Made by a program: the position numbers and the translations under genes. Source: Salipiger bermudensis HTCC2601 (GTDB lineage: Bacteria; Pseudomonadota; Alphaproteobacteria; Rhodobacterales; Rhodobacteraceae). From it: a stretch of DNA of 64,000 nucleotides. Below are positions 1 through 64,000 of the stretch, piece by piece. Below the pieces are notes generated by a model. The model saw only the letters and a list, made by a program, of their open reading frames with translations, ran no database searches and had not been told where the DNA came from. The stretch spans positions 1,197,990-1,261,989 of the forward strand of contig NZ_DS022276.1 of the NCBI RefSeq assembly GCF_000153725.1, in the 5' to 3' direction. How positions within the stretch are numbered: the stretch's first letter is position 1; every line of letters starts with the position of its first letter.

Positions 1-357
1 GTTGGGATCCTGAAGGTGGCGCAGCACCGCACCCTCGCCGGCCATAAGCTCCCAGTCCGAGCGCGCCACGCGTGGGCGCTTGCGGTCGGCATGGACGAGC
101 AGCGCCCCGGCGCTGATCATGTCGACCTTCGCCCCGGCCTGCGCCTCGATACGGTGCCGCCAGCGGTCCCCCGGCAGCAGCGCCGCCCCGGCGCATTGCG
201 GCAGCACGGTGAGCGGGCCATCACGCCCCGCCCGGCGATAGCCGCGCGGCAGCGACCACGGCCATTCGACGTGGCGCTCGAGCAGCGCCGTTCCGCCATC
301 TCGCGCCAGCCCGCAGACCAGCGCGACCTGCGGAGCCTCGCCCGGACCGTCCTTCAC
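1..357 (-). CDS. ureD: Urease accessory protein UreD, N-terminal part (runs off left edge)
   Basis: UreD is the scaffold that binds urease apoprotein with UreF and UreG during nickel delivery. Only the first 119 codons lie in the window; the rest is beyond base 1. The GTG start overlaps the ureG stop (GTGA), which sets the start. Residues about 58-115 match the UreD core pattern: a GDRWR stretch, a GAKV segment, a VHAD segment and then a [12 protein letters not shown] segment that corresponds to the family's GAGxxLExLPxE region. The usual GGxxGGD signature is replaced by AGAALLPGD, so this is a divergent member. Position as the last gene of the urease operon supports the call. Confidence 0.78.
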
Positions 358-959
358 TTGAACAGCACCTCGCGGCGCAGGTGGCCGACCACCTCGGCCA
401 CGCCCTCACCCTTGCGGCAGACGGTGGGCAGCACCGCACCGCCACCGCGCACCTCGGTCGCCTCGGCCAGCATCTTCGGGAAATCGACACCAACATGCGG
501 CGCGAGATCGGCCTTGTTGATCACCAGCAGGTTGGCCTGCAGGATCCCCGGCCCCTTCTTGCGTGGAATATCGTCGCCGCCCGCCACGTCGATCACGAAC
601 ATCCAGAAATCCACCAGGTCAGGCGAGAAGGTGGAGGCGAGGTTGTCGCCCCCCGATTCCAGCAGGATCAAGTCAAGCCCCGGAAACTCGGCCTCGAGCC
701 GGTCGGCGGCGGCCATGTTGAGCGTCGGGTCCTCTCGGATCACCGTGTGCGGACAGGCGCCCGCCTGCACCGCGCGCACCCGCTCGGGCGGCAATTGCCC
801 GCCCTTGCGCAGACGCTCGGCGTCCTCGTCGGTGACCAGATCGTTGGTGATCACCGCGGTGTCGATGCCGGCCTCGGCCAGCTCGCGCAGCATCGCCTCG
901 ATCAGTGCCGTCTTGCCCGATCCCACCGGCCCGCCAATCCCTACCCGTGCCGCGGTCAT
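354..959 (-). CDS. ureG: Urease accessory GTPase UreG
   Basis: UreG is a SIMIBI-class GTPase that carries nickel to urease; GTP hydrolysis drives release to the UreDF-apoenzyme complex in the cytoplasm. The 201-residue protein has the P-loop GPVGSGKT (residues 10-17), the metal-binding CPH motif (69-71) in [11 protein letters not shown], the family stretch [14 protein letters not shown] (100-113) and the guanine-specificity motif NKAD (148-151). Length equals the family norm. The ATG overlaps the ureC stop (ATGA), and the stop overlaps the ureD start, so translation is probably coupled along the operon. No histidine-rich N-terminal extension is present. Confidence 0.96.
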
Positions 960-2659
960 CGCAGGAAATACCGTCTTGCAAGCGGCACCTCTCGGGCCGG
1001 CTCCGCCACCATCGGCACCCCGTCCGCCTCGACCTCGAACGTCTGCGGATCGACGGTAATCTTCGGCAGAGCGGTGTTGCGGATCATGTCGCGCTTTGTC
1101 AGGGCCCGGACCGAGCGGATCTGGACGAAAGGTTTCTGCACCCCGAGCGCCGCCTCGGTCCCGGCCTCGATGGCGAGCCCGGAGACGAAGGTCACGCCCA
1201 GCTTGTGCTTGGCGGTGCCGAGCGCGCCCCACATTGGCCGGTGCACCTGCGGTTGGGCGCCGGGGAAACTGCCGTTGCCGTCGCCCATCGTCGCCCAGAC
1301 GATGGTGCCCGACTTGATCACCGTAGAGGGTTTGGCGCCAAAGAAGGCGAAGGGCCAAAGAACGATATCGGCCATCTTGCCCGGCGCGATGCTGCCGACC
1401 TCGTGGTCGATGCCGGCGGCGATGGCCGGGTTGATGGTGTACTTGGCAATGTATCTCAGGATGCGCTCGTTGTCGGCGCGGGCCGTGGTCTCCTCGGGCA
1501 GGCGTCCGACCCGGTCCTTCATCACCGAGGCCAGCTGCCAGCACTTGGCGATGTTCTCGGCCAGGCGGCCCATGCCCTGCGTGTCGGTTGCGAAGATCGA
1601 GATCGCCCCCATGTCGTGCAGCAGGTCTTCGGCGGCCATCGATTGCGGCCGGATTCGGGCCTCGGCAAAGGCCACGTCCTCGAGCAGGTCGAAGCTCATC
1701 ATGTGGGCGAGCATGGTCATCGGCACCCCCTCTTCGAGCGCCGGGAGCGTGTAGGGGTTGGTGGGGTTGGTCGAACTTGGCAGCACGTTCTCGTAGCCGT
1801 TGACCACGAGGATGTCTGGCGCGTGACCGCCGCCGGCACCTTCGGTGTGATACATGTGGATGCCACGGCCCGCGATGGCCTCCATCGTGGTCTCGTAGAA
1901 GCCGAACTCGTTGATGGTGTCGGTGTGGAGATGGACCGAGAAATCCGCCGCGTCCGCCGCGATCAGCGAGCCATCCAGCACCGCCGGGGAGGCGCCGAAA
2001 TCCTCGTGGATCTTCACCCCCAGCGCGCCGCCCGCGACGCTCTCGGCCACCGCCTCCGGGTTGGAGTTGCCGCGCCCGAGGAAGCCGAAATTGAGCGGAA
2101 ACTCGTCCGCCGCCTGGATCAGCCTGCCAAGCACGTTCGGCCCCGAGCAGGAGACGTCGAAATTCGGCCCCGGAGACATGCCGATCATCGTGGTGGTGCC
2201 GCCCGCGAGCGCGTGCCAGCTCTGCTGCGGCGACAGGAAATGCGCGTGCGCCTCGATGGCGCCTGCGGTGACGAAATGGTTGTCGCCATGCACCGTGGTG
2301 GTGTTGGGCCCGGTCACCAGATCCGGGTCGACCCCCTCCATGATGTCCGGGTTGCCGGCCTTGCCGACGCCGACGATGCGCCCGTCGCGGATGCCGATAT
2401 CGCCCTTCACGATGCCCAGCTCGGCGTCGATGATCACCGCGTTCAGGATCACCATGTCGAGCGCGCCGTTGGCCTGCGTGCCGGTGGTGCAGAAGCCCTC
2501 GCCATCGCGCATGATCTTGCCCGCACCGGCGGTCAGCTCGTCGCCATAGTGGGTGTGATCGCACTCGATCTCGGCCAACAGAGAGGTATCGCCAAGCCGC
2601 ACCATGTCGCCTGCCGTCGGCCCGTAGAGCCGGGCATAGGCGTCCCGCGTCAGTTTCAT
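956..2659 (-). CDS. ureC: Urease alpha subunit, divergent active site
   Basis: This is the catalytic nickel amidohydrolase subunit (567 residues, normal length), expected to hydrolyse urea to ammonia and carbamate. Nickel ligands are all present: His138 and His140 (EAHAH), carbamylated Lys216 and His218 (VKIHED), His245 (HLHTD), His271 ([10 protein letters not shown]) and Asp359 (ATDTQGMGR). The catalytic flap His319 and Arg335 are also present. Two highly conserved places differ. The flap CHH of standard ureases reads AHM (318-320), so the flap cysteine is alanine. The loop normally GTGPAxGTxATTCTPG reads [14 protein letters not shown] (162-175). The start overlaps the UreAB stop by ATGA. 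A functional urease or a relative with altered substrate range are both possible. Confidence 0.95.
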
Positions 2660-3330
2660 GCGCTGTATCCTTTTGCCTTGGCCCGCGTCATCGCCGCCCC
2701 GAGACCGCCTTCGACCGGGCCCTCGGTGAGGCCGGCAAAGCCATGCACCACGCGCTTGCCGCCGAAGGGGACAAGCACGACCTCCTTCTCGATGCCGGGA
2801 TCGAAGCGCTCGCCACCGCCCGAGGGCCGGTCGAGCCGCATGCCGAAGGCCGCCTCCCGGTCGAAGGAGAGCGCCTTGTTGACCTCGAAGAAATGCGCGT
2901 GGCTGCGGATCTGAATGGTCCGGTCACCGGTGTTGAGCACGCTGATCGTGCGGCGCTCGCGGCCCGCGTTGAGCTCGATCTCGCCCTGCGCGGGGATCAC
3001 CTCACCGGGCACGATCTCGTCGCCTTCGGGCGCAATCGGGTCGAACACGGTGATCAGCTTGGTGCCCTCGGCCATCGACACCTCGACCGAGAAGGTCCGC
3101 AGCAGGTGCGCCACGCCAGGCTCGACCTGATCGGCACTGAGCACGGTCGCGGCGTGGCTGACGATCTGCGAATGGGTCAGACCCTGCCGCGCCACAGTCA
3201 GCAGCTCGTCGGCGATCAGCGCCACTGCCTCGGGATGGGCGAGGCGGATGCCCATCGACAGGTAGCGCCGGGCCAGCTCGGCGGCGGTGAAGATGGTCAG
3301 CCGCTCCAGTTCGGTCGGGGTCAGGTGCAT
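2656..3330 (-). CDS. ureAB: Fused urease gamma-beta subunit (UreA-UreB)
   Basis: One 224-residue protein carries both small structural subunits. Residues 1 to about 100 are the gamma subunit (starts [11 protein letters not shown], contains the [10 protein letters not shown]-like helix and [13 protein letters not shown]). Residues about 103 to 224 are the beta subunit ([17 protein letters not shown], then [17 protein letters not shown] and [10 protein letters not shown]). In most proteobacteria these are separate genes; fusion is known from Helicobacter UreA and some other lineages. The stop overlaps the ureC start (ATGA) and the gene begins 15 bases after ureF ends, inside the operon. Confidence 0.95.
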
Positions 3331-3345
3331 CTGGGCCGTCCCTGT

Positions 3346-4008
3346 TCAGTTGATGAAAAGCCGGCCGTCGCGCGGCCGCATGAGGGCGATGTCCGACAGC
3401 GGCATGAAGCCCGAGGGCAGCGCGTCGTCATCCGGGATGTCGGCAGAGAGCTCGGCCAGCAGCGGCGCCAGCGTCAGCAGGTCGCGCTGGGTGGCGATGG
3501 CGCCCGAGACGCCGAGCCGCACGGCGGCGGAGAACGCGCCGCGCGCCATGCCATAGGCCGAGGTCATCAGCGCGGTGGGCAGGTCGAGCCCGCAGGCACG
3601 CAGAAAGTCGCCATGCACGACCGGGAAATGCCCGGTGCCGGCGCGCTCGGCCTCGGTCGCGCCGGGATCGAGGGCGATGCGCACCGCGCGGGCCGAGGCG
3701 AAGAGCGCCTCGCCGGCCTGCACGCTGTCGCGGCGCAGGCGTTCGACGGGCATCATGGTGTCGATGGTCTCGCACCACGCTGCGAGCGCCGCGCCGGAAA
3801 GGCGATGGCCGCCCGCCAGCGCCACGCGGTCGAAGCCGTGCCAGCGGGTGCGCAGCTCGGTCGCCACCCAGTCGCAGAGGCTGTGGCGGTCGACCTGCCC
3901 GTCTGCCAGCGCGCTCTCAAGCCCCCAGGAGAAGGCGAAAACACCGGAGGGGAAGCCGCTGTCGGCCAGCTGCATCGCGCGGATCACGGGAAGGCTATCG
4001 GCGCTCAT
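3346..4008 (-). CDS. ureF: Urease accessory protein UreF
   Basis: UreF acts with UreD and UreG as the GTPase-regulating part of the nickel insertion complex. The 220-residue protein begins MSADSLPVIRAMQLADSGFP and continues GVFAFSWGLES, the typical all-helical UreF N-terminus (AxQLADSxFPxGxFxxSxGLE). A later stretch with GDFLRACG and AYGMARGAFSAAVRLG fits the family. The ATG at 4008 overlaps the ureE stop (ATGA), which is preferred over a longer upstream frame that would run back into ureE. Confidence 0.92.
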   Translation of the reverse strand: MSADSLPVIRAMQLADSGFPSGVFAFSWGLESALADGQVDRHSLCDWVATELRTRWHGFDRVALAGGHRLSGAALAAWCETIDTMMPVERLRRDSVQAGEALFASARAVRIALDPGATEAERAGTGHFPVVHGDFLRACGLDLPTALMTSAYGMARGAFSAAVRLGVSGAIATQRDLLTLAPLLAELSADIPDDDALPSGFMPLSDIALMRPRDGRLFIN

Positions 4009-4478
4009 TCCGCCCCGGCGATCTCGAAGCGGGCCAGCCCCGCGAGGTCGCGCAGCCGGTCGCGGTAGCGTTCTTCGGGGCCGTCGAGCACAACGTCCAT
4101 CCAGCCCGCGCCGAACACCACCTTCCAATGCAGGTTGCCGCACCAGTGGCCCAGGCGCATGGCGTCGTCGATCGTCTCGGGGATCAGCCGCATCCGGGCC
4201 GCGCCATCGATGCGGGCCACGATGGCCAGCCCACCGTCGTGGAACAACACCGCGCCATCGGTGAGCGACTGGCCGCGCGGCAGCGCAATGGCGCAGTCGC
4301 GGCCGCGGTCGGTGGTCACGCGCATCCGCTTGCGGGCTGCGTCGGCCTCGGGGATGGAGACGAATTCCAGCCCGCCCTCGTGCTCGAGCGCGTGCAGCCT
4401 GTCGTGCCAGCGCGGCTCCGAGGCGGCGCCCAGAATCGCTTCAAGCATCAGCGGCATAGAGAGGGGATGCTCGGTCAT
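4005..4478 (-). CDS. ureE: Urease accessory nickel metallochaperone UreE
   Basis: UreE is the dimeric nickel chaperone that supplies UreG. The 157-residue protein has the UreE signature around the interfacial metal-binding histidine, GHWCGNLHW (residues 110-118), and an N-terminal beta domain with DRGRDCAIALPRGQSL. It lacks the histidine-rich C-terminal tail seen in Klebsiella UreE, as many homologues do. A purine-rich GAAAGGGA site lies just before the ATG at 4478; a longer frame upstream has no ribosome site and would overlap the intercistronic hairpin. The gene is first in the urease block and follows the amidase by 70 bases. Confidence 0.88.
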   Translation of the reverse strand: MTEHPLSMPLMLEAILGAASEPRWHDRLHALEHEGGLEFVSIPEADAARKRMRVTTDRGRDCAIALPRGQSLTDGAVLFHDGGLAIVARIDGAARMRLIPETIDDAMRLGHWCGNLHWKVVFGAGWMDVVLDGPEERYRDRLRDLAGLARFEIAGAE

Positions 4479-4509
4479 GCGCGGTCCCTTTCGAGGAAAA
4501 GGCCCGCCC

Positions 4510-4527
4510 CCGCGGATGCGGGGACAG
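4510..4527 (-). other. Intercistronic hairpin between amidase and ureE
   Basis: On the transcribed minus strand a CCCCGC / GCGGGG stem with a four-base loop lies in the 70-base gap between the amidase stop and ureE. It is followed, after a GCGGGCC stretch, by only four T. It might partially attenuate or stabilise the downstream urease message. It is too weak in T to be called a terminator. Confidence 0.35.
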
Positions 4528-4548
4528 GCGAGGTCACGGGGAAAGAGC

Positions 4549-6063
4549 TTACCAACCGGTCCAGTCGCCGGATTTCTCGAACGCGTCGCCCAGCGTGTAG
4601 AGCGTGGCCTCATCCCACATCTTGCCCACCAGCATCATGCCGACCGGCAGGTCTCCGACCTTGCCGCAGGGCACCGACAGCGCCGGGTGATGGGTGATGT
4701 CGAACGGCGCAGTGTTCGGCAGCATCTCGAAGGCGCGCTGCACGATCTCTTCGCGGCTGGCATCCGGGCCGGGGATCGGGGTCGCAATGATCGGCACGGT
4801 CGGCATCAGGATGGCGTCGTAATCGGCCAGCACCGCGTCATAGGCCGCGCGCAGCGTCTTCACGATGTTGAACGCCTTGCCGTAGAAGCGCTTGCCGTAC
4901 TGGTCGTCGGCGAACTGCGCGAACAGCATCCCCAGCTTCAGGGTCTCGGACAGTTCGTCGGCGCGCTCGCGCCAGCCGCGGTGGAAATCCATGAAGCTGG
5001 TCACGTAGAGGTCGGGCCGCGAGGTGCCGTAGCCGTCGCCCAGCATCATCGTCTGGGTCAGGCCCTGAAGGCCGATCGGGGTCCAGATGTCGAGGCCGTC
5101 GAGATGCATCGGGATCGACACCTCCTCAACGATCACGCCCAGCTCTTCGAGTTTCTTGGCCGCGGCACGCACCTTCTCGTCGACCTCGGTCTCGGATTGC
5201 GGATGGCCAAAGCCCTCCTTGAGCAGCGCGACCTTCATGCCCTTGACCGGTTTGCCCAGCGCCTCGGTGTAGTCCGACACGCTGACATCGATCTGGCGGC
5301 TGTCATAGCCATCGGGGCCGGCCAGCACTTCGAGCATCAGCGCGTTGTCAGCGACGCTCGAGGTGATCGGGCCGGCGTGGTCGATGGTGATCTCGATTGG
5401 CACGATGCCGGTATAGGGCACCAGCCCGTGGGTCGGCTTCATCCCGACGGTGCCGCAGAACGCCGAGGGCATGCGGATCGAGCCGCCCTGATCGCCGCCG
5501 ATGGCCAGATCGACCTCGCCCTTGGCGACCAGCGCCGCCGAGCCCGAGGACGAGCCGCCTGCCGACTTTGTCGGATCGTTGGGGTTGCAGACCGGGCCCA
5601 GCGCCGAGGTGTGCGAGCCGCCGGACATGCAGAAACACTCGCAATGCGCCTTGCCGAGAATGGTGGCTCCGGCGTCGAGCATCCGGGTGACGATGGTGGC
5701 GTCGACATTGGGCACGTAGCCCTCCAGCGTCGAGGAGCCGTTCATCATCTGCACGCCGGCGAGCATGACGTTGTCCTTCAGCGCCACGGTCTTGCCCTTG
5801 AGCTTGCCCTCGGGCGCCCCCTCGACGGTGGATTTCACGTACCACGCGTTGAGCTCGTTCTCTTCCTTCGGAGGCTGCACGCCCATGCTGCGCGGGTAGC
5901 CCACCTCGGGCAGCGGATCGACCATCAGGTCGACCTTGTTGTAGGCATCGACATAGCCCTGCATCAGGCCCTGGAAGGATTTCACGTCGGCGGGAGACAG
6001 CGAAAAGCCCATCCGCGCCGCGACTTCGGCCAATTGTTCCTCGTTCGGAAGTTTCACAGACAT
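4549..6063 (-). CDS. Amidase, Rhodococcus enantioselective-amidase type
   Basis: An amidase-signature enzyme of 504 residues that should hydrolyse a carboxamide to acid and ammonia by a Ser-cisSer-Lys triad. Residues Lys96 (VALKDNV), Ser171 (GGSSSGSA) and Ser195 (GGDQGGSIRMP) are in place and fall at the same numbers as in the nitrile-degradation amidase of Rhodococcus, which it resembles along the length (ENELNAWYV, MNGSSTLEGY, GFGHP, NTAPFDITHHPALSVPCG). The start at 6063 has AAGGA eight bases upstream; an ATG 18 bases earlier does not. It sits between the ABC importer and urease genes in one operon, suggesting it acts on the imported compound. Substrate is unknown. Confidence 0.9.
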   Translation of the reverse strand: MSVKLPNEEQLAEVAARMGFSLSPADVKSFQGLMQGYVDAYNKVDLMVDPLPEVGYPRSMGVQPPKEENELNAWYVKSTVEGAPEGKLKGKTVALKDNVMLAGVQMMNGSSTLEGYVPNVDATIVTRMLDAGATILGKAHCECFCMSGGSHTSALGPVCNPNDPTKSAGGSSSGSAALVAKGEVDLAIGGDQGGSIRMPSAFCGTVGMKPTHGLVPYTGIVPIEITIDHAGPITSSVADNALMLEVLAGPDGYDSRQIDVSVSDYTEALGKPVKGMKVALLKEGFGHPQSETEVDEKVRAAAKKLEELGVIVEEVSIPMHLDGLDIWTPIGLQGLTQTMMLGDGYGTSRPDLYVTSFMDFHRGWRERADELSETLKLGMLFAQFADDQYGKRFYGKAFNIVKTLRAAYDAVLADYDAILMPTVPIIATPIPGPDASREEIVQRAFEMLPNTAPFDITHHPALSVPCGKVGDLPVGMMLVGKMWDEATLYTLGDAFEKSGDWTGW

Positions 6064-6102
6064 CCGTTCAGTCCTTGTCATGATGTATCGGGTAAGCGTG
6101 GG

Positions 6103-6123
6103 TCCCGGCCCGTCAGCGGGCCG
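6103..6123 (-). other. GC-rich hairpin between ATPase gene and amidase gene
   Basis: The 75-base gap between the second ABC ATPase and the amidase contains a CGGCCCG / CGGGCCG inverted repeat with a four-base loop. No T-tract follows on the transcribed strand, so it is more likely an mRNA processing or stability element than a terminator. Confidence 0.35.
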
Positions 6124-6138
6124 GGGCCGGAACCGGGA

Positions 6139-6852
6139 TCAGGCGGTGAAGCCCATGAAAGCGCTGACCGCGCCCGCGTCGGTAAGTTCCTCGCGCGGGA
6201 TCTCCTTCTCGAGCACCCCGTTCGAGATCGCGTAGACGCGGTTCGACAGGCCGGTGATGAAATCGAGGTTCTGCTCCACCAGCACGATGGTGATGTCGAT
6301 CTGCCTGGTCAGCCCGGCGAGCGTCTCGGAGATTTCGTCGATGATCGATGGCTGGATGCCCTCGGTCGGCTCGTCGAGCAGCATCAGCTTGGGGTGGCGC
6401 GCAAGGCAGCGGGCCAGCGCCAGAAGCTGCTGTTCACCGCCCGACAGCGCGCCGCCGCGCCGGTCGAGCAGGCGCTTGAGGCGCGGGAAGAGCTCGAGCA
6501 TCTCGTCGGTGGTGCGGGCGACCTCGGCCTTGTTGCCGGGGATCGCCACGTGCAGGTTCTCTTCCACGCTGAGATTGGGGAAGATCTGCCGGCCCTGCGG
6601 CACCAGCCCGATGCCCTGCTTGGCGCGGGCATTGACCGCGGTGCCGAGGATCGACTTGTCCTCGAACAGGATATCGCCGCCGGTCACCTTCACGTAGCCC
6701 ATGATCGAGCGCATCAGCGTGGTCTTGCCCATGCCGTTATGCCCAAGGATGCCGACCACCTCGCCGCGATTGGCGTGAAAGTCGACGCGATGCAGCGCCG
6801 GCACCAGCCCGTAGGCCGCCGACAGCCCTTTGACCTCAAGCAGCTGCGACAT
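6139..6852 (-). CDS. ABC transporter ATP-binding protein, LivF/UrtE type
   Basis: Second ATPase of a branched-chain amino acid / urea / short-amide type importer, working at the inner face of the membrane. The 237-residue protein has Walker A GHNGMGKTT (37-45), signature LSGGEQQ near residue 137, Walker B MLLDEPTEGIQP and the H-loop region replaced by the LivF-typical VLVEQN. The start overlaps the end of the upstream ATPase gene by 17 bases. Together with the four genes before it this makes a complete importer. Similarity to LivF, UrtE and FmdF types cannot be separated by eye. Confidence 0.92.
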   Translation of the reverse strand: MSQLLEVKGLSAAYGLVPALHRVDFHANRGEVVGILGHNGMGKTTLMRSIMGYVKVTGGDILFEDKSILGTAVNARAKQGIGLVPQGRQIFPNLSVEENLHVAIPGNKAEVARTTDEMLELFPRLKRLLDRRGGALSGGEQQLLALARCLARHPKLMLLDEPTEGIQPSIIDEISETLAGLTRQIDITIVLVEQNLDFITGLSNRVYAISNGVLEKEIPREELTDAGAVSAFMGFTA

Positions 6853-7570
6853 TGGCCTGTTTCCCCAGATAGATTTCCTGGACCTCGCGGTCCTGCATGA
6901 TGTCGTCGATCATCGCCTCGCGGAAGATGGCGCCGCGGTTGAACACGGTGACGAACTTGGCGATCTGGCGGATGAAGGCCATGTCGTGCTCGACCACGAC
7001 CACCGCGGCGCTGCGGGCGCTTTCCAGCACCAGCTGCGCCAGCCGGTCGCGCTCGTCCCCGGTCATGCCGGCGGCGGGCTCGTCGAGCAGGATCAGCTTG
7101 GGCTCGCCCGCCAGCACCATCGCCAGCTCGACCAGCTGGCGCTGGCCATGGCTCAGCAGGCCGACCTCGCGCTTGGCCAGATGGGTGATGCCGCAGCGCT
7201 CGAGCGTGGTGTGGGTCAGCTCCCTGGCCATCGGCGCGAGGTGCTTGCGCCGGGCCGACAGGCGGACGTTCTCGTAGGCCGAGATGCCGTCGAACACGTT
7301 CGGCACCTGCGTCTTGATGCCGACCCCGAGATTGACGATCTGGTGCGTCAGCGCCCCGGTCACGTCCTGCCCGGCGAAGGTGATCTTGCCCTCTGTCGGC
7401 GTGAGCTGGCCGGTGAGGCACTTGAAGAAGGTGGACTTGCCCGCCCCGTTCGGCCCCAGCAGGCAGCGCAGTTCGCCATCGCGGAGGTTGAAGTCGACAT
7501 TGTCCACCGCCGTGACACCGCCGAAGCGCATGGTCAGGCCGCGGGTGGTGAGGATGTGTTCGGTCGTCAT
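6836..7570 (-). CDS. ABC transporter ATP-binding protein, LivG/UrtD type
   Basis: First ATPase of the importer, 244 residues. Walker A is GPNGAGKST (39-47), the signature is LSHGQRQ (139-145), Walker B LILLDEPAAGMTGDE and the switch histidine is in VVEHDM. The LivG-type sequence at residues 80-100 (NLGVGIKTQVPNVFDGISAYEN) has KTQVPNVF, a form common in urea and amide importers, where amino-acid importers usually have a TFQ form. The ATG overlaps the permease stop (ATGA), so the start is well fixed. Confidence 0.92.
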   Translation of the reverse strand: MTTEHILTTRGLTMRFGGVTAVDNVDFNLRDGELRCLLGPNGAGKSTFFKCLTGQLTPTEGKITFAGQDVTGALTHQIVNLGVGIKTQVPNVFDGISAYENVRLSARRKHLAPMARELTHTTLERCGITHLAKREVGLLSHGQRQLVELAMVLAGEPKLILLDEPAAGMTGDERDRLAQLVLESARSAAVVVVEHDMAFIRQIAKFVTVFNRGAIFREAMIDDIMQDREVQEIYLGKQANVAAA

Positions 7571-8607
7571 TCCTTCACCACCTTTCCCGAGATCGCCTGC
7601 CCTTGGTTGCGCTTCCACAGGATGTAACCGCCAAGCAGTAGCGACCGGGCGGTCGGCACGATGCCCTTGGGCAGCGCCAGCACCAGCACCATCATGATCG
7701 CGCCCAGCACGGCGATCGAGTTCACCACATCGACTGTGCCGAGCTGCAGCGTCAGCCATTGCAGCAGAATGCAGCCGATGATCGGGCCGACCAACGTACC
7801 GACGCCCCCGGCCATGACCCAGACCAGCGCCTTGGCCGACATCTCCATCGAGACCGAGTTCGGGTCGATGAAGGCCTGGTAGGTGGCCCACATGGCACCG
7901 GCGATGCCGGCAATGCCGCCGCCGATGGCGAAGACGATGACCTTGTGCTTGCGCACGTCGTAGCCCAGCAGCGACGACCGGGTCTCGTTCTCGCGGATGC
8001 TGATCGAGACGCGGCCGAAATCCGAGGCGATGAGGAAGCGCAGCGCCACGTAGATCACCAGCAGGAAGCCCATGAAGACCTGGAACATCTGGCCCGGGTC
8101 GAGCCAGGCCGAGGGGTCTCCGGGCACGTGCAGCGTCGGGATCGAGGGAATGCCGTTGAAGCCGCCGAGACGCGCGCTGCCGATCGAGTACTCGGGGCCG
8201 GCGGTGTGGTTGATCAGCTTCCAGAAGATCAGCGCCACCACCAGCGTCACCACGCCGAGATAGACGTCCGAGAGGCGCCCGTAGAACATGAAGTAGCCCA
8301 GCGCGGCGCCGAACAGGGTGGGAATGACGAAGGCCAGCACCATGGGGATCGTGGTGCTGCCCATGTTGATCGAGGCCACCGCGAAGGTATAGGCGCCGAG
8401 GCCGAAGAAGGCGGCCTGACCGAAGCTCAGGATGCCTCCGAAACCCCAGATGTAGCCCAGCGACAGGGCGAAGACCGAGAGCACCACGTACTGGGTGATC
8501 TGCATGATGGTGAAGAGATCCAGCATCACCGGGGCGATGAACATCACGGCAAGGCCGATGGCCACCATGACGTAGAAGCCGGGATCTCGGGTGACGGGTT
8601 TTTCCAT
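7567..8607 (-). CDS. ABC transporter permease, LivM/UrtC type
   Basis: Second membrane subunit of the importer, 346 residues, with about eight to ten hydrophobic segments. The family hallmark GFGGILSFGQAAFFGLGAY occurs near residue 55, and the cytoplasmic coupling segment with SIRENETRSSLLGYDVRKHK near residue 205. GGVGTLVGPIIG near residue 265 is also typical. It starts 13 bases after the other permease gene ends and its stop overlaps the next ATPase gene. Confidence 0.93.
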   Translation of the reverse strand: MEKPVTRDPGFYVMVAIGLAVMFIAPVMLDLFTIMQITQYVVLSVFALSLGYIWGFGGILSFGQAAFFGLGAYTFAVASINMGSTTIPMVLAFVIPTLFGAALGYFMFYGRLSDVYLGVVTLVVALIFWKLINHTAGPEYSIGSARLGGFNGIPSIPTLHVPGDPSAWLDPGQMFQVFMGFLLVIYVALRFLIASDFGRVSISIRENETRSSLLGYDVRKHKVIVFAIGGGIAGIAGAMWATYQAFIDPNSVSMEMSAKALVWVMAGGVGTLVGPIIGCILLQWLTLQLGTVDVVNSIAVLGAIMMVLVLALPKGIVPTARSLLLGGYILWKRNQGQAISGKVVKE

Positions 8608-8620
8608 GATCCGTGGTCCC

Positions 8621-9487
8621 TCAGAGCGATTTCTTGAAGATGCGGCCGGTGATGCCCTGCGGCAGCAGGCGCAGCAGCACCAGCGCGGCGAGGAGCAGGG
8701 CGGCGTCGCCGTAGACCGGACCCGTCAGGAAGGTCATGCCCTGGCTGATCGAGCCCAGCAGCGTGGCGGCCGAAAGCGTGCCGGTGATGACCGAGGCACC
8801 GCCGGTGATCACGGTGATGAAGCTCTGGGCGATGAAGTTCACGCCCATCGTCGGCACCACCCCGGTAAGCGGCGCCAGCAGCGCGCCGGCAAAGCCGGTG
8901 ATCGCCGAGCCGATGCCGAAGGTCGCCATGTAGACCCAGCGGGTCGGGATCCCCAGCGCCTCGGACATGTCCGGGTTCTGCATCGTGGCACGGGCGATCA
9001 GCCCGGCCTTGGTGAATTTCAGCACCGCCCAGATCGCCAGCAGAAGCGCGATGGCGGCGAAGATCAGCACGAAGTTGTAGCGCGGCACCTGGTAGGCGCC
9101 GATGCTCATGCCGCCGAGCGGGGTCGCGACCCCGGTGACGGAGTTTCCGAAGATCATCGTCACCCCGCCGATCATCAGCATCGACAGCCCCCAGGTGGCC
9201 AGGAGGCTGTCGAGGATCCGGCCGTAGAGCCGCTGGATCACCAGCCGCTCCACGAGAACACCGAATATGCCCACCACGATGGGCGCAAGGACAAGCATGG
9301 CGATCCACTCGTTCACGCCGTGACCGGTGGAGATGACCACCGTGTATCCGCCCAGCATCAGGAATTCGCCATGGGCGAAGTTGATGATGCGCATCATGCC
9401 GAAGATGATCGCCAGTCCCGAGGCCAGCAACACCAGCCAGGCAACGGCGCGCACCATCTCCAGCGCGACAACGATTGTATAATCCAT
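8621..9487 (-). CDS. ABC transporter permease, LivH/UrtB type
   Basis: First membrane subunit of the importer, 288 residues, largely hydrophobic. The LivH signature FGMMRIINFAHGEFLMLGGY is near residue 30 and the coupling loop RATMQNPDMSEALGI near residue 165. The ATG at 9487 is preceded by AGGAGA at good spacing; an in-frame GTG 15 bases earlier sits upstream of that ribosome site and is less likely. The gene follows the binding-protein gene by 23 bases. Confidence 0.92.
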   Translation of the reverse strand: MDYTIVVALEMVRAVAWLVLLASGLAIIFGMMRIINFAHGEFLMLGGYTVVISTGHGVNEWIAMLVLAPIVVGIFGVLVERLVIQRLYGRILDSLLATWGLSMLMIGGVTMIFGNSVTGVATPLGGMSIGAYQVPRYNFVLIFAAIALLLAIWAVLKFTKAGLIARATMQNPDMSEALGIPTRWVYMATFGIGSAITGFAGALLAPLTGVVPTMGVNFIAQSFITVITGGASVITGTLSAATLLGSISQGMTFLTGPVYGDAALLLAALVLLRLLPQGITGRIFKKSL

Positions 9488-9510
9488 ACGTGTCTCCTGC
9501 ACCCTTCGGA

Positions 9511-10746
9511 TCAGAGGCTGATCTCGAAGTGCTGGTTCGAATCCGGGTTCTCGACCAGGTCACAGACCATCTGCGTGTCGGTCGGCGGGCTGTCAGGGAA
9601 GCTCTCCTTGATGTTGAAGACCTGGTCCTGCAGCTCGGCGATGTAGACGTCGCGGATGGCGTGCTGGGTCTTGGGATCGATCTTCACCTTGCCGGCCGGC
9701 AGGTCGTAGGCCTTGCCCGAGGTCAGCACTTCGAGCAGCGGATCGCGCTCGGTGGTGCCGGCTTCGCGCACCGCGTCGGCCCAGATCATCATGCCCTCGT
9801 AGGTGACTTCCGAGATCTCGGACATCACCCAGTCCTTGTCGGGATATTCCTGCGCCACGCGCTCGAGGAAGGCCTTGTTGGTCGGGTTGTCGATCTCTTC
9901 GAAATAGCCGAACGACGCGGTGATGCCGTTGCCCTCTTCGGCGGTCAGGATCAGCTGGTCCGAGCCGCCAGCGCCGAGCACCGTCGACATGACCGGGATC
10001 TCCGACTTCATGCCGGCCGCCGCCCACTGGCGATAGAAGCCGAGATGCGAGGTGCCGACCAGCGCCGACAGAACGAAGTCGGGCGCCGCGCCCTGGATCT
10101 TCGAGATCGTCGAGCCGAACTGTGCCACGTCGAGCGGGAAGAACTCGGTCTCGATGACCTCGCCGCCGTTTTCCTCGACATAGCGCTTCACCCACGCGGC
10201 GGTGATGTGGCCGTAGTTGTAGTCGGCCGCGATGGTGTAGACCTTCTTGCCGTAGAGGTTCATGCCATAGGGGATCAGGCGCGCCACGGTCTGGGCCGGG
10301 GTGGTGCCGAGGGTGATCTCGTTGCGGTCGCAGACGCCGCCTTCGTACTGGGTGTTGTAGAAGTAGAAGGTGTCGTAGCGGTGGAAGATCGGGCGGATGG
10401 TCTCACGCGAGGCCGAAGTGATGCCGCCCATGACAACGTCGACCTGATCCCGCAGCGCCATCTGCGTGGCGTATTGCGAATAGAGCGACATGTTCGACTG
10501 CGGATCGTAGATCACCGCCTCGACCTCGCGGCCGAGCAGCCCGCCGGCCTCGTTGATCTCCTTGATCGCCATCTGGAAGACCTGGTTCATCGGAACGCCG
10601 ACCGCGTCGAGCGCACCGGAGAGGTCGTGCAGGCCGCCCACCTTGATGGTGTCAGACTGGGCGCGGGCGATGATCGGGGACGCCAGCGTCGCAGCCGCCG
10701 CGGCGGTGCTGGTGTGAAGGAATTTCCGTCTGCTGAGGATGGTCAT
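9511..10746 (-). CDS. Periplasmic binding protein for urea, short amides or branched-chain amino acids
   Basis: Type I periplasmic-binding fold protein of 411 residues, first gene of the long leftward operon. It has a twin-arginine-like signal (SRRKFLHTS, then an alanine-rich stretch ending around ARAQ). The ligand-side sequences FYFYNTQYEGGVCDRN and YTIAADYNYGHITAAWVKRYVEENGG match the UrtA/FmdD/AmiC group more than LivK. An AGGGA ribosome site precedes the ATG. Binding-protein identity plus adjacent amidase and urease genes point to urea, formamide-like amides or carbamoyl compounds as ligand; this is inference. Confidence 0.88.
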   Translation of the reverse strand: MTILSRRKFLHTSTAAAAATLASPIIARAQSDTIKVGGLHDLSGALDAVGVPMNQVFQMAIKEINEAGGLLGREVEAVIYDPQSNMSLYSQYATQMALRDQVDVVMGGITSASRETIRPIFHRYDTFYFYNTQYEGGVCDRNEITLGTTPAQTVARLIPYGMNLYGKKVYTIAADYNYGHITAAWVKRYVEENGGEVIETEFFPLDVAQFGSTISKIQGAAPDFVLSALVGTSHLGFYRQWAAAGMKSEIPVMSTVLGAGGSDQLILTAEEGNGITASFGYFEEIDNPTNKAFLERVAQEYPDKDWVMSEISEVTYEGMMIWADAVREAGTTERDPLLEVLTSGKAYDLPAGKVKIDPKTQHAIRDVYIAELQDQVFNIKESFPDSPPTDTQMVCDLVENPDSNQHFEISL

Positions 10747-11093
10747 GGTCGGGTCCCTGTTGGTTTTTTGTACTCACCCGACCCTTTATCATTTTATTGA
10801 ATTCGCAAATATCTCGATAGAGATCACCATGCGAGAAACATTTTTCGCTTAAATCTTCACCGAAAACCAAGGGACCCTGATGAGGAACCAGACGCTTTCA
10901 GGCTAGAATCGGCGCATTTTAGCGTCGAACCAAGACATTCTCGTCGTGTAAGACCGGCATCCGGACAACCCGGGTCGCCTGAGGTCGAAGCCAATTCTCT
11001 TGATCATAAATATTTTCCATTTCAATAATAATGCAGAATCCGACCTACCCAGCCGTATGGCAGGGCCCCGGCGAGACCCACACGGAGAGCCTC
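10747..11093. promoter_or_regulatory. Divergent control region between importer/urease operon and nitrilase gene
   Basis: This 347-base region has no gene and is clearly richer in A and T than its surroundings. It must hold the promoters for both the leftward operon and the rightward nitrilase-amidase pair. It contains a dyad ATCTC-GATA-GAGAT at 10811-10824, 65 to 78 bases upstream of the binding-protein start, a possible regulator site. No TGGCAC-N5-TTGCA sigma-54 element was found on inspection of either strand. Confidence 0.6.
11000..11029 (+). promoter_or_regulatory. Candidate housekeeping promoter for nitrilase gene
   Basis: TTGATC at 11000-11005 and AATAAT at 11024-11029 are 18 bases apart, close to the sigma-70 consensus. 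Transcription would begin near 11036, about 58 bases before the chosen start codon of the nitrilase gene. If so, an in-frame ATG at 11031 would be excluded from the message. Confidence 0.35.
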
Positions 11094-12842
11094 ATGACCG
11101 CCCCCTTCAAAGCCGCCACGATCCAGTTCGAACCGACCATGTTCGAGAAGGAGCGCAACATCGCCACCCTGCTCGATATGTGCGAGGAGGCCGCCTCCGA
11201 CGGCGCCAAGCTGATCGTGACACCGGAGATGGGGACCACCGGCTATTGCTGGTACGACCGAGCCGAGGTGGCCTCGGAGGTCGAGCCGATCCCCGGCCCG
11301 ACCACTGCGCGCTTCCAGAAGATCGCCGCCGCGCATGACTGCTACATCGTCGTGGGCCTGCCCGAGATCGACCCGGTGACCGAGCTCTACTACAACAGCG
11401 CCGCTCTGATCGGCCCCGAGGGTGTGGTCGGCAAGCATCGCAAGTCGCACCCCTATATCGCCGAGCCCAAGTGGGCCGCCTCGGGCGACGTGGCGCACGA
11501 GGTCTTCGACACCAAGATCGGTCGCATCGCGATCCTGATCTGCATGGATCTGCATTTCTTCGAAACCGTGCGGCTTGAGACCCTCGCCGGGGCCGACGTG
11601 ATCTGCCACATCTCGAACTGGCTGGCCGAGCGCACCCCGGCCCCCTACTGGATCACCCGCGCCTTCGAGAACGCCTGTTACGTCATCGAATCGAACCGCT
11701 GGGGACTCGAGCGCACCGTGCAGTTCTCGGGCGGAAGCTGCATCATCGGCCCCGACGGTCAGATCGAGGCGCAGATCGACGGCGGCAATGGCATCGTCAC
11801 CGGCACCATCGACCCTGCGCGCGCCCGCGAGCGCCTCGTGCTCGGCGAGCCGGTCTTCGACATGCGCCGGCCGGATCTCTACAAGACCCTGATGACCAAC
11901 AGCTTCACGTGGAACCCGCTGGATTTCCACCGGCTCTACGGATACCAGCCGCTGCCCGAGGGCGGCCCTTCGATGCTTGCGGTCGCACAGTTTTCACCGG
12001 GCCCCGACAGCGCCGAAAACCTCGCCAAGATCGCCGACTTCGCCGCCGAGGCGAAGGCCGCCGGCGCCGCGCTTCTGGTTCTCCCCGAGTTGGCGCTCAC
12101 CGGCACCGATGATCCATCCGCGCGGGCCGAGCCCATCACCGGCGAGACCGTGGCGGCGTTCACACGCATCGCCATGCGCCAGCGCCTGCACATGGTGGCG
12201 GGCTTTGCCGAGCGCGACGGAGAGCACCTCTACAACACCGTCGTGCTGAGCGGCCCCGAGGGCCGCGTCGGAAGCTATCGCAAGATCCATCTCGGGCAGG
12301 CGGATCGCGGCTGGGCCAGCGCCGGCAGTGACTGGGCGGTGTTCGACCTGCCCTTCGGACGGTTGGGCCTGCTCACCGGTCACGATGCGCTGCTGCCCGA
12401 GGCGGCGCGCGTGCTGGCGCTCGAGGGCTGCGACGCGGTGGCCTGCCCGGCCGCGCTGCCGCCGGGTTTCACCGGCGCGCATAAGGGCACCAGCGTTCCG
12501 CACAACGCGCCCATCCCGAAAGGCGCCGATCCCTATCACTGGCACGCCTTCCGCGCCCGCAGCGGCGAGAACAACCTGCATCTCGTCTTCGCCAACGGTT
12601 GCGATCCCGAGGCGGGCAACGCCGGCCACAGCGGCATCTTCGGCACCGACACCTTCGCCTTCCCGCGCGACGAGAGCGCCATTCTCGACGACGAGGGCAT
12701 GGCGCTTCTGGCCATCGACACCGGCAATCTCGACACGCCCTACCCGACCAGCACGGTGCGGCGGAAGGACCTGATCACAATGCGCCTGCCGCATCACTAC
12801 GGTCCGCTGGTGATCGAAGGCAGTCAGCTCGCGGTGGATTGA
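11094..12842 (+). CDS. Two-domain nitrilase-superfamily amidohydrolase, second domain without nucleophile
   Basis: A 582-residue protein with two tandem carbon-nitrogen hydrolase domains. Domain 1 (about 5-255) has the intact triad Glu45 (VTPEMG), Lys117 (KHRKSH) and Cys150 (LICMDLHF). Domain 2 (about 295-545) keeps Glu332 (LPELALTG) and Lys397 (YRKIHLGQ), but the cysteine position is glycine: GLLTGHDALLPE with Gly429. Domain 2 is therefore probably structural or regulatory. The chosen ATG has GGAGAG just upstream; an in-frame ATG at 11031 has none. It lies divergent from the importer/urease operon and 99 bases before an amidase gene. Members act on nitriles, amides or N-carbamoyl compounds; the substrate here is unknown. 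Confidence 0.88.
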   Translation: MTAPFKAATIQFEPTMFEKERNIATLLDMCEEAASDGAKLIVTPEMGTTGYCWYDRAEVASEVEPIPGPTTARFQKIAAAHDCYIVVGLPEIDPVTELYYNSAALIGPEGVVGKHRKSHPYIAEPKWAASGDVAHEVFDTKIGRIAILICMDLHFFETVRLETLAGADVICHISNWLAERTPAPYWITRAFENACYVIESNRWGLERTVQFSGGSCIIGPDGQIEAQIDGGNGIVTGTIDPARARERLVLGEPVFDMRRPDLYKTLMTNSFTWNPLDFHRLYGYQPLPEGGPSMLAVAQFSPGPDSAENLAKIADFAAEAKAAGAALLVLPELALTGTDDPSARAEPITGETVAAFTRIAMRQRLHMVAGFAERDGEHLYNTVVLSGPEGRVGSYRKIHLGQADRGWASAGSDWAVFDLPFGRLGLLTGHDALLPEAARVLALEGCDAVACPAALPPGFTGAHKGTSVPHNAPIPKGADPYHWHAFRARSGENNLHLVFANGCDPEAGNAGHSGIFGTDTFAFPRDESAILDDEGMALLAIDTGNLDTPYPTSTVRRKDLITMRLPHHYGPLVIEGSQLAVD

Positions 12843-12941
12843 CCCTTGCCGGTCGGGCGTGGAACATCGCGCCCGACCGACCACGGGAACGTGCATGCCT
12901 TTCCGGATCGCCACCACCGCCCATCCGAAGAGGCCACGCCC

Positions 12942-14369
12942 ATGACCACTCCGCTCCCCGCCACGCTCACCGATGCTGCCGCCACCGATCTCGCGGCGGC
13001 GCTTCGCAACAAGCAGATCTCGGCCCGCGACTTGATGCAGGCGGTGCTCGACCGCATCGACGCCACCAACCCCGCAATCAACGCCATCGTCACCCTGCGC
13101 GCCCGCGACACGCTGATCGCCGAGGCCGAGGCGATGGACGCCGCGCCACATCCCGGCCCGCTCGCCGGTCTGCCGATCGCGGTGAAGGATCTCGTGGCGA
13201 CGAAAGGCATGCGCACCACCTATGGCTCGCCGGTTTTTTCAGATCATGTGCCCGCTGCGGACGATCTTGTCGCCGCACGGCTGCGCGCCGCCGGGGCCAT
13301 CCTGATCGGCAAGACCAACACGCCGGAATGGGGCCACGGCTCGCACAGCTTCAACCCGATCTTCGGCGCCACCCGCAATCCCTATGACACCACGCGCACC
13401 GCCGGCGGCTCCTCGGGCGGCGCTGCGGCGGCGCTGGCGGCGCGGATGCTGCCGCTGGCCGACGGCTCGGACATGATGGGATCGCTGCGCAATCCCGCCG
13501 CATTCTGCAACGTCTACGGATTTCGCCCGAGCTGGGGCTTGGTGCCTCCGGACGCGGGCGGTGACACCTTCCTGTCGACACTGGCCACCGAAGGTCCGAT
13601 GGCGCGCAGCCCGCGCGACGTGGCCCTCCTGCTTTCGGCCCTCGCAGGCCCGAACCCCGAGGTGCCGTTCGGGCGCGCCTCGGAAGACTTCACCGCCCGC
13701 TTCGGCGCGGGGCTGAAAGGCAAGCGCATCGGCTGGCTCGCCGACTGGGGCGGCGCCTATGCCACCGAGCCCGGCATCCTCGAGACCGTGGAGGCGTCGC
13801 TGAAGGTCTTCGAAGCGCTCGGTGCCATCGTCGAGCCGGTCCAGGCCCCCTACCCGGCCGAAGAGCTCTGGTCGTCGTGGATCACCCTGCGCGCGGCGCT
13901 CAATGCAGGCGCCAAGCGCGATCTCGCCGCCGATCCGGCCAAGCGCGCGCTCACCAAGCCCGAGTCGCTGTGGGAGATCGAACAGGGTCAGGGGCTGAGC
14001 GCCGAGGCCGTCTACGAGGCCAGCAAGACACGCTCGCTCTGGTATCGCCGCGCCGCGCGGCTGTTCGAAACCTACGACGCGCTCGCCCTGCCCAGCGCGC
14101 AGGTCTGGCCCTTCCCGGCGGACTGGCGCTGGCCCGAGGAGATCGCGGACCGCAAGATGGACACCTATCACCGCTGGATGGAGATCGTGGTGCCGGTGAG
14201 CCTTGCCGGGCTGCCCTGCCTCGGAATGCCCGCCGGGTTCTCGCAATCGGGCCTGCCGATGGGGATGCAGCTCTTCGGCCCTACCGGCAGCGATGCCGCG
14301 CTGCTGGCGATGGGCGACGCCTACCATCAGGCGACCGACTGGCCGAACGCCTGCCCGCCCGCGCTCTGA
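12942..14369 (+). CDS. Amidase-signature family amidase
   Basis: A 475-residue amidase. The Ser-cisSer-Lys triad is visible: Lys82 (PIAVKDL), Ser157 in TAGGSSGG, and Ser181 in GSDMMGSLRNPAAF. It differs from the other amidase of this locus, which has GGDQGGSIRMP at the same place, so the two are not recent duplicates. The ATG at 12942 has AAGAGG nine bases upstream and begins the conserved domain at once. It probably shares a message with the nitrilase gene and ends before a strong terminator. It most likely completes deamidation of a product of the same pathway; this is inferred from position. Confidence 0.88.
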   Translation: MTTPLPATLTDAAATDLAAALRNKQISARDLMQAVLDRIDATNPAINAIVTLRARDTLIAEAEAMDAAPHPGPLAGLPIAVKDLVATKGMRTTYGSPVFSDHVPAADDLVAARLRAAGAILIGKTNTPEWGHGSHSFNPIFGATRNPYDTTRTAGGSSGGAAAALAARMLPLADGSDMMGSLRNPAAFCNVYGFRPSWGLVPPDAGGDTFLSTLATEGPMARSPRDVALLLSALAGPNPEVPFGRASEDFTARFGAGLKGKRIGWLADWGGAYATEPGILETVEASLKVFEALGAIVEPVQAPYPAEELWSSWITLRAALNAGAKRDLAADPAKRALTKPESLWEIEQGQGLSAEAVYEASKTRSLWYRRAARLFETYDALALPSAQVWPFPADWRWPEEIADRKMDTYHRWMEIVVPVSLAGLPCLGMPAGFSQSGLPMGMQLFGPTGSDAALLAMGDAYHQATDWPNACPPAL

Positions 14370-14405
14370 GGTCTCGCGCGCCTCATCTGCGGCCACACCA
14401 CACGA

Positions 14406-14433
14406 AAAAGGCCCGCCGGATGGCGGGCCTTTT
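14406..14433. terminator. Bidirectional rho-independent terminator
   Basis: A perfect 12-base stem (AAAAGGCCCGCC / GGCGGGCCTTTT) with loop GGAT lies between the convergent amidase gene and clpB. The A-rich and T-rich flanks let it work in both directions. Confidence 0.9.
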
Positions 14434-14456
14434 GCATGTTTCACCTGATCAGAGGA

Positions 14457-17072
14457 TCAGTGCACAACGGCGTCGTCCGGACGCGGCCGGTTCGAGGCCC
14501 CGACGCGCTCGCCGATCAGCAGACCGTCGCTGCCGGCCGTCACTGGCACGAGATCGCCGTCGTGGATCTCGCCACCGAGGATCAGCTCGGCCAGCGGATC
14601 CTGCAGCGCGCGCTGGATCACCCGCTTGAGCGGGCGCGCCCCGAAGACCGGATCATAGCCTTCCTCGGCCATCCACTTCTTGGCGCCCTCGTCGAGCTGC
14701 AGCGTGATCTTGCGGCTGGCCAGCCGCTTGAGCAGCCGCGCCATCTGGATATCCACGATGCCGTCCATGTCCTCGCGCTTGAGCCGGTCGAAGATGATCG
14801 TCTCGTCGAGCCGGTTGAGGAACTCGGGGCGGAAATGCGCCCGCACCGCGTCCATCACGTCGCGCTTGGCTTGGGCGCTGTCGGCCCCCTCGGGCAGTTG
14901 CGACAGCGCCTGCGAGCCGAGGTTCGAGGTCAGCACGATCAGCGTCTGCTTGAAGTCCACGGTGCGGCCCTGGCCATCGGTCAGCACGCCGTCGTCAAGC
15001 ACCTGCAGCAGCACGTTGAACACGTCCGGATGCGCCTTCTCGACCTCGTCGAACAGCACCACCTGATAGGGGCGCCGGCGCACGGCCTCGGTCAGCACAC
15101 CACCCTCGTCATAGCCGACATAGCCCGGAGGCGCACCGATCAGACGGGCCACGGAGTGCTTCTCCATGAACTCCGACATGTCGATCCGCACCATGGCGTT
15201 GTCGTCGTCGAACAGGAACTCGGCCACCGCCTTGGTGAGCTCGGTCTTGCCGACGCCGGTCGGCCCGAGGAACAGGAACGAGCCAAGCGGACGGTTCTCG
15301 TCGTTGAGGCCGGCCCGGGCCCGACGCACCGCGTTCGCCACCGCGCGCACCGCCTGGTTCTGGCCGACGACCCGGTTGTGCAGGCCATCTTCCATGCGCA
15401 GCAGCTTCTCGCGCTCGCCCTCGAGCATCTTCGAGGTCGGGATGCCGGTCCAGCGCTCCACCACCTCGGCGATCTGCTCGGGGCGCACGGCCTCTTCGAC
15501 CATGATGTCGCCCTCGGCCTCCTCGGCCTCGGAGAGCTTCTTCTCCAGCTCCGGGATGCGGCCATATTGCAGCTCGCCGGCCTTGGCGAAGTTGCCCTCG
15601 CGCTTGGCGATCTCGAGATCGGCGCGCATCCGGTCGAGCTGCTCCTTGACGTCGCGGGCCGAGGCCAGCTTGTCCCGCTCGGCCTGCCACTGCGCGGTCA
15701 TCTCGGCGGAGCGCTCTTCGTGGTCGGCCAGCTCGCGTTCGAGCGTCTCGAGCCGGTCCTTGGAGGCGGCATCGTCCTCGAGCTTGAGCGCCTCGACCTC
15801 GATCTGCATCTGCAGGATCACGCGGTCGAGCTGGTCGAGCTCCTCGGGCTTGCTGTCCACTTCCATGCGCAGCCGCGAGGCGGCCTCGTCCATCAGGTCG
15901 ATGGCCTTGTCCGGCAGGAAGCGGTCGGTGATGTAGCGATGCGACAGCGTCGCCGCCGCCACCAGCGCCGAGTCCGAGATCCGCACGCCGTGGTGCAGCT
16001 CGTACTTCTCCTTGATGCCGCGCAGGATCGAGATCGTGTCCTCGACGGTCGGCTCCTGCACCAGCACCGGCTGGAAACGCCGGGCCAGCGCCGGATCCTT
16101 CTCGACATGCTTGCGGTACTCGTCGAGCGTGGTCGCGCCGACGCAGTGCAGCTCGCCGCGCGCCAGCGCCGGCTTGAGCAGGTTCGAGGCGTCCATCGCG
16201 CCATCGGCCTTGCCCGCGCCCACCAGCGTGTGCATCTCGTCGATGAACAGGATGATCTCGCCTGCGGCGCTCTCGATCTCCTTCAGGATGGCCTTCAGAC
16301 GCTCCTCGAACTCGCCTCGATACTTGGCACCGGCAATGAGCGCGCCCATGTCGAGCGCCATCAGCCGCTTGTTGCGCAGGCTCTCGGGCACGTCGCCATT
16401 GATGATGCGCAGCGCGAGACCCTCGGCGATGGCGGTCTTGCCGACGCCGGGTTCCCCGATCAGCACCGGGTTGTTCTTGGTACGGCGCGACAGCACCTGC
16501 ATCGAGCGGCGGATCTCGTCATCGCGGCCGATGATCGGGTCGATCTTGCCCTGCTCGGCGGCCTCGGTGAGATCGCGGGCGTATTTCTTCAGCGCGTCAT
16601 AGCCCTCTTCGGCATTGGCGCTGTCAGCGGTGCGGCCCTTGCGGATGTCGTTGATCGCCTCGTTGAGTTTCTGCGGCGTCACGCCGCCGGCCTCCAGCGC
16701 CTCCTTGGCACCGGATTTCTCGATGCCCAGTGCCATCAGGATGCGCTCGACCGGCACGAAGCTGTCGCCGGCCTTCTTGGCGATCTTCTCGGCCTCGTCG
16801 AGCACCTTGCCGGTGGCCGGGTCGAGATAGACCTGGCCGGCATCGCCGCCGACCTTCGGGATCTTCGACAGTTTCTGCTCGAGCGTTTCGACCACACGGG
16901 CCGGCTGGCCGCCGGCGCGGGTGATCAGGTTGGACGCGAGCCCCTGCTCGTCATCCATCAGCGCTTTCAGCAGATGTTCTGGCGCGAGCCGCTGGTGGCT
17001 TTCGCGCATTGCGATGGTCTGTGCGGCCTGAATGAACCCACGCGACCGCTCCGTGAACTTCTCCAAGTTCAT
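14457..17072 (-). CDS. clpB: ATP-dependent chaperone ClpB
   Basis: Hsp100 disaggregase that works with DnaK to rescue aggregated proteins. The 871-residue protein is full length: N-domain (starts [18 protein letters not shown]), first AAA module with [10 protein letters not shown] and [13 protein letters not shown], the long coiled middle domain around residues 410-530 (rich in Glu, Leu, Arg), and second AAA module with [10 protein letters not shown] and a C-terminal [17 protein letters not shown] tail. A heat-shock-type promoter lies about 85-110 bases upstream, and a shared terminator follows. Confidence 0.98.
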
Positions 17073-17156
17073 GGTGTCTCTCCTTCCAATAAGCGCCCGT
17101 TGGGAATTCGCCGCGCCCGACTGGGCGGCACGCGGCAGGATCGGGCCTCGCTAAGA

Positions 17157-17185
17157 AAATGGTCGCACAGAGCAGAGGCTTCAAG
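17157..17185 (-). promoter_or_regulatory. RpoH (sigma-32) promoter of clpB
   Basis: On the minus strand CTTGAA (17185-17180) and CCATTT (17162-17157) are separated by exactly 17 bases. This matches the alphaproteobacterial heat-shock pattern CTTG-N17/18-CYTATNT reasonably and the enteric pattern well. It lies 85-113 bases upstream of the clpB start codon. Confidence 0.75.
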
Positions 17186-17264
17186 ATCCGTGATCACAAA
17201 AATGAGCGTGCAACGGAATCGTCATCTTTTGCTGCGAGGAGTCTCCGAAGCTGGAGGCTGAACC

Positions 17265-17588
17265 ATGCATATCAAGAAAATCGCGTTCGACGGGTTCGAC
17301 ACACAAGAGCCCGGCGGACTGACACGGGGAAGCGTGTCGCTGATCGCGGCGAATGGAAGGATCGAGGTGGCGCTTGTCGCGCCGCCGCGGGTCTCTCCGT
17401 GGAAACGCGCCTTCGAGCGGCAGCTGTTGCGCCGCGCCCTCGCGGTGGTGCTGCGGCTGCCGGAATACCGCGAGGGGCGCGAGGAGCTGTGGTTCGACGC
17501 CGAGACGGTGGCGCGGATGCGGCTCGCCCCCGGCCCCACCGAGCGCGCGACGCGGTTATCTGCGCCCGCCCGCCGAGCGCAGGCTTGA
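17265..17588 (+). CDS. Conserved-looking hypothetical protein, 107 residues
   Basis: Not recognised. The start has GGAGG seven bases upstream. The first 50 residues look like a small beta-rich domain (FDGFDTQEPGGLTRGSVSLIAANGRIEVALVAPPR), followed by a basic helix-like part with WKRAFERQLLRRALAVVLRLPEYREGREELWF. No signal peptide or membrane segment. It is divergent from clpB and ends 52 bases before pyrF, so the two may share transcription. Confidence 0.7.
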   Translation: MHIKKIAFDGFDTQEPGGLTRGSVSLIAANGRIEVALVAPPRVSPWKRAFERQLLRRALAVVLRLPEYREGREELWFDAETVARMRLAPGPTERATRLSAPARRAQA

Positions 17589-17640
17589 CGCAGGCCCGGG
17601 CGCACCGCAAGAGGGGCCGACCCTAGAGACGGAGGCCCCC

Positions 17641-18348
17641 ATGTCCGATCCCCGCACCGATGACCGCCTGATCGTCGCGCTCGATGTGCCGAACGCGCTG
17701 CAGGCGTTGCAACTGACCGATCGCATCGGCGATGCGGTGTCGTTCTACAAGATCGGCCTCGGCATGCTGACGGGCGGCGGGCTGGCGCTCGCCAACGAGC
17801 TCAAGCAGGAACACGGCAAGCGCATCTTCCTCGACATGAAGCTCTTCGACATCGGCCAGACGGTCGAGAACGCGGTGCGCGGGCTGGCCCAGTTCGATCT
17901 CGACTTCCTCACCGTGCATGGCGATCCGCACGTGGTGCGCGCCGCCAAGGAGGGCGCCTCGGGCAAGGGCACCAAGATCCTCGCCGTCACCATCCTGACC
18001 TCGCTCGATCGCGGCGATCTCGATGACGGCATGATGCGGGCCGGCGACATCGCCGAGATGGTGGTCGAGCGCGCCGCCCGCGCACTCGAGGCCGGGGCCG
18101 ACGGCGTCATCGCCTCGCCCAACGAGGCCGCCGCGATCCGCGCCCTGCCGCAAGCCGAGGGCCGGCTGATCGTGACGCCGGGCGTGCGCCCCGCAGGCGC
18201 CGCCGACGATGACCAGAAGCGCATCGCGACCCCCGCCAACGCGATCTCGGCCGGCGCCGACCACATCGTCGTCGGTCGCCCAGTCTGGCGGGCCGACAGC
18301 CCGCGCGACGCGGCGCTGGCGATCCAGAGCGAGCTCGCTGCCCTGTAA
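17641..18348 (+). CDS. pyrF: Orotidine 5'-phosphate decarboxylase
   Basis: Last step of UMP synthesis. The 235-residue TIM-barrel protein has LIVALDVP at the first strand, FYKIGLGM, and the catalytic tetrad segment with Lys-Asp pairs: FLDMKLFDIGQTV (family pattern DxKxxDIPxT). VTPGVRP and HIVVGRPVWRADSP at the phosphate end are also typical. The ATG lies after an ACGGAGG ribosome site. Confidence 0.97.
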   Translation: MSDPRTDDRLIVALDVPNALQALQLTDRIGDAVSFYKIGLGMLTGGGLALANELKQEHGKRIFLDMKLFDIGQTVENAVRGLAQFDLDFLTVHGDPHVVRAAKEGASGKGTKILAVTILTSLDRGDLDDGMMRAGDIAEMVVERAARALEAGADGVIASPNEAAAIRALPQAEGRLIVTPGVRPAGAADDDQKRIATPANAISAGADHIVVGRPVWRADSPRDAALAIQSELAAL

Positions 18349-18392
18349 CGAATGGCAAACGAATGGCGTGCGCCTCTGACGGGGCGCGCCCT

Positions 18393-18659
18393 TCAATCCT
18401 CGTTGATGTCGCGATCCCAGAGCTTGATCTGACCCTTGCGCACGCCCATGACCTGCCGCAGCACCAGCCACGCAATCAGCGAGACCACGGCGAAGATCAG
18501 CAGCAGCCAGACCGAGGCAATCGCATAGCCCGCCAGCAGCCAGAGGCCGACCACGGCGGCCCCGATTGCAAAGCCGAGAAAGATGAAGCCCGGCGCCAGC
18601 ACCTCGAGCACCAGCAACAGCACCGCCGCCGCCATCCAGACCCACCAGAGATAGATCAT
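18393..18659 (-). CDS. NfeD-like short membrane protein
   Basis: An 88-residue protein with two strong hydrophobic regions (about residues 1-45 and 48-68) and a charged C-terminal end. Short NfeD-type proteins are typically paired with an SPFH/stomatin gene, as here: its ATG overlaps the stop of the upstream SPFH gene (ATGA). The soluble OB-fold domain of longer NfeD proteins is essentially absent. The role is probably partner of the SPFH protein in membrane organisation or quality control. Confidence 0.82.
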   Translation of the reverse strand: MIYLWWVWMAAAVLLLVLEVLAPGFIFLGFAIGAAVVGLWLLAGYAIASVWLLLIFAVVSLIAWLVLRQVMGVRKGQIKLWDRDINED

Positions 18660-19555
18660 GCGCGCGTGCCCTTGAGCAGGCCGAAGGCATCGCGGAACAC
18701 GTCGACCGCATCCGCCGGCAGCACGATGGTCTGCTTGCCCTCGCCCTGCCCCAGCGCGGTCAGCGCCTCGACCTGCTTCAGCGCCACCTGGTACTGCGCC
18801 GCCGACAGGCCGTGCTCGGCGATCGCCTGCGCCACCACCTGCGTGGCATAGGCCTCGGCATCGGCGGCGATGCGGCGCGCCTTGGCAACCTGCTCGGCAG
18901 CGTAGAGCTCGGCATCCGCCGACAGCTCGACCGCGCGTTTCTTGCCCTCGGCCTCGGTGACCTGTGCCCGGCGCGCGCGCTCGGCATTGAGCTGTTGCAG
19001 CATGGCGTCACGGGTGGCCTGGTCGAGATTCACGTCGAGGATCTCGGCCCGGGTCACCTCGATGCCCCAGTTGTCGACCGCGTCCTCGACATTGCCCTTG
19101 ATGGTCGAGATCAGCGCCGCCCGGTTCGACTGCACCTCGTCGAGCTCCATCTTGCCGATCTCGGCCCGGACGATCCCGGCCACCGTGGTGGCAATGGCGC
19201 CATCCACGTCGCGGATGCGGTAAACGGTCTTTTCGGGCTCGAGGATGCGGTAGAACACCGAGGTCTCGACCTCCACAAGAACGTTATCGGCCGTGATGGC
19301 ATCCTGGCTGGCGTTGGGCAGCTGGCGCTCGAGGATCGACACCTTGTGGCGCACCCGGTCGAGAAACGGCACAATGATGTTGATGCCCGGCCCGAGCACG
19401 GCACGCAGGCGCCCGAAGCGCTCAACCACGTGTTTTTCCGACTGCGGCACGATGCGCACGCCCAGCAGGACGCAAAGTATGATGAAGCCCGCGAGCAGCA
19501 GCACCACGAGATTGCCGCCGAGCAGGAAATCGAGGAGAAAGTCTTCTACGGTCAT
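18656..19555 (-). CDS. SPFH/Band 7 (stomatin/paraslipin-like) membrane protein
   Basis: A 299-residue protein with one N-terminal membrane anchor (residues about 15-35: NLVVLLLAGFIILCVLLG) followed by the Band 7 domain (VPQSEKHVVERFGRL, GINIIVPFLDRV, ITADNVLVEVETSVFYRI) and an alanine-rich coiled region (EAEGKKRAVELSADAELYAAEQVAKARRIAADAEAY split over residues 201-236). Such proteins form rings at the membrane. The chosen ATG starts the anchor directly; a longer frame upstream would overlap a divergent gene region. Confidence 0.92.
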   Translation of the reverse strand: MTVEDFLLDFLLGGNLVVLLLAGFIILCVLLGVRIVPQSEKHVVERFGRLRAVLGPGINIIVPFLDRVRHKVSILERQLPNASQDAITADNVLVEVETSVFYRILEPEKTVYRIRDVDGAIATTVAGIVRAEIGKMELDEVQSNRAALISTIKGNVEDAVDNWGIEVTRAEILDVNLDQATRDAMLQQLNAERARRAQVTEAEGKKRAVELSADAELYAAEQVAKARRIAADAEAYATQVVAQAIAEHGLSAAQYQVALKQVEALTALGQGEGKQTIVLPADAVDVFRDAFGLLKGTRA

Positions 19556-19676
19556 GGGTTCCGACCTCACGAAATGCCTGCGCACTATGGCGCGCGGGCC
19601 GCCGGGGCGAAAGCCCTTTCGGGAACCGTGCCCCGTGCATCGCGTTTCATTGCCGTAACAGGCAGGAGACACTCCG

Positions 19677-19994
19677 ATGACACAGAGCCAAGCTCAGATC
19701 GGCAATCTGACCTATAATGCCGCCGATGAATGCTACGAGGCGCTGGTGACCTTCCACACAGATGAAGGCCGTATCCGCGTCGCATGTACCCATAGCGCCC
19801 CGCTCGATGCCGATCCGGTCGACGTGGAACGCGCGCTGATTTCCGACGCGCTGATCGGGCAGGACAGCCCAAACCGCTTGCGCGCCCGGCTCAAGCCGCG
19901 CCTCGCGGAGCGCCCACGCCCCGCGCCCGAACCCAAGACCCCGCTGCATGGCGCAGTCGACTGGTTGCGCCGGATCGGTGGACGCGCGGCCTGA
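19677..19994 (+). CDS. Hypothetical protein, 105 residues
   Basis: Not recognised. GGAGA lies seven bases before the ATG. The first 65 residues appear as a compact alpha/beta domain (NLTYNAADECYEALVTFHTDEGRIRVACTH split at residues 10-39), the rest is proline- and arginine-rich with a helical end. No signal peptide. The gene is divergent from the SPFH gene and ends close to the NUDIX gene, which is on the other strand. Confidence 0.65.
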   Translation: MTQSQAQIGNLTYNAADECYEALVTFHTDEGRIRVACTHSAPLDADPVDVERALISDALIGQDSPNRLRARLKPRLAERPRPAPEPKTPLHGAVDWLRRIGGRAA

Positions 19995-19999
19995 GCGGC

Positions 20000-20392
20000 T
20001 CAGCCCCGCTCGGTGAGGTAGGCGTTCAACAACTCCCGGAAGTGTGGAATGCCGTCCTCGCGCGCGACGTATTCTTCGGGCGGCATCATCCACCATTCGT
20101 GCCCCTCGTCGCCAAAGCGCACCTCCGAGACCAGCGCGCCCGGCAAATGCGCCACGAAGAACCAGCTTGCCCCATGCTGGCGTGACCAGACGATCTGATC
20201 TTCGGTCACGTCCAGCCCGACCTCTTCGAAGGTCTCGCGCAGGGCGCACTCTTCCGGCGTTTCGTCGCCCTCGCGACCACCGCCCGGGAAGTCGAGATAA
20301 CCCGGCCACGGGATCTCGGGCTTTTCATCGCGCCGGATCACCAGCAGCTCCTCGCCGAGGAACAGCATCAGTTTCGCACCTGCAAAGCTCAC
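20000..20392 (-). CDS. NUDIX hydrolase
   Basis: A 130-residue nucleoside-diphosphate-X hydrolase. The Nudix box is complete: GGREGDETPEECALRETFEE followed by VGL fits GX5EX7REUXEEXGU. The substrate cannot be read; small size suggests a nucleotide or sanitising role. A GTG start at 20392 is chosen because the fold begins there (FAGAKLMLFLGEELLVIRRD). A longer reading to an ATG at 20463 would overlap the divergent polymerase gene start. Confidence 0.88.
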   Translation of the reverse strand: MSFAGAKLMLFLGEELLVIRRDEKPEIPWPGYLDFPGGGREGDETPEECALRETFEEVGLDVTEDQIVWSRQHGASWFFVAHLPGALVSEVRFGDEGHEWWMMPPEEYVAREDGIPHFRELLNAYLTERG

Positions 20393-20459
20393 GCGATGGC
20401 CCCCGCGATGGTTACGTCCTATAGTCCCCAGATAACCACTCGGCTGCGATTGACCACCC

Positions 20460-21713
20460 ATGCCTGCGCTTTGTCGTGACTGTCTCACGGAATTCGAGAG
20501 CGGCCCCCGCTGCCCCGCCTGCGGGCGGCCGAGGGTCGTGCGCCATGACGAACTGCGCAGCCTCTCGATCGCGCACATGGATTGCGACGCCTTCTATGCC
20601 AGCGTCGAGAAACGCGAAAACCCCGAGCTTGCCGACAAGCCGGTGATCATCGGCGGCGGCAAGCGTGGCGTCGTCTCGACCGCCTGCTACGTCGCCCGCA
20701 TCCGAGGCGTGCGGTCGGCCATGCCGATGTTCAAGGCGCTCGATCTCTGCCCCGACGCGGTGGTGCTGAAGCCGCGCATGGCTCTTTATGCCGAAGTCTC
20801 GCGTCAGATCCGCGGCTTCATGGAAGAGCTGACCCCGGCGATCGAGCCGCTGTCGCTCGACGAGGCGTTTCTCGATCTGACCGGCACCGAGCGCCTGCAT
20901 GGCGCGCCGCCGGCGGTGATGCTGGCGCGGCTGGTGAAACGGATGAAGGACGAGCTGGGCGTGACCGGCTCTGTCGGGCTGAGCCACAACAAGTTTCTCG
21001 CCAAGATCGCCTCGGATCTCGACAAGCCGCATGGTTTCTCGGTGATCGGCAAGGCTGAAACGCAGGCGTTTCTCCGGCCAAGGCCGGTGCGGATGATCTG
21101 GGGCGTCGGACAGGCCGGTCAGGACGCGCTGGAGCGCTCGGGCATCCGCACCTTCGAGGACCTGCTGCGCTGGGATCGCGAGGGGCTGATGGTGCGCTTC
21201 GGCAGCATGGGCGAGCGGCTCTGGCATCTCGCGCGCGGCGAGGATCATCGCCGCGTCACCCGCAACGCGCCGGTGAAGTCGATCTCGAACGAGACCACGT
21301 TTCACGAGAACACCAAGGACCCGGACATTCTCGACGGCCACCTCTGGCGCATGAGCGAGAAGGTCGCCGACCGCGCCAAGGCGAAGGGTCTGGCGGGGCG
21401 CGTGGTGGTGCTGAAGGTGAAGCGGGCGGATTTCAAGCTGATCACCCGGCGCCACGCGCTTGGCGATGCCACGCAGATGGCCGACCGCATCTACCGCACT
21501 GCGCGCGCCATGTTCGACCAGCTTGGCGCGGGCGTGTCCTATCGCCTGCTCGGCACCGGCATTTCAGAGCTGGTGCCGGCGGAGCAGGCCGACCGGCTGG
21601 GCGACCTGCTCGACCCGCAGGCCGAGAAGCGCGCCAGCGCCGAGCGCGCAACGGATGCGATCCGCGCGCGCTTTGGCAACGAGGCGATCGTGAAGGGGCG
21701 CTCGCTGCGCTGA
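20460..21713 (+). CDS. dinB: DNA polymerase IV with N-terminal zinc ribbon
   Basis: Y-family translesion polymerase of 417 residues. Catalytic sequences are present: IAHMDCDAFYASVE (Asp41, Asp43) and SLDEAFLDLTG. The RecA-like order of palm, fingers (VSTACYVARIRGVRSAMP), thumb with helix-hairpin (VRMIWGVGQAGQDALERSGI) and little finger is normal. Unusual is an extra N-terminus: Cys5-x2-Cys8 and Cys18-x2-Cys21 make a four-cysteine zinc-ribbon motif before the polymerase core. The start is fixed because the cysteines lie directly after it. No clear alphaproteobacterial LexA box (GAAC-N7-GAAC) was seen in the short upstream gap. Confidence 0.93.
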   Translation: MPALCRDCLTEFESGPRCPACGRPRVVRHDELRSLSIAHMDCDAFYASVEKRENPELADKPVIIGGGKRGVVSTACYVARIRGVRSAMPMFKALDLCPDAVVLKPRMALYAEVSRQIRGFMEELTPAIEPLSLDEAFLDLTGTERLHGAPPAVMLARLVKRMKDELGVTGSVGLSHNKFLAKIASDLDKPHGFSVIGKAETQAFLRPRPVRMIWGVGQAGQDALERSGIRTFEDLLRWDREGLMVRFGSMGERLWHLARGEDHRRVTRNAPVKSISNETTFHENTKDPDILDGHLWRMSEKVADRAKAKGLAGRVVVLKVKRADFKLITRRHALGDATQMADRIYRTARAMFDQLGAGVSYRLLGTGISELVPAEQADRLGDLLDPQAEKRASAERATDAIRARFGNEAIVKGRSLR

Positions 21714-21724
21714 CGGATCGAACC

Positions 21725-22054
21725 TCAGGCGCCGCGGCGCATCAGCTCGTCTTCCTCGTCCTGGGCGTCAAAGCCCAGCGCCTCGAGCCCGGCCTCGAGA
21801 TGGTCGGCCACGTGTGGCGTGCCGATCAGGTAATCGGCGGTCGGTGTGCTGGCCTCGGCCATCGCCGTTCCATAGGCCTCAGCCCATTCATCGGCGTCAA
21901 ACGCATCGCGACCGATCCACATGATCGCGACCAGCGCGGCCTGTTCTTCCTCGGTCATCTGCTCGATGACGCCGCGCATCTCACCCTCGCCGCGATCCAT
22001 CTCGCGGGCCAGAAGGATGACATGGGCGACCTTCCTGACACTGATCTCTTCCAT
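21725..22054 (-). CDS. DUF3775 family protein
   Basis: A 109-residue acidic helical protein beginning MEEISVRKVAHVILLAREMD with a central EEQAALVAIMWIGRDAF stretch, characteristic of the DUF3775 family found in alphaproteobacteria. Function unknown. GGAGA lies before the ATG, and upstream reading in the same frame has no support. It is convergent with dinB. Confidence 0.8.
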   Translation of the reverse strand: MEEISVRKVAHVILLAREMDRGEGEMRGVIEQMTEEEQAALVAIMWIGRDAFDADEWAEAYGTAMAEASTPTADYLIGTPHVADHLEAGLEALGFDAQDEEDELMRRGA

Positions 22055-22202
22055 TTCCCCGTCTCCTTTCTCTGGCAGACAGACTGGGGCAAAGCCCCGC
22101 CCCCGTCCTTGATCCTGCGCAAGGTTACGAGAGCCGCACGCATCTGGCAAAGACTGTCGATGGGGGGACCGGCAATCCCATTGCCCGTGGGAGAGCGCCG
22201 GG

Positions 22203-23336
22203 TCAGGAGTTCTGTGGCATCGGCACGATCTTCTCGCCGCGCCCGTCCTCGAAATCGAAATTGTCGAGGCGCCGCGCCCGCTGGCCGGCCTTGTCGGCAC
22301 TGATGCGGATCTCGGCCACGTCGCGGGCCGCCTGCGAGAAGTGCCGGTCGAGATTCTCGACCCTTGTGCCGAGCCGTTCGACATCAGCATTGAGCAGCGC
22401 GAGCTCGCGCCGGATCGCCCCGGCTTGCTCACGCATCCGGGCATCCTTGAGCACCGCCCGAAGGGTGTTGAGCGTTGCCATGCAGGTCGTTGGCGAGACG
22501 ATCCAGACCCGCAGGTTGAACCCCTCGCGCACCACCTCGGGGAAATGCGCGTGCAGCTCGGCATAGACCGCCTCGGAGGGCAGGAACATCAGCGCCGAAT
22601 CCGCCGTCTCGCCCTCGATGATGTAGCGTCCGGCGATGTCGCGCAGGTGCTTGCGCACCGCGAGGCGGAAGGCCTGCGCGGCGCGGGTGCGGCTGTCGCC
22701 CTTCTCGGCGCGCTGCAGCTGCTCGTAGGATTCGAGCGGGAACTTGGCGTCGATGACGATCGGCCCGGGCGGCTCGGGCATGTTGATCAGGCAATCTGCC
22801 CGGCGCCCGTTCGAGAGCGTGGCCTGCAGCGTGTAGCTGTCGGTCGGCAGCGCCTTCGAGACGATGTCGTTGAGCTGGATCTCGCCAAAGGCGCCGCGGG
22901 TCTGCTTGTTCGACAGGATGTCCTGCAGCGACAGCACGTCGCCCGAGAGCCGGGTGATGTTTTCCTGCGCCCGGTCGATGACCTTGAGCCGCTCCTGCAA
23001 CTCGCCGAGGCTGTGGGCGGTGCGCCGCGCGGTGCCGTGCAGGCTCTCGGACATGTGGCCCTGTACCTCCGCGAGCCGGCGCTCGACCAGCTCGAGCATC
23101 GCGGTCTGGCTCTGCAGCTGCGCCTCGGTGACATGGTGCAGCCCGCCGGCGAGCCGCTCCTGCCCCTCGCCCAGCGCCTGCACCCGCTGGCCAAGCTGGG
23201 ACAGCGGGTGCGCCAGCCTCGCGGCGCGGTTGGCGGCGCGGATCACCACGACGATCATCACCAGAAACAGCAGCGCCACCGCGGCGGCGGCCCAGAGCCG
23301 CGGATCCTCGAGCATCAGGGAAAGCGGGTCGGTCAT
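22203..23336 (-). CDS. rmuC: DNA recombination protein RmuC homologue
   Basis: A 377-residue member of the RmuC (DUF195) family, membrane-anchored nuclease-fold proteins that limit inversions at short repeats. It has an N-terminal transmembrane segment (residues about 15-37), a coiled-coil region (about 45-135) and the nuclease-like core containing [25 protein letters not shown] and [10 protein letters not shown]. The ATG overlaps the mutL stop (ATGA). Coupling to mutL joins two genome-stability genes in one message. Confidence 0.9.
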
Positions 23337-25219
23337 GTGCGCCCGAACAGCCGCTCGATATCCGACAGCTTCAGCTCCACATATGTGGGTCGACCATGGT
23401 TGCACTGGCCCGAATGCGGCGTCGCCTCCATCTCGCGCAGCAGCGCATTCATCTCCTCGGCGCGCATCCGGCGGCCCGAGCGGATCGAGCCGTGGCAGGC
23501 GACGCGGCTGAGGATGGCCTCGATCTTCTCCTGCACCAACTGGCTGGAGCCGAAATCGGCGATCTCGTCGAGGATGTCGGTGAGCAGCGCCTTGGCGTTG
23601 ACCTCGCCAAGGATCGCCGGGGTCTCACGCACCGCGACGGCACTGCCGCCGAAGGCCTCGATGGTCAGCCCCATGCGCGACAGATCATCGGCGATGGAGA
23701 GAAGACGCGAGAGATCGTCGGCGGAAAGCTCGACGATCTCGGGGATCAGCAGCGCCTGCGCGGCAACGCCACGCTCGGCCATCTGGTGCTTGAGCTTTTC
23801 ATAGACCAGCCGCTCATGCGCTGCGTGCTGGTCGACGATGACGATGCCGTCGCCGGTCTGGGCGATGATGTAATTCTCGTGCACCTGCCCGCGCGCGGCA
23901 CCGAGCGGCAGCGTCTCGTCGGATCCTTGCGGGCTTTCCTCGACCGGATCGACCCGGCCCGAGAAGCTGCCGGCGAACTCGGCAAAGCCAGTCTCGGCGG
24001 GGCGCGGCGCTTGGGCCTCAAAAGGCTGGTAGGGCTCCGCCGGCGTCATCGGCGCCTGCGCCCGGTAGGCAGAGCTCAGCGCACCCTGCGAGGGGCGATC
24101 CATCTGGTAGACCCGCGGCGGACCCGACGGCTCGGGCCGCATCGCGCCCAGCGTCGCCCCGGCCACGGTGGTCGAGGCGCGGTGCCCGGCTTCGGCCAGC
24201 GCATGACGCAGCGCCGAGACGATCAGCCCGCGCACCAGCCCCGGCTCGCGGAAGCGGACCTCGGATTTCGCCGGGTGCACGTTCACGTCAACCTTGTGCG
24301 GATCGCAATCGACAAACAACGCCACCGCCGGGTGCCGCTCGCGGCTGAGGTAGTCGGCATAGGCCCCGCGCAGGGCGCCGAGCAGCAGCCTGTCCTGCAC
24401 CGGGCGGCCGTTGACGAAGAGATGCTGCGCCACCGAGGAGCCGCGCGAATAGGTCGGCAGCGCCGCGAGCCCGGTGAGGCGAAAGCCCTCGCGCTCGGCA
24501 TCGATGTTGAGCGCGTTGTCGGTGAACTCTGCCCCCATGACCTGCGCCAGCCGCCCGCGCAGCGCATCGAACAGATCGCCCGAGCACGGATCGGCGCGGA
24601 AGGTGGTGCGGTCCTTGCCCTCGCTCACGTCGCGCAGGGTGAAGCCCACCGAGGGCTCGGCCATGGCGAGGCGCTTGATGACCTCGGAGATCGCCTGCAT
24701 CTCGGCCCGGTCCGAGCGCAGGAACTTGAGCCGCGCGGGCGTGGCAAAGAACAGGTCGCGCAGGGTCACGACGGTACCGCCGTTGAGCGCGCAGGGCTTC
24801 ACCGCCGCCATCTGGCCGCCGGCGACGGCGATCTCGGCCGCCTCCTCGCCGCTGGCGCGGCTCTGGATGGTCAGCCGCCCGACCGCGCCCAGCGAGGGCA
24901 GGGCCTCGCCGCGGAAGCCGAAGCTGTGGATGTTGAGCAGGTCGGAGCCGTCGATCTTCGAGGTGGCGTGGCGCGACAGCGCCAGCGGCAGCTCGTCGGC
25001 GCTCATGCCGCAGCCATCGTCGGTGACCCGGATCAGCGTCTTGCCACCATCGGCCAACTCGATGGTGACGCGGCGCGCCCCGGCGTCGATGGCATTCTCG
25101 ACCAGTTCCTTGACCGCCGAGGCGGGGCGTTCGACGACCTCGCCAGCCGCGATCCGGTTGATGGCGGAATCGTCGAGTTGTCGGATGATCGGGCGCATAT
25201 TGGGGCTGAACGTGTTCAT
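23333..25219 (-). CDS. mutL: DNA mismatch repair protein MutL
   Basis: A 628-residue MutL. The GHKL ATPase part has [20 protein letters not shown] (catalytic Glu), DDGCGM and GFRGEALPS. After a proline-rich linker (about 340-430) the C-terminal dimerisation domain carries [12 protein letters not shown], which fits the endonuclease metal motif DQHA(x)2E(x)4E. So this MutL probably nicks DNA, as expected in a bacterium without the E. coli MutH system. ATG at 25219 is taken; one at 25198 is a possible alternative. Confidence 0.96.
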
Positions 25220-25455
25220 TCTACCAAACCTAGCAGGCACACCGCGATTCTGAAACGGGAAAGGCCAGACCTATCGGGTTTCGCCACCACATGGAACCAA
25301 AGTCCTAATTGGCGAGTTTGAGACATATTATTACCCTGAGCGCCGAACCTTTTTCATTTCGTTGCGCACTTACTGACAGCGACGTTCAGCCCGATGCGAG
25401 GGCCTCGGCGCCAAAAACCCGGTAGAGACCCGCGACCAGACCAAGGAAAAACGCC

Positions 25456-25563
25456 ATGCCCGTGAATCGCTTCACCTACGAGACCATCGCCAAGATCTAC
25501 GGCGAGAGCTTTGCCAGCCTCTGGTTCCGCCCCGTCTCGGCGGTGTTCAAGGAAACCAACTGA
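25456..25563 (+). CDS. Small protein, 35 residues
   Basis: A short reading frame with AAGGA placed eight bases before ATG. It encodes 35 residues beginning MPVNRFTYETIAKIYGESFA and ending in SAVFKETN. It has an aromatic, amphipathic look (Tyr, Phe, Trp at regular spacing) but no clear membrane span. It lies alone in the gap between mutL and the ornithine cyclodeaminase gene. Not recognised by name; small conserved proteins of this size are easily missed in annotation. Confidence 0.55.
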   Translation: MPVNRFTYETIAKIYGESFASLWFRPVSAVFKETN

Positions 25564-25621
25564 GCCTCAGCCGCATGCGAGAGGCCGAGGCCCGCTCCGC
25601 GGACCCCGAGAGCCCCGGGCG

Positions 25622-26533
25622 CTACGTCGCCAGCCAGCGCGCGTGCACGTAGCGGCTTGTCATCAGGTCGAGATGCGCCCCGCCGCCGTTCTTGAAGAGC
25701 GTGATCTCATCGTCGCTCTCGCGCCGCATCGCGTCCATCGCATAATAATCCGCCAACACCTGCTCGCGGCGGATCGCGCCGCTCTCGAGCGGGATCTTCA
25801 GCTCGCCGATGTGACCGAACGTAGTGTCGCGGCTGTCGACGAAGACCCGCGCGCGCTGCAGCGCCGCGTCATCGGCCTCGCGCATGTCGGGTCGATAGGC
25901 CCCGATCAGGTCGAGATGCTGGCCCGGCTGCAGCCAGTCGCCCCGGATCAGCGGTTCGGTCGACATGGTGGCAGAGGTGACGATATCGGCCTCGCCCACC
26001 GCCGTCTCGAGGTCGCGCGCCACGCCGATGCCAAGCTCCTCGGCCATCGCTTCGGCCTTGGCGATCGTCCGGTTCCAGACCTTGAACCTGGCCCCAGGGA
26101 AGCCCGCGCTATAGGCCTCGAACAGCGAGTGCCCGACATGGCCGGCGCCGACGATCAGGATCTCCTTCGAGTCGGGCCGCGCCAGCCGCAACGCGCCCAA
26201 GAGGCTGTCGCCGGCGGTCTTCCACTTGGTGATCAGGTGAAAATCCACCACCGCCTCGAGCAGTCCGGTGTCGTCGGCATAGAGCGATACCCCGCCATTG
26301 ACCGCGCCAAGGCCCCGCGTCTGGTTCCCGGGAAAGATCGTGGCGGATTTCACCGCCAGCCCCAACCCGTCGATCCAGGCCGCCCGGTTCAGGAGCGTGT
26401 CGTCACCGCGATAGAGGAAGCTGTCGGCGATCTCGGCCTTGGGGCGCTGGTGGCCCTCGACAAAGGCGTCGGTCAGGCCAAGCCAGTCGAGCTTGGCCTC
26501 GGCCTCGTAGGGGATGAATGCGGGGGTGGTCAT
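25622..26533 (-). CDS. Ornithine cyclodeaminase / mu-crystallin family protein
   Basis: A 303-residue NAD(P)-dependent enzyme of the OCD/mu-crystallin family. The Rossmann motif is IVGAGHVGHSLFEAY (127-141), and the substrate side has AVKSATIFPGN and AVNGGVSLYADDTGLLEAVVD. Members act as ornithine cyclodeaminase, or as ketimine or pyrroline-2-carboxylate reductase, and the exact substrate cannot be told. The ATG overlaps the stop of the HAD gene (ATGA). Confidence 0.88.
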   Translation of the reverse strand: MTTPAFIPYEAEAKLDWLGLTDAFVEGHQRPKAEIADSFLYRGDDTLLNRAAWIDGLGLAVKSATIFPGNQTRGLGAVNGGVSLYADDTGLLEAVVDFHLITKWKTAGDSLLGALRLARPDSKEILIVGAGHVGHSLFEAYSAGFPGARFKVWNRTIAKAEAMAEELGIGVARDLETAVGEADIVTSATMSTEPLIRGDWLQPGQHLDLIGAYRPDMREADDAALQRARVFVDSRDTTFGHIGELKIPLESGAIRREQVLADYYAMDAMRRESDDEITLFKNGGGAHLDLMTSRYVHARWLAT

Positions 26534-27150
26534 GTGTCGTCTCCTTCGCTCAGCAGCCCGTGCGCGCGCAGGCACGCGGCCCAGCCCTCGGGCCCCTCGA
26601 AAAGATGCGTCTGCCAGCCGCGCGCGGCGGCGGCGGCGATGTTGTCCGCACGGTCGTCGGTGAAGAGCAGCGTCTCGGGGGCCAGCCCGCAATCCGCCTC
26701 GACCATCTCGTAAATCCGCGGGTCGGGCTTGGTCACCCCCATGAGACCCGACACGTAGCGCCGGTCGAAGTCCTTCAGCACCGGGTAGGCCGCCTCGGCC
26801 AGCGCCATGGTGGCCTCGCCGATATTGCTCAGCGCAAAGACCGGAACACCATTGCGGCGCAACTCCCGCAGCGTCTCGCCGCTCTCGGGGATCTCCGGCG
26901 CGGCCAGTTCCGGCCAGCGGTCGTGCCAGTGGCGGATCTGCTCGGCCCATCGGGGATGGGCTGCGGCAGTGTCGTAGACCACGGCGCGGAAGTCCTCGCC
27001 CGCGTCGATACGTTCGTTCATGCCATGCAGGTCGACCTCGGCGAACATCTCGCGCCGCCGCGCCTCGCCGATCAGGGCGTCGTAATAGAGCTCGGGCTGC
27101 CAGCGCAACAGCACGTTGCCGATATCGAAGATCACCGCCTGGATCGCCAT
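26530..27150 (-). CDS. HAD-superfamily hydrolase
   Basis: A 206-residue haloacid-dehalogenase-type phosphatase. Motif I is VIFDIGNVLL (Asp9), motif II ALSNIGE, motif III Lys in GVTKPDPRIY and motif IV FTDDRADNI. The FDxGNVL form is that of YihX-like sugar-phosphate phosphatases and is normal for the subfamily. It is part of a four-gene leftward chain (AEC transporter, UPF0178, HAD, OCD). Confidence 0.9.
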   Translation of the reverse strand: MAIQAVIFDIGNVLLRWQPELYYDALIGEARRREMFAEVDLHGMNERIDAGEDFRAVVYDTAAAHPRWAEQIRHWHDRWPELAAPEIPESGETLRELRRNGVPVFALSNIGEATMALAEAAYPVLKDFDRRYVSGLMGVTKPDPRIYEMVEADCGLAPETLLFTDDRADNIAAAAARGWQTHLFEGPEGWAACLRAHGLLSEGDDT

Positions 27151-27154
27151 GGGC

Positions 27155-27607
27155 CTAGCCTTTCGCCTGCCGGATCTCGCGCTCCAGCGCGTTGAGAAAG
27201 CGCGAGCGGTCGGCCTTGGTGAACCCCTTGCCGCCGCCCCCCTGGTTCAGCGGGTTGGCGGCGCGCAGATCGGCCATCAGGTCGCGCATCGCCAGTTGCT
27301 GGCCGATGTTGGCCTCGGTGAAGCGCTCGCCATTGTGGCGCAGAACCGCCGCGCCGGCGGCGATGCATTTCGAGGCCAGCGGGATGTCTCCGGTCACCAC
27401 CACGTCGCCCGGCCCGCAGCGCTCTGCGATCCACATGTCGGCCACGTCCGGCCCCTCGGGCACGATCACCGTCTCAACCAGCGGGTTCTGCGAGGGCCGG
27501 AGCCCACCATTCGAGACCACGAACATGCGGATCTTGTGGCGGGTGGCAACGCGCTCGGCCTCGGCCTTCACCGGGCAGGCGTCGGCGTCGATATACAGCG
27601 CACTCAC
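27155..27607 (-). CDS. UPF0178 (YaiI/DUF188) family protein
   Basis: A 150-residue protein with [17 protein letters not shown] at the N-terminus and [20 protein letters not shown] and [12 protein letters not shown]-like sequence ([12 protein letters not shown]) later, diagnostic of the YaiI family with a PIN-like fold. Function unknown. The GTG start overlaps the transporter stop (GTGA). Confidence 0.92.
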
Positions 27608-28530
27608 GGGTTCACCAGCGCGATCACCGTGCTCACGGTGAGGATGCTGAACGCGGTCGAGATCAGGATCGCCGCCGAGACCCGCTGCGGCGCGATGCCG
27701 TAATGCTGTGCCAGCATGTAGACATTGCCCGCCACCGGAAGCGCCGCCGTGGCCACCGCCACCGCCGCCTGGAAGGGCGGCACCGGGAACAGCAGGTAGA
27801 CCCCGCCGGCCACGAAGAGCGGATGCAGCACCAGCTTGGCAAAGCTCAGCCAGCCCGACACCGCCAGCCGCTCGGCGGATTTCGACGCCAGCGAGGCGCC
27901 GATGGCAAAGAGTGCGCAAGGCGTCGCGGCATTGCCGAGCAGGGTGACGAACTCGTCCACCACCGTGGGCAGCGACTGCCCGGAGGAGGACACGGCGAGC
28001 CCCGCCACGATCGACACGATCATCGGGTTCTTCACCAGCCCGGCGCCGATGGTGGCGAAGATCCCCAGCGACATCCTGCCCTCGCGCGCCACGGTCACCA
28101 GGATCACCAGCAGCGAGGCGAAAACGATCAGGTCGATGCTCAGCATGAGGATGATCGGCGCCACCGCCGCCTCGCCAAGCAGCAGGGCCAGCATGGGCAG
28201 ACCGAGAAAGCCGGTATTGCCGATACTGGCGGTCTGCGCCTCAATGGCGGCGGTCTGCAGATCCTGCCGGCGCAGGAACGCCACGCCGGTGGCCACAAGA
28301 TAGACCGCCAGCGTGCCCGCGAGATAGGCCGCGGCGAGCCTTGCATCGAAGATCGCCGAGATCGACAGCGAGGCCGAGAAGCGGAACAGCATCGCCGAGA
28401 GGGCGAAGTAGAACACGAACTTGGTCAGCGCCGCCGTCGCCGCCTCGGGGAAGAAGCGGATGCGCGCGGCGCCGTAGCCCAGCCCGATCAGGGCAAAGAA
28501 CGGAACGGTCTTGAGAAAGATGGCGAGCAT
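27604..28530 (-). CDS. AEC family transporter (auxin efflux carrier type)
   Basis: A 308-residue integral membrane protein with about ten hydrophobic segments. It contains the inverted-repeat pattern of the bile/arsenite/riboflavin transporter superfamily; [10 protein letters not shown] near residue 108 and the related [11 protein letters not shown] near residue 170 are typical of AEC proteins. Bacterial members carry organic acids such as malonate or malate; the substrate here is unknown. Confidence 0.88.
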
Positions 28531-28577
28531 GTCACCCCGTCAGATTCGGCGGGTGTCTGCCGCCCGGTTGGCTTGGC

Positions 28578-28757
28578 TCAGACCTTGCCTTCGAAATCGC
28601 GATGCACGTATTTCGCGTCGCAATAGGGGCATTCCACAAAGCCCTCTTCGGGCGGGATCATCAGCCAGACACGCGGGTGGCCCAGCGCCCCCTCACCGCC
28701 GTCACAGGCGATGCGGTGGCTGTCGACGATCTTGATTTCCGGGGCTTCGGTCGCCAT
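28578..28757 (-). CDS. CHCC zinc-finger domain protein (NDUFS6-like)
   Basis: A 59-residue protein, below common length cut-offs, with the zf-CHCC pattern: Cys18 in RIACDGG, GHPRVWLMI with the ligand His27, and Cys44-x2-Cys47 in FVECPYCDAKYVH. It resembles the C-terminal domain of mitochondrial complex I subunit NDUFS6 (13 kDa) and is a common alphaproteobacterial gene. A probable role is in complex I assembly or zinc binding. The start follows an AAGGAAA site. Confidence 0.88.
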   Translation of the reverse strand: MATEAPEIKIVDSHRIACDGGEGALGHPRVWLMIPPEEGFVECPYCDAKYVHRDFEGKV

Positions 28758-28832
28758 CGCTGCGGTTTCCTTTTCGTCACACCTGCACTAACTGCGTTAT
28801 GGGCGAAGACCAGAACAGGAGCAAGGCTCGGC

Positions 28833-29759
28833 ATGAGTGGAGACGCGATCCGCATCGAGGCGCTGCGCAAGACATACGCAGGCGGCAAGGAGGCCCTCAA
28901 GGGCGTCGATCTCACGGTGCCCACGGGCTCGATCTTCGGCCTGCTCGGCCCCAACGGGGCGGGCAAGTCGACCCTGATCAACATCCTCGCCGGTCTGGTG
29001 CTGAAGAGCTCGGGCAAGGTGTCGATCTGGGGCTGGGACCAGGACCGCAACCCGCGCCAGAGCCGCGCCTCGATCGGGGTGATGCCGCAGGAGCTCAACC
29101 TCGACCCGTTTTTCACCCCGCGCGACGCGCTCGAGGTGCAGGCCGGGCTCTACGGCGTGGCCAAGCGTGACCGCCGCAGCGACGAGATCCTCGAGATGGT
29201 GGGGCTCACGGACAAGGCCGAGGCCTATGCCCGCACGCTCTCGGGCGGCATGCGCCGGAGGCTGCTGCTCGGCAAGGCGCTGGTGCACCACCCGCGCATC
29301 CTCGTGCTCGACGAGCCCACCGCCGGCGTCGATATCGAGCTGCGCCAGATGCTGTGGCAGAACGTGCGCCGCCTGAACCGCGAGCGCGGCATGACGATCA
29401 TCCTCACCACCCACTACCTCGAGGAGGCCGAGGAGATGTGCGACGAGATCGCCATCATCAACCAGGGTTCGGTGGTGGCGCGCGACAGCACCGCCAACCT
29501 GCTCGGCCAGATCGATGCCAAGACCATGGTGATCCAGCCCGACAGTATGCCCGAAACCCTCCCCGAGGCCCCCGGCATCACCGCCGAGCGCCGCGAGGGC
29601 GGGCTCATCGCCCTGAGCTACCGCGCCACCGACACCACCGCCGAGGACGTGCTCGAGCTGGTGCGCAACGCCGGTATCCGGATCCAGGACGTCCGCACCG
29701 AGCAGGCCGATCTCGAGGACGTGTTCCTCGAACTGACCCGCTCGCGTCCCGCTGCCTGA
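28833..29759 (+). CDS. ABC transporter ATP-binding protein (ABC-2 / drug or polysaccharide export type)
   Basis: A 308-residue ATPase with Walker A GLLGPNGAGKST, signature LSGGMRRRL, Walker B ILVLDEPTAGVD and H-loop LTTHYLEEAEEM, plus a C-terminal extension of about 80 residues ending in EDVFLELTRSRP, as in CcmA/DrrA-type exporters. Such ATPases normally sit next to an ABC-2 permease gene. Here no permease is adjacent: the next gene on the same strand is a PAP2 enzyme. The partner must be elsewhere. Confidence 0.9.
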   Translation: MSGDAIRIEALRKTYAGGKEALKGVDLTVPTGSIFGLLGPNGAGKSTLINILAGLVLKSSGKVSIWGWDQDRNPRQSRASIGVMPQELNLDPFFTPRDALEVQAGLYGVAKRDRRSDEILEMVGLTDKAEAYARTLSGGMRRRLLLGKALVHHPRILVLDEPTAGVDIELRQMLWQNVRRLNRERGMTIILTTHYLEEAEEMCDEIAIINQGSVVARDSTANLLGQIDAKTMVIQPDSMPETLPEAPGITAERREGGLIALSYRATDTTAEDVLELVRNAGIRIQDVRTEQADLEDVFLELTRSRPAA

Positions 29760-29766
29760 GGGGGGC

Positions 29767-29788
29767 TGCCGCGCGACAATGCGCGGCA
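29767..29788 (+). terminator. Possible terminator hairpin after the ABC ATPase gene
   Basis: An eight-base stem TGCCGCGC / GCGCGGCA with loop GACAAT lies eight bases past the stop codon. There is no T-run, so its terminator role is uncertain. Confidence 0.35.
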
Positions 29789-29912
29789 CGGCCTTCCGGT
29801 CTGACATGAAATCGCCCTGAATCCGGCGCCTGACAAGCGTTGCCGGGTCATATTCGCGCCGCACTAGACGGGTCGTTTGCGGGTTGAAGACGCCATTAAC
29901 CATGAGCGCCCC

Positions 29913-30911
29913 ATGTCGACCGTCATGCCATTCCTGCGCCGCAATGCCCTTGCGCTGTTCGTCCTTGCCTATGCGTCCAGCGCCGCGGTGCTGCATCCCG
30001 GCGTCTTCATGGACATCTTCCCGATGTATGTCCGCAAGCTGGTGGTCTTGAGCCCGCTCATCGGCTTCCTCGCGCTGCTCTCGGTCATGATCGCCCGCTA
30101 CCGGAGCGAAGGAGCGCTGTGCCCCCTGCTGGCGCAAGCTGCGCTTAAGGTGTTCTGGCCGGCCCTGTTCATGTGTCTGGGCTTTTCGGCCTTCACGACG
30201 TTCAAGCTGGCGATCCCGGGCGTCGTGCCATTCTATCTTGATCCGGTGCTCGCCGATCTCGATGCGATGCTGCACGGGGCGCAGCCCGGGCTGGTGCTGC
30301 ACAAGCTGTTGCCGGAAGTGCTGGAATGGCCGCTCACGCTTGTCTACGGGCCGCTCTGGGCGGTGGTCTGGGTGGGCGGCTTCTTCGCGGTTGCCGTCTA
30401 TGGCGACCGGCAGCTGCGCCGCCGCTATTGGTGGACCTGCGCCCTGAGCCTGTTCGGTCTCGGGACTGTTCTGGCCACGGCGCTGAGTTCGGTCGGCCCA
30501 ATCTACTACGAGGCCGTCTACGGCGATCCGCGCTATTCCGATCTGACGGCGGCGATCTTTGCCAGCGGCCCTGGCGGACAGGTGAAGGGCGTAAGCACCT
30601 ATTTGTGGACCACCTACACCACCGGCAGCAACAGCTTCGGAACGGGCATCTCGGCGATGCCGAGCATGCATGTCGCGGTGGCCACCGTGCAGACGCTCGC
30701 GGCGTTCTCGGTCTCGCGGATCCTAGGCGCAGTGCTCGGCTGCTTTGCGCTCTGCATCCAGTTCGGCTCGGTCTATCTTGGCTGGCACTATGCGCTGGAC
30801 GGCTATGTCTCGGCGCTCTTCGTAGCGAGCGTCTGGTGTGCGGTCAGCGCGCTGCAGACGCGGCGCAAGGCAGCCGGAGCGATGGCGGAGCCAGACGGCC
30901 TGGCCGCCTGA
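29913..30911 (+). CDS. PAP2-family membrane phosphatase/transferase (Aur1/inositolphosphotransferase-like)
   Basis: A 332-residue multi-pass protein (about six or seven hydrophobic segments). The PAP2 catalytic motifs are present in the C-terminal half: SAMPSMHVAVATVQ and GWHYALDGYVSA (pattern SxPSxH and HxxxD). The long N-terminal membrane part and the MPSMHVA form are like the eukaryote Aur1/IPC-synthase-like PAP2_3 subgroup. A lipid phosphatase or head-group transferase is likely; the substrate is unknown. Confidence 0.8.
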   Translation: MSTVMPFLRRNALALFVLAYASSAAVLHPGVFMDIFPMYVRKLVVLSPLIGFLALLSVMIARYRSEGALCPLLAQAALKVFWPALFMCLGFSAFTTFKLAIPGVVPFYLDPVLADLDAMLHGAQPGLVLHKLLPEVLEWPLTLVYGPLWAVVWVGGFFAVAVYGDRQLRRRYWWTCALSLFGLGTVLATALSSVGPIYYEAVYGDPRYSDLTAAIFASGPGGQVKGVSTYLWTTYTTGSNSFGTGISAMPSMHVAVATVQTLAAFSVSRILGAVLGCFALCIQFGSVYLGWHYALDGYVSALFVASVWCAVSALQTRRKAAGAMAEPDGLAA

Positions 30912-30924
30912 CTCCCGGGCAGGG

Positions 30925-31293
30925 TCACCCCTTTTCCAGCATCCGGCCGAGGCCACGGCCGCCGAGGATGTGCACGTGCAGGTGCGGCACCTCCTGCACC
31001 CCGTGCTCTCCAGCGTTCGAGATCATCCGGAATCCGTCGGCCTCGACCCCCTTCATCTCGCAGACCTTGGCAATGGCGCGGGTGTAGTCGACGATCTCCG
31101 CATCCGAGGCGTTGGAGGCGAAATCGTCGTAGTTCACGTAGGCGCCCCGGGGGATCACCAGCACGTGGATTGGCGCCTGCGGGCGGATGTCGTTGAACGC
31201 AAGGCTGTGCTCGGTCTCGAGCACCGTGTCGTTGGGGATCTCGCCCCGCAGGATCTTGGCGAAGATGTTCTCGGTGTCGTAGGTGTAGGCCAT
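30925..31293 (-). CDS. Histidine triad (HIT/HINT) nucleotide-binding protein
   Basis: A 122-residue HINT-type purine nucleoside phosphoramidase. It begins MAYTYDTENIFAKILRGEIP and contains the triad HLHVHILGG with the catalytic histidine in the middle position pattern HxHxH. The start at 31293 gives the normal length; 13 extra codons upstream have no support. Confidence 0.95.
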   Translation of the reverse strand: MAYTYDTENIFAKILRGEIPNDTVLETEHSLAFNDIRPQAPIHVLVIPRGAYVNYDDFASNASDAEIVDYTRAIAKVCEMKGVEADGFRMISNAGEHGVQEVPHLHVHILGGRGLGRMLEKG

Positions 31294-31300
31294 TCTATCC

Positions 31301-32878
31301 TCAATCGGCGAACAGGTGATCGGTATTGGCAAGCTCGCGGGCGATGTCTTCGGGCAAGCTCAGGAAGGCCGCGAGCGCGCGCGCGTTGACGTCGGGCGGA
31401 TCGATCTCGCGGATCCTCAGGTGATTGTCGAACTGCGCGTCGCGAATGCGGTCGCTCTCGTGCACAATGTCGTTGCGGATCGTCGGCAGCAAGCGGTTCA
31501 GCGTCTCCTTCGGCGTACGCTCGCCGGCCAGCCCGACCCGCATCGCGTGCCCGCCGAGATAGGCATCCGTGAACTGGCACTCGATCTCGAGCAGCCGCGA
31601 AACCGAGCGGTCGCGGCAGAAATCCTCCAGCAGGTCGAGATTCTGCGGATCGAGGCAGATCACCAGCCGTTCGGTGTCGTAATACTCGAACAGCATCCGC
31701 ATCAGCGCCCGCCGGTGGCGGTGGCGCTTGCTCATGCTCGACTGGATGCCGCCAAGATCTGGCAGATCGCAGCCGGCTTCGTTGAACAGATACTCGATGC
31801 AGGGAATGTTGGTAAGCGCGCGGATGCGGGCGGTCAGGCGCTTGGCCACGTGCCACTTCTTGCACAACACGATGAGCAGCTCGCGCTCGCGCCCGAGCGA
31901 GCTTTCGGCCTCCCAGAACCGCGGCGCGAAGCGGCGTCCGATACGTCCCTTGCCGGTCAGGAAGCGGAACAGCGACTGGCCCTCGTTGGAGATCTGGAAC
32001 CGTGCCCCTTCCGAGGCGTAGAGCACGCCTAGCCGACGCTTCAGCTCGCGCGCCTCGGGGCTGATCTTGCGGGCGAAGAGAAAATCCTGCGCCAGCAGCA
32101 GATCGTAGTGGTCGTTGTAGAACACCACCGGCATGCCGTAATCGGTGAACATCAGGAAGGTCAGCGCGCGGCTCTCGATTTCGTGCTCGGGCACGAGGTG
32201 ACGTACCAGCGTCTGGAAGAAGGTCTCGTCCGGGATCCAGGTGGTGCGGAAGAAGCGCAGCACGTCGGGCCGCGTGCGGCAGAACTCGAGGATCCATTCC
32301 ACCGTGCGGCGGCGCAGGCACCACCATTGCGAGCCGATCATCACTTCGAGATCCCCCGGGATCTCGCGCGTCATCCCGAGCCGCTTCTGCAGGTTGAACA
32401 TCGCGTAGAAGCGTTTCTTCTGGGTGCGTTCGTTGAACCAGTGGCGGTAGATCAGCCGCTCTTCCTTCCAACCGGTCTTGATCCAGTCGGAATGGAAATA
32501 ATCGAAGCTCTCGATGTAATCGACATCGCGCTGGTCGAGAAAGGCATGGGCGTATTCCGCCGATTTGATCGCCATGCAATCGCCCGAGAGCATGTAGAAA
32601 TGCGAGGCGCGCGGAAACGCCTCCACCGCGGTCTCGACCGCGTTCAAGGTCGCCTGAACGAGGCTCCATTCGCCCCAGCCGCATTTCACCCGCCGCTTCG
32701 CGAAGGCCACGTTGGGGTTGTCGGCCAGCGCCTTGCGGATCCTGTCATAGGCGGCCTTCGGGGCGCGGGCGTCGAAATGGATCGCCATGTAATCGCCCAC
32801 GGCGGTCAGGCTCTGCGCCTGCTTGATGACGGCGTCAGGATCCTTGTGACACAGGAGGATGAAGGCAATCTTTGCCAT
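31301..32878 (-). CDS. GT14-type beta-1,6-N-acetylglucosaminyltransferase with DUF5928 C-terminus
   Basis: A 525-residue cytoplasmic protein. Residues 1 to about 280 resemble the core-2/I-branching GT14 family: IAFILLCHKDPDAV, IHFDARAPKAAY, VKCGWGEWSLVQATLNA, HFYMLSGDCMAIKS and GSQWWCLRR with later WIPDETFFQTL. The remaining about 245 residues fit the DUF5928 region seen fused to this enzyme in Rhodobacteraceae. It probably builds a cell-surface glycan. It is divergent from a sulfotransferase gene 170 bases away, which suggests a shared product. Confidence 0.85.
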   Translation of the reverse strand: MAKIAFILLCHKDPDAVIKQAQSLTAVGDYMAIHFDARAPKAAYDRIRKALADNPNVAFAKRRVKCGWGEWSLVQATLNAVETAVEAFPRASHFYMLSGDCMAIKSAEYAHAFLDQRDVDYIESFDYFHSDWIKTGWKEERLIYRHWFNERTQKKRFYAMFNLQKRLGMTREIPGDLEVMIGSQWWCLRRRTVEWILEFCRTRPDVLRFFRTTWIPDETFFQTLVRHLVPEHEIESRALTFLMFTDYGMPVVFYNDHYDLLLAQDFLFARKISPEARELKRRLGVLYASEGARFQISNEGQSLFRFLTGKGRIGRRFAPRFWEAESSLGRERELLIVLCKKWHVAKRLTARIRALTNIPCIEYLFNEAGCDLPDLGGIQSSMSKRHRHRRALMRMLFEYYDTERLVICLDPQNLDLLEDFCRDRSVSRLLEIECQFTDAYLGGHAMRVGLAGERTPKETLNRLLPTIRNDIVHESDRIRDAQFDNHLRIREIDPPDVNARALAAFLSLPEDIARELANTDHLFAD

Positions 32879-33048
32879 TCAGGAAACCGTCTGCCCTAAT
32901 TTTGCCCACTCCATTCCGTTGATAGAGACGAACGGGCGTTGAAGAAACCGGGTTTGTCTGATTTTTTGCGATATCAGGCGCATAACAATTAATCACGCGC
33001 CGTCAGCGCAAGAGGCGCCGGGCAGGCGCATTTCGGGAGACAGGGAAA

Positions 33049-33867
33049 ATGGGGTTTCCGGGCACGTGGATGACCGAGAGCGAGAGCATGGTGTACCGGG
33101 TGGTGCCGAAATGCGCCTGCTCGACGATTGGCCAGATCATGTACTACTCTGATCACGGCGTGTTCTATGACGGCGACATTCATGATGCGCAGCAGGGCCT
33201 GCACAAATGGGCCCGCGACGACAGCCAGCCGATCATCAAGGCCAATGTGAAGACCCGCTCCTCCTATGCCTTCACCTGCGTGCGCAACCCCTACACCCGC
33301 GTGCTGTCGAGCTTCTTCGACAAGATCTGCGGCATCCAGCGCAACGGCAAGCGCTACCGCGGCAACCTCGTACCGCTGCTGATCCAGAAATACGGCATCG
33401 AGGTTGGCGGCGACGATGGCAAGGACGAGTTCGACCAGATCCGCAGCTTCCGCCGCTTCCTGCTCTTCGTGCGCGACACCATCCGCTGGCGCCGCCCGAT
33501 GGAGCCCGACATCCACTGGTCGGCGATCTCGGGGCATGTCTCGACCTTCATCGTCAACGGCGGGCGCTACAACAAGATCTTCTGGACCGAGCAGTTCAAT
33601 GACGGCATGCAGGACGTGCTCGACCATATCCAGACGCCGCACGCGGTCGATCTTTCCAGCATCCCCCGCTTCAACGAATCCGAGGGCCACGGGCCGAAGC
33701 GGCTGCACCCGGTCGAGGATTATTTCGACGACCTGTCGATGCATCTGATCTACGAGATCTACAAACGCGACTTCGAGCTCTTCAAATACGATTTCGACAA
33801 CCCGGCCAACAAGATGCCCATCGGCGAGATCGACCTCGACGAGGTGCACGCCAAGCTTGGCGACTAG
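33049..33867 (+). CDS. Sulfotransferase family 2 protein
   Basis: A 272-residue PAPS-dependent carbohydrate sulfotransferase-like protein. The 5'-phosphosulfate site is VVPKCACSTIGQ (18-29) and the 3'-phosphate site FTCVRNPYTRVLSSF near residue 75. No signal peptide or membrane anchor, unlike animal Golgi homologues. An AGGGAAA site precedes the ATG. Position beside the GT14 enzyme suggests that it sulfates the same glycan. Confidence 0.87.
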   Translation: MGFPGTWMTESESMVYRVVPKCACSTIGQIMYYSDHGVFYDGDIHDAQQGLHKWARDDSQPIIKANVKTRSSYAFTCVRNPYTRVLSSFFDKICGIQRNGKRYRGNLVPLLIQKYGIEVGGDDGKDEFDQIRSFRRFLLFVRDTIRWRRPMEPDIHWSAISGHVSTFIVNGGRYNKIFWTEQFNDGMQDVLDHIQTPHAVDLSSIPRFNESEGHGPKRLHPVEDYFDDLSMHLIYEIYKRDFELFKYDFDNPANKMPIGEIDLDEVHAKLGD

Positions 33868-33873
33868 GCGCGC

Positions 33874-34473
33874 TCAGCCCAGCGCGTCGGTCGGGGCGAT
33901 AGGAAAGAACTCTCCCGACGACCATACGCCGAACCAGCCTTCGCCATCGATCTCGCGCTCGGCACCCAGCTCGACCAGCCGGTAAAAGCTCTTGCGGTCG
34001 ATCAGCGCCTCGAGATTGGCCCGCACGAGAACGTAGGGCGACGGCTCGCCGCTTTCGGGGTCGATGGCGACACGGATCGGGTGATCAGGGCCTGCGACGG
34101 CCTCGTCCCCCACGTGTGTGTGGAAGGTCAGCACCTGCGCCTCGCCCTCGCCCGAGATCTCGAAATCGGTGGCGACGAAGGGCGCATCCTCGACGGTGAT
34201 TCCCACCTTCTCGACCGGGGTGACGAGCACGTAATCGTCGCCATCCTTGCGCAGGATCGACGAGAACAGCTTGACCATCGCGGGCCGCTTGATCGGCGAG
34301 CCGAGGTAATACCACGTCCCGTCACGGGCGATGCGCATGTCGATATCGCCCAGAAAGGGCGGGTTCCATTTGTGCACGGGGGGCAAACCGCGCTCCTTTA
34401 TGGCGCGCGCGGAGGCAGCCAGCCCGTCTGCAGATGGTGTCACGGAATTTTGTGCCGTCATTGCTTTTGCCAT
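33874..34473 (-). CDS. DUF1285 domain-containing protein
   Basis: A 199-residue protein with the DUF1285 pattern: [31 protein letters not shown], then [27 protein letters not shown] and GEWFG-like [15 protein letters not shown] at the end. Function unknown; structures show two beta-rich domains. An ATG 12 bases downstream is a possible alternative start. It is divergent from the MoxR operon. Confidence 0.85.
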
Positions 34474-34530
34474 TTTCCAACCCCGGGATAGAGTTGAATC
34501 GTAAACACGGGATTTCAAGGGAGTCAGCGC

Positions 34531-35528
<998 letters not shown>

Positions 35529-35532
<4 letters not shown>

Positions 35533-36404
35533 CCGACACCGTCACCTATCTCCGTCGCGACGCGCAGCTCGAAGCCAGCCGCTTCCCGGCGCTTCTGGCG
35601 CGCGCCGAGCATCTCGCCGGCACCGTGCTGCTGGGTGAACATGGCCGGCGGCGCTCGGGCATGGGAGACGATTTCTGGCAGTACCGCCCGCTGCGCTCGG
35701 GCGACAGCTATCGCAACATCGACTGGCGCCGCTCCGGCCGCGGCGACGAGCAATTCGTGCGCGAGCGCGAATGGCAGATCGCCCAGAGCGTGCAGCTCTG
35801 GGTCGATGGCGGTGCCTCGATGCGCTTCACCTCGGACCAGAACCTGCCGCAAAAGAGCGACCGCGCCCGCCTCGTGGCGCTGGCCACCGCGATCCTGCTG
35901 ATCCGGGGCGGCGAGCGGGTGGGCTTCACCGGCTGGCAGCTGCCGCCGCGCAATGGCGACGTGCAGGTGCTGCGGCTGGCCGAGGCGCTCTCGGACGATG
36001 GCGAAGACGACTATTCCGAGCTCGAGGCGCGCGGCATGATCCCGCATGCGCGGGCGATGTTCGTCTCGGATTTCCTAGGCGATCTCGATCCGGTCGAGGC
36101 CGCTCTGACCAAGGCCGCCGATCGCGGTGTCCGCGGAGTGCTGCTGCAAGTGCTCGACCCGACCGAGGAGAGTTTCCCGTTCAAGGGCCGCACCATCTTT
36201 CAAAGTGTCGGCGGCAGCGTCGCGCATGAGACGCTGAAGGCCGGCGACCTGCGCACGCGCTATCTCGAGCGGCTGGCCGAGCGCAAGGACCGGCTCGACC
36301 GATTGTCGCGGTTAACGGGCTGGCAATACATGTGCCATCATACCTCCGACAGCGCCCAGTCGGCGCTGCTGTGGGTATATCGTGCGATGGATGGAGGCCA
36401 CTGA
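35529..36404 (+). CDS. DUF58 domain-containing protein
   Basis: A 291-residue protein, partner of MoxR. It has the DUF58 core [20 protein letters not shown] and [22 protein letters not shown], then a VWA-like region ([30 protein letters not shown]). The TTG start overlaps the MoxR stop (TTGA), which fixes it. The stop overlaps the next ATG (ATGA). Confidence 0.9.
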
Positions 36405-39211
36405 TGACCATGCTCGGCCCCCTCGGGTTTACCGCGCCCTGGTTGCTTCTCGGGCTTCTGGCGCTGCCGGTGCTGTGGATCATCCTGCGCGCGGTGCCGC
36501 CGGCACCGATCCGCCGGATGTTTCCCGGCGTGGTGCTGCTGCTCGGCCTGAAGGACGAGGAGCAGGTCACCGACCGCACACCTTGGTGGCTGCTGCTGAT
36601 GCGGATGCTGGCCGTGGCCGCGGTGATCATCGGCCTCGCCGGCCCGCTGCTGAACCCGCAGGAGCAGAGCGGCGCCGAGGCGGGCTCGGGCCCGCTTCTG
36701 GTGGTGATGGATGCCAGCTGGTCGAGCGCCTCGGACTGGCGCCAGCGGCAGGACGCGCTCGACACCCTGCTCGCCCGTGCCGAGCGCGAGGCGCGCCCGG
36801 TGGCACTGCTGCGGCTGACGGCCCCCGAAGAACCGCAGTTCCAAGCCGCCGGCGTGCTGCAATCACGCCTCACCGGCATCCTGCCCGAGCCGTGGCAGCC
36901 CGATGCCGAGCGCGTCGAGCGCGCCATCGAGATGCTGCCGGAGCAGGATTTCGACAGCTACTGGATGTCGGACGGGCTGGCTCGCGACAGCCGCGCGCCG
37001 CTGCTCGCGGCACTGGAATCGCGTGGCGACGTGACCGTGTTCGAAAGCCCCCGCGCCCATTACACGCTGGCGCCGGCCCGCTTCGAAGATGGACATGTCC
37101 GTCTCTCCCTGCACCGGCTCCGCCCCGGCCCCGAGGCCGAGGTCACCATTGCCGGCCACGGGCTCGATCCGGCCGGCAACCCGGCGGTTCTGGTCCGCAA
37201 CCCGGTGATCTTCGAGCAATCCGCCACCGATGCCGAGCTTGAGCTGAACCTGCCCGCCGAGCTGCGCGCGCGGATCACCCGCTTCGAGATCGAAGGCGCC
37301 CGCAGCGCCGGCGCGGTGACCCTGCCCGACGACAGCCTGCGCCGCCGCGAGGTCGCGCTGATCGCAGGCAACGAGAACCGCGAGGGGCTCGAACTGCTCT
37401 CACCGCTGCATTTCCTCGACCGCGCCCTCGAGCCGACCGCCGACCTGCTCGACGGCACGCTCGAAGAGGTGCTGCCCGCGAACCCGGATGTGATCGTGCT
37501 GGCAGATGTCGCGACGCTGTCTCCCGGCGAAGAGGCTGGCGTGCTCGAATGGCTCGAGTCCGGCGGCACGCTTCTGCGCTTTGCCGGTCCGCGCCTTGCG
37601 GCCAGCGACGTCAGCCGCAGCGAGGAAGACCCGCTGATGCCGGTGCGCCTGCGCGCCGGTGGGCGCAGCGTCGGCGGCGCCATGAGCTGGGGCGAGCCGA
37701 AATCGCTCGCGCCCTTCGCCGAGGAGAGCCCATTTTTCGGTCTCGACATCCCCGACGACGTGACCGTGACCTCGCAGGTCATGGCTCAGCCAGACCCGAC
37801 GCTGGCCTCGCGGGTGATCGCACAGCTCACCGACGGCACGCCGATGGTGACCCGCAAGCGCGTGGGACAGGGGCAGATCGTGCTGTTCCACGTCACCGCC
37901 AATGCCGAATGGTCGAGCCTGCCGCTCTCGGGCCTGTTCGTGCAGATGCTCGAACGGCTGGCGGTGTCGTCGATGCCCGCCGCACCCGCGCCCGAGGATC
38001 TCGAGGGAACGATCTGGCAGCCGCTCCGGGTGCTCGATGCCTTTGGCCGCGTCGGCGATGCCGGCAACCTGCCCGGCGTCGAAGGCGAGGCGCTACTGAG
38101 CGCGGCGCTCGGCCCCGACCTGATGCCCGGCCTCTATCAGGGCGAGGACCGCAGCCTCGCGCGCAACGTGGTCTCCGCCGAGAGCGTCTTCGAACCGGCT
38201 GCATGGCCCGAGCGGATCAGCGTCGAGGGACTGTCGCGCCCGGCGGAGACGCCGCTGGCCGGCTGGCTTCTGGCCGGCGCCATCGCGCTGCTGCTTGCCG
38301 ATGTCATCGCCTCCCTCGCCCTGTCGGGCCGCCTCGGCGGCGCCCGGCCGCGCGCCGGGACAGCCGCAATTCTCGCCGTGCTGGCGCTGAGCCTGACGCC
38401 CGTGCCCTCCTCCGCGCAGGAGAGCACCGACAGCACCCGTACCAGCCCCGGCGACGAGGCCGCCGCCATGCTCGCCGCCTCCGAGGTGACGCTGGCGCAT
38501 GTGCTGACCGGCGACCGACAGCTCGACGACCTTGCGCAGGCCGGCCTGCGCGGCCTGTCGGAAATCCTGTTTTTCCGCACCTCGGTCGAACCCGCCGACC
38601 CGATGGGCGTCGATCTCGAGACCGACGAGCTGGCCTTCTTCCCGATGCTCTACTGGCCGGTCACCGCCGGCCAGCCGGTCCCGTCGGACGCCGCATACGC
38701 CAAGCTCAACGACTATCTGCGCTCGGGCGGCATGATCCTGTTCGACACCCGCGATTCCGACGTGGCAAGCTTCGGCGCCTCGAGCACCGAGGGCCGCAAA
38801 CTGCAGGAGCTGGCCGCCCCGCTCGACATCCCGCCGCTGGAGCCGATCCCGCAGGACCACGTGCTCACCCGCACCTTCTACCTGCTGCAGGATTTCCCCG
38901 GCCGCTATGCAAGCCGCGACGTCTGGGTCGAGGCCGCAGCACCGGATGCGGAGCTGATCGAGGGCATGCCGTTCCGCAACCTCAATGACAACGTGACCCC
39001 CGTGGTGATCGGCGGCAACGACTGGGCCGCCGCCTGGGCGATGGACGAGCGCGGCAACCCGCTGGTGCGCATCGGCTCGGGCTTCGCCGGCGAGCGCCAG
39101 CGCGAGATCGCCTATCGCTTCGGGGTCAACCTCGTGATGCACGTGCTCACCGGCAACTACAAATCCGACCAGGTGCACGTGCCCGCATTGCTCGACAGGC
39201 TTGGCCAATGA
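36404..39211 (+). CDS. BatA-like membrane protein with DUF4159 domain
   Basis: A 935-residue protein. The N-terminus is the BatA-type double membrane segment (LGPLGFTAPWLLLGLLALPVLWIIL and WWLLLMRMLAVAAVIIGLAG), followed by a VWA-like domain (LLVVMDASWSSASDW), a long periplasmic or cytosolic middle, a further membrane segment near residues 620-660 and a DUF4159 region at the end (AGLRGLSEILFFRTSVEP to RFGVNLVMHVLTGNYKSDQVH). GGAGG lies before the ATG at 36404. Confidence 0.88.
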   Translation: MTMLGPLGFTAPWLLLGLLALPVLWIILRAVPPAPIRRMFPGVVLLLGLKDEEQVTDRTPWWLLLMRMLAVAAVIIGLAGPLLNPQEQSGAEAGSGPLLVVMDASWSSASDWRQRQDALDTLLARAEREARPVALLRLTAPEEPQFQAAGVLQSRLTGILPEPWQPDAERVERAIEMLPEQDFDSYWMSDGLARDSRAPLLAALESRGDVTVFESPRAHYTLAPARFEDGHVRLSLHRLRPGPEAEVTIAGHGLDPAGNPAVLVRNPVIFEQSATDAELELNLPAELRARITRFEIEGARSAGAVTLPDDSLRRREVALIAGNENREGLELLSPLHFLDRALEPTADLLDGTLEEVLPANPDVIVLADVATLSPGEEAGVLEWLESGGTLLRFAGPRLAASDVSRSEEDPLMPVRLRAGGRSVGGAMSWGEPKSLAPFAEESPFFGLDIPDDVTVTSQVMAQPDPTLASRVIAQLTDGTPMVTRKRVGQGQIVLFHVTANAEWSSLPLSGLFVQMLERLAVSSMPAAPAPEDLEGTIWQPLRVLDAFGRVGDAGNLPGVEGEALLSAALGPDLMPGLYQGEDRSLARNVVSAESVFEPAAWPERISVEGLSRPAETPLAGWLLAGAIALLLADVIASLALSGRLGGARPRAGTAAILAVLALSLTPVPSSAQESTDSTRTSPGDEAAAMLAASEVTLAHVLTGDRQLDDLAQAGLRGLSEILFFRTSVEPADPMGVDLETDELAFFPMLYWPVTAGQPVPSDAAYAKLNDYLRSGGMILFDTRDSDVASFGASSTEGRKLQELAAPLDIPPLEPIPQDHVLTRTFYLLQDFPGRYASRDVWVEAAAPDAELIEGMPFRNLNDNVTPVVIGGNDWAAAWAMDERGNPLVRIGSGFAGERQREIAYRFGVNLVMHVLTGNYKSDQVHVPALLDRLGQ

Positions 39212-41247
39212 CCGGACAGATCGTCTTCGACCCGCTGCTGCCCTGGGCGGCCATCATCGCGCTTGGCGTGGTGGCACTTGCCGGCGTGATCCTCGCGCTC
39301 TGGCGCGGGCTCACCGGCTGGCCGCTGCGCTTCTTCGCCGGGCTGATCCTCGTCGCCGCGCTCACCCAGCCTTCCTTTCAAGAAGAAGACCGCGCTCCGC
39401 TCTCGGACATCGTGCTGATGGTGGTGGATCAAAGCGCCTCGCAGCGCCTCGCCGACCGCCTCTCGGTCACCGAAGACGCCGCCGACACGCTTCAGGCCCG
39501 GATCGAGGCCCGCCCCAATACCGAGATCCGACGCATCGAGGTCGGCGACGGCGAGGGTGACACCGGCACACAGCTGATGACCGCGCTCTCCACCGCCATG
39601 GCCGAAGAACCGCGCGGGCGTATCGCCGGGATCTTCCTGCTCTCGGACGGGCGGCTTCATGATCTCGAGCGCGCGCCCAACCTGCCCGCGCCCATGCACC
39701 TGCTGATGACCGGGCGCGACAGCGACTGGGACCGCCGCCTGATCGTGCAGAACGCCCCGGCCTTCGCCATCCTCGGCGAGCCGGTGACGCTGACGCTGCG
39801 GGTGCAGGATGACGGCGCCGCCCCGGGCGCTGCCGACACACGGCTCGACATCTCGGTCGACGGCGCCGAGCCACAGCAGTTCTCCGTGCCCATTGGAGAG
39901 GATGTCGAGCTGCCGATCGAGCTGCCGCATGGCGGGCTCAACGTGATCCGCTTCTCGACCCCGGAGGCCGAGGGCGAGCTGACCGACCGCAACAACGCCG
40001 CGCTGGTGCAGATCAACGGCGTGCGCGACCGGCTGCGCGTGCTGCTGGTCTCGGGCGAACCCCATGCCGGCGGCCGCACGTGGCGCAACCTGCTGAAATC
40101 CGACAGTTCGGTCGACCTCGTGCATTTCACCATCCTGCGCCCGCCTGAAAAGCAGGACGGCGTGCCGGTGACCGAACTCTCGCTCATTGCCTTCCCCACG
40201 CGCGAGCTGTTCCTCGAGAAGATAGATGATTTCGACCTGATCATCTTCGACCGCTACAAGCGCCGGGGCATCCTGCCGGCGATCTACCTCGACAACGTGC
40301 GCAACTATGTCGAGAACGGCGGCGCCGTGCTGGTCGCCGCGGGCCCCGATTTCGCCAGCGCCGACTCGATCTACCGCTCGCCACTGTCGGAGATCCTTCC
40401 CGCCGAACCCACCGCCCGCGTCATCGACGAGAGCTACAGTCCGCGCGTCACCGAGCTTGGCGAGCGCCACCCGGTCACCGCCGGCATGGGCGATCCGGAA
40501 AGCTGGGGCCGCTGGCTGCGCCAGATTGAGCTCGATCCCATCGGCGGCGACGTGGTGATGTCCGGCGTCGACGACCGTCCGCTCCTGGTGCTCGACCGGG
40601 TCGGGGAGGGCCGCGTGGCGCTTCTGGGCTCCGATCAGGCCTGGCTCTGGTCGCGCGGCTACGAGGGCGGCGGCCCGCAGCTCGACCTGCTGCGCCGCCT
40701 GGCGCACTGGATGATGAAGGAGCCCGAGCTCGAGGAAGAGGCGCTGTGGGCCGAGGCCACCGGCCAGACCATGCGTATCATCCGCCGCTCGCTGGGCGAG
40801 GACGTTGGCGCGGTCACCGTGACCCGCCCCGATGGCGAGACCGAAGAGGTGACGCTGTCGGAGGTCTCTCCGGGCCGGTTCGAGGCGCTCTACGAGGGAC
40901 CCGAGATCGGGCTCTATCGCCTGTCGGAAGGCGAGGAAGAGGCGGTGATCGGCCTCGGCCCCGCCGCCCCGCGCGAGTTCGAGCAGACCATCGCCAGCGG
41001 CGACGCGCTTGAGCCGGTGATCGACACCATGCGCGGCGGCGTGATGCCGCTCGAGGACGGTCTGCCCAGCATCCGCGCGGTCAGCGCCGGACGCCCCGCC
41101 GCCGGGCGCGGCTGGATCGGCCTTACCCCGCGCGAGGCCTATGAGACCTTGGACGTGCGCCAGATCCCGCTGCTGCCAGCATGGCTGACGCTGCTGCTGG
41201 CCTCGGGCTTCATCATCGGCGCTTGGCTGCGCGAGGGGCGACGGTAG
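39208..41247 (+). CDS. Membrane protein with glutamine-amidotransferase-like (GATase1-like) domain
   Basis: A 679-residue protein, last of the MoxR operon. It has two N-terminal membrane segments (residues about 10-50), a VWA-like part (SDIVLMVVDQSASQRLAD), an Ig-like middle, a flavodoxin/GATase1-like fold near 270-480 (RVLLVSGEPHAGGRTW, DLIIFDRYKRRGILP, NGGAVLVAAGPDF) and a C-terminal membrane segment. No catalytic cysteine of glutaminases is apparent, so it is probably not an amidotransferase enzyme. Function of the operon is unknown but may concern cell-envelope integrity. Confidence 0.85.
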   Translation: MTGQIVFDPLLPWAAIIALGVVALAGVILALWRGLTGWPLRFFAGLILVAALTQPSFQEEDRAPLSDIVLMVVDQSASQRLADRLSVTEDAADTLQARIEARPNTEIRRIEVGDGEGDTGTQLMTALSTAMAEEPRGRIAGIFLLSDGRLHDLERAPNLPAPMHLLMTGRDSDWDRRLIVQNAPAFAILGEPVTLTLRVQDDGAAPGAADTRLDISVDGAEPQQFSVPIGEDVELPIELPHGGLNVIRFSTPEAEGELTDRNNAALVQINGVRDRLRVLLVSGEPHAGGRTWRNLLKSDSSVDLVHFTILRPPEKQDGVPVTELSLIAFPTRELFLEKIDDFDLIIFDRYKRRGILPAIYLDNVRNYVENGGAVLVAAGPDFASADSIYRSPLSEILPAEPTARVIDESYSPRVTELGERHPVTAGMGDPESWGRWLRQIELDPIGGDVVMSGVDDRPLLVLDRVGEGRVALLGSDQAWLWSRGYEGGGPQLDLLRRLAHWMMKEPELEEEALWAEATGQTMRIIRRSLGEDVGAVTVTRPDGETEEVTLSEVSPGRFEALYEGPEIGLYRLSEGEEEAVIGLGPAAPREFEQTIASGDALEPVIDTMRGGVMPLEDGLPSIRAVSAGRPAAGRGWIGLTPREAYETLDVRQIPLLPAWLTLLLASGFIIGAWLREGRR

Positions 41248-41282
41248 ATCACGCTTTGCTCCGGACGCGCCGAGCGGTTCAG

Positions 41283-41630
41283 CTAGGGCAGATCGTAAGC
41301 GATGCGATCCTCGTTCCAGCCATCGACGAGGCAGCGCGCGCGGATGAAGATCCGCGTCGTGCCCTCCGGGATCGACGCGCCCGACAGCGCGCGGGTGAAG
41401 GGCTGCTCGGTCTCATGCGGATGGACCAGCACCCTTGTGCCGAGCACGGTGCCGTCCTCCGCCTCGACCCGCCAGCCGTCGGCATAATGCTCCCAGCCGG
41501 TATCGGGATGCAGCAAGGTGACCGAGACGCGCCAGTCATCGCCCTGACGCACGGCCTCGGTGGCGACAATGTCGGGCGGGTCGGCGAGCGCCGGTGCGGC
41601 GAGCAACAGGAGCGGCAGAAGCTGTTTCAT
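41283..41630 (-). CDS. Small secreted protein, 115 residues
   Basis: Signal peptide MKQLLPLLLLAAPALA with cleavage near residue 16, then a compact beta-rich domain of about 98 residues (VRQGDDWRVSVTLLHPDTGWEHYADGWRV in two parts). Not recognised by name; the pattern suits conserved periplasmic proteins of Rhodobacteraceae. A single cysteine remains in the mature part. It is convergent with the MoxR operon. Confidence 0.75.
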   Translation of the reverse strand: MKQLLPLLLLAAPALADPPDIVATEAVRQGDDWRVSVTLLHPDTGWEHYADGWRVEAEDGTVLGTRVLVHPHETEQPFTRALSGASIPEGTTRIFIRARCLVDGWNEDRIAYDLP

Positions 41631-41691
41631 CGACCCAGTCTACACCGCCTCGCCCCTTGGTCCGCATCACATCTCGCGCAATAGGCGTGTT

Positions 41692-42522
41692 TCACCCAAG
41701 TCGCGCGTGCCGGGTCACCGGCCCATCACCTTGCGCCTCAATCCGCGCCACCGCCTCGGCCAGCCCCTCATAGGCCACCGCCATGTGATAGGCGTTGGCA
41801 TGCAGGATGGTTTCCGGGTCCGAGACCCACGCGACGTGGCCTTTCCAGAACAAAAGGTCCCCGCGCCGGGGCGGGGTGCCCGGCGCCAGCGTTTCGCCCA
41901 GGGCCTTTTCCTGCAAGTCGCTGTCTCCCGGGCAGGCGAGACCGCAGGCCGAAAGCCCGGCCTGCACCAGCCCCGAACAGTCGATGCCAAAGCCCGAATT
42001 GCCGCCCCAGAGATAGGGTGTATCGAGGTAGCGCGCTGCCTCGGCCACAGGATCGGTCGCCAGCGCCTCGGTCAGATGCATCGCCGGAACCCAGCCAAGC
42101 TCGGTCTCGCAGAACCGCCCGTCGCGGCCCGTGACCACCAGAGACGAAAGCTGCGACAGGGCGCAGATTTCGTGGGTCTTGAAGTCGGGCGCCGGGTAGA
42201 CATGGGTATGCCGCGGGCCGACGCGATGGGTCGGTGTGCCGCGTGCGGTGGCGGGCTTCAGCGCATCGGACGCGACCCAGCCCGCGTAGCCCGCTCCCGG
42301 CGCGAGGCCGAAGCCCATGCCCTCGCGGGTCTCGAGCAATTCGAACGCGTCGCCGTAGCGCAGCTGGCGCTCGCGCCGTCCGCCGGGACGGGCAAGCAGG
42401 TCGACCACCGGTTCGCAGACGAAGGACGGCACCGGATCGACCGGCGTCAGCTCGGGGAACTGCGCCGCCAACGTCCGTGCGACGACCCGGTCGTTGGCGG
42501 CGGTCAGGCGCCGGTCGCTCAC
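41692..42522 (-). CDS. NlpC/P60 family cell-wall peptidase with SH3-like domains
   Basis: A 276-residue gamma-D-glutamyl-diamino acid endopeptidase-type protein. N-terminal bacterial SH3-like segments (about 35-150) precede the NlpC/P60 domain with Cys182 (GIDCSGL), His229 (KGHVAW) and His241. No signal peptide is seen, so it may act on recycled muropeptides in the cytoplasm, as in the AmiD/YkfC-like group. The GTG start overlaps the aminopeptidase stop (GTGA), fixing the start and showing co-expression with it. Confidence 0.88.
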   Translation of the reverse strand: MSDRRLTAANDRVVARTLAAQFPELTPVDPVPSFVCEPVVDLLARPGGRRERQLRYGDAFELLETREGMGFGLAPGAGYAGWVASDALKPATARGTPTHRVGPRHTHVYPAPDFKTHEICALSQLSSLVVTGRDGRFCETELGWVPAMHLTEALATDPVAEAARYLDTPYLWGGNSGFGIDCSGLVQAGLSACGLACPGDSDLQEKALGETLAPGTPPRRGDLLFWKGHVAWVSDPETILHANAYHMAVAYEGLAEAVARIEAQGDGPVTRHARLG

Positions 42523-43901
42523 AGCCCCAGCACCTCCGGCAAGGCTGCGAGGATGGCGCGCGGGCCTTGCCCCACGCCGCCCTTGGTCCGCGCCGGCAGC
42601 GCCGACGGGTTCCAGGCGTAGATGTCGAAATGCGCGTAGCGCGGGCTGTCGGTCACGAAGCGGCGCAGGAACAGGGCCGCGGTGATCGAGCCCGCCATAC
42701 CCCCCGCCGGCGCGTTGTCGAGATCAGCGATGCCCGGCTCGATCTTGGCCTCATAGGGCTCCCAGAACGGCATCCGCCAGAGCGGGTCGGCCTGCGCCGA
42801 ACCGGCGCCCGCCAGCGCCGCCGCCAGCGGCTCGTCATCGGTGTAGAACGGCGCGAGATCCGGCCCGACCGCAACCCGTGCCGCGCCGGTCAACGTCGCC
42901 ATCGAGACGATGAGATCCGGGGTTTCCTCGTCGGCCAACGCCAGCGCGTCGGCAAGCACCAGCCGGCCCTCGGCATCGGTGTTGTTGATCTCGACGGTCA
43001 GCCCCTTGCGCGAGGTCAGGATATCCTGCGGGCGGAAGGCATCGCCCGCGACCGCGTTCTCGACCGCCGGGATCAGCACCCGCAGGCGCAGCGGCAGACC
43101 CAGCGCCATGATCGCGCGGGCCAGCCCCAGCACGTTGGCGGCGCCGCCCATGTCCTTCTTCATCAGCCCCATCGAACCGCCGGGCTTGAGGTTGAGCCCA
43201 CCGGTGTCGAAGCAGACGCCCTTGCCGACCAGCGTCAGGGTCGGGCCGGCCTTCCCCCAGCGCATGTCGATCAGCCGCGGCGCACGGGTGCTGGCGCGGC
43301 CGACCGTATGGATCATCGGGAAGCCCTGTTCCAGTTCCGCGCCGGCGGTCACCTCGATCTGCGCGGAGAACTCCTCGGCGAGCGCGCGGGCGGCGTCTTC
43401 GAGCTCCTGCGGCCCCATGTCGGAGGCCGGGGTGTTCACGAGGTCACGGGTCAGCGCCTCGGCTTCGGCAAGGATCTCGACGCGCGCGGCGTCGATTCCC
43501 TCCGGCGCGACGAGCTGCGCGCCGGTGCCGTTGCTGCCGGCATAGCGGGTGAAGCGGTAGGCGGCGAGCAGCCAGCCAAGTGCCTCCTCGGCAGCGGCGC
43601 CCGCCGGCAGGCCGCTGGCGATGCGGTAGGTGCCGGTGCCGAGCCTTGCCACCGCAGCGGCCAGCGCGAACCGTCCGCGGCGGCGGGCGGCGGCGCTGCC
43701 GTATCCCGCGAGCGCCGCGGCGGGGGCACCATCGGGGCCGGGCAGGATCAGCGCCTCGCCGATGGCCCCGGAGAAACCGCTGGCCTCGACCCAGCCACGC
43801 CATTCCTCGGGCTGGCCCTCGAGCCAGCCCGCGAGCCCGTCGGCCTCGATCAGGTGAAGCGGCAGAGACGGGGTCGTGGGATCGGCGAAACGGAACGGCA
43901 T
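42519..43901 (-). CDS. Leucyl aminopeptidase family protein (M17)
   Basis: A 460-residue M17 di-zinc aminopeptidase. The signature NNTDAEGRL and metal/active-site segments VGKGVCFDTGGLNLKP and MKKDMGGAANVLG are intact. The start at 43901 is an ATG with AAAGG ten bases upstream. Coupling to an NlpC/P60 peptidase suggests degradation of cell-wall peptides to amino acids. Confidence 0.94.
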   Translation of the reverse strand: MPFRFADPTTPSLPLHLIEADGLAGWLEGQPEEWRGWVEASGFSGAIGEALILPGPDGAPAAALAGYGSAAARRRGRFALAAAVARLGTGTYRIASGLPAGAAAEEALGWLLAAYRFTRYAGSNGTGAQLVAPEGIDAARVEILAEAEALTRDLVNTPASDMGPQELEDAARALAEEFSAQIEVTAGAELEQGFPMIHTVGRASTRAPRLIDMRWGKAGPTLTLVGKGVCFDTGGLNLKPGGSMGLMKKDMGGAANVLGLARAIMALGLPLRLRVLIPAVENAVAGDAFRPQDILTSRKGLTVEINNTDAEGRLVLADALALADEETPDLIVSMATLTGAARVAVGPDLAPFYTDDEPLAAALAGAGSAQADPLWRMPFWEPYEAKIEPGIADLDNAPAGGMAGSITAALFLRRFVTDSPRYAHFDIYAWNPSALPARTKGGVGQGPRAILAALPEVLGL

Positions 43902-44070
43902 GGGAGGGGCCTTTCTAGGAGGGGAGACGATTGGCGCGAGCCTAGCGCAGCCGGCCGCACCTGCAAGGCCCTCCGGGACATATGCGCCCCGCAGCGGAGT
44001 CCCCACCCGCCAAGGGTTGCGGCCCAGCGGGCCAAGCAGCTGCGCGCTGAGAGACGGGTTCGGCGGGCTG

Positions 44071-44463
44071 TCAGATCGTAAGGTCCTGCAGATCCCAGAT
44101 CGCGTAGAGCGAGCGTTCCCCGACCCGCGCCATGCGCGCCAGCACCGCCGACAGCGCCACCGCGTCGGCGCTGTCGATGCAGAAAGCGACGCTCTCGGCG
44201 ACGCGACGCAGCGCCGTCATGCCGATCTCATCCGCCAGAGCGGCGAGGATCCCGGCGCAGCGGCGCAATTCAAGGCGGTCTCCGGCCTCGTAGAGGCGTC
44301 CCGCCTGACCAAGGCGGAAGGCCAGTTCCTCCATCGCGCGGCACACCAGATCCTCGCCGCGCTGCGCGCCGAAGCGCTCGTAGAGCTGCGCGAGGCGGTC
44401 GGGATCGACCGATGCCGGTTCCGCGAGCGACAGTCTTGCGACCTGATCCACCGCGGCCTCCAT
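44071..44463 (-). CDS. Hypothetical protein, 130 residues
   Basis: Not recognised. A helical acidic protein without signal or membrane segments; alternating Leu/Ala helices (DRLAQLYERFGAQRGEDLVCRAMEELAFRLGQA split at residues 22-55) suggest a small helical bundle. A similar short gene next to carbonic anhydrase may be a conserved neighbour in the family. It is divergent from the carbonic anhydrase gene. Confidence 0.7.
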   Translation of the reverse strand: MEAAVDQVARLSLAEPASVDPDRLAQLYERFGAQRGEDLVCRAMEELAFRLGQAGRLYEAGDRLELRRCAGILAALADEIGMTALRRVAESVAFCIDSADAVALSAVLARMARVGERSLYAIWDLQDLTI

Positions 44464-44600
44464 GCTTCACCGCCCCCACCGAGGGGGGAGATAGACGCGC
44501 GGGGTTCCCAAAAGGTTAGGCCAGATGCATTTATTCTCTCGAATTCCCGCTGAATCCGGCGTATTTCCGAGCCGGTGCGTGATGTGAACAGGAGGATGCC

Positions 44601-45248
44601 ATGCAGGACGCCAAGCCGCTTCCGCAATATCTCGTGCAGCGCTTCCATGGCTGGAAGGCGACGAGCTATGCCGAGAACCATGCCTGGTTCAAACGACTGG
44701 CCTCGGAGGGACAGCATCCCCGCGCCATGATCATCTCCTGCTGCGACAGCCGGGTGCACGTGACCTCGATCTTTGGGGCCGATACCGGCGAGTTCTTCAT
44801 CCACCGCAACATCGCGAACCTGGTGCCGCCCTACGAACCCGATGGCGATCACCACGGCACCTCGGCGACGGTGGAATACGCGGTGACGGCGCTCAAGGTG
44901 GCGCATGTCATCGTCATGGGCCACTCGAGCTGCGGCGGCGTGAAGGGCTGCCTCGACATGTGCTCGGGCCGGGCGCCGGCGCTGGAGGAGAAATCCAGCT
45001 TCGTCGGCCGCTGGATGGACATCCTCCGTCCTGGCTACGAGAAGGTGAAGGACCTGCCCGAGGACAAGGTCTCGAAGGCGCTGGAGCACCAGGCGGTGCT
45101 GACCTCGCTCGAGAACCTGATGACCTTCCCCTTCGTGCGCGAAGCAGTGGAGAACGAAGAGCTGACCCTGCACGGTCTCTGGCACGAGATCGGCAAGGGC
45201 AGCATCGAGGTCTTCGACCCGAAGCTCGGCCGCTTCGAGGAGATCTGA
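44601..45248 (+). CDS. Beta-carbonic anhydrase
   Basis: A 215-residue zinc enzyme interconverting CO2 and bicarbonate. Zinc ligands Cys47, His108 and Cys111 and the Asp49-Arg51 dyad are in CCDSRV and MGHSSCGG; FFIHRNIANLVPP is also typical. Beta class, Can/CynT-like. AGGAGG lies just before the ATG. Confidence 0.96.
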   Translation: MQDAKPLPQYLVQRFHGWKATSYAENHAWFKRLASEGQHPRAMIISCCDSRVHVTSIFGADTGEFFIHRNIANLVPPYEPDGDHHGTSATVEYAVTALKVAHVIVMGHSSCGGVKGCLDMCSGRAPALEEKSSFVGRWMDILRPGYEKVKDLPEDKVSKALEHQAVLTSLENLMTFPFVREAVENEELTLHGLWHEIGKGSIEVFDPKLGRFEEI

Positions 45249-45255
45249 GCCGGGC

Positions 45256-45579
45256 TCAGGCGTGCAGTTCAGCCGAGGATCCGTCCCGGCTGAGCCGCAG
45301 CGCCGGGCGGCCAAGACGTGCCGCGAGCACCGACAGCGGCATGCCGAGCCCCCGGCCGGTGCTGAGGGGCCGGCCGGTTTCGGACTGCACGATCACCATG
45401 CGACCGCTGCGGAAGGTCAGGGCATAGCCTTTGCGGGCGAGGGCCCCGGCGAGACCCGACCAGTCAGTGGCGGCCTCGAGGATCGGCAGCAGGATTTGCC
45501 GAAGCAGGGCCGCGGTCTCGCAGTCGAGTTGGGTGGTCAGGGGGGCAGCGCCGACGGTGGCGCGGGACTCGTTACGCAT
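45256..45579 (-). CDS. Hypothetical protein, 107 residues
   Basis: Not recognised. After about 20 N-terminal residues the protein forms a small alpha/beta domain (DWSGLAGALARKGYALTFRSGRMVIVQSETGRPLSTG, in parts), with a Gly-rich loop LSTGRGLGMP. The pattern resembles relaxase-associated DUF-type domains found in roseobacters, but no firm family can be named. AAGGAGA lies before the ATG and a strong palindrome lies just upstream. Confidence 0.65.
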   Translation of the reverse strand: MRNESRATVGAAPLTTQLDCETAALLRQILLPILEAATDWSGLAGALARKGYALTFRSGRMVIVQSETGRPLSTGRGLGMPLSVLAARLGRPALRLSRDGSSAELHA

Positions 45580-45592
45580 CTGTCATCTCCTT

Positions 45593-45624
45593 ACCAATTT
45601 GATGAAATTGCGCCTCAAATTGGT
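45593..45624. promoter_or_regulatory. Palindromic operator-like site
   Basis: Perfect inverted repeat ACCAATTTGA / TCAAATTGGT with a 12-base spacer, arm centres 22 bases apart, which is two helical turns. It sits immediately upstream of the ribosome site of the leftward gene starting at 45579. The geometry fits a dimeric repressor site more than a terminator, because there is no T-run. Confidence 0.6.
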
Positions 45625-45815
45625 CCGAATTATGGCGGCAGGTTGCCGTTAGGGAAACAGAGCGTTCCCTGAAACTTGTAACCTACTGTTAACCTTGAGC
45701 GCGCAAGACCTGCGCGTATGAGAGACGCGATTTTCACCCCAGGGCTGTCCGGGCCGCTTTACCGACCCCGCGAGACGGCGGGGACAGGATGGCGAGCTCA
45801 TTGAACGGTGTCCGG

Positions 45816-46052
45816 TCAGCCGAACCGGCGACCGGACATGGCGCGCCCCGCCGCCCCGGAGAGAGCGAGAGAGAGATCGGGCGAACGGGGCGCGATGAGG
45901 GCACGGGCCGTGCCGCGGAAGACCAGCCGGCGCAGCCAGCGCGCAAAGACCCGCGGTGACGGACGCCGGTGCCGACTGCAGAGCAGCAGGCTGCGGGCGG
46001 TCAGCGCTTCGATGCGACGATCACGGGCAAGGGCGAGAAAATCAGTGGTCAT
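45816..46052 (-). CDS. Small basic hypothetical protein, 78 residues
   Basis: Not recognised. ATG at 46052 follows an AGGAGCC ribosome site. The protein is arginine-rich, beginning MTTDFLALARDRRIEALTAR and then RHRRPSPRVFARWLRRLVFRG. It has no signal peptide or clear membrane segment. Codon usage matches neighbours. It could be a real small protein or a chance frame in GC-rich DNA. Confidence 0.4.
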   Translation of the reverse strand: MTTDFLALARDRRIEALTARSLLLCSRHRRPSPRVFARWLRRLVFRGTARALIAPRSPDLSLALSGAAGRAMSGRRFG

Positions 46053-46235
46053 GGCCGGGCTCCTGCATTGGACGGGTGCCGTTCTGGCCTTGGACACGGC
46101 GGGATCTCCGCCTCATCCCTGTTCTAACCCTCTCGCCCGAGACGCTCCAGCGGGCCGACGGCTAGGCCCGGAGACCAACGGACGAGCCCCCCTATCCGAT
46201 CGGAGAGCCCGCCACCGACACCTGCCCTGAAATGA

Positions 46236-46263
46236 AACAAAAACGGGGCCCGCCGGGCCCCGT
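46236..46263 (-). terminator. Rho-independent terminator of asd
   Basis: Nine-base perfect stem ACGGGGCCC / GGGCCCCGT with a three-base loop. On the minus strand it is followed by TTTTGTTT, the T-tract of a typical terminator, 30 bases past the asd stop codon. Confidence 0.88.
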
Positions 46264-46293
46264 CTTGTTCAACTCGGCTGCAAGGCAGGACGC

Positions 46294-47316
46294 TCAGCCC
46301 TTCTTCAGGACCTTCTGGCCCAGAACCTCGGCGATCTGCACCGCGTTCAGCGCCGCGCCCTTGCGCAGGTTGTCCGAGACGCACCAGAAGTTCAGACCGT
46401 TCTCGATCGTCGAGTCCTGGCGGATACGGCTGATGAAGGTGGCAAAATCGCCGACGCATTCCACGGGGGTGACGTAGCCGCCGTCCTCGCGCTTGTCGAC
46501 GACCATGATGCCCGGCGCCTCGCGCAGGATGTCGCGGGCCTCGTCTTCGTCGAGGAAATCCTCGGTCTCGATGTTGATCGCCTCGGCGTGGCCGACGAAG
46601 ACCGGCACCCGCACGCAGGTCGCGGTGACCTTGATCGACGGGTCGACGATCTTCTTGGTCTCGGCGACCATCTTCCACTCTTCCTTAGTCGAGCCGTCTT
46701 CCATGAAGACGTCGATATGCGGGATGACGTTGAAGGCGATCTGCTTGGGATATTTCTTCGGCGGCACCTCGGTCACCGGGTTGTAGACCGACTTGGTCTG
46801 ATCCCAGAGCTCGTCCATGCCTTCCTTGCCCGAACCCGAGACCGACTGGTAGGTCGAGACCACGACGCGCTTGATCTTGGCGCGGTCATGCAGCGGCTTG
46901 AGCGCCACGACCATCTGCGCGGTCGAGCAGTTCGGGTTGGCGATGATGTTCTTCTTGGAATAGCCCAGAACCGCGTCGGCGTTCACCTCCGGCACGACCA
47001 GCGGCACGTCCGGGTCGTAGCGATAGAGCGACGAGTTGTCGATCACCACGCAGCCCGCGGCGGCGGCCTTGGGGGCGTATTCCTTCGTCGCGTCCGACCC
47101 GATGGCGAAGAGCGCCATGTCCCAGCCGGTGAAATCGAACGTGGCGAGGTCCTGGGTCTTGAGTGTCTTGTCGCCGAAGCTCACTTCGGTGCCGAGCGAG
47201 CGGCGCGATGCCAGCACCGCGATCTCGTCCACCGGGAACTCGCGCTCGGCGAGGATGTTCAGCATTTCACGGCCCACGTTGCCCGTGGCGCCAGCGACAA
47301 CGACCTTATAGCCCAT
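46294..47316 (-). CDS. asd: Aspartate-semialdehyde dehydrogenase
   Basis: NADPH-dependent second step of the lysine, threonine, methionine and diaminopimelate pathways. The 340-residue protein has VAGATGNVGREML at the N-terminus, the catalytic cysteine in NPNCSTAQMV, STYQSVSGSGKEGM, and histidine and arginine segments RVPVFVGHAEAI. GGAGAG precedes the ATG. A 13-base hairpin is found about 70-100 bases upstream of the start. Confidence 0.97.
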   Translation of the reverse strand: MGYKVVVAGATGNVGREMLNILAEREFPVDEIAVLASRRSLGTEVSFGDKTLKTQDLATFDFTGWDMALFAIGSDATKEYAPKAAAAGCVVIDNSSLYRYDPDVPLVVPEVNADAVLGYSKKNIIANPNCSTAQMVVALKPLHDRAKIKRVVVSTYQSVSGSGKEGMDELWDQTKSVYNPVTEVPPKKYPKQIAFNVIPHIDVFMEDGSTKEEWKMVAETKKIVDPSIKVTATCVRVPVFVGHAEAINIETEDFLDEDEARDILREAPGIMVVDKREDGGYVTPVECVGDFATFISRIRQDSTIENGLNFWCVSDNLRKGAALNAVQIAEVLGQKVLKKG

Positions 47317-47709
47317 CTGGCTCTCCTTCGATTGCAATTCGCGTGCGCACGGCTCCCGCGGCACGTCGGATTGGCGCGCGTGATACCCCATGCCCCCCTT
47401 CAGCGAAAGGGGGCATGGCAGCGATGACCGTGAAACCCGCTCTCCGGGCGCCTGCCGGATCTGCCGCAAGCAGTGGCGTCCGCCGCTTTTGGGGGCAGTG
47501 AGCGAGGACCCATCGGTGAAATCCCGCCAATTCTCGCAGTTGCAGCAAATCTGACTTGTCTAGAGAATGAGCAGTCGCGTAAACGAGAACTGTATTTGAT
47601 GACGAGTTGGGCACAAACCGGGCCGACCGATGAGAGCGGCAACATTTTGAGCCTCCGACTGCTTGAATGCACGAATTAAGCGAACTTTGTTCGTGAAGGA
47701 CAGGAAGAC
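47317..47709. other. Intergenic region between asd and the WbpM-like gene
   Basis: This 393-base region has no credible gene. It must contain the leftward promoter for asd and the rightward one for the epimerase/dehydratase gene. The right part (about 47520-47700) is richer in A and T. It holds a strong hairpin at 47388-47418, described separately. No riboswitch known to control asd (lysine type) could be recognised. Confidence 0.6.
47388..47418 (-). repeat. Thirteen-base hairpin upstream of asd
   Basis: On the minus strand CCATGCCCCCTTT and AAGGGGGGCATGG pair over 13 positions with one G-T pair and a five-base loop CGCTG. It begins about 72 bases upstream of the asd start codon. No T-run follows. 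Could be a leader structure of the asd message or an isolated repeat unit. Confidence 0.5.
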
Positions 47710-49596
47710 ATGCTGCAGAAGCTCTACAAGATCGTCACGACCCTGACGCGAGCGCAAAAGCAAATTCTCTTCCTCCTCATGGATTCGGCGGCGATCGCGG
47801 TCGCGTTCTTCGCGGCGCTGATGCTGACCGGACAGATGACCCCGGATCTTCCCTCGGCACTCCAGATCGCACCGATGCTCGCGGTGGTCGTCGCGGCCGG
47901 CAGTGTTGCGTCCTGGTGGATCGGTCTGCCGCTCTTCACCCTCAACGCCTACGACATCCGCGGAATCACCCGCACCGCAGCCTTCGCGGCGATCTGCGGC
48001 GTACTCGGCGCCGGGCTCGACGCACTGATCGGGCCGGGCCTGCCGATGCCCGTGTTCCTGAACTTTTCGCTGCTGCTGCTGGTTTTCTGCGCCAGCTGGC
48101 GCATCGTCCTCCGTCACTTCCTGATCGAGATCTATCGCCGCGGACAGACCCGGATGCGGGTGCTGATCTACGGCGCCGGACAGACTGGCCAACAGCTGGT
48201 CGCAGCGCTGCGCCATGATCACGCGGTCGAGCCGGTGCTCTTCGTCGACGACAACCCGACGCTGCAGAGCAAGATGGTCGCCGGGCTGAAAGTCCATGCC
48301 CCGTCCGCAATCGGCGATCTGGTGAGCCGCAAGCATATCGACCGCGTCGTGCTGGCCATGCCCTCGATCAGCCAGCCTCAGCTGGCCCGCATCGCCCATC
48401 GCCTGCGCCAGATCGGCTGCGAAGTGCACGCCCTGCCCTCCTTTGCCGAACTGGTGGGCGAGGGCGAGCTGCGCAAGCGCGTCGCGCCGGTGTCGCTCGA
48501 CGATCTGCTCGGCCGCAACCGTCTCGAGTCCGAGCTTCCCGGCGTCAGCCACGCCTATAGCGGTCGCCGCATTCTGGTAACCGGCGCCGGCGGCTCGATC
48601 GGCTCCGAGCTCTGCCGCCAACTCATCGCGTGCAAGCCCGATTGCGTCGTTCTGGTCGATCATGCCGAGCTCAGCCTCTACAACATCGACAAGGAACTGC
48701 GCGACCTCGCCGGCAACATGACCATCGTGCCGGTGCTGGGCTCGGTGCTCGACGAAACGCTGATGACGGATCTGATGCGCGAGCACGAGATCGAGGTGGT
48801 TCTGCACGCCGCCGCCTACAAGCACCTGCCGCTCGTCGAATGCAATGTGCTCTCGGGGCTCAACAACAACGTCATCGGCACCAAGGTTCTGGCCGAGGCG
48901 GCGCGCGAGGCCGGGGTCGAGCGCTTCATCCTCGTCTCCTCGGACAAGGCGGTGCGCCCGACCAACGTGATGGGGGCCTCCAAGCGGCTGGCCGAGCTGA
49001 TCGTGCAGGATCTCGCCACCCGCAGCAGCGGCACCCGCTTCTCGATGGTGCGCTTCGGCAACGTGCTCGGTTCCTCCGGCTCGGTCATCCCGCTCTTCGA
49101 GGAACAGATTGCCCGCGGCGGTCCGGTCACCCTCACCGACGAGAAGGTGACCCGCTATTTCATGACCATTTCCGAGGCCGCCCGGCTGGTCCTGCTGGCC
49201 GGCTCCTTCGCGCGCGGCGGTGATGTCTTCGTGCTCGACATGGGCGACCCGGTGCCGATCCACAAGCTCGCTCGGCAGATGATCGAAGGCGCCGGCTATT
49301 CCGTGCGCAATGCCAGCAATCCCGACGGCGATATCGAGATCCAGGTCACCGGTCTGCGCAAGGGCGAGAAGCTGCACGAGGAGCTGCTGATCTCCTCCGA
49401 CATGCTGACCACGCCGCACCACAAGATCATGCGCGCGCAGGAGAGCTACCTGTCCGAATTCGAGATCGCCACCGCCCTCAAGGACCTGCGGCAGGCCATC
49501 GGCACGCTCGACGAAGCCATGGCCCGCGGGATCATCTCGCGCTGGGTGGAGCGTCACGAAGCCGAAGAGACGGCCGGGGAAAAGCAGCGCATCTGA
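47710..49596 (+). CDS. Nucleoside-diphosphate-sugar epimerase/dehydratase, CapD/WbpM type
   Basis: Membrane-anchored NDP-sugar 4,6-dehydratase, 628 residues, probably UDP-GlcNAc or related, for polysaccharide or glycan biosynthesis. Four N-terminal membrane segments (about 20-150) precede a CoA-binding-like domain (RVLIYGAGQTGQQLV) and the SDR catalytic domain with GAGGSIGSEL, LHAAAYKHLPLVE and SSDKAVRPTNVMGASKR. The family's Tyr is Met in VMGASK, as in WbpM. AGGA lies upstream of the ATG. A terminator follows. Confidence 0.93.
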   Translation: MLQKLYKIVTTLTRAQKQILFLLMDSAAIAVAFFAALMLTGQMTPDLPSALQIAPMLAVVVAAGSVASWWIGLPLFTLNAYDIRGITRTAAFAAICGVLGAGLDALIGPGLPMPVFLNFSLLLLVFCASWRIVLRHFLIEIYRRGQTRMRVLIYGAGQTGQQLVAALRHDHAVEPVLFVDDNPTLQSKMVAGLKVHAPSAIGDLVSRKHIDRVVLAMPSISQPQLARIAHRLRQIGCEVHALPSFAELVGEGELRKRVAPVSLDDLLGRNRLESELPGVSHAYSGRRILVTGAGGSIGSELCRQLIACKPDCVVLVDHAELSLYNIDKELRDLAGNMTIVPVLGSVLDETLMTDLMREHEIEVVLHAAAYKHLPLVECNVLSGLNNNVIGTKVLAEAAREAGVERFILVSSDKAVRPTNVMGASKRLAELIVQDLATRSSGTRFSMVRFGNVLGSSGSVIPLFEEQIARGGPVTLTDEKVTRYFMTISEAARLVLLAGSFARGGDVFVLDMGDPVPIHKLARQMIEGAGYSVRNASNPDGDIEIQVTGLRKGEKLHEELLISSDMLTTPHHKIMRAQESYLSEFEIATALKDLRQAIGTLDEAMARGIISRWVERHEAEETAGEKQRI

Positions 49597-49623
49597 GCCT
49601 CGTCCGCCGGAGCCGACGCAGAA

Positions 49624-49655
49624 AACGGGAGGCCCACGGCCTCCCGTTCTTGTTT
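49624..49655 (+). terminator. Rho-independent terminator after the WbpM-like gene
   Basis: Eleven-base stem AACGGGAGGCC / GGCCTCCCGTT with loop CAC, followed by CTTGTTT. It separates this gene from a convergent LOG-family gene. Confidence 0.88.
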
Positions 49656-49668
49656 CTGGGCGCGGTGC

Positions 49669-50511
49669 TCAGCGTCCGGGAATGTCGTCGCGCGCCGGGG
49701 CGGGATCCCATTCCTCGATGATCGCCGCCGCCTCGTCGGCACTCTCGACGAAGCGAAAGAGGTCGAGATCCTCGGGGCTGATGGTGCCAGCGTCCTCGAG
49801 CGCTTCCCAGTTAATGATCTTCTCCCAGAACGCCCGACCGAACAGCAGGAACGGAACCCGTTCCATGCGCCCGGTCTGGATCAGAGTGAGTGCTTCGAAC
49901 ATCTCGTCCAGCGTACCGAAGCCGCCGGGGAAGACGCAGATCGCCCGCGCCCGCATCAGGAAATGCATCTTGCGGATCGCGAAGTAGTGGAAGTTGAAGC
50001 ACAGGTCCGGGGTCACGTATTCGTTCGGCGCCTGCTCGTGCGGCAGCACGATGTTGAGACCGATCGACACGCCGCCGGCCTCCTGTGCGCCAAGGTTGCC
50101 CGCCTCCATCACGCCCGGGCCACCGCCGGTGGCGACGACGAACTCGCGGTTGCCGGAGGCCACCGACTTCTCTGTCATCTTGTGCGCGAAAAGACGTGCC
50201 TCTTCGTAGAAATGCGACAGATCCGCGAGCGTCTGGGTGCGCGCCCCGGCCTTCTCGGCCGGCGACGGGATGCGCGCGCCGCCGAACAGCACCACGGTCG
50301 AGCCGATCTGGTGCTCGTCCATCAGAAGCTGCGGTTTCAGCAGCTCCAGCTGAAGCCGTACCGGACGCAGCTCTTCCCGGCAGAGGAACTCCTCGTCGGC
50401 AAAGGCAAGCCGGTAGGAGGGCGCGCGGGTCTGCGGCGTGTCGGGGATGTCCTCGGCGGTCTTCCGGTCGCGCCCCGCGTCGCGAAAGATGGAATGGCGT
50501 TCGTCGTTCAT
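49669..50511 (-). CDS. LOG-family protein (TIGR00730, cytokinin riboside 5'-monophosphate phosphoribohydrolase-like)
   Basis: A 280-residue Rossmann-fold protein. LOG motifs are FPGGFGTLDE (PGGxGTxxE) and ATGGGPGVMEAGNLGAQEAGG. The N-terminus has about 65 residues beyond the usual LOG domain. Short LOG proteins release base from AMP-type nucleotides; longer ones like this probably act as nucleotide 5'-monophosphate nucleosidases, but the substrate is not certain. Confidence 0.9.
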   Translation of the reverse strand: MNDERHSIFRDAGRDRKTAEDIPDTPQTRAPSYRLAFADEEFLCREELRPVRLQLELLKPQLLMDEHQIGSTVVLFGGARIPSPAEKAGARTQTLADLSHFYEEARLFAHKMTEKSVASGNREFVVATGGGPGVMEAGNLGAQEAGGVSIGLNIVLPHEQAPNEYVTPDLCFNFHYFAIRKMHFLMRARAICVFPGGFGTLDEMFEALTLIQTGRMERVPFLLFGRAFWEKIINWEALEDAGTISPEDLDLFRFVESADEAAAIIEEWDPAPARDDIPGR

Positions 50512-50588
50512 GCTCTGGGGTATCCTTGTCCTGCCATCAGACTGACTATAGCGTGCCGATCTGCCGCGACACTATCGGAAGACCGGAA

Positions 50589-51506
50589 ATGGACTGGAAA
50601 CATTCAATCTCGAGCGCCGCTGCCCGCATCGAGGGCCACGCTCAGATCACCCCCGTGATGACAACCGCCACGCTCTGGGAGCGCCCGGTCGAGCTCAAGC
50701 TCGAACAGCTCCAGCACACCGGCAGCTTCAAGGCCCGCGGCGCGTTCAACACGCTGCTCTCCGAACCGGTGCCAGAGGCCGGCGTGGTCGCGGCCTCCGG
50801 CGGCAATCACGGCGCAGCCGTGGCCTATGCCGCAACCCGGCTTGGCCACAAGGCGCAGATCTACGTTCCCGAGATGGCCGGCCCTGCCAAGATCGCGCTG
50901 ATCGAGCGCACCGGCGCGGCGCTGACCGTCGTGCCGGGCGAATACGCCAACGCGCTCGAGGCGGCCCGCGCCTACGAGGCCGAGACCGGCGCGATGCAGG
51001 TCCACGCCTATGACGCCCTCGGCACGGTCGCCGGTCAGGGTACGCTGATGCGCGAATGGGAAGAACAGGGGCTGCAAGCCGACACGGTGCTGATCGCGGT
51101 CGGCGGCGGCGGACTGATCGCCGGATCGCTGGCCTGGCTGCAAGGCGCGCGCAAGGTTGTCGCGGTCGAGCCCGAAACCTCCTGCGCGCTGCACGCGGGC
51201 CTCGCCGCCGGGGCGCCGGTCGATGTGCAGGTCTCCGGCGTGGCCGCCAACGCGCTCGGCGCGCGCCGGGTGGGCAGCATCTGCCATGAGTTGGCGCAGG
51301 CGCATCTCGGGGCCTCGGTGCTGGTCCCGGATGACGCCATCACCGAGGCCCAGACCGCGCTGTGGCAGAGCCATCGGCTGCTGGTCGAACCCGCCGGCGC
51401 CACGGCGCTCGCGGCGCTGCGCTCGGGCGCCTATGTGCCTGAGCCGGGCGAGCGTGTCGCGGTTCTGGTCTGCGGCGGCAACATCGCGCCCGACCCGCTG
51501 GGCTGA
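50589..51506 (+). CDS. Threonine/serine dehydratase-like PLP enzyme
   Basis: A 305-residue fold-type II PLP enzyme. The PLP lysine is in HTGSFKARGAFN, the nucleotide-phosphate loop in VAVGGGGLIAGSL, and ASGGNHGAAVAYAA is present. It lacks a C-terminal ACT regulatory domain, as in catabolic or serine-type dehydratases. The start codon lies after a GGAAGACCGGAA region. Exact substrate is not certain (threonine, serine or hydroxyaspartate). Confidence 0.9.
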   Translation: MDWKHSISSAAARIEGHAQITPVMTTATLWERPVELKLEQLQHTGSFKARGAFNTLLSEPVPEAGVVAASGGNHGAAVAYAATRLGHKAQIYVPEMAGPAKIALIERTGAALTVVPGEYANALEAARAYEAETGAMQVHAYDALGTVAGQGTLMREWEEQGLQADTVLIAVGGGGLIAGSLAWLQGARKVVAVEPETSCALHAGLAAGAPVDVQVSGVAANALGARRVGSICHELAQAHLGASVLVPDDAITEAQTALWQSHRLLVEPAGATALAALRSGAYVPEPGERVAVLVCGGNIAPDPLG

Positions 51507-51512
51507 TCCCTC

Positions 51513-52262
51513 TTAGAGCGCGGCGCTGAGCACCACCCAGCCGGCGATCTCGGAGCAGAGCTGCACCGTGCCCAGCACGTCGCCGGTCTGGCCTCCGAGC
51601 AGCGCCTTGGCACGCCGCCCGACGAGCCATGCGGCGGCGGCCATCACCAGCAGCGCCACCATGCCCGGCAGGCCGAGGAAGGGCGCGATCAGCAGCGCCA
51701 GAAGGCCGCCGGGAAACCAGCGGATATTCCCCTTGCCGGCGCTGGCGGCAAGGTGGCCGAGCCCGTCCTCACGGGCTGGCGGCAGCCATTCCATCACCAT
51801 CAGGATCGCCAGCCGGCTGACCACGGCGCAGAGCGTCAGCGCCAGAAGCCCTGCCCCGCCCGTGGGAAATGCCGCGAGCGCCGCCGCGCCCAGCACCACC
51901 GCAAGGATCAGCGCCAGCACGCCGTAGCTGCCGACCCGGCTGTCGCGCATGATGGCGAGGCGTTGCTCGGGATCGCGCCCGCCCATGCCATCGGCGAAAT
52001 CCGCCAGCCCGTCATGGTGCAGCCCACCGGTGCCAAGCACCAGCGCGATCACCGCAAGCACCCCGCCGACCATGGGCGGCAGGCCCAGCGCGGCGGCGCC
52101 CGCCAGCACCGCCCAGGCGATCAGCGCCAGTGGCAGCCCGACCAACGGAAAGGCCCAGCGGGCATGGGTGATCTCGGGCGGCGTTCCCGCGAACTGCCCC
52201 ACCGGCAGCCGCGTCAGCAGCATCAGCGCCAACCGGATCTCGGGGAGGCGCCGCCGCTTCAC
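51513..52262 (-). CDS. cobS: Adenosylcobinamide-GDP ribazoletransferase (cobalamin synthase)
   Basis: Membrane enzyme that joins alpha-ribazole phosphate to adenosylcobinamide-GDP at the end of cobalamin synthesis. The 249-residue hydrophobic protein begins with a polar segment (RLPEIRLALMLLTRLPVG) and has the family catalytic motif GLHHDGLADFADGMGG, then DSRVGSYGVLAL. The GTG start overlaps the cobT stop (GTGA). Last gene in cobU-cobT-cobS. Confidence 0.95.
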   Translation of the reverse strand: MKRRRLPEIRLALMLLTRLPVGQFAGTPPEITHARWAFPLVGLPLALIAWAVLAGAAALGLPPMVGGVLAVIALVLGTGGLHHDGLADFADGMGGRDPEQRLAIMRDSRVGSYGVLALILAVVLGAAALAAFPTGGAGLLALTLCAVVSRLAILMVMEWLPPAREDGLGHLAASAGKGNIRWFPGGLLALLIAPFLGLPGMVALLVMAAAAWLVGRRAKALLGGQTGDVLGTVQLCSEIAGWVVLSAAL

Positions 52263-53284
52263 CCGTCCGAGACCCCGGCCTCGGCGAAGGTCGCCATGCC
52301 GTTGTGACAGGCCAGCGCCCCGCGCAGCACGCCAAGCGCCAGCGCCGCGCCAGAGCCCTCGCCCAGCGCCATGCCGAGATCGAGGATCGGGCGCTTGCCC
52401 ATGGCCTCCGTCATGCCGCGATGACCGGGCTCGGCGCTGGCGTGGCCGATCAGGCAGTGATCGAGAAGCGCGGGCCGCGCCGCGTGAAGCGGTGCCACCG
52501 CGGCGGTGCAGATGAAGCCGTCGAGCAGCACCGGGATGCGCGCCAGCCGCGCCGCGATCACCGCGCCGCAGATCGCCGCCTGCTCGCGCCCGCCGAGGGC
52601 CGCAAGGATTTGCAGGCCTTTCGCGCGCTCGTGCAAGGCCACGGCGCGCGCGACCACCTCGGCCTTGTGGGCGATGGCAGGTGTGTCCGAGCCGGTGCCG
52701 CGCCCGACCCAGTCGCGCGCCGCCCCACCGAACACGGCATGCGCCAGCGCCGCAGCAATGGTCGAGTTGCCGATGCCCATTTCGCCGAGGATCAGCACGT
52801 CGGCCGTCGGGTCGACCGCCGCGCCCCCCCGGCGCATGGCGTCGAGGGTTTCGGCCTCGGTCATGGCGGGCGCTTGCGTGACATCTTCTGTCGGGCGGTC
52901 GAGATTGAGCGCCACCACCGAGAGCGCCGCGCCGTTGAGCGCGCAGAGCTGGTTGATCGCCGCGCCGCCATGCTCGAAATTGGCCACCATCTGCGCGGTG
53001 ACCTCCTGCGGGAACGGGTTGACCCCCTGCGCGCAGACGCCGTGATTGCCGGCAAAGACCAGCGCCTGAGCCTTGCCGATCTCGGGCCGTGCCCGGCCCT
53101 GCCAGCCGGCGAGGAAGACCGCCAGATCCTCGAGCCGCCCGAGAGAGCCCGGCGGCTTGGTGAGCTCCATCTGGCGGGCACTTGCAGCCTCGGCGGCGGC
53201 ATCGTCATAGGACGGCAGGTCGAGCGTGGTGGCGTCGGCGAGCGCGGCGAGCGCGGCGAGCGGCAGCGGGTCGGTCATTGTCAT
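52259..53284 (-). CDS. cobT: Nicotinate-nucleotide--dimethylbenzimidazole phosphoribosyltransferase
   Basis: Makes alpha-ribazole phosphate, the lower ligand for cobalamin. 341 residues with TKPPGSLGRLEDLA, FAGNHGVCAQGVNPFPQEVTAQM split, LGEMGIGNST and the C-terminal LDLGMALGEGSGAALALG containing the catalytic Glu. The start at 53284 overlaps the cobU stop (ATGA); an ATG six bases later is an alternative. The codons for residues about 9-16 make a 9-base repeat (AALAALA). Confidence 0.95.
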   Translation of the reverse strand: MTMTDPLPLAALAALADATTLDLPSYDDAAAEAASARQMELTKPPGSLGRLEDLAVFLAGWQGRARPEIGKAQALVFAGNHGVCAQGVNPFPQEVTAQMVANFEHGGAAINQLCALNGAALSVVALNLDRPTEDVTQAPAMTEAETLDAMRRGGAAVDPTADVLILGEMGIGNSTIAAALAHAVFGGAARDWVGRGTGSDTPAIAHKAEVVARAVALHERAKGLQILAALGGREQAAICGAVIAARLARIPVLLDGFICTAAVAPLHAARPALLDHCLIGHASAEPGHRGMTEAMGKRPILDLGMALGEGSGAALALGVLRGALACHNGMATFAEAGVSDG

Positions 53285-53787
53285 TTCACCTTCAATGGGT
53301 AGCCCGCGACGCTGAGCCAGAGCTCGTCGCTGGCGGCGGCAATTGTCTGGTTCACCAGCCCCGCCGCGTCGCGGAAGGCGCGGGCGAGCGCGTTTTCGGG
53401 CACGATCCCGGCGCCGACCTCGTTGGTGACGAAGACCACCGGGGCGCGCTGCTCTGGCAGGATCGCCGCCAGGGCCTCGGCTTCCGCCTGCCAGTCCTGC
53501 TCGGCCAGCATCAGGTTCGACAGCCAGAGCGTCAGGCAATCGACGAGCCGAGGCGCATCGCCGTCGCTGTCCTGCAGCGCTTGCACAAGCTTGGTCGGCT
53601 CGGAGATCGCGTGCCACTCGGGGCCGCGCCGGGCCCGATGGCGGGCGATGCGCTCAGTCATCTCGGCGTCATGCGCCTCGGCGGTGGCGATGTAGATTGC
53701 CGGACTGCCCAGCGCGAGCGTCATGCGCTCGGCCAGCCGGCTCTTGCCCGAGCGCACGCCGCCGGTGATGAGGATCGACTTTCCCAT
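53281..53787 (-). CDS. cobU: Adenosylcobinamide kinase / guanylyltransferase
   Basis: Bifunctional enzyme that phosphorylates adenosylcobinamide and transfers GMP. 168 residues with P-loop GGVRSGKSRLAE, the RHRARRGPEW segment with the active histidine, and VVFVTNEVGAGIVPENALARAFRD. Start ATG at 53787 fits the family length; upstream frame is not supported and would overlap a divergent gene. It leads the cobU-cobT-cobS operon. No cobalamin riboswitch fits in the 43-base gap. Confidence 0.95.
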   Translation of the reverse strand: MGKSILITGGVRSGKSRLAERMTLALGSPAIYIATAEAHDAEMTERIARHRARRGPEWHAISEPTKLVQALQDSDGDAPRLVDCLTLWLSNLMLAEQDWQAEAEALAAILPEQRAPVVFVTNEVGAGIVPENALARAFRDAAGLVNQTIAAASDELWLSVAGYPLKVK

Positions 53788-53830
53788 GGGGCCGTGACAA
53801 AGCAGGTTCCGCGCGATTTGGGAAGCCCGC

Positions 53831-54421
53831 ATGAGACCGCCCGAGACCAACGAGTTGCTGCTGATCCGCCACGCCCCCGCCGCTCACGGAGGGCGGCTCT
53901 GCGGGCGCAGCGACGTGCCGGCTCTGCTGCCGTCCGATCCTGAGCTCATCCCGCTGCGCGGCTGGCTGTCCAGCTGTTCCAGCGTGGTGAGCAGCCCGGC
54001 CAAACGCTGCCTTCAAACCGCCGGCGCGCTGTTTCCGGAGCGTTCTGTCGTCACCGATGACCGGCTCTGGGAGCAGGATTTCGGCGACCATGACGGGGTG
54101 CGTTTCTCCGAGCTGCCGGATCTTGGCGTGCTTGATCGCGAGACATTGGCGGCGCAGTGTCCCCCGGGCGGCGAGAGTTTTTCCGCAATGGTCGCACGGG
54201 TCACGCCGGCCTTGGTGGTGTTGGCAGGCCGGGTCCGGGCGGGAGGGCCGGTCGCGGTGGTGGCGCATGCGGGCACCGCGCGGGCGGCGCTTGGACTGGC
54301 CCTCGAGCTGCCATCGGCGGGGCTCGGCTTCGAGATCGCCCCCCTCTCGGTCACGCGGCTGCGCTGCCACGAGGGCGGGCTCTCGATCATCGCGACCAAC
54401 TGGACGGGACCGGGCGCATGA
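53831..54421 (+). CDS. Histidine phosphatase, CobC-like (alpha-ribazole phosphatase candidate)
   Basis: A 196-residue histidine-phosphatase fold protein with the phosphohistidine motif LLIRHAPAA, the second part VAHAGTARAAL and VVSSPAKRCLQTA. CobC homologues remove phosphate from alpha-ribazole phosphate or adenosylcobalamin phosphate. Position between cobU (divergent) and cobD, with an ATGA overlap to cobD, strongly supports this role. Confidence 0.85.
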   Translation: MRPPETNELLLIRHAPAAHGGRLCGRSDVPALLPSDPELIPLRGWLSSCSSVVSSPAKRCLQTAGALFPERSVVTDDRLWEQDFGDHDGVRFSELPDLGVLDRETLAAQCPPGGESFSAMVARVTPALVVLAGRVRAGGPVAVVAHAGTARAALGLALELPSAGLGFEIAPLSVTRLRCHEGGLSIIATNWTGPGA

Positions 54422-55353
54422 TGTTTGCCGGCATGATGATGGTGGCCTTCGCGATCGACAGCGCGTTCGGCTGGCCTCGGGCGGTTTTCGCCGTGCTGAG
54501 GCATCCGGTGGTGTGGATCGGGGCGCTGATCTCGGCGCTCGAGGGGCGATTGAACGCGGGCGAGCCGGCCCGGCGCCGCGCGATGGGCGGGCTGACGGTG
54601 ATCCTCGTGCTGAACGCGGTTCTGATCCCGGCGCTGTTGCTGCAGCTGGCGCTGCCGGACGGGATGGCGGGGCTGGTCCTTGGTGGGGTGCTGGCTTGGC
54701 CGCTGCTGGCGGTGCGGTCGATGCACGACCACGTGGCCGCGGTGGCGAAGCCGCTGGCCCGGGGCGATCTGTTTGCCGCGCGGCGGGCGGTGGCGATGAT
54801 CGTCGGGCGCAATCCCGAGAGGCTCGGACAGGAGGGCGTGGCGCGCGCCGCGCTCGAGAGCCTTGCCGAGAACAGCTCGGACGGCATCGTGGCGCCGCTG
54901 TTCTGGGGCGTGATCGGCGGCTTGCCCGGGATCGCCGCCTACAAGGCGATCAACACGATGGATTCGATGATCGGACATCGCAACCAGCGCTACGAAGACT
55001 TCGGCAAGGCCGCAGCAAGGCTTGACGACCTCGTGAACTGGCTGCCGGCGCGGCTTACCGGGCTGCTCTTCGCGCTGGCCTCGGGCCGGCCGCGCCGCGC
55101 GATCCGCGTGATGCGACGCGACGCGCGCCAGCACCGCTCTCCCAATGCCGGCTGGCCCGAGGCGGCAATGGCGGGCGCGCTGCCGGTGCGACTTTCGGGG
55201 CCGCGGGTCTATGGCGACGTGATCGCCGACGAGCCTTGGGTCAACGGCACGGCGCCCGACCCGGACGCAAAGACGCTGGCCCGCGGTCTGACGCTCTACC
55301 GCCTCACCATGGCGCTCACGGCGCTGCTTCTGCTGCTCTTCGCCCTGCCCTAG
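54418..55353 (+). CDS. cobD: Adenosylcobinamide-phosphate synthase (CobD/CbiB)
   Basis: Membrane enzyme that attaches aminopropanol phosphate to adenosylcobyric acid. 311 residues, hydrophobic with about five segments, with AFAIDSAFGWPRAVFAVLRHPVVW at the N-terminus, and the family motifs RAALESLAENSSDGIVAPLFW, YKAINTMDSMIGH and PNAGWPEAAMAGAL. The ATGATG start overlaps the phosphatase stop. Confidence 0.93.
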   Translation: MMFAGMMMVAFAIDSAFGWPRAVFAVLRHPVVWIGALISALEGRLNAGEPARRRAMGGLTVILVLNAVLIPALLLQLALPDGMAGLVLGGVLAWPLLAVRSMHDHVAAVAKPLARGDLFAARRAVAMIVGRNPERLGQEGVARAALESLAENSSDGIVAPLFWGVIGGLPGIAAYKAINTMDSMIGHRNQRYEDFGKAAARLDDLVNWLPARLTGLLFALASGRPRRAIRVMRRDARQHRSPNAGWPEAAMAGALPVRLSGPRVYGDVIADEPWVNGTAPDPDAKTLARGLTLYRLTMALTALLLLLFALP

Positions 55354-55356
55354 GGC

Positions 55357-56073
55357 TCAGATCGCCACGCGATCCGCCAGCCGGTCCTGAACCAGTCCCG
55401 CGACCCGGGCGATGTCGGCCTTGGTCGGGCGCCCTTCGAACCGGGCCTCGGCCAGCCCCTCGGCGGCGCGCTGCAGCGCGATGTCACCGGCGCTTACCGC
55501 CACTCCGCGCAGGAACTGGGTGACGTAATCGAGCATCCGCTCGTCGCCGTCATCGCCCAGCACATCCGCCGCCAGCGCCATGTCGTCGCGATAGGCCAGC
55601 GGATCCGGGCAGACCGGCTCTTCCGAGGCCATGCGCACCCCGCCGGGGCGCCGTTCCGGCGGCAGGTGCGCGATGATCTCGGACTGGAAGCGCAGCACGC
55701 TTTCCACCGGTTTCGCGAGGAAGCCGTCTGCCCCGGCGGCCAGCGCAACATCCTCGGCGAAGCTGTCGCCGCTGGTGCCGAGGATCACCCCGACACGGGG
55801 CACCGCCGACACCATCTCCGAGATCAGCTCGGCCCCGCAGCCATCGGGCAGGCCAAGATCGACGATTGCCGCGCTGGGGCGGTAGACGTTGAGATGACGG
55901 CGCGCCGAGAGCAGGCAATCGGCGCGACGAATCCGCGCGCCGCTGCGCAGGCAGAGCAGGCGCATGGCGTCGCTGGCAAAGCGGCTGTCCTCGACGACAA
56001 GCACCGTCATGCCCAGCAGCGGCCGTGTGGCGGTGGGGCGCGGCAGGTGGGTCTGCACATCCGAGTCGGTCAT
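55357..56073 (-). CDS. Response regulator receiver protein with uncharacterised C-terminal domain
   Basis: A 238-residue protein. Residues about 20-140 are a REC domain: VLVVEDSRF (acidic pocket), phospho-acceptor Asp in AIVDLGLPDG, LGTSGDS and Lys in FLAKPV. The C-terminal about 95 residues are helical (DVLGDDGDERMLDYVTQFLRGVAVSAGDIALQR split) with no DNA-binding motif recognisable. It looks like a stand-alone output or phosphate-shuttling protein. No histidine kinase is adjacent. Confidence 0.87.
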   Translation of the reverse strand: MTDSDVQTHLPRPTATRPLLGMTVLVVEDSRFASDAMRLLCLRSGARIRRADCLLSARRHLNVYRPSAAIVDLGLPDGCGAELISEMVSAVPRVGVILGTSGDSFAEDVALAAGADGFLAKPVESVLRFQSEIIAHLPPERRPGGVRMASEEPVCPDPLAYRDDMALAADVLGDDGDERMLDYVTQFLRGVAVSAGDIALQRAAEGLAEARFEGRPTKADIARVAGLVQDRLADRVAI

Positions 56074-56203
56074 TCTGATCCTCCATCTGGCACTAAGGTC
56101 AGGATTGCCGGTTGCCCCTAACGGCTGGTTAACGCTCGCAGCATCTTGCGAACTCTGCCCCGCGCGGGCGATAACCATCGCGATCTGAGAGAGGAGACCC
56201 GCC

Positions 56204-56608
56204 ATGATCGGCCGTCTGAACCATGTCGCCATCGCCGTGCCCGACCTCGAGGCCGCGGCAGCGCAATACCGCAACACGCTAGGCGCCACGGTGGGCGCCC
56301 CGCAGGACGAGCCCGATCACGGCGTCACGGTGATCTTCATCGAACTGCCGAACACCAAGATCGAGCTGCTCTACCCGCTGGGGGAGAATTCCCCGATCCA
56401 GGGCTTCCTCGACAAGAATCCCTCGGGCGGCATCCACCATGTCTGCTACGAGGTCGACGACATCCTCGCGGCGCGCGATCACCTGAAGCAGAGCGGCGCC
56501 CGGGTGCTGGGCAATGGCGAGCCCAAGATCGGCGCCCATGGCAAGCCGGTGCTGTTCCTGCATCCGAAGGATTTTCAGGGCACGCTCGTGGAACTCGAGC
56601 AGGTCTGA
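56204..56608 (+). CDS. mce: Methylmalonyl-CoA epimerase
   Basis: A 134-residue VOC-fold epimerase. It has LNHVAIAVPDLE at the first metal-ligand histidine, GGIHHVCYEVDDI at the second half and LVELEQV with the last Glu ligand. It interconverts R and S methylmalonyl-CoA before the B12-dependent mutase, in propionate catabolism. It lies two kilobases from the cobalamin genes and precedes a DUF1467 gene. Confidence 0.94.
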   Translation: MIGRLNHVAIAVPDLEAAAAQYRNTLGATVGAPQDEPDHGVTVIFIELPNTKIELLYPLGENSPIQGFLDKNPSGGIHHVCYEVDDILAARDHLKQSGARVLGNGEPKIGAHGKPVLFLHPKDFQGTLVELEQV

Positions 56609-56638
56609 GCCTATCTCGGGCGCAAAGGGAGGCCTTTC

Positions 56639-56926
56639 ATGGGACTTACATCCGCACTCGTGCTTTACGCCGTTATCTGGTTCATGACCTTCCTGATCGT
56701 GATCCCGTTCCGGCTCGAGACCCAGGGCGATCGCGGCGAGGTGGTCGAGGGGACGCATGCCAGCAGTCCCGAGGTGCACAATCTCAAGCGCAAGGCGCTG
56801 ATCACCACGCTGATCGCGCTGGTCCTCTGGGCGGTGATCGCCGGCATCATCATCTCGGGCTGGATCACCGTGCGCGAGCTCGACAGCTGGATGTTCAACC
56901 GCATGGGCCCGCCTTCGGGTCTGTAA
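56639..56926 (+). CDS. DUF1467 family membrane protein
   Basis: A 95-residue protein with two membrane segments (about 5-25 and 53-77) around a polar loop RLETQGDRGEVVEGTHASSP. This is a conserved alphaproteobacterial neighbour of methylmalonyl-CoA epimerase and appears co-transcribed (30-base gap with GGGAGG). Function unknown. Confidence 0.9.
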   Translation: MGLTSALVLYAVIWFMTFLIVIPFRLETQGDRGEVVEGTHASSPEVHNLKRKALITTLIALVLWAVIAGIIISGWITVRELDSWMFNRMGPPSGL

Positions 56927-56979
56927 ATCGCGTCAGGCCCGCCAAGGGGCCCGAGCCGCCTTGCGGCGAGACAACCTGT

Positions 56980-57002
56980 GCGGCGCGCCCTTGGCGCGCC
57001 GC
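56980..57002. terminator. Strong hairpin between convergent genes
   Basis: Perfect ten-base stem GCGGCGCGCC / GGCGCGCCGC with loop CTT, between the DUF1467 gene and the convergent EI24 gene. No T-run; the short sequence TCAGGCCCG occurs three times around it (near 56935, 57018 and 57030). Confidence 0.45.
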
Positions 57003-57031
57003 TCCGCTTTGCAGCGTCAGGCCCGTAAAGA

Positions 57032-57736
57032 TCAGGCCCGGAGGCGTTTGGCCTCGAGCCGGTGGAACAGGTGGGTGAAGGTGGCTGCACCGAGAATCGG
57101 CACCAGCAGGTTCACCAGCGGGATGGTCAGCGGCACGACCATCACAACGCCTGCGATCCAGATCGTCACGAAGTAGCGCTTGCGCAGCTGCGCGGCACCA
57201 TCGCGCCCGACCCGGCGGATCGCCGCGAGGGTGAAATATTCCCGCCCCAGCAGGAACCCGTTGAGGCCCCAGAAGATGAACGGCGCCAGCGGCGCGAGGA
57301 AGATGTAGAGCACCAGCGCGATGATGTTGGCGCCGATCAGCACCCCGAGAAAGGCCAGAGAATCTCGGATGTTGTCCATCAGCGACAGCTCGTTCGCGGG
57401 GCCAAGCGCCGGGTAGTGCCGGTCTTCGACGGCCTGTGCCACGTCATCGAGGAAGATGCCGGTGATCGCAGAGGCCACAGGCACCATCAGGAAGACCGAC
57501 AGCAGCAGCATCAGCGGAATGGCGCCCCAGCTGATCGCGTCGTCGACCCAGGTCACGGTGCCGATCCACGGCAGCGACACGCTGTCGCCGAGGAACCAGC
57601 CCACCACCTGCACGAAGACCACGTAGAACGCCACGAAGATCGCCACGGTGATGCCCAGCCCCTTGGCCAGCACCGCTTGGAACCGGCGGTCGCCAAGCTG
57701 GCCGATGGCGGCGAGGAAGGAGGCGGCCGGGATCAT
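57032..57736 (-). CDS. EI24 (CysZ-like) domain membrane protein
   Basis: A 234-residue membrane protein with about five hydrophobic segments. The EI24/CysZ-type sequence shows VPVASAITGIFLDDVAQAVE, LSLMDNIRDSLAFLGVLIG and GLNGFLLGREYFTLAAIRR. CysZ homologues take up sulfate; alphaproteobacterial EI24 proteins are otherwise uncharacterised. The ATG overlaps the nitroreductase stop (ATGA). Confidence 0.87.
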   Translation of the reverse strand: MIPAASFLAAIGQLGDRRFQAVLAKGLGITVAIFVAFYVVFVQVVGWFLGDSVSLPWIGTVTWVDDAISWGAIPLMLLLSVFLMVPVASAITGIFLDDVAQAVEDRHYPALGPANELSLMDNIRDSLAFLGVLIGANIIALVLYIFLAPLAPFIFWGLNGFLLGREYFTLAAIRRVGRDGAAQLRKRYFVTIWIAGVVMVVPLTIPLVNLLVPILGAATFTHLFHRLEAKRLRA

Positions 57737-58317
57737 TCCGACACCCAGGCCGTGATCGCGTCGAGATCCGGTCGCGGGCGCTCGGGCGGCGCCGAGCTCT
57801 CGGTGCCGATATGCAGGAAGCCCGCGATCCGCTCCTGCGGCGCAAGCCCCAGCGTCTCTTCGAGGAAGGGACGGTCCTCGGCGATCCAGCCCGAGAGCCA
57901 GTTGGCGCCCCAACCGCTGGCCAGCGCCGCGTTCAGCAGCGCCAGGCAGACCGCGCCGGCGGAATAGGTCTGCTCGATCGCCGGCACCTTGGGGCTGTCC
58001 TTCGGCGATTCGACCACCGCCACGCAGAGCGGGCTGTCGGCGAACTGGGCACGCGCCTTGTCCGCCTGTGCCAGCTCGTAGCCCAGAGCGGCACCACGCG
58101 CGGCTGCCGCCTCGGCCAGCCGCTGCAGGGCCGCGCCTTGCAGCACGATGAAGCGCCACGGCTCGAGCTTGCCGTGGTCGGGGCTGCGCGCCGCGGCGGT
58201 GAGAATCGGCATCAGCGCCGCGCGGTCGGGGGCCGGGCCGGTCAGCGTCTTGGCCGGGCGCGAGCGGCGGCTCAGCAGGAAGTCCATCGCGGCGGGGTTG
58301 GGTGTGGGCATCGGCAT
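57733..58317 (-). CDS. Nitroreductase family protein (YdjA-like)
   Basis: A 194-residue FMN-dependent small nitroreductase. It starts MPMPTPNPAAMDFLLSRRS and has AARSPDHGKLEPWRF, GAVCLALLNAALASGWGANWLSG split, and IAGFLHIG, matching the short YdjA group. Function unknown, probably NAD(P)H-dependent reduction of a small oxidised compound. Confidence 0.9.
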   Translation of the reverse strand: MPMPTPNPAAMDFLLSRRSRPAKTLTGPAPDRAALMPILTAAARSPDHGKLEPWRFIVLQGAALQRLAEAAAARGAALGYELAQADKARAQFADSPLCVAVVESPKDSPKVPAIEQTYSAGAVCLALLNAALASGWGANWLSGWIAEDRPFLEETLGLAPQERIAGFLHIGTESSAPPERPRPDLDAITAWVSE

Positions 58318-58434
58318 CTCCTTGACGGTCCGCCCCTATGTCAGGCTTTGTCCCGCGGGTTTCAACCGCCCGCGTTGCCCGCGGTCCAGGCGGCTGCTAA
58401 GCGAAAGACAACTCGGCGAGGAAGGACGACGCAC

Positions 58435-58692
58435 ATGGCCAAGACCACGCTGGCCCATCTGGCAACCCCCGGCGCCACGCTCGAGCTGCGCGTGACGCCC
58501 AAGGCGTCGCGCAACGAGATCCGCGAAGAGGGGGGCACGCTCCGGGTCTACGTCACCACGGTGCCCGAGGACGGCAAGGCCAATGCCGCCGTGCAGAAGC
58601 TGCTCGCCAAGGCGCTGGGGCTGCCGAAATCGCGGCTGGTGCTGGTGCGTGGAGCAACCTCGCGCGACAAGGCGTTCCGGATCGAGGCCTGA
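58435..58692 (+). CDS. DUF167 (UPF0235/YggU) family protein
   Basis: An 85-residue protein with ELRVTPKASRNEI at the centre and VPEDGKANAAVQKLLAKAL then SRLVLVRGATSRDK, the YggU pattern. Function unknown. The convergent hypothetical gene ends three bases away. Confidence 0.93.
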   Translation: MAKTTLAHLATPGATLELRVTPKASRNEIREEGGTLRVYVTTVPEDGKANAAVQKLLAKALGLPKSRLVLVRGATSRDKAFRIEA

Positions 58693-58695
58693 GCC

Positions 58696-58962
58696 TCACG
58701 CCTCCTCGTCGCCGTCCTGCTCCCCTTCGCCATCCTCGTCGCGCACGTAGACGCCTTCGGGCAGGCTGATCGCGGCCGCGAGGTCGCGCATCTGGGTCAT
58801 GGAGAGGGTGATCTTTTGCACCTTGTCGGTGCGTGGATCGTATTGCTCGACGGTGATGCAGTCCTCGAACCCCATGACGATCACGTCTTCCTGGAGATAG
58901 CTGCTGCCCTCGTCGACAAGGGTGACGACCGTGGCGTCGAATTCGTGCTCGATGCTAAACAT
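58696..58962 (-). CDS. Hypothetical acidic protein, 88 residues
   Basis: Not recognised. About 68 residues of alpha/beta sequence (MFSIEHEFDATVVTLVDEGS at the start) are followed by a strongly acidic tail (RDEDGEGEQDGDEEA). The pattern suits a small cytoplasmic protein family of roseobacters. The ATG is placed without a strong ribosome site, but the frame is clearly coding. Confidence 0.7.
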   Translation of the reverse strand: MFSIEHEFDATVVTLVDEGSSYLQEDVIVMGFEDCITVEQYDPRTDKVQKITLSMTQMRDLAAAISLPEGVYVRDEDGEGEQDGDEEA

Positions 58963-59099
58963 GGCATCAGCCTAGCCCAGCCGGAATCCGCTGCCTATCC
59001 CGAAAAGCCACGCGCCCGCCGCCGCGACAGCGAGCCACTGGCGCTGCCGGCGCGCGGCACCTATGGTGATCGAAACCCCTCTGCGATCGGAGCCCCCTC

Positions 59100-59801
59100 T
59101 TGATCCTTCGCCGCCTGCTTCCAGCCCTTCTCTTCCTGCTCGCCGCCTGCGAGGTGGCCCCGGTCACCATGAGCCCGGAACAAGCCGCGACCCGCGCCGA
59201 GGCAGAGCGCGCCACGCGACAGTTCGTCGATGTTGCCAGCCGGATCGAGCCGATCGCCGAGGCCGAATGCCGCCGGTCCGCGCCGCGGCTGAACTGCGAT
59301 TACCTGATCGTGGTTGACGACCGGCCCGGGCAGGAGGCCAACGCCTTCCAGACGCTCGACCGGCAGGGCCGTCCGATCATCGCCTTCAACCTCGCGCTCA
59401 TCGCCTCGGTCGAGAATGCCGACGAGCTGGCCTTTGTCATGGGTCATGAGGCATCTCACCACATTCTCGGCCATCTGGCGCGAGTCGAAGAGGATGCCGC
59501 CATCGGCGCGATCATCTTCTCGGGTCTGGCCGAAATGTCCGGCGCCGACGCCGCGACGGTGCGCTCGGCCGAGGAATTCGGGGCCAGCGTCGGTGCGCGC
59601 AGTTTTTCCAAGGAATATGAGCTCGAGGCGGACCAGCTCGGCACCATCCTGACCATGCGCGCGGGCTACGATCCCGTTCTCGGGGCAGAATTCTTCATGC
59701 GAATCCCCGACCCGGGCGAAAAGTTCCTCGGCAGCCACCCGCCCAACGCCGCCCGCATCGCCATCGTCAGGCGCACCGCCGCGGCCTACGCCACCAACTG
59801 A
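59100..59801 (+). CDS. M48 family metallopeptidase lipoprotein
   Basis: A 233-residue lipoprotein: signal peptide with lipobox LLAAC (Cys17) and an M48 peptidase domain with zinc motif HEASH (in FVMGHEASHHILGH) and the third ligand Glu in YELEADQLG, then GSHPPNAARIAIVR at the end. Similar to YcaL/LoiP periplasmic proteases. A TTG start is used, with GGAG about ten bases upstream. Confidence 0.9.
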   Translation: MILRRLLPALLFLLAACEVAPVTMSPEQAATRAEAERATRQFVDVASRIEPIAEAECRRSAPRLNCDYLIVVDDRPGQEANAFQTLDRQGRPIIAFNLALIASVENADELAFVMGHEASHHILGHLARVEEDAAIGAIIFSGLAEMSGADAATVRSAEEFGASVGARSFSKEYELEADQLGTILTMRAGYDPVLGAEFFMRIPDPGEKFLGSHPPNAARIAIVRRTAAAYATN

Positions 59802-59817
59802 TCCCAACACCCGGCCG

Positions 59818-59831
59818 TTGACATGCATCAA
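59818..59831. promoter_or_regulatory. FNR/FnrL-type binding site
   Basis: TTGAC-ATGC-ATCAA fits TTGAY-N4-RTCAA at every defined position. Its centre (59824.5) lies 41.5 bases before a possible start site at about 59866, which is six bases after a TAGGCT at 59854-59859. This is the class II activation geometry. The first DUF6455 gene begins 62 bases downstream. Control by oxygen (FnrL) or by the related nitric-oxide regulators (NnrR/DNR) is likely. Confidence 0.75.
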
Positions 59832-59853
59832 GGGCAGGTCTGCCCTGCGCTGC

Positions 59854-59859
59854 TAGGCT
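59854..59859 (+). promoter_or_regulatory. Candidate -10 element of the DUF6455 operon
   Basis: TAGGCT, placed about seven bases before the predicted transcription start. There is no clear -35 element, as expected for an FNR-activated promoter. It agrees with the FNR box at position -41.5. Confidence 0.45.
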
Positions 59860-59892
59860 TGTTGCAGTCCAACTGTGCAACTTCCGGGAGAT

Positions 59893-60156
59893 ATGACGAT
59901 GCCTAGCCGCACCGACTACACACGCCATGCCCGGCTTGTCGACCACATGGCCGGCACGCTCGGAATCGATCTCGACGAACAGATGATGCGTGGCAAGGTC
60001 ACCGCCTCGCAGATCGACGACGCGGTGCTCAGCTGCACCGGCTGCACCCAGCCCTGTGCCTGCGACGCCTGGCTCTCTGCCCAGACCGAGACCGCGCCCG
60101 AGGCCCCCGGCTATTGCCGCAACGTGGCCCTGTTCGACGCGCTCCGCGACACCTGA
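59893..60156 (+). CDS. DUF6455 family protein, copy 1
   Basis: An 87-residue protein with cysteines in SCTGCTQPCACDAWL and a further one in GYCRN near the end. GGGAG lies six bases before the ATG. It is first of three tandem relatives. The CxxC-type pattern with WL following suggests metal or iron-sulfur binding. Function unknown. Expression is probably induced at low oxygen, inferred from the FNR box. Confidence 0.85.
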   Translation: MTMPSRTDYTRHARLVDHMAGTLGIDLDEQMMRGKVTASQIDDAVLSCTGCTQPCACDAWLSAQTETAPEAPGYCRNVALFDALRDT

Positions 60157-60178
60157 GCTCATGACGAAGGACGGAAAG

Positions 60179-60463
60179 ATGTTCGACACCCGGCCCAACC
60201 AGCCGCTTGGTGAGACCAAGGACCATTACTGGCTCGTGCAGCGCATGGCGCGGGCCAACGGAACCGACCTGGTGAGCGCCGCCGAAGACGGCACGCTGAG
60301 TCAGGACGACTGGGCCGCGATGGTGCATCGCTGCCGCGCCTGCAAGTGGGCCGAAGGCTGCAAACGCTGGCTGTCACACCCGGAGACCGAACTGCGGGAG
60401 ACCCCCGAAGGCTGCGTGAACCGGCACCACTTCGCGGCGTTGCAGGACGGAATGAAAGAGTAG
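60179..60463 (+). CDS. DUF6455 family protein, copy 2
   Basis: A 94-residue relative of the preceding gene: HYWLVQRMARANGTDL, then cysteines in HRCRACKWAEGCKRWL and GCVNRHHF. The Cys-x2-Cys-x5-Cys-x2-Trp-Leu pattern is clear. The ATG with AAGGA upstream is preferred to one 18 bases earlier. It is 22 bases after copy 1. Confidence 0.85.
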   Translation: MFDTRPNQPLGETKDHYWLVQRMARANGTDLVSAAEDGTLSQDDWAAMVHRCRACKWAEGCKRWLSHPETELRETPEGCVNRHHFAALQDGMKE

Positions 60464-60467
60464 AGCG

Positions 60468-60731
60468 ATGCCACAGACGCTGGGAGATCCCGCCCGTCAT
60501 TTCTGGATGACCCGCAGCGTGGCCCGTGTGATGGGCCTCAACCTGTCAGAGGCGATACGGAGCGGCCGGCTGGAGCCGGATCAATATGCCGAGATGGTGA
60601 CCTGCTGCCGCGGCTGCGCACTGGTCGAGGCCTGCGAGCACTGGCTGGGGAGCCAGACCGGCCCCTCCAGCACACCGCCTCCGGGTTGCTGCAACGGCGT
60701 ACTGCTCTGCCGGCTCAAGAAACCGCATTGA
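60468..60731 (+). CDS. DUF6455 family protein, copy 3
   Basis: An 87-residue protein with HFWMTRSVARVMGLNL and TCCRGCALVEACEHWL, then GCCNGVLL. It shares the same layout as copies 1 and 2 and starts four bases after copy 2 ends. The three copies have diverged considerably outside the cysteines, so the triplet is old and maintained. Confidence 0.85.
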   Translation: MPQTLGDPARHFWMTRSVARVMGLNLSEAIRSGRLEPDQYAEMVTCCRGCALVEACEHWLGSQTGPSSTPPPGCCNGVLLCRLKKPH

Positions 60732-60879
60732 AAGGGGGCGGCGCGCCGGATGCCGGCGCGCGCAAGCTCCGCGATGTGCTGTGGCCGGTCGGGCCGGGTG
60801 CGCGTGAGAACCGGGAAGCGCTGCCGCAGCGTTCGGCACATCCTCCCGGTCGCGGTCGCTCGGCGCCGCGCCCGAGATC

Positions 60880-61863
60880 TCATTCGGAGCGCAAGCCCCG
60901 TGCCGATTCCTTGATCGCGTCGTACTGGCCCGAGGGGCGGAAGCGCCAGAGATAGTCGGGCAGCACCGCCTCGAGCGAGGTCGGCGTGATTCCCAGCTCG
61001 GCAAAGCCCTTCGCGCCTTCCGAAACGACATTGTCGTGACGCAGCGACTTCACCTGGTCGCGGGTGATCTGTGCCGGAAACAGCCCGCCGGTCAGGCGCT
61101 GGATCCATTCGAATGCCCAGCCCATTCCCGAGGCGATGCCGAAGGGAATGTTCACGATGAAACGGCGGCGGCGGATCACGCTCAGCATCTCGCCGATCAG
61201 GTCGCGGAAGCTCTCGCGATCCGGCCCGCCAAGCTCGTAGACGCCCGGAGCGGCCTCGCCGGTCGCGCCCATGACCGCGGCCTGCGCCACATCGTCGACA
61301 TAGACCGGCTGGAAGTTCGTGTCGGCCCCGACCAGCGGCAGCACCGGCCCCATGCGGGACATGCCGGCGAAGCGGTTGAAGAACTGGTCCTCGGCGCCGA
61401 AGATCACCGACGGGCGCAGGATCACCGCGTCCGGCATAAGGCTCAGCACCGCCGCTTCGCCCTCGCCCTTGGTGCGGGCATAATCGCTGTTGCTCTCGGC
61501 ATCGGCGCCGATGGCCGAGATCTGCACCATCCGGGCGACGCCCTGCTCGGCCGCGATGCGCGCCACGCGCTCCGCGCCCTCGGCCTGGATGGCGTCGAAG
61601 TTGTTCTTGCCGCGGGCATCGAAAGTGCCGACGCAGTTCACCACCGCGTCCGCGCCCTGCATGACCATGCGCACCGACTCATCGTTGCGGATGTTGCACA
61701 GCACTGGCTCGACCTGACCGACCACGCCGTAGGGCTTTACGAAGATCGCCTCGTTGGGCCGGCGTACCGCCACGCGGACCCGCCAGCCGAGCTTGGCCAT
61801 GCGCCGCGCGATGTAGCGCCCCACGAACCCGGATCCGCCGTAAATGGTGACGAGTTTGCTCAT
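60880..61863 (-). CDS. NDUFA9-like extended short-chain dehydrogenase
   Basis: A 327-residue Rossmann protein: [20 protein letters not shown] at the N-terminus, [37 protein letters not shown] and [18 protein letters not shown]. It matches the complex I NDUFA9 / 39-kDa group of atypical SDRs, in which the catalytic Tyr-Lys pair is partly retained (YARTK). Alphaproteobacterial members are thought to associate with or support complex I. The gene is convergent with DUF6455 copy 3. Confidence 0.9.
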
Positions 61864-62015
61864 TGGCCATGCTCCTGCTGCCAGGGTTTCCAGCCCTGAA
61901 TACCGGCCCGGGCAAGGCCCGGCAAGGTGCGCAACAGCGCGATGGAAAACAAACCGAAAAAACCTGCTTGACGGCGACTGGCATGACCCTTAAACGCCCT
62001 CCTCACACCACCTGT

Positions 62016-62102
62016 GCCCAGGTGGCGGAATTGGTAGACGCGCTGGTTTCAGGTACCAGTGGCTTAACGGCCGTGGAGGTTCGAGTCCTCTCCTGGGCAC
62101 CA
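62016..62102 (+). tRNA. tRNA-Leu (CAG)
   Basis: Full cloverleaf of 87 bases. Acceptor stem GCCCAGG pairs with CCTGGGC, followed by A and an encoded CCA. Anticodon stem CTGGT / ACCAG holds loop TTCAGGT, so the anticodon is CAG. The long variable arm (GGCTTAACGGCC) and GGTTCGAGTCC arm are as in class II leucine tRNAs. Confidence 0.97.
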
Positions 62103-62105
62103 TGG

Positions 62106-62146
62106 AAAACCCCGGATTGTCATGGCTCATGACGCTCCGGGGTTTT
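62106..62146 (+). terminator. Terminator of tRNA-Leu
   Basis: Eleven-base stem AAAACCCCGGA / TCCGGGGTTTT with an inner hairpin GTCATG / CATGAC, then CTTGTTTTA. It starts four bases after the CCA end. Confidence 0.85.
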
Positions 62147-62402
62147 CTTGTTTTATGGGACCCAGCCGCGCTCCAGAGGTCCGCCGCTCTGCGACTGGCG
62201 CCCCCTCCCGGCCCGACTGCTGGGACGCTCGACCAAGAGACATTGCCTCGACACCGTGACCCGAACAGACCTTCGCGGAATCGGGACGAAGTCACCCCCC
62301 CAAAGCGGCCACCAGGCCTCGGCGCAATGCTCCCAGCAAGCGGACAGCGGTGGCGCGGGTTTATCCGGGAAGATCAAGGAGTTGTCAATCGGCAGCGAAC
62401 TT

Positions 62403-62436
62403 TGACCCCCTTCCGGCGTCCAATAATGACCCCCTC
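62403..62436. repeat. Direct repeats at the IS21 end
   Basis: TGACCCCCT occurs twice, 25 bases apart, inside the terminal region of the element. Such repeats are transposase binding sites in IS21 members. Confidence 0.65.
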
Positions 62437-62500
62437 GTTTGGCACAGCTTGCCCGGGGCGGCGTAGCCCCTAAGTCGCGCAGCCGGCTCGGGCAAGCTGA

Positions 62501-63229
62501 TCAGGCGCGTGTCTTAAAGCGCCAGCTCTCGTTGCCGGTTTCGATGATGTCGCAGTGGTGGGTGAGGCGATCCAGAAGCGCGGTTGTCATCTTTGCGTCG
62601 CTGAAGACGCTGGGCCATTCACCGAAGTCCAGATTGGTGGTGACGATGATCGAGGTGCGTTCGTAGAGGCGACTGATCAGGTGGAACAGCAGTTGCCCGC
62701 CTGTCTGGGCGAATGGCAGGTAGCCAAGCTCGTCGAGGATCACGAAGTCCATCCGACAGAGGAGATCGGCGATGCGCCCTTGCCTGTCGTCGCGTGCCTC
62801 GGCATCGAGCTTGTTCACCAGGTCGACGACGTTGAAGAAGCGGCCCCTCTTGCCGCTGCGGATGCAGGCCCGGGCAATCCCGACAGCCAGATGCGACTTG
62901 CCGGTCCCGGTGCCACCGATGAGCACGACGTTGCGCTGCTGCTCGAGGAACTCCGCGCTGACGAGGACGCGCACCAGCGTCTCATTGACCGGCGTCTCCT
63001 CAAAGTCGAACTCGTTGACTTCCTTGGCAAGTGGCAGCTTCGCGATGGTCATCTGGTATTTGATCGAGCGTGCCTGCTTCTCGTTGATCTCGGCATGCAG
63101 AAGGTCGCCCACGATCTGCTGAGGTTCGTGTTGACGCTTCACCGCGGTCGCGATGATCTCGTCATATGCCGCCCTCATTCCGTAGAGCTTGAGCTGGCCC
63201 ATCGCGTCCAGAACCTTTGATCTTTCCAT
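62501..63229 (-). CDS. istB: IS21-like element ATP-binding helper protein IstB
   Basis: A 242-residue AAA+ ATPase (DnaC-like) that directs the IstA transposase to target DNA. It begins [20 protein letters not shown] and has Walker [15 protein letters not shown] and Walker [13 protein letters not shown]. Its ATG has AGGAGA upstream, so independent translation is likely, yet the reading frame continues unbroken upstream into istA. Confidence 0.93.
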
Positions 63230-64000
63230 GATCTCGTCTCCTGAGGCTGTCGTAGCGGGTGCAATCGGCAACCGGCTGGCAGCGTAGCGCAGCGCGTCCG
63301 GCGTGGTGATTGTCAGGGGTGGCGCGGGTTCCCGACGGCGCGCCAGAATGTTGAGAACAACGGCGGAGGAATGCACGCCTTCCTCGAGCGCTTCAGCGCA
63401 CGCTGCTTCGACAGCATCCAGCCCATCCGTCAGAACCGCGCTGAGAACATCCACCATCTGCCGATCGCCATTGGGTGCTCTCCCCAGCTTGCGCTGGACC
63501 CGCCGCATGGCAGGTGGCAGCTCCCACTCCTTGAAGGGGGCGCCATTCCGCAAGGCGCCGGGTTTCCGTGCGAGCACGGGGATGTAGTGCAGCGGGTCGT
63601 AGACATCTTTGCCACGTCTGAAGACGCGCGCATGCTCACCCACGAGCTTGCCATCCTGCCAGAGCTCGACGCGTTCAGCATAGGCGCGGATCTCGACGGG
63701 ACGGCCGACGGCATGAGCCTCGACCGAGTAGCGGTTGTTGTCGAACCGGACGAGGCAGGTCTTCGAGACCGAGGCCGGCACCGCATGGTATCCGTCGAAG
63801 GGGCCAGCATAGGGCACAAGGCTTGGGCGCTCAGCCTCGAAGACGTCCCAGGTCGATCGCTCGCGCAGCTCGGGGTGCGGGTGGGACTTGGCCCAGGCCA
63901 AGCAGCGATCTCGCAGCCAAGCATTCAGTTCGGCAAGGCTTTTGAAGCGCGGTCGCGGCACGAAGAAGCGCCGGCGCACGACACCGACCTGGTTCTCGAC
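63230..64000 (-). CDS. istA: IS21 transposase IstA, C-terminal part (in frame with IstB; runs off right edge)
   Basis: This frame encodes the C-terminal about 257 residues of Ist[18 protein letters not shown], then [24 protein letters not shown] split, and the Mu-type C-terminal domain ([19 protein letters not shown]). The DDE catalytic core is beyond base 64000. In IS21 the istA stop usually overlaps istB; here no stop codon occurs, and the frame runs through GDEI directly into MERSKVL of IstB. A fused IstA-IstB product, together with internally started IstB, is predicted. Confidence 0.85.

Follow-up and report, generated by a model that had tools for sequence, protein, structure and literature searches.

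A conserved importer-amidase-urease cassette with an altered UreC flap in Rhodobacterales, possibly a nitrogen-scavenging operon

Introduction

Urease is treated by annotation as a one-substrate enzyme, typified by the canonical UreABC with its accessory proteins UreDEFG (K. aerogenes, 1EJW/1FWA). The cassette analyzed here lies at the start of a 64,000-nucleotide stretch of Salipiger bermudensis HTCC2601 (hereafter the window, meaning the whole stretch) and shares with canonical urease the accessory genes D, E, F and G, the nickel ligands, and Lys217, His219, His320, Arg336 and Asp360. Its UreC is 52% identical to the canonical UreC of the same genome, and, unlike canonical urease, the cassette has a fused UreAB, the gene order EF-AB-C-G-D, a shorter loop and a changed flap. 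The importer belongs to the same family as the UrtABCDE urea importer and has the same subunit set, but all five cassette subunits fall below the equivalog cut-offs. An AmiC-type receptor recalls the AmiC-AmiR amide regulon, with the AmiR/ANTAR partner replaced by a MarR gene.

The sister type-2 urease clusters (Shinella, G176) share with the cassette the fused UreAB, the ure gene order, the short loop and A363G, as well as an urt-type importer, an amide-type sensor and an amidase. They differ in keeping the CHHL flap, in carrying a nitrilase-type aliphatic amidase instead of AmdA and AmiR/ANTAR instead of MarR, and in a Pro that occupies the YN place of their periplasmic binding protein (SBP); no amidase is annotated in the sister-type stretches of Aminobacter and Methylobacterium. 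A first-pass annotation of this DNA had regarded an amidase-bearing urease cluster as unusual; such clusters are not confined to the present type, since aliphatic amidase and AmiC/ANTAR genes lie beside the sister urease type. A related importer with AmdA also occurs in urtABCDE-AmdA operons whose stretches, as read, gave no urease match: all 12 such loci read in the order have this pair and the cassette SBP signature (12/12), with an AmiC-like gene in 10/12 and MarR in 8/12. AmdA is fused to an UrtE-like importer ATPase in 9 of these 12, which are also the only fusions among 20 urease-less loci (0/7 in the class sample, and not in L017).

Methylophilus fmdCABDEF is reported to import short-chain amides and urea (PMC10781810), and amide transport has already been argued for a Urt-like importer with amidase genes next to it (PMC3098086). 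Among the full-text literature matches listed, judged by title and the opening of the abstract, a set beyond which most subscription literature lies, we found no description of the cassette, the flap-altered urease clade or the ATPase-amidase fusion. Our tentative reading is that the locus is a nitrogen-scavenging operon in which an importer supplies R-CO-NH2 compounds to an amidase and to a urease of shifted specificity that may act on substituted ureas.

Gene organization and distribution

The importer, amidase and urease genes were confirmed on the minus strand in the order SBP, permeases, ATPases, amdA, ureEF-AB-C-G-D, and the divergent plus-strand nit2 and amd2 are present as first described:

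1..357, minus: ureD, N-terminal 119 of 265 codons inside the window (full gene L004 13550-14347; PF01774 83.2 bits, full protein)
354..959, minus: ureG, urease GTPase (TIGR00101 229.8 bits, cut-off 204.2)
956..2659, minus: ureC, urease catalytic subunit, flap and loop altered (TIGR01792 713.7 bits, cut-off 680; alignment residues; tree)
1649..1732, minus: altered UreC flap codons (alignment)
2656..3330, minus: ureAB, fused gamma/beta urease subunit (NF009671 287.6 bits, cut-off 243)
3346..4008, minus: ureF, accessory protein (PF01730 71.7 bits, cut-off 23.3; no match in NCBIfam)
4005..4478, minus: ureE, nickel chaperone (PF02814 41.4 bits)
4549..6081, minus: amdA, Rhodococcus-type amidase-signature amidase (NF005565 775.7 bits, cut-off 545)
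6139..6852, minus: urtE-like ATPase (TIGR03410 257 bits, below cut-off 285.8)
6836..7570, minus: urtD-like ATPase (TIGR03411 237.4 bits, below cut-off 304.1)
7567..8607, minus: urtC-like permease (TIGR03727 278.7 bits, below cut-off 575.55)
8621..9487, minus: urtB-like permease (TIGR03622 264.1 bits, below cut-off 374.25)
9511..10746, minus: SBP with YN / ADYNYG signature (PF13433 284.7 bits; TIGR03407 241 bits, below cut-off 492.75)
10797..10812, plus: operator-like motif TTGAATTCGCAAATAT (motif search)
11010..11025, minus: inverted second motif copy TTGAAATGGAAAATAT (motif search)
11094..12842, plus: nit2, two-domain nitrilase-superfamily protein, likely start 11094 (PF00795 268.1 bits, two CN_hydrolase stretches)
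12942..14369, plus: amd2, second amidase-signature amidase, likely start 12942 (NF005686 693.4 bits)
L004 12055-13560, plus, outside the window: amd3, third amidase
L004 10869-11909, minus, outside the window: AmiC-like gene (PF13458 207.6 bits)
L004 10318-10740, minus, outside the window: marR (PF01047)

Overlaps of 4 nt (ureD/G, G/C, C/AB, F/E and urtD/C) and of 17 nt (urtE/D) would fit a single predicted operon, and the cluster continues past the window edge with amd3, the AmiC-like gene and marR. Across Rhodobacterales the cassette was recovered in 12 distinct copies (the window, 10 named relatives and G035), and four further alphaproteobacterial copies with AmdA were found outside the order. 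The leftward unit that the first-pass annotation had outlined is thus conserved, and this conserved order rules out a chance neighborhood. Within a sample of 244 genomes of the order, exactly the same six carry UreC matches of at least 81% and amdA matches of at least 71%, with gaps of ~1.9 kb. The spread is patchy, with the cassette in two of four sampled genomes of its own genus and 6/244 in the order. Across the clade of cassette-type UreC, 18 members have readable context, 16 of them with amdA in the cluster and two with other amidases.

In all 12 Rhodobacterales copies, and likewise in G438, G600 and G911, the gene immediately upstream of ureE is amdA. In G438 the importer is of a different type (29-37% identity) and amdA still precedes ureE, which suggests that the core of the cassette is the pairing of amidase with urease. 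This adjacency would suit a sequential route, in which AmdA or Amd3 releases urea and an acid from an imported N-acylurea or similar amide, and the co-expressed urease splits the urea. An isochorismatase-family cysteine hydrolase, distant kin of ureidoacrylate and biuret hydrolases, adjoins ureD in three relatives and points the same way. Such a route is nevertheless unlikely in our estimation: a second UreC match was found in 9/9 genomes checked, which leaves a dedicated urease not obviously needed, and amdA often occurs without the cassette urease (13/19 amdA genomes in the order sample, 36/40 in the class sample).

Importer and binding protein

The YN and ADYNYG motifs of the SBP recur in 30 of 34 amdA-linked SBPs, urease or not, when the window's own is counted (i.e., 29 of the 33 others); a first set had given 16/16, and the wider set of 34 is the one used. 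The four SBPs that lack the signature include the urease-linked one of G438, and it is also absent from the cassette's own AmiC-like sensor. None of eight comparison SBPs has it (the genome's own UrtA and those of seven sister urease clusters), all eight having Pro at the first place. Elsewhere the host genome encodes a true UrtA (537 bits vs. a cut-off of 492.75) as well as a canonical urease. Based on the SBP motifs and this separate UrtA, the importer probably takes up a molecule of amide type and not just urea. The original suggestion that an imported amide is cut stepwise to urea thus holds up in part: amide-type import is probable, whereas urea as the endpoint is only possible given the altered UreC flap and the canonical urease elsewhere.

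A broad importer might instead carry both urea and short amides, the urease taking urea and the amidase the amides, as in the Methylophilus fmd type. That precedent, the published case for amide transport by a Urt-like importer beside amidases, and the joining of urt, urease and aliphatic amidase genes in the sister clusters lend weight to this option. However, every Urt equivalog cut-off is missed, the SBP motif is unlike those of true UrtA and of the seven sister clusters, and a UrtA and a canonical urease are already available in the genome, and we regard parallel scavenging of this kind as somewhat unlikely.

Urease catalytic subunit

The cassette UreC scores above the curated urease alpha equivalog cut-off, a point in favor of both readings in which it splits urea, and the nickel ligands and catalytic residues (H134, H136, K217, H246, H272, D360, H219, H320 and R336) are kept in 12/12 cassette copies. 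Relative to K. aerogenes it carries H321M, C319A, W222F, P324F and A363G, and loop 163-172 is shorter by four residues. The flap reads AHMM and residue 363 is Gly, whereas K. aerogenes and 41/41 canonical rows have CHHL and Ala363; the same AHMM flap is found in the 12 Rhodobacterales copies and in Pleomorphomonas; C319A alone also occurs in one solved K. aerogenes chain (AHHL row). In a tree from which canonical rows L046-L063 and duplicates L095, L096, L097 and L105 had been removed beforehand, the clade comprises 19 sequences with a support of 100/100 and a long stem, and its flap His321 is replaced by Met, Gln or Ile. Other flap changes are H312G and D314P in 19/19 and L313V in 18 (Ile in one). 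Clade-specific changes were not significantly enriched at active-site segments (p = 0.099; flap alone, p = 0.094), in a comparison that excluded the intermediate rows L098, L100, L103 and L106.

In a structural report, the urea NH2 groups are held by the backbone carbonyls of aAla170 and aAla366; the offset given there makes them residues 167 and 363 of K. aerogenes (PMC7433671). Both places are altered in the cassette UreC. The short loop and A363G also occur in sister ureases that retain CHHL, some of which are encoded next to allantoin or urate genes; both changes are therefore probably compatible with urea as a substrate. Taken together, the altered flap and loop and the canonical urease elsewhere make a non-urea substrate fit at least as well as a urea route, and the sequential route leaves the flap unexplained. 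With some reservation, we propose that the cassette UreC may represent a urease subfamily that acts mainly on something other than urea, position 321 (Met/Gln/Ile) and the loop tuning it to substituted ureas or amides co-imported with AmdA substrates.

The patchy distribution would also accommodate a redundant or decaying second urease, acquired by horizontal transfer and without a dedicated role. This seems very improbable with a ureC dN/dS of 0.10-0.19 in four pairs, the catalytic residues kept, the AHMM flap constant from Rhodobacterales to Pleomorphomonas, and the order and accessory set conserved.

If the proposed UreC subfamily is real, the clade's annotated ureases carry the wrong name, and the chemistry of nickel ureases extends beyond urea. 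Its members, with catalytic residues kept, flap altered and amidase genes adjoining in every readable case, offer a direct test of diversification within the family, and they warn that urea use may be mis-scored in genomes with urease genes.

Amidases and nitrilase-like protein

The nearest solved structure to AmdA is 3A1K, a Rhodococcus sp. amidase (full-length, E-value 1.2e-145), and the Rhodococcus-type family score is passed (PRK07235, 775.7 vs. 545). The Lys-cisSer-Ser triad is kept (K96/S171/S195), as in 30/30 aligned rows including 3A1K. Changes from 3A1K fall at positions 143 (Asp to Cys), 144 (Leu to Phe), 146 (Phe to Met) and 320 (Trp to Met), which we take to be in the substrate pocket. 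No nitrile hydratase was found among the neighbor genes searched by family profile.

The three hydrolases first named as one pathway do not hold together. No amd2 orthologue stands by the operon in any of the 10 named relatives within the flanks read (there is one 37% partial amidase match in L014); this gene was dropped as a system member and is probably a passenger. The nitrilase-like nit2 accompanies the operon in 4/10 relatives and is thus an optional member, and in 5/5 copies domain 1 retains the Cys that domain 2 has lost (from the alignment, with the Glu-Lys-Cys triad positions judged by eye). The conserved extra amidase is amd3, beyond the window edge.

Under the favored scavenging model, the ABC importer would treat carboxamides and N-substituted ureas as a single class of ligand, as the SBP signature shared with most other AmdA operons suggests. 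AmdA, which has its catalytic residues, and probably also Amd3 would convert carboxamides to acid and ammonia, and the nickel hydrolase UreABC, likewise with its residues in place, might convert substituted ureas, and possibly urea, to amine, CO2 and ammonia. The amidase and urease arms could work side by side, or one after the other on a single molecule bearing both groups.

Regulation

An operator-like motif, TTGAAWNNNNAAATAT, ties the urtA/nit2, amd3/AmiC and marR promoters together, and three of its four exact matches in the genome lie at the cassette locus. The urtA sites served to train the motif model; even so, 2/11 loci have no exact copy before urtA, and the site upstream of marR fails in 3/10 loci, with one borderline. 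A MarR-like ORF follows the AmiC-like gene in 9/9 relatives read. We suggest that the MarR repressor and the AmiC-like protein control these three promoters through the motif as their putative operator. Antitermination by AmiR/ANTAR was dropped, as at the locus itself the neighbor of the AmiC-like gene is MarR (PF01047) and not AmiR. In the urtA leader there was no Rfam match to a riboswitch or other known RNA up to an E-value of 5, and the window's leader folds no better than shuffles (z = -0.52).

More broadly, these data suggest that several alphaproteobacterial lineages have a regulon for amide uptake (AmiC-like plus MarR), some with the ATPase-amidase fusion. The receptor, presumably cytoplasmic, would sense a -CO-NH2 compound: it lacks a signal peptide and starts MKVGLILS (both judged by eye from relatives), and it is nearer to 8TG1 (E-value 5.5e-30) than to AmiC 1PEA (E-value 1.3e-16).

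Layout and conservation of the cassette

The leftward operon comprises 12 genes, encoding the periplasmic binding protein (SBP), two permeases, two ATPases, the Rhodococcus-type amidase AmdA, UreE, UreF, a fused UreAB, UreC, UreG and UreD, with overlaps of 4 nt at five junctions and 17 nt at one. The window starts within this operon, and the remainder of ureD, which crosses the window edge, was read from genome contig G000:C6. Gene order in the window confirms the first-pass annotation's view that importer, amidase and urease form a single leftward gene run. The nitrilase-superfamily gene nit2 and a further amidase gene (amd2) are divergent from urtA, with clpB following on the minus strand, and beyond ureD lie a convergent third amidase gene (amd3), an AmiC-like receptor gene and a MarR gene, all three past the window edge, with the last two at these positions of stretch L004:

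L004 10869-11909, AmiC-like receptor (putative amide sensor)
L004 10318-10740, MarR gene

An AmdA scan of named genomes yielded 27 loci, 12 of them with AmdA at 50% or more, and the search for the same gene order suggested earlier recovered the whole urtABCDE-amdA-ureEF-AB-C-G-D arrangement in 10 of these 12. Downstream, amd3 and the AmiC-like gene were present in 9 of the 10 full-order loci (the contig of the tenth stops earlier), and a MarR-like ORF followed the AmiC-like gene in 9/9 loci read. Of the three C-N hydrolases surrounding the urease in the earlier picture, amdA belonged to this conserved order, nit2 was found upstream in 4/10 relatives and amd2 beside the cassette in 0/10, within the flanks read.

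Across 244 Rhodobacterales genomes, 213 had UreC matches, only 6 of them at ≥81% identity and the remainder at ≤58% among the matches listed (best first). AmdA was detected in 19 of the 244, reaching ≥71% in those same 6, where amdA and ureC are ~1.9 kb apart, and 55–58% in the other 13. Of these 13 loci, 12 were fetched; all carried an urt-type importer and none a urease match. More broadly, UreC at ≥65% occurred in 4/385 Alphaproteobacteria genomes, all with AmdA, and in 4/398 Pseudomonadota genomes, all four alphaproteobacterial. A second UreC match was present in 9/9 genomes checked, 6 from the Rhodobacterales sample and 3 more from the Alphaproteobacteria sample (counted without being displayed for G159; G911 left out), a redundancy not significant by itself since 213/244 Rhodobacterales genomes carry some UreC.

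In a tree of 59 UreC sequences, the cassette UreC fell in a clade of 19 (support 100/100) with a long stem (0.96). Neighboring genes were readable for 18 members (the contig of G428 being too short), and 16 had amdA within the cluster: 12 Rhodobacterales copies, G600, G911, G438 (with an importer of a different type) and Pleomorphomonas (ure genes first, then importer, then amdA). On the two Rhizobium plasmids in the clade, amdA gives way to different amidases, accompanied by a gene of the acetamidase/formamidase family and an importer of the oligopeptide type (from annotation for one of the plasmids).

In Paracoccus lichenicola, a second urt-type importer, an FmdA-family gene (PF03069) and another amidase lie directly upstream of the cassette (L015 3-5057).

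The importer and its binding protein

The cassette SBP scored 241 bits against a UrtA cut-off of 492.75, and a true UrtA (537 bits) is encoded elsewhere in the genome. The motifs YN and ADYNYG, which by analogy with the family probably line the ligand site, were common to 30/34 amdA-linked SBPs whether urease was present or not. This signature was absent from the genome's own UrtA and from 7 SBPs of sister urease clusters, where Pro replaces the Asn, as well as from the cassette AmiC-like sensor. The signature's spread, the low score and the separate UrtA suggest that the importer mostly goes with the amidase rather than with urea. The four amdA-linked exceptions (L130, which is urease-linked, L168, L170 and L172) weaken this argument only slightly, because all belong to one separate importer type.

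A single reading frame of 783–809 residues encodes both the UrtE-like ATPase and AmdA in 9 of the 20 tested loci that lack urease (9/12 Rhodobacterales loci, 0/7 from the class sample, absent in L017), with ABC_tran and Amidase domains in one example. This joins an importer ATPase to the enzyme consuming its cargo:

L083 8781-11171, UrtE-like ATPase-AmdA fusion; also in L084-L089, L093 and L094

An AMP-binding gene (acyl-CoA synthetase type, PF00501) adjoins the fused amidase at L083 7045-8757 and L086 10957-12705, pointing to activation of the acid released by the amidase at these loci; a similar-looking ORF, judged by eye, lies at L088 7734-9506.

Plain urea is disfavored as the locus substrate on these sequence comparisons, because UrtA and a canonical urease are encoded elsewhere in the genome and most amdA operons carry the same SBP signature. 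We tentatively propose instead an importer for -CO-NH2 compounds feeding the amidase and a urease of possibly altered specificity. The gene arrangement and its conservation, the retained catalytic residues, the changes in flap and loop and the operator-like motif are read from sequence; the ligand class, reaction order, UreABC substrate and operator binding are our proposal. A sequential route with urea as an intermediate is possible, as is a parallel route for urea plus amide. Published work describes AmiC-containing amide operons that encode ABC importers, as well as importers that accept urea along with short amides (PMC13209695, PMC10781810, PMC3098086).

The UreC active site

In K. aerogenes numbering, nickel ligands and catalytic residues were retained in 12/12 cassette UreC copies. 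The flap has the sequence LAHMM instead of VCHHL, Trp222 is replaced by Phe and Ala363 by Gly, and 4 residues are missing from the loop near Ala167; position 321 is Met in Pleomorphomonas and Ile or Gln in other non-cassette clade members. According to excerpts of PMC7433671, backbone carbonyls of aAla170 and aAla366 (167 and 363 in K. aerogenes numbering) hold the urea NH2 groups, and the closed flap positions His323 (320) beside urea. Among the titles and abstract openings listed in a literature search, none described an operon joining amdA to a flap-altered urease.

Three observations count against a strong claim of altered substrate: the shorter loop and Gly363 are common to a sister urease type keeping CHHL, some copies of which lie beside allantoin or urate genes; the cassette UreC scores above the curated urease cut-off; and the 26 clade-specific sites among 223 conserved ones were not significantly enriched at the active site (p-value 0.099) or flap (p-value 0.094). 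The ureC dN/dS was 0.10–0.19 in 4 pairs, which corresponds to purifying selection.

Further UreC types (L098, L100, L103, L106) differ again at positions 319/321 of the flap (CHLL, VHHL, CHTL); around L103 and L106 (stretches L139 and L138), urease references matched ureAB and ureC only.

A shared putative control motif

The urtA/nit2 control region of the window contains two inverted copies of TTGAAWNNNNAAATAT, a putative operator; among 11 loci, both exact copies occurred in 6, one in 3 and none in 2. Evaluated against shuffles of simple two-base blocks, a model from the urtA-region sites gave a best hit at p ≤ 0.04 between amd3 and the AmiC-like gene in 10/10 loci (one with a low score of 9.7) and upstream of marR in 7/10; elsewhere, 11 of the 377,958 positions scanned in other loci also scored ≥17. 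Across the 5.48 Mb genome there are 4 instances of the pattern TTGAAWNNNMAAATAY, including 3 inside this cluster, and 0 when it is read backwards; two of the in-cluster copies helped define the pattern, leaving the marR copy alone as independent there. Since the urtA/nit2, amd3/AmiC-like and marR regions share the motif, the genes outside the window are provisionally placed in one regulon with the cassette.

The AmiC-like gene of the cassette is paired with MarR rather than AmiR, as it is in many amdA operons that lack urease. In three relatives, a cysteine hydrolase of the isochorismatase family, a distant relative of RutB and biuret hydrolase, lies between ureD and amd3 (L015 16339-17031, L016 16775-17485, L080 1864-2571).
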